From assembly GCA_022706865.1 (NCBI GenBank), contig JAKJBT010000075.1, positions 1 through 8,051 of the forward strand: 8,051 nt of DNA, read 5' to 3'. Shown piece by piece: positions 1 through 8,051 of this stretch. The number at the start of each line of letters is the position of its first letter. The stretch's first letter is position 1. The position numbers were made by a program, and so were the translations under genes. This stretch comes from Bacillota bacterium (GTDB lineage: Bacteria > Bacillota_A > Clostridia > Lutisporales > Lutisporaceae). The notes under the pieces are model-generated. The model was not told the origin of the DNA. It saw only the letters and a program-made list of their open reading frames with translations, and ran no database searches.

Positions 1-126
1 AGATTGACCGTTGACCTGACTTATAATGATGATCCTAAGACTCCTCTGGTAAAGAAGGACGGAGAATTCGTAGAAGCGACCTGGGCTGAAGTACTGGGCC
101 TTGATAAGATACTCGGGAAGATTTAA
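1..126 (+). CDS. 3' end of an unidentified upstream gene with a tail resembling FdhA
   Basis: Frame 1 is open from the window edge to TAA at 124-126 (41 residues), while the other two forward frames hit stops within about 15 bases, so this is the end of a real gene. The last part, roughly residues 13-37, reads KTPLVKKDGEFVEATWAEVL followed by GLDKIL. It aligns with FdhA residues 275-302 of the next gene at about 17 of 24 aligned positions, including the phrase VEATW. That phrase is typical of the start of the molybdopterin domain in formate dehydrogenases. The upstream gene may encode a diaphorase-type partner subunit, as is common beside clostridial fdhA, with an odd C-terminus. It may instead be a truncated FDH paralogue. 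The body of the protein lies outside the window, so no function can be assigned. The 33-base gap to fdhA suggests one operon. Confidence 0.7.
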   Translation, partial: RLTVDLTYNDDPKTPLVKKDGEFVEATWAEVLGLDKILGKI

Positions 127-159
127 ACATATTTAAATATAATGTAAAGGGTGGTTTAT

Positions 160-2829
160 ATGGTGAACTTAACTATTAACGGGAAACCTGTGCAGGTTGA
201 GGATAACACCACCATACTTCAAGCAGCAGAAAGCCTGGGTATTGAAATACCTACATTTTGCTACGATAAGCGCCTTATAGGACATGGTGCCTGCCGTATC
301 TGCGTTGTTGAAGTAAAGGGTGCCAGGGCTCTTCAGACTGCCTGTACTGTACCTGTCGCAGAGGGAATGGTAGTGGAGACTCACTCACCGAGCGTAATTG
401 AAGCACGAAAAGAAACATTAAAGCTTATGATTGAGAATCATCCTCTTGATTGCCTTACCTGCGAAAAGTCAGGAAACTGCAAGCTTCAGGATTATTGCTA
501 TGAGTATGATGTAAAAGAAGGCGGATACAACGGGGAGAAAAAGAACTATCCCATTGATGACAGCAACCCCTTCTTCACATTAGACAGGAACAAATGTATT
601 ATGTGCGGCAAATGCATCAGGGTAGATAATGAACTGCAATGCACAGGGGCAATTAACTACAATGAAAGAGGCTTTGATACTCATGTGGGAATCCCCTATG
701 ACAGAGATTTCGAGCAGTCGACCTGTGTATCCTGCGGCAACTGTGTATCCGTTTGCCCGGTTGGAGCATTGATGCCCAAGCATCCGGAAAAGTTCAGAGC
801 ATGGGAGATAAAAAGGGTGAAAACTACCTGCCCGTACTGCGGCGTAGGCTGTCAGATGGAGCTTTTAGTCAAGGGCAACAAGGTGGTAGGTGTGGAACCG
901 GTTAATGTTGATCCGAATAACGGACTTCTTTGCGTAAAGGGAAAATTCGGATACAGATTCATTGATCATCCGGACAGGCTCAAAACTCCATATATAAGGA
1001 AAAACGGAGAGCTGGTAGAAGCAACCTGGGATGAGGCATATCAGCTTATAGCAGATAAGATATTGGAAACAAAAGAGAAATACGGTCCCAATTCATTGGG
1101 AGGCTTCTCATCTGCAAGATGTACAAATGAGGAAAATTATTTATTCCAAAAATTATTCAGGGCGGTGATCGGCACAAATAACATTGACCACTGTGCCCGT
1201 CTCTGACATGCTCCGACGGTTGCAGGTCTTGCAGCCACATTAGGAAGCGGAGCTATGACAAACAGCATTAATGAGATAATTGATGCGGACACTATATTCA
1301 TAATAGGTTCAAATACTACGGAAAACCATCCTGTTATAGGAGCTAAGATAAGGCAGGCCAAAAGAAAGGGAGCAAGCATAATTGTTGCAGACCCAAGAGA
1401 TATAGAGCTTGCAAAGGATGCAGATGTATACTTACAGATAAAACCGGGAACGAATATAGCTCTTATGAACGGCATGATGAATGTAATACTTGAAGAAGGC
1501 CTGCAGGATAAGGAATTCATAGCTGAGAGGACAGAAAACTTCGAAGAGATGGAAAAGGTAGTGAAGAACTACACTCCTGAAAAGGCAGCTTCAATATGCG
1601 GTGTCGATGCGGAGGACATCAGAAAGGCAGCCAGGCTGTATGCAAAGGCTGACAAAGCAAGCATAGTATACTGCATGGGCATAACACAGCATACCACCGG
1701 AACAAATAATGTAATGTCAACTGCCAACCTTGCTCTGCTTTGCGGTAATTTCGGCAAGGATTCCGTTGGCGTTAATCCTTTAAGAGGGCAGAACAATGTT
1801 CAGGGCGCTTGTGATATGGGCGCATTGCCGGTATCATATCCTGCATATCAGCCGGTTACAAAACCGGAAGTAAGAGAAAAATTTGAGAAAGCCTGGGGTG
1901 TTGAACTCTCACCGAATAACGGAATGACAATACCTGAAATGATGGATGCAGCGGGAAGGGGCGATATCAAATTCCTGTACATTATGGGAGAAAACCCGAT
2001 GGTCTCCGATCCGGACATCAATCACGTGAAGCACGCTCTGGAACATACGGACTTCGTGGTAGTGCAGGATATATTCATGACAGAGACGGCAGCCTTCGCA
2101 GATGTAATACTTCCGGCAGCAGTATTTGCTGAAAAGGACGGTACCTTCTCCAATACTGAAAGAAGAGTACAAAGGGTTAGAAAGGCTGTTGAGGCTCCGG
2201 GAAAAGCAAAAGCTGACTGGGTAATACTATACGAATTGATGAAAAAGTTAGGCTATTACAGGCGCTACAAGAGTCCGGCCGATATTATGGCAGAGATTGC
2301 AACTGTTGCACCTTCCTATGCAGGAATAGACTATGACAGGCTGGAGGAAGCAGGAATACAGTGGCCGTGCCCGACGAAGGACCATCCCGGTACCAAGTAT
2401 CTGCACAAGGGCACCTTCTCAAGAGGAAAGGGCCTGTTCAGCGGTATCGAACACAAGGGTGCGGAAGAGCAGCCTGATGAAGAATATCCGTTTGTGCTTA
2501 CGACAGGCCGTGTGCTTTATCATTATCATACAGGCACAATGTCCAGAAAAGTTAAGGGCCTGAATGAAAAGGTTCCGGGAGCATATGTGGAAATAAGCCC
2601 GACAACAGCAGAAAAGCTTGGAGTCAGCGATGGCGAAATGATACAGGTGTCTTCACGCAGAGGCAGTATCAAACTAAAAGCAAAATTAAGCAGCAGAGTA
2701 AAAGGAAATGTCGTATTCGTACCTTTCCACTTTGCTGAAGCAGCTGCAAATACATTGACAAACTCAGTCCTTGATCCCAAGAGCAAGATTCCGGAGTTCA
2801 AGGTCTGCGCAGTGGCAATAAACAAATAA
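160..2829 (+). CDS. fdhA: Selenocysteine-containing formate dehydrogenase alpha subunit (NuoG-like, cytoplasmic), UGA read through as Sec
   Basis: This gene encodes 889 residues including one selenocysteine and oxidises formate to CO2, or reduces CO2, at a Mo/W-bis-MGD centre. Domains in order: a [2Fe-2S] ferredoxin domain (Cys34, 45, 48, 62); a NuoG-type His-Cys cluster (His94, Cys98, 101, 107); a two-cluster ferredoxin segment (Cys146/149/152 with Cys161, and Cys189/192/195/199); a [4Fe-4S] site CPYCGVGC (Cys224, 227, 231, with Cys258); then the catalytic domain. UGA at 1204-1206 is codon 349 in [17 protein letters not shown], followed by the usual His350. Arg542 in [16 protein letters not shown] lies 193 residues after Sec, the same offset as E. 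coli FdhF Sec140 to Arg333. The C-terminal MGD-binding domain covers about 776-889. The start is ATG at 160, behind AAAGGGTGG; a GTG at 151 is in frame but overlaps that site. The length fits NAD(P)-linked clostridial FdhA. The partner electron-transfer subunits are probably upstream. Position 156 of the ferredoxin segment is Asp instead of the usual Cys. Confidence 0.95.
1204..1253 (+). promoter_or_regulatory. Selenocysteine UGA codon and bacterial SECIS hairpin
   Basis: UGA at 1204-1206 is followed in the mRNA by a two-part hairpin. The lower stem is GCTCCG (1210-1215) with CGGAGC (1248-1253). The upper stem is GGTTGCA (1218-1224) with TGCAGCC (1230-1236), seven pairs including one G-U. The apical loop is GGTCT (1225-1229), the same loop as the E. 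coli fdhF SECIS. The loop begins 18 bases after the UGA, within the range that SelB requires. Reading continues in frame through the hairpin ([17 protein letters not shown]). This is strong evidence against a true stop or a pseudogene, and it implies selA, selB, selC and selD elsewhere in the genome. Confidence 0.93.
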
Positions 2830-2847
2830 GCCAAAAGAATAATACAG

Positions 2848-2887
2848 AGGTTGCTGTAAAACACATTTTACAGCAACCTTTTTGTTT
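2848..2887 (+). terminator. Intrinsic terminator of the fdhA unit
   Basis: AGGTTGCTGTAAAA (2848-2861) pairs perfectly with TTTTACAGCAACCT (2866-2879). This gives a 14-bp stem with a CACA loop, followed by a T-rich run to 2887. It lies 18 bases after the fdhA stop and separates the redox unit from the surface-protein genes. Confidence 0.93.
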
Positions 2888-2986
2888 CCGTCCCCTCATT
2901 GAAATCTTGTTATAAATCCGTTAAAGCGTAAGTATATTTATATAAACGCTATATATGCAGGGCAGATTGATATAAGGGGTAGTTCT

Positions 2987-4105
2987 ATGAAAGAAATTAT
3001 GGCAGACAAGTTGACGAAAGCAGTAACAGGGCTAATGTTATTGGTGATGCTGCTGTTCGTATGCCTGGAGAAGCCTGCAGTGGTAAGGAAGGTTTTTTCG
3101 GGATTAAATGAAACAGAGGACATGACTGATTCCATACATCAGATATTCCGCAACAGGAATAATGCGATAATAAACGGAGACCTTAAGCTGATTCAATCCC
3201 TATATGACACAAGCACCAAGTACGGCACATGGGCGCATCAGCATGAGCTGACCAAGGTCAAGTACATCCACAACTGGGAGAAGAAGCAGGGGGTGAAATT
3301 CACCGAAATCATACCGACGGTGAAGGTAAGAAGCATCAAGCCCAAGGGCGAAAAGTACACAATTAATCTGATGTGTTCAACGGAGTACAAGTATATATAT
3401 GAGAATGAGCCCGGCGTTGTAAACAGCTTCAGGATAGGAACCTACCATGTGCTAGACCTTTTATACAAGGATGAGGTATGGATAATAACAAGGGAGTGGT
3501 ACAAGGACCCTTTTGAGGATTCTTTGAATTTAGGAAAGATTGATGTTGATTCAGTACATCAGTATATAAGCACTCATGCGGCAAGGGATCTTTCCAATAT
3601 AGGCGACAGGAGAAAAAATGCAGTGACGTATGCAGATAAATACTGCGGCGCTGCAAGCGAAGAAAAGTATGGCTACAAGTACAACAAGAAATACAGGAAC
3701 TACAACTCCCAGGGAGGAGACTGCGCAAATTTCGCGTCACAAATACTGCATGAGGGGGGAAAGTTCAGAAAGACCCACTCATGGAATTACAACAGTAAAG
3801 GTGCTACCCGGGCATGGGTAAATGCAGACGGCTTCAAGATCTATATGCTGTACAGCGGCAGGGCTTCGCTCATTGCCTACGGCAATTATGAAAAGGTGTA
3901 TAAGGCATCCTACAAGCTGCTGCCCGGGGACTTCATTGCGTATGAGAAAAAGGGAGATATCACGCATATATCAGTAGTTACAGGCGCTGACTCAAAGGGA
4001 TACGCCCTGGTGACCTGCCATAATACCGACAGAAACAGAGTGCCCTGGGACCTGGGCTGGAGCAACGGCAAGATCAAGTTCTGGCTGATTCGTGTGCATT
4101 TTTAG
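2987..4105 (+). CDS. Exported/membrane-anchored amidase-domain protein (Amidase_6, CHAP/NlpC-P60-like cysteine amidase)
   Basis: The 372-residue protein has one N-terminal hydrophobic segment (about residues 11-27) after a lysine-containing start, acting as a signal anchor or uncleaved signal. No good lipobox surrounds Cys26. Residues about 45-180 form a lineage-specific alpha/beta region of the kind often found before this domain. The C-terminal part matches the putative amidase domain Amidase_6: AVTYADKYC at about 212-220, the nucleophile motif GGDCANFASQ with Cys246, a Trp-rich stretch (SWNY, RAWVNADG), and the probable catalytic His327 in DITHISVV, followed by CHNTDR near 344-349. Family knowledge suggests papain-like cleavage of an amide bond, possibly in peptidoglycan; the substrate is unknown. 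The start is ATG 2987 with AAGGGG seven bases upstream. It sits alone between the fdhA terminator and the next promoter, with no clear terminator after it, so reading into the transglutaminase gene is possible. Confidence 0.85.
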   Translation: MKEIMADKLTKAVTGLMLLVMLLFVCLEKPAVVRKVFSGLNETEDMTDSIHQIFRNRNNAIINGDLKLIQSLYDTSTKYGTWAHQHELTKVKYIHNWEKKQGVKFTEIIPTVKVRSIKPKGEKYTINLMCSTEYKYIYENEPGVVNSFRIGTYHVLDLLYKDEVWIITREWYKDPFEDSLNLGKIDVDSVHQYISTHAARDLSNIGDRRKNAVTYADKYCGAASEEKYGYKYNKKYRNYNSQGGDCANFASQILHEGGKFRKTHSWNYNSKGATRAWVNADGFKIYMLYSGRASLIAYGNYEKVYKASYKLLPGDFIAYEKKGDITHISVVTGADSKGYALVTCHNTDRNRVPWDLGWSNGKIKFWLIRVHF

Positions 4106-4150
4106 GAGTGTCGAAAAAGCACGAGCGAAAGTTGCTGAAAATGCTTGCAA

Positions 4151-4166
4151 ATCTGTTGAAACAGAT
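4151..4166. promoter_or_regulatory. Inverted repeat overlapping the -35 box (candidate operator)
   Basis: ATCTGTT-GA-AACAGAT is a perfect 7-bp inverted repeat with a 2-base centre. It completely covers the TTGAAA -35 element. The symmetry and position fit the binding site of a dimeric DNA-binding regulator. The regulator is unknown and the function is inferred from position alone. Confidence 0.45.
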
Positions 4167-4184
4167 ATGGGACAAGCTTATAAT
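4156..4184 (+). promoter_or_regulatory. Sigma-A promoter of the transglutaminase-like gene
   Basis: TTGAAA (4156-4161) and TATAAT (4179-4184) are separated by 17 bases, which is nearly consensus. Initiation would be expected around 4190-4192. The transcript would therefore begin just before the class I c-di-GMP aptamer, as expected for a riboswitch leader. Confidence 0.85.
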
Positions 4185-4199
4185 ATTGGTAAGGCAACC

Positions 4200-4289
4200 C
4201 AATGAAAAGGCAAACCCGGCGAAAGCCGGGGACGCAAAGCCAACGGATCTAAGGCAGAAATGCTATGACGGCCGGGCTCCCAAAGGGGG
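4200..4289 (+). promoter_or_regulatory. Cyclic di-GMP class I (GEMM-I) riboswitch
   Basis: The conserved GEMM-I landmarks appear in order. GGCAAAC starts at 4210. A CCCGGC-GAAA-GCCGGG hairpin provides the GNRA tetraloop (4215-4230). GGACGCAAAGCC follows and closes back on GGC. The second arm contains GGATCTAA, a small GGCA-GAAA-TGCT hairpin, and then TATGACGGCCGGG. The aptamer starts about 10-15 bases after the predicted transcription start. Directly after it, CTCCC (4277-4281) can pair with the Shine-Dalgarno bases GGGGG (4285-4289) across an AAA loop, which suggests translational control. The exact boundaries and the outer closing helix could not be fixed by eye. Confidence 0.92.
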
Positions 4290-4296
4290 TATTTTT

Positions 4297-5130
4297 ATGA
4301 AAAAATGCTTTGTCAGTATATTGATGGCGATATCTATTATTGTAAATTTAAGTATCATACCTGTATTTGCATATAGTACAAGCTATATCAAGAACGGCGT
4401 TAAGCTGGACAAGCCCGGGAAAAGCCGGGTGGAGGGATATATCAGGATCAGCGGCAGCACTGATAACAATAAGATAAAACTGCTGGTATCCGGCGGGGAC
4501 AAGCAGGTATGGTATGATGTAAAGCTGAATAACGGGGAATTTGATGAGGAAATCTGGTTCGACAAAAAAGGGAAGTATACCATAAAAGTAATGGTCCACG
4601 AATATGACAGGAAATACAGCTATGGGCCGGGATTTACCTTAGAAAACACTGAAGAATCGGATGAATACCTGATTCCGGCAAAGCACATAGAAAGCAATGA
4701 TGCCGTAATAATTGACACTGCAAGGGAAATAACCAAGGCCTGCAGCAGTGATCTTGAAAAGGCAAGGGCAATATATGATTGGGTGACTGACAACATAAGA
4801 TTTGACTATAATAAGCTCGAAATGCATAAAAGAGGCCAGTACGACAATAAGTACGGAGCTTTAAATACAATAAAAACAAGAAGGGGAGTCTGCTACGACT
4901 ACGCAACTCTCGCAGCGGCACTAAGCCGTTCCCTGGGGCTCCGGGCAAAGGTCGCGGAAGGGGATTTGAATAAGGGTCCATTGAAGGGCTTACATGCATG
5001 GAATGAGATATACATTGAGGAATCGGGCAGCTGGATCAGAATAGACACAACCTTGGGGGCAACCACCGGAGAAGATTATTTCGATTTTGAGAATAATGAC
5101 GAAAGCTATGTAGCATTTGAATTTAAATAG
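4297..5130 (+). CDS. Secreted transglutaminase-like (papain-fold) protein under c-di-GMP control
   Basis: The 277-residue protein starts with a clear signal peptide (KK, hydrophobic 5-23, probable cleavage after VFA at residue 25). Residues about 30-118 look like a beta-sandwich domain with alternating strands (VEGYIRISG, IKLLVSGG, GKYTIKVMV), possibly for binding or spacing. The C-terminal part is a transglutaminase-like domain with the expected triad: Cys199 in RRGVCYDYATLAAALSRSLG, His233 in GLHAWNEIYI, and Asp250 in WIRIDTT. Family members cross-link or cleave proteins or peptidoglycan-linked peptides; the substrate cannot be read from sequence. ATG 4297 is chosen because of AAAGGGGG seven bases upstream and the signal peptide. 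A longer open frame back to 4108 would read through the promoter and riboswitch and is rejected. Expression is predicted to depend on c-di-GMP through the GEMM-I leader. The gene has its own terminator. Confidence 0.9.
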   Translation: MKKCFVSILMAISIIVNLSIIPVFAYSTSYIKNGVKLDKPGKSRVEGYIRISGSTDNNKIKLLVSGGDKQVWYDVKLNNGEFDEEIWFDKKGKYTIKVMVHEYDRKYSYGPGFTLENTEESDEYLIPAKHIESNDAVIIDTAREITKACSSDLEKARAIYDWVTDNIRFDYNKLEMHKRGQYDNKYGALNTIKTRRGVCYDYATLAAALSRSLGLRAKVAEGDLNKGPLKGLHAWNEIYIEESGSWIRIDTTLGATTGEDYFDFENNDESYVAFEFK

Positions 5131-5140
5131 GACACAACAG

Positions 5141-5170
5141 AAGGACAGTTCGAAGCTGTCCTTTTTATTT
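5141..5170 (+). terminator. Intrinsic terminator of the transglutaminase-like gene
   Basis: AAGGACAG (5141-5148) pairs with CTGTCCTT (5156-5163) around a 7-base loop. The U-rich tract TTTTTATTTT runs to 5171. It lies 11 bases after the stop codon and isolates this gene from the next unit. Confidence 0.88.
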
Positions 5171-5278
5171 TGAAAAATTTGTATATATAGATTAAAAAAG
5201 GAAATAATACCAATATAAATGTATAAAAGTTTTCTTTTGGACATACATGGTTCTACAACCTTTTTATACTAACTAAAT

Positions 5279-5284
5279 TATAAT
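5279..5284 (+). promoter_or_regulatory. Probable -10 element of the sipW-tasA unit
   Basis: A perfect TATAAT lies 25-30 bases before the start of the class II aptamer, which is where a riboswitch leader promoter should be. No good -35 box is seen 16-18 bases upstream; the bases there are CAACCT-like. It may be a weak or activator-dependent promoter, or use another sigma factor. The flanking DNA from 5171 is very AT-rich and holds no gene. Confidence 0.45.
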
Positions 5285-5306
5285 CTAATTTGAAAAGCGT
5301 GTACAC

Positions 5307-5377
5307 ATGGGGAACGATGAACTGCGCTCTTTAACTGGGCATCTGGAGCGTGTGGAGTTAGCGATGCAACCGACCCA
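5307..5377 (+). promoter_or_regulatory. Cyclic di-GMP class II riboswitch aptamer
   Basis: The conserved class II signature is present: GATGAAC, TTTAACTGGGCA, GGAGTTAGC and GATGCAACCGACC. GCATC (5339-5343) pairs with GATGC (5363-5367). The pseudoknot helix is CGCTC (5325-5329) with GAGCG (5346-5350). Its bases differ from those in the C. acetobutylicum class II RNA as I recall it, but pairing is kept, as expected from covariation. TGGG (5308-5311) can close the structure with CCCA (5374-5377). The aptamer leads straight into a terminator, so control is at transcription elongation. Confidence 0.93.
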
Positions 5378-5404
5378 ATCTTATTTTAAGATTGGGTTTT
5401 GTTA
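5373..5404 (+). terminator. Riboswitch-controlled intrinsic terminator
   Basis: ACCCAATCTTA (5373-5383) pairs perfectly with TAAGATTGGGT (5387-5397) around a TTT loop. It is followed by TTTT, G and TTATTT. The first bases of its 5' strand (CCCA) are also the 3' strand of the aptamer's closing helix, so terminator and ligand-bound aptamer compete. It lies 130 bases before sipW and between no two genes, as expected for an attenuator. Confidence 0.92.
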
Positions 5405-5534
5405 TTTCATAGCCGCATATCTCCATTAATAATAAAAATTATGCAGTTCTGGATACAAATGTATATTGTGAATCAAAATGGAAAATAATATATACTGATT
5501 GGGCGTTGTCTGCAAGGGAAAAGGGGGTAGCCGT

Positions 5535-6107
5535 ATGGCTGGAAAAGTCATGAAGGTTATTGGAAATGTATTTACTGTAATCATAATCCTTATTGTCTCA
5601 ATGTCATTGTTTTCATTAATACAATACCGGAAGAATCCGAACAAGCCGCCTTCAGTGTTTGGCTACAGTGCGATGTCGGTATTGACAGGCAGTATGAGGC
5701 CTTACCTGGAGCCGGGGGACATGATAATTGACAAGGCAATAGATGCAGATGAGGTTAAGGTCGGAGATGTACTGACCTACAGGCTTGGAAGTTCTATAGT
5801 CACCCATAGGGTAACAGAGATTATAGCTAAAGATGGCAATTTACTTTTTGAGACCAGAGGAGATGCCAATAACACGGATGACAGCAGGCCGGTAACGGAA
5901 GATCAGCTTATAGGCAAGGTGATACTGAGGGTCCCATATGGGGGATATGTTGCAAGGTTTATCAGGAGCCCGATTGGGTTGATGATTTTTATAGTAATTC
6001 CTGTTGCGATGATGCTCATAGGTGAATTAATGAAAGGCATACTGTCCGGGGGGAAAAATGAAAAGCAGGAGAATTTAAAGTCCGAGGACAGTGTGAATAT
6101 AGATTAA
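5535..6107 (+). CDS. sipW: Signal peptidase I, SipW/ER-type (S26B)
   Basis: The 190-residue membrane protease removes signal peptides from TasA-type precursors. It has an N-terminal membrane segment (about 8-30) and a second one near the C-terminus (about 146-165) followed by a charged tail, the two-segment layout of SipW. The catalytic Ser53 lies in LTGSMRPYLEPGD. His91, in VTHRV, replaces the Lys of ordinary bacterial signal peptidases and marks the ER/SipW type. The acidic box GDANNTDD (Asp110, Asp115, Asp116) completes the site. ATG 5535 is chosen because AAGGGGG lies seven bases upstream; the open frame extends to 5499 without a start context. It is the first gene after the c-di-GMP-II attenuator and precedes two genes with SipW-cognate signal peptides, matching the sipW-tasA pairing of Bacillus with gene order reversed. 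Confidence 0.93.
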   Translation: MAGKVMKVIGNVFTVIIILIVSMSLFSLIQYRKNPNKPPSVFGYSAMSVLTGSMRPYLEPGDMIIDKAIDADEVKVGDVLTYRLGSSIVTHRVTEIIAKDGNLLFETRGDANNTDDSRPVTEDQLIGKVILRVPYGGYVARFIRSPIGLMIFIVIPVAMMLIGELMKGILSGGKNEKQENLKSEDSVNID

Positions 6108-6304
6108 ACTTATACAGTATCTGCAGCTGAACTTATTTGAAGAAATGATGGAAGCAAAAGAAAGGGGTGGGATATGAAAATCAGAAATAAAAAAGGAATA
6201 CCTTGACGGGGCATTCCGAAAAAGAAACAAAAAAATTACTCTTGGTACTATTATAACAGAAAAAAGGATTTTAATGAAGAAAAATGTTTAGGAGGCAAAG
6301 TGGA
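6108..6304 (+). other. Intergenic leader between sipW and the first tasA-like gene, with a tiny ORF and a hairpin
   Basis: This 197-base gap is AT-rich and has no long gene. It contains a well-placed ribosome site (AAAGGGGTGGG, about 6160-6170) before ATG 6175, which opens a 10-codon frame (MKIRNKKGIP) ending at TGA 6205-6207. GGAAT (6195-6199) can pair with ATTCC (6213-6217), extended by CC/GG inside, and no U-run follows. The gap may hold a leader peptide, a relic of a lost gene start, or an RNA stability element. Confidence 0.4.
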
Positions 6305-6826
6305 ATGAACAAGAAGTTAGTAATCAGTTTGGTTTTGATAGGTGCATTGGCATTCAGCTTAGGACTTGGATCCTACGCGTGGTTTACCAGCACAGCAACC
6401 AGCAGTAACAACCTCTTTGAAACGGGAACATTGGCAATAGGTGTTGAAAGCCCATTAATTGCAGAAACAGAGTTCAAAAATATATATCCTTCATGGAACT
6501 CTGGTGTGAAGACTTATGATATTAAGAATGAAGGTACATTAGCTCTCAAATACAGGATGACAGTTCAAGGGGAAGTTGGGGAACTGCTTTATGACGGTCC
6601 TACCCCCCTCCAGGTAAAAATCAATAACAATGATTTTGTTGACATAAATCAGGTTGGAACAGTTTATATTGGAGAAATAGAAGCCGGCCAGACGGGGGAA
6701 CTGAATCTTCAGTTCAGGCTGCCTGAAGAAGCAGACAATGATTATCAGAATGAAATTGCAAGCTTCACCTTTGTTTTTGAAGCAACTCAGGTTGACAATC
6801 CCGGCTGGAATGAAGCAGGCGAATAG
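6305..6826 (+). CDS. TasA/camelysin-family protein with SipW-dependent signal peptide
   Basis: The 173-residue exported protein is related to TasA/CalY, the matrix fibre subunits of Bacillus. The N-terminus has the SipW-cognate pattern: MNKK, a hydrophobic stretch to about residue 21, then GSYAWFTSTATSSNNLFETGTL. Cleavage is probably after Ala25. The mature part shows family marks: GTLAIGVE after the signal, YDIKNEGTLALKYRM (the N-x-G-x-L/I-x-x-K/R strand pair), a beta-rich middle, and the terminal FTFVFEATQVDNPGW. The start is ATG 6305 with AGGAGG nine bases upstream; the frame extends to 6284 without a better start. It lacks sortase or membrane anchors, so it should be released or polymerise on the surface. 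It belongs to the sipW unit and should follow its c-di-GMP control. Whether it forms fibres cannot be told from sequence. Confidence 0.9.
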   Translation: MNKKLVISLVLIGALAFSLGLGSYAWFTSTATSSNNLFETGTLAIGVESPLIAETEFKNIYPSWNSGVKTYDIKNEGTLALKYRMTVQGEVGELLYDGPTPLQVKINNNDFVDINQVGTVYIGEIEAGQTGELNLQFRLPEEADNDYQNEIASFTFVFEATQVDNPGWNEAGE

Positions 6827-6860
6827 AATAAACTTAAAGAAATATGCGGAGGGATAGGAT

Positions 6861-7838
6861 ATGAATAAAAGATTATTAGCCGTAGCAATGGCAGTGGTGC
6901 TTATCTGTGCTGCTGCAGGTGCAGGCACAATGGCCTGGTTTACCAGTTCGGCAACAAGCTCCGGAAACGTATTCCAAGCGGGAACCTTGATACTTGGATC
7001 GGAAGTTGACGGCGAGGATGTATATGAAAAATTCGCAACACTGGAATTCAAGGCTATGGAGCCTGGTGAGCCACCTGTAAAGGTGTTGGAAACCGAACTT
7101 AAAAATGTCGGTTCACTCCCATTCTACCTATATAGGATGACTGCTTCAGGTATAGTAGACAATAACAGCGAAAACAACATAGATGACATGATACTAAACG
7201 AAGTATTGAAGCTTAAGATATTCATAGGAGGCGAGCAGGTCTATTATGGCAAGCTCAGCCAGATGGTAGAGGAGAACGGAGGATTCTTCGATCCAATATA
7301 CGGTATACAGCCCGGAGAGGAAAGGACACTCACGATAGAAGCTGAGCTTCCGGCTTCAACAGGCAATGCATATCAGGGCTTGAGCATGAAATGCGATCTC
7401 AACATATTCGCAGCTCAGGAAGAGATGCCTGTACCAGGAGAGCCGCCTTTGGGAACACGTTATGACTTGGGCGGCAACGACAGATTCAGTGTAGAAGGAT
7501 ACAATACAAATAATTATGTAAATTTTGATTGGGATTGGACACCCAATGACACGCTTCTTGGTGAGTATTATGAAATAAGGATAAAGCACGAAACCGGTGA
7601 TACAACGACAGAAATACAGGAATTGCGGATATTAATATTCCCATTCGAGCAGGTAATTACAGCAGATGGTATAGATCCAGACGATGTATCGGTAGATTGG
7701 GGCGACGACATAGTGAGAATCAGGAGAAGTGCTTTCCCATCAGATTGGGATGGATTTGAGGTTGAACTGAGTGGTACACAGGGGGATGGTTCTGTGCTGA
7801 CAATCCCATATCAATACTTCTCGCTGGCAAGAGAGTAG
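6861..7838 (+). CDS. Larger TasA-like protein with SipW-dependent signal peptide and extra C-terminal domain
   Basis: The 325-residue paralogue of the preceding gene begins 34 bases after it with GGAGGG seven bases before ATG. The signal region AWFTSSATSSGNVFQAGTL is nearly the same as in the first protein, and cleavage is expected after Ala25. Residues about 26-186 follow the TasA/camelysin plan (GTLILGSE, ETELKNVGSLPFYLYRM, a long insert at about 96-145, IQPGEERTLTIEAELP, then the last strand with NIFAAQ). A Pro-rich linker (EEMPVPGEPPLG, 187-198) joins it to a 127-residue C-terminal domain. That domain is rich in aromatic and acidic residues (VNFDWDWTPND, DPDDVSVDWGDD) and beta-prone, and I do not recognise it. 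It may be an adhesion or filament-capping domain, but that is a guess. No anchor motif is visible at the C-terminus. Confidence 0.85.
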   Translation: MNKRLLAVAMAVVLICAAAGAGTMAWFTSSATSSGNVFQAGTLILGSEVDGEDVYEKFATLEFKAMEPGEPPVKVLETELKNVGSLPFYLYRMTASGIVDNNSENNIDDMILNEVLKLKIFIGGEQVYYGKLSQMVEENGGFFDPIYGIQPGEERTLTIEAELPASTGNAYQGLSMKCDLNIFAAQEEMPVPGEPPLGTRYDLGGNDRFSVEGYNTNNYVNFDWDWTPNDTLLGEYYEIRIKHETGDTTTEIQELRILIFPFEQVITADGIDPDDVSVDWGDDIVRIRRSAFPSDWDGFEVELSGTQGDGSVLTIPYQYFSLARE

Positions 7839-7855
7839 TAAAGGAATAAGACATT

Positions 7856-7900
7856 CAGCTATCCGTACTGCCTTTTTGGCAGTACGGATGCTGCCTTATT
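7856..7900 (+). terminator. Strong hairpin with poor U-run (partial terminator or processing site)
   Basis: ATCCGTACTGCC (7861-7872) pairs perfectly with GGCAGTACGGAT (7878-7889) around TTTTT. CAGC/GCTG extends the stem past a bulged T. The downstream tract is only CCTTATTT, so termination may be incomplete. The hairpin lies 17 bases after the larger tasA-like gene and about 50 bases before the next start. Confidence 0.65.
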
Positions 7901-7947
7901 TAATAATATAACTGCCAATCTTATAAGAAAAGGTGGTGAGGGGAACA

Positions 7948-8051
7948 TTGAAGAAAAAAAGATTATCAAGAATCGCAGCCTTGGTATTGCTGGCTTTTGT
8001 GACGAGCCTGTGTTTCCAAGGCATATTGCAGCCTGTATTTGCCCGAGCCGG
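7948..8051 (+). CDS. 5' end of a gene for a secreted protein (cut by window edge)
   Basis: The frame opens with TTG at 7948 and runs off the window after 34 codons. The upstream bases AAAGGTGGTGA (7929-7939) match the 16S rRNA tail complement with one mismatch, which favours TTG; in-frame GTGs at 7933 and 7936 lie inside that site. The product starts KKKRLSRIAALVLLAFV and shows a standard Sec signal peptide ending at about QPVFA, so cleavage after residue 32 is likely. Unlike the two preceding proteins, it lacks the AWFTS SipW-cognate motif and is probably processed by an ordinary signal peptidase. Its function cannot be known from this fragment. It could be a further surface or matrix component if transcription passes the weak terminator before it. 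Confidence 0.75.
   Translation, partial: MKKKRLSRIAALVLLAFVTSLCFQGILQPVFARA

Follow-up and report, generated by a model that had tools for sequence, protein, structure and literature searches.

In an anaerobic member of the Lutisporaceae, a class II c-di-GMP riboswitch situated directly upstream of sipW very probably switches on transcription of a matrix operon of the sipW-tasA type. In Bacillus, TasA-type fibers serve as a model of the biofilm matrix and are governed by regulatory proteins. The location of a riboswitch directly before sipW-tasA, and its recurrence in relatives, indicate that the fibers are probably switched on by c-di-GMP itself and not only by such proteins. The analysis was performed on a stretch of 8,051 nucleotides, here called the window, and on related loci from a genome collection. 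The aptamer, its covarying fold, the overlap of its P1 helix with a terminator, the families of the downstream genes, and the recurrence of the arrangement in relatives support this proposal, and from these we infer ligand binding, the sign of the switch, co-transcription of sipW with the tasA-like genes, and fiber formation.

Aptamer, terminator and predicted switching

Scanning of the window with the Rfam models (cmscan) located the full class II c-di-GMP aptamer model (RF01786, model positions 1-84) at positions 5301-5384 of the plus strand, with a score of 61.2 bits against a gathering threshold of 53.5 (E 4.6e-12), and RF01786 outscored the other families of its clan. A class II riboswitch before sipW, as put forward in the original prediction, thus exceeds the Rfam gathering threshold; the predicted span (5307-5404) correctly indicated the riboswitch, whereas its boundaries omitted the first six aptamer bases and included the terminator. 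The four aptamer motifs quoted in support of that prediction are all present in the sequence. Between the upstream transglutaminase-like gene and sipW no Rfam match other than RF01786 was found at E values up to 1, and the whole window contained four matches at this level, two of which are c-di-GMP riboswitches above cut-off. The fourth match, to sR51 (E 0.45), is regarded as a chance hit.

The structure, comprising the Rfam fold and the pseudoknot, was counted on 30 aligned aptamers, i.e., that of the window and 29 of 35 class II matches (loci were available for 30 of these, and L110 was omitted as weak). In this set 83.3% of the cells were paired, compared to 66.0% after shuffling, and the covariation score was 0.589 versus 0.259, with none of 500 shuffles reaching a value as high. 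Structures displaced by 1-3 columns were paired in 33-41% of the cells. The pseudoknot, which had been claimed to covary, is formed by GCAUC (5339-5343) and GAUGC (5363-5367) on the plus strand through the pairs G39-C67, C40-G66, A41-U65, U42-A64, and C43-G63; it is intact in the window, paired in every cell of the 30 aptamers, and displays changes on both sides at 4 of its 5 pairs. P1, P2, P3, and the loop pseudoknot, with covariation, are all present in the window aptamer, and the outer P1 pairs are poorly conserved (helix 1 is 64.3% paired among the 30 aptamers). Chance origin of the aptamer is ruled out by the Rfam score and the covariation.

Two positions of the window aptamer deviate from its relatives. 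The U42-A64 pair is the sole such pair among the 30 aptamers, the other 29 having C-G, and it reads as a compensatory change. In a larger collection comprising 74 distinct aptamers, 10 have U42 and 10 have A64, so that this pair represents an established alternative that also occurs outside the window. At aptamer position 62 (5362, plus strand) U, the base of the L002 and L011 aptamers, is conserved in 73 of the 74 distinct sequences and C is found in the window only. This substitution might reduce the affinity or alter the selectivity of the aptamer, and it raises the possibility of a degenerate or re-specialized aptamer, in which the fold was kept and the pocket drifted, leaving a weak response to c-di-GMP or a response to another cyclic dinucleotide. 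Rfam includes variant class II families, and the aptamer in the leader of sipW at locus L006 (5783-5869) exceeds the threshold of one of them, RF03169 (c-di-GMP-II-GAG; 44.2 bits versus 40, with RF01786 at 51.2 versus 53.5); the ligand of this L006 aptamer may differ. In the window, however, the remaining near-invariant tabulated positions show either the prevailing base or a compensated pair in the comparison with the 74 aptamers, the pseudoknot is retained, and the best family of the clan is RF01786 itself, above cut-off. A drifted aptamer is regarded as quite improbable.

The terminator that had been described as abutting the aptamer was found to begin within it. This intrinsic terminator of 12 pairs (5372-5398, plus strand) has a 5' arm of which CCCA (5374-5377) doubles as the 3' arm of P1, where it pairs with UGGG (5308-5311) in a core of four base pairs. 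Folded alone the terminator has an energy of -15.1 kcal/mol (z -6.0), and it is formed in the ligand-free minimum-energy fold of the 109-nt leader (5296-5404). Since CCCA is common to both structures they are mutually exclusive, and an expression platform coupled to P1 in this manner predicts an ON switch. In the absence of c-di-GMP the nascent leader would fold the terminator, and transcription would halt before sipW. Upon binding of c-di-GMP the pseudoknot and P1 would sequester the bases required by the terminator, enabling RNA polymerase to pass this site and allowing production of SipW together with its TasA-family substrates. GGDEF proteins are encoded in all 13 relatives' genomes searched.

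The opposite sign, in which the ligand favors the terminator, has a precedent in the class I c-di-GMP switches of Clostridioides difficile, which act as OFF switches according to the available text of PMC6200980. It is nevertheless extremely unlikely for the class II aptamer of the window, because the terminator needs the P1 3' arm and would be excluded by the bound aptamer. The same applies to 12 of the 13 loci with a class II aptamer directly before sipW, in which a terminator overlapping P1 starts from -11 to +1 nt relative to the P1 3' arm; in the remaining locus, L013, no overlapping terminator was detected by script and a weak hairpin was seen by eye. Moreover, each of the four C. difficile class II switches is an ON switch that raises expression of its genes with c-di-GMP in vivo, as described in the same part of PMC6200980.

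Transcription of the leader may start from a putative TATAAT -10-like hexamer at 5279-5284 (plus strand), which was read from the sequence 16 nt 5' of the aptamer and is not among the sites of the promoter scan; no good -35 box was found 5' of the aptamer. The position of the aptamer, behind the stop codon of the upstream transglutaminase-like gene and a terminator-like site and before sipW on the same strand, ruled out its assignment to that transglutaminase-like gene.

Controlled genes and recurrence of the arrangement

The open reading frame behind the riboswitch (5535-6107, plus strand), preceded by the Shine-Dalgarno-like AAGGGGG at 5521-5527 (plus strand), encodes a SipW-type signal peptidase I (TIGR02228, 115.3 bits versus a cut-off of 51.85) and remains below the cut-off of the narrower Bacillus SipW model NF046067 (116.1 versus 190 bits). 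SipW-type signal peptidases I possess a Ser-His catalytic pair instead of Ser-Lys, and the corresponding Ser53 and His91 are invariant across 17 aligned sequences. Two TasA/camelysin-family proteins with SipW-type signal peptides are encoded further downstream on the plus strand, at 6305-6826 (PF12389, 44.8 versus 22.5 bits; TIGR04088, 22.2 versus 19) and at 6861-7838 (PF12389, 27 versus 22.5; TIGR04088, 32 versus 19). The predicted order of a SipW peptidase and two TasA-like proteins behind the riboswitch agrees with the matches to TIGR02228, PF12389, and TIGR04088, each above cut-off.

A profile of 18 TasA-like proteins matched the solved TasA structures 8aur (E 1.8e-10) and 5of1 (E 3e-10), in two stretches each, the best covering profile positions 32-87 of 261, and searches of solved structures with single TasA-like sequences gave no matches. 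The structure model of a TasA-like protein had a middling confidence (pLDDT 69.9), and the best 50 of its 1194 Foldseek matches comprised pilin-like and other folds, TasA itself being absent from these 50. There is good support from the family models for membership of both proteins in the TasA family, and the designation as a fiber operon, with extracellular fiber formation, is inferred from homology. S-layer-homology proteins are encoded 3' of the TasA-like genes in L005 (8579), L011 (7773), and L003 (10043), and an open frame that starts at 7948 and runs off the window may match these genes.

The extent of the regulated unit has to be considered separately. The riboswitch could govern sipW alone, or it could be bypassed, with sipW or the tasA-like genes depending on further promoters or protein regulators downstream. 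The first tasA-like gene is separated from sipW by 197 nt with an inverted repeat or hairpin at 6195-6217, which may set the relative mRNA levels of sipW and the tasA-like gene. In addition, a weak promoter-like site (9/12) is present at 5406-5433, between terminator and sipW, and could bypass the riboswitch if used; sites of that strength numbered 16 in the scan compared to 12.3 in shuffled sequences. Furthermore, in four genomes (G136, G145, G171, and G216) a class II aptamer is positioned between sipW and the TasA-like gene, which implies that such genes can be targeted on their own. This reading is opposed by the scan, which listed no plus-strand promoter-like or terminator-like site between 6107 and 6305, and by the 13 direct loci, where the map, covering tagged frames and untagged ones of 180 residues or more, shows no co-directional gene between sipW and the TasA-like gene in any case. 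Control of sipW alone, or a bypassed switch, is on balance rather unlikely, and joint control of sipW and the tasA-like genes by the riboswitch is retained below.

The original prediction called for a survey of class II riboswitches upstream of sipW across Clostridia, and a recurrent association was found. In candidate stretches from the genome collection 458 SipW relatives were recovered, the best 80 of which were kept as SipW loci, and a model built from alignment A2 yielded 21 class II matches, 20 of which were full length, in the window and these loci. Twelve of the 80 loci and the window carry a class II aptamer on the sipW strand no more than 600 bp ahead of that gene, and a TasA-like gene is located downstream in each of these 13 direct loci. 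Cultured relatives with this arrangement are Anaerosolibacter carboniphilus (L011) and Lutispora saccharofermentans (L023). Eleven of the 13 score above the RF01786 cut-off; L006 is above that of RF03169, and L007 is below that of RF01786 (49.1 bits). Among the 20 full matches 15 were in sipW-upstream stretches, with 3.1% expected per match, a binomial comparison that treats related loci as independent and employs a model trained on some of those loci. Chance as the origin of the class II-sipW association was ruled out on these counts.

A class I aptamer takes the place directly before sipW in 4 of the 80 loci (L016, L026, L071, and L075), of which only L016 has a TasA-like gene by profile; in the folded class I leaders of L071 and L026 a hairpin with a U-rich tail uses the 3' end of the aptamer. 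Neither c-di-GMP class was found directly upstream in 64 of the 80 loci, four of which had under 600 bp of upstream sequence.

Six further direct cases were found in sampled genomes (G045, G161, G201, G233, G298, and G348), the SipW of G161 being a near copy of that of L001. Within one order, represented by 194 genomes, at least 105 genomes contained class II aptamers (E 0.001 or better) and 58 a SipW relative (E 1e-10 or better). In at least 12 of these 58, with flanks searched in 16 chosen regions, a class II aptamer is located within 1 kb of sipW: directly upstream in at least five (G001, G004, G045, G161, and G201), upstream with one intervening gene in at least three (G036, G080, and G135), and just downstream, before the TasA-like gene, in at least four, i.e., the genomes named above for that position. 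G001, G004, G036, and G145 are genomes already within the 80-locus set. In 142 genomes of three other orders a SipW relative was encountered in 45 (49 loci), with a class II aptamer directly upstream in 8, 3 of which were new. The closest SipW relatives in these three orders (E below 1e-55) had a class II aptamer directly upstream in 8 of 13 cases, and in the flanks fetched for the remaining five no c-di-GMP switch exceeded its Rfam cut-off. The wiring is thus common in close relatives but by no means general.

The history of this wiring was evaluated on a tree of 87 SipW proteins, 16 rows of which bear the class II label. The label requires 6 changes compared to 14.8 with shuffled labels, none of 500 shuffles being as low, and the labeled loci span Clostridiaceae, Thermotaleaceae, Thermohalobacteraceae, Tepidanaerobacteraceae, and Lutisporaceae. 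The window is placed within a clade of seven rows (98/92), six of which have the class II aptamer immediately ahead of sipW. In Geosporobacter L014, the seventh row, the aptamer is followed by a histidine kinase gene and a response-regulator-like gene, and then by sipW. The starred branches force at least 5 changes, which excludes a single origin without loss on the SipW tree. The simplest reading is that the wiring would be old and mostly inherited, with losses.

Class I riboswitch and transglutaminase-like neighbor

A second c-di-GMP riboswitch, which had not been named earlier, is present at 4199-4284 on the plus strand (class I, RF01051; 79.8 bits versus a gathering threshold of 35). Its leader is preceded by a sigma-A-like promoter (TTGAAA-17-TATAAT, 4156-4184, plus strand; 11 of 12 positions match, by consensus comparison only), and it is followed by a gene for a transglutaminase-like protein (Transglut_core, 4297-5130, plus strand; PF01841, 86.9 bits) with an N-terminal signal peptide predicted by eye. 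Just before the class I leader, a gene at 2987-4105 encodes a protein with a putative C-terminal amidase domain (PF12671). Elsewhere in the window, a SECIS_3-like element (1201-1259; 53.5 bits, below the cut-off of 63) is found at an in-frame TGA that splits the formate dehydrogenase frame into 151-1206 and 1255-2829, and the enzyme is probably a selenocysteine protein. Among the 120 listed of 7999 scored relatives of this formate dehydrogenase, seven carry an organism name, four of them from Clostridia (Geosporobacter and Anaerosolibacter at 69%, a Clostridia bacterium, and a Ruminiclostridium) and three from Deltaproteobacteria or Geobacteraceae.

The order class I aptamer, transglutaminase-like gene, class II aptamer, sipW is shared by the window, L005, L006, and L011, and by L014 with two genes inserted; L001 and L139 have a class I tandem and a transglutaminase-like gene at the other end of the cluster. 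In L196 (2181-2467, minus strand) a class I and then a class II aptamer, 117 nt apart, precede sipW, and no full transglutaminase gene lies between them; the intervening stretch keeps a start region that by eye resembles the transglutaminase genes of L005 and L006, as if the gene had been lost. At another locus of the Geosporobacter genome, L154 (5419-5824, minus strand), an open frame of 655 residues is preceded by a class I aptamer and two class II aptamers in succession; the two class II aptamers are 3 nt apart, and no terminator was detected by script after the last one.

The Shine-Dalgarno-like GGGGG of the transglutaminase-like gene (4285-4289) can pair with the 5' flank of the leader, and the P1 helix of the class I aptamer is able to include the Shine-Dalgarno sequence in 7 of 8 loci, an arrangement that would make the class I riboswitch an OFF switch. 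In the window this pairing has an energy of -9.6 kcal/mol, a value equaled by 37 of 500 shuffles. It is clear in comparison to shuffles in L001 (1/500), its near copy L139 (3/500), and L154 (4/500), and is not distinguished from shuffles in L005 (101/500), L006 (106/500), and L011 (202/500); the duplex found in L014 (36/500) includes no Shine-Dalgarno sequence. For the window the evidence for an OFF switch is suggestive.

The transglutaminase-like protease LapG sets an adhesin free when c-di-GMP is low (LapG/LapA). A comparable two-sided matrix switch is conceivable for the window, though rather doubtful: at high c-di-GMP the class II switch would be ON, giving SipW and TasA, and the class I switch OFF, silencing the transglutaminase-like enzyme, which at low c-di-GMP would be made and would cut or loosen the fibers.

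Relation to known systems and implications

All parts of the locus are of known kinds, and direct wiring of c-di-GMP to the SipW-TasA module was not met in the open-licence text available. As stated in the original prediction, sipW-tasA of Bacillus is under protein regulators: the tapA-sipW-tasA operon of B. subtilis is controlled by SinR, SlrR, AbrB, and RemA, as reviewed in PMC8072697 in the text available. The window resembles this operon in that a SipW-type peptidase adjoins TasA-family proteins by profile homology, and differs from it in that sipW comes first and that an RNA sensor is predicted in place of the regulator proteins described in that part of PMC8072697.

The sipW-bsaA locus of Clostridium perfringens likewise combines a clostridial SipW with a matrix protein. 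According to the accessible text of PMC7395162 it is subject to the BsaRS two-component system and to temperature control and directs pellicle biofilm, in contrast to the window with its c-di-GMP riboswitch; the terms 'riboswitch' and 'c-di-GMP' appear once each in that text, both in the reference list.

In C. difficile, class II switches precede CD2831, CD3246, cmrRST, and the pilin operon, adhesins and pili being among the targets (PMC6200980 and PMC11477304, in the portions available). The window shares with these the aptamer family and, by prediction, the ON logic, whereas its switch precedes signal peptidase and TasA-family genes; neither 'sipW' nor 'TasA' occurs in the main text of PMC6200980 as available, and neither is among the four targets in the corresponding part of PMC11477304.

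Tandem c-di-GMP-I riboswitches before COG1305 transglutaminase-like genes have been reported in Bacillota (PMC12452182, available text). The window agrees with these cases in the class I switch before its transglutaminase-like gene and departs from them by a single class I copy, located beside a sipW operon preceded by a class II switch. Another parallel is offered by PPEP-1 of C. difficile, which has a class I OFF switch, and its adhesin substrates with class II ON switches (PMC11477304, available part). In both systems c-di-GMP switches precede the genes for a secreted enzyme and for surface proteins, with opposite signs in the window only if the OFF reading is true; unlike PPEP-1, the enzyme of the window is transglutaminase-like and adjacent to its putative partner genes.

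Among the matches listed in the open-licence literature, to the extent of the text provided, no link of a c-di-GMP riboswitch to sipW or tasA was found, and none is made in the available text of PMC2614493, PMC5422440, PMC7395162, or PMC8209462.

If true, the two-sided switch would add a third and independent case to the logic of PPEP-1 and its adhesins and of LapG/LapA, present in several clostridial families. For the class II switch, an RNA sensor appears to place sipW-tasA under direct c-di-GMP control across several clostridial families, and a few other loci have class I aptamers in the same place before sipW. If this holds, the regulation of sipW-tasA would not be simply transferable from B. 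subtilis, and there would be a simple, testable rule for the timing of matrix building in anaerobic Firmicutes.
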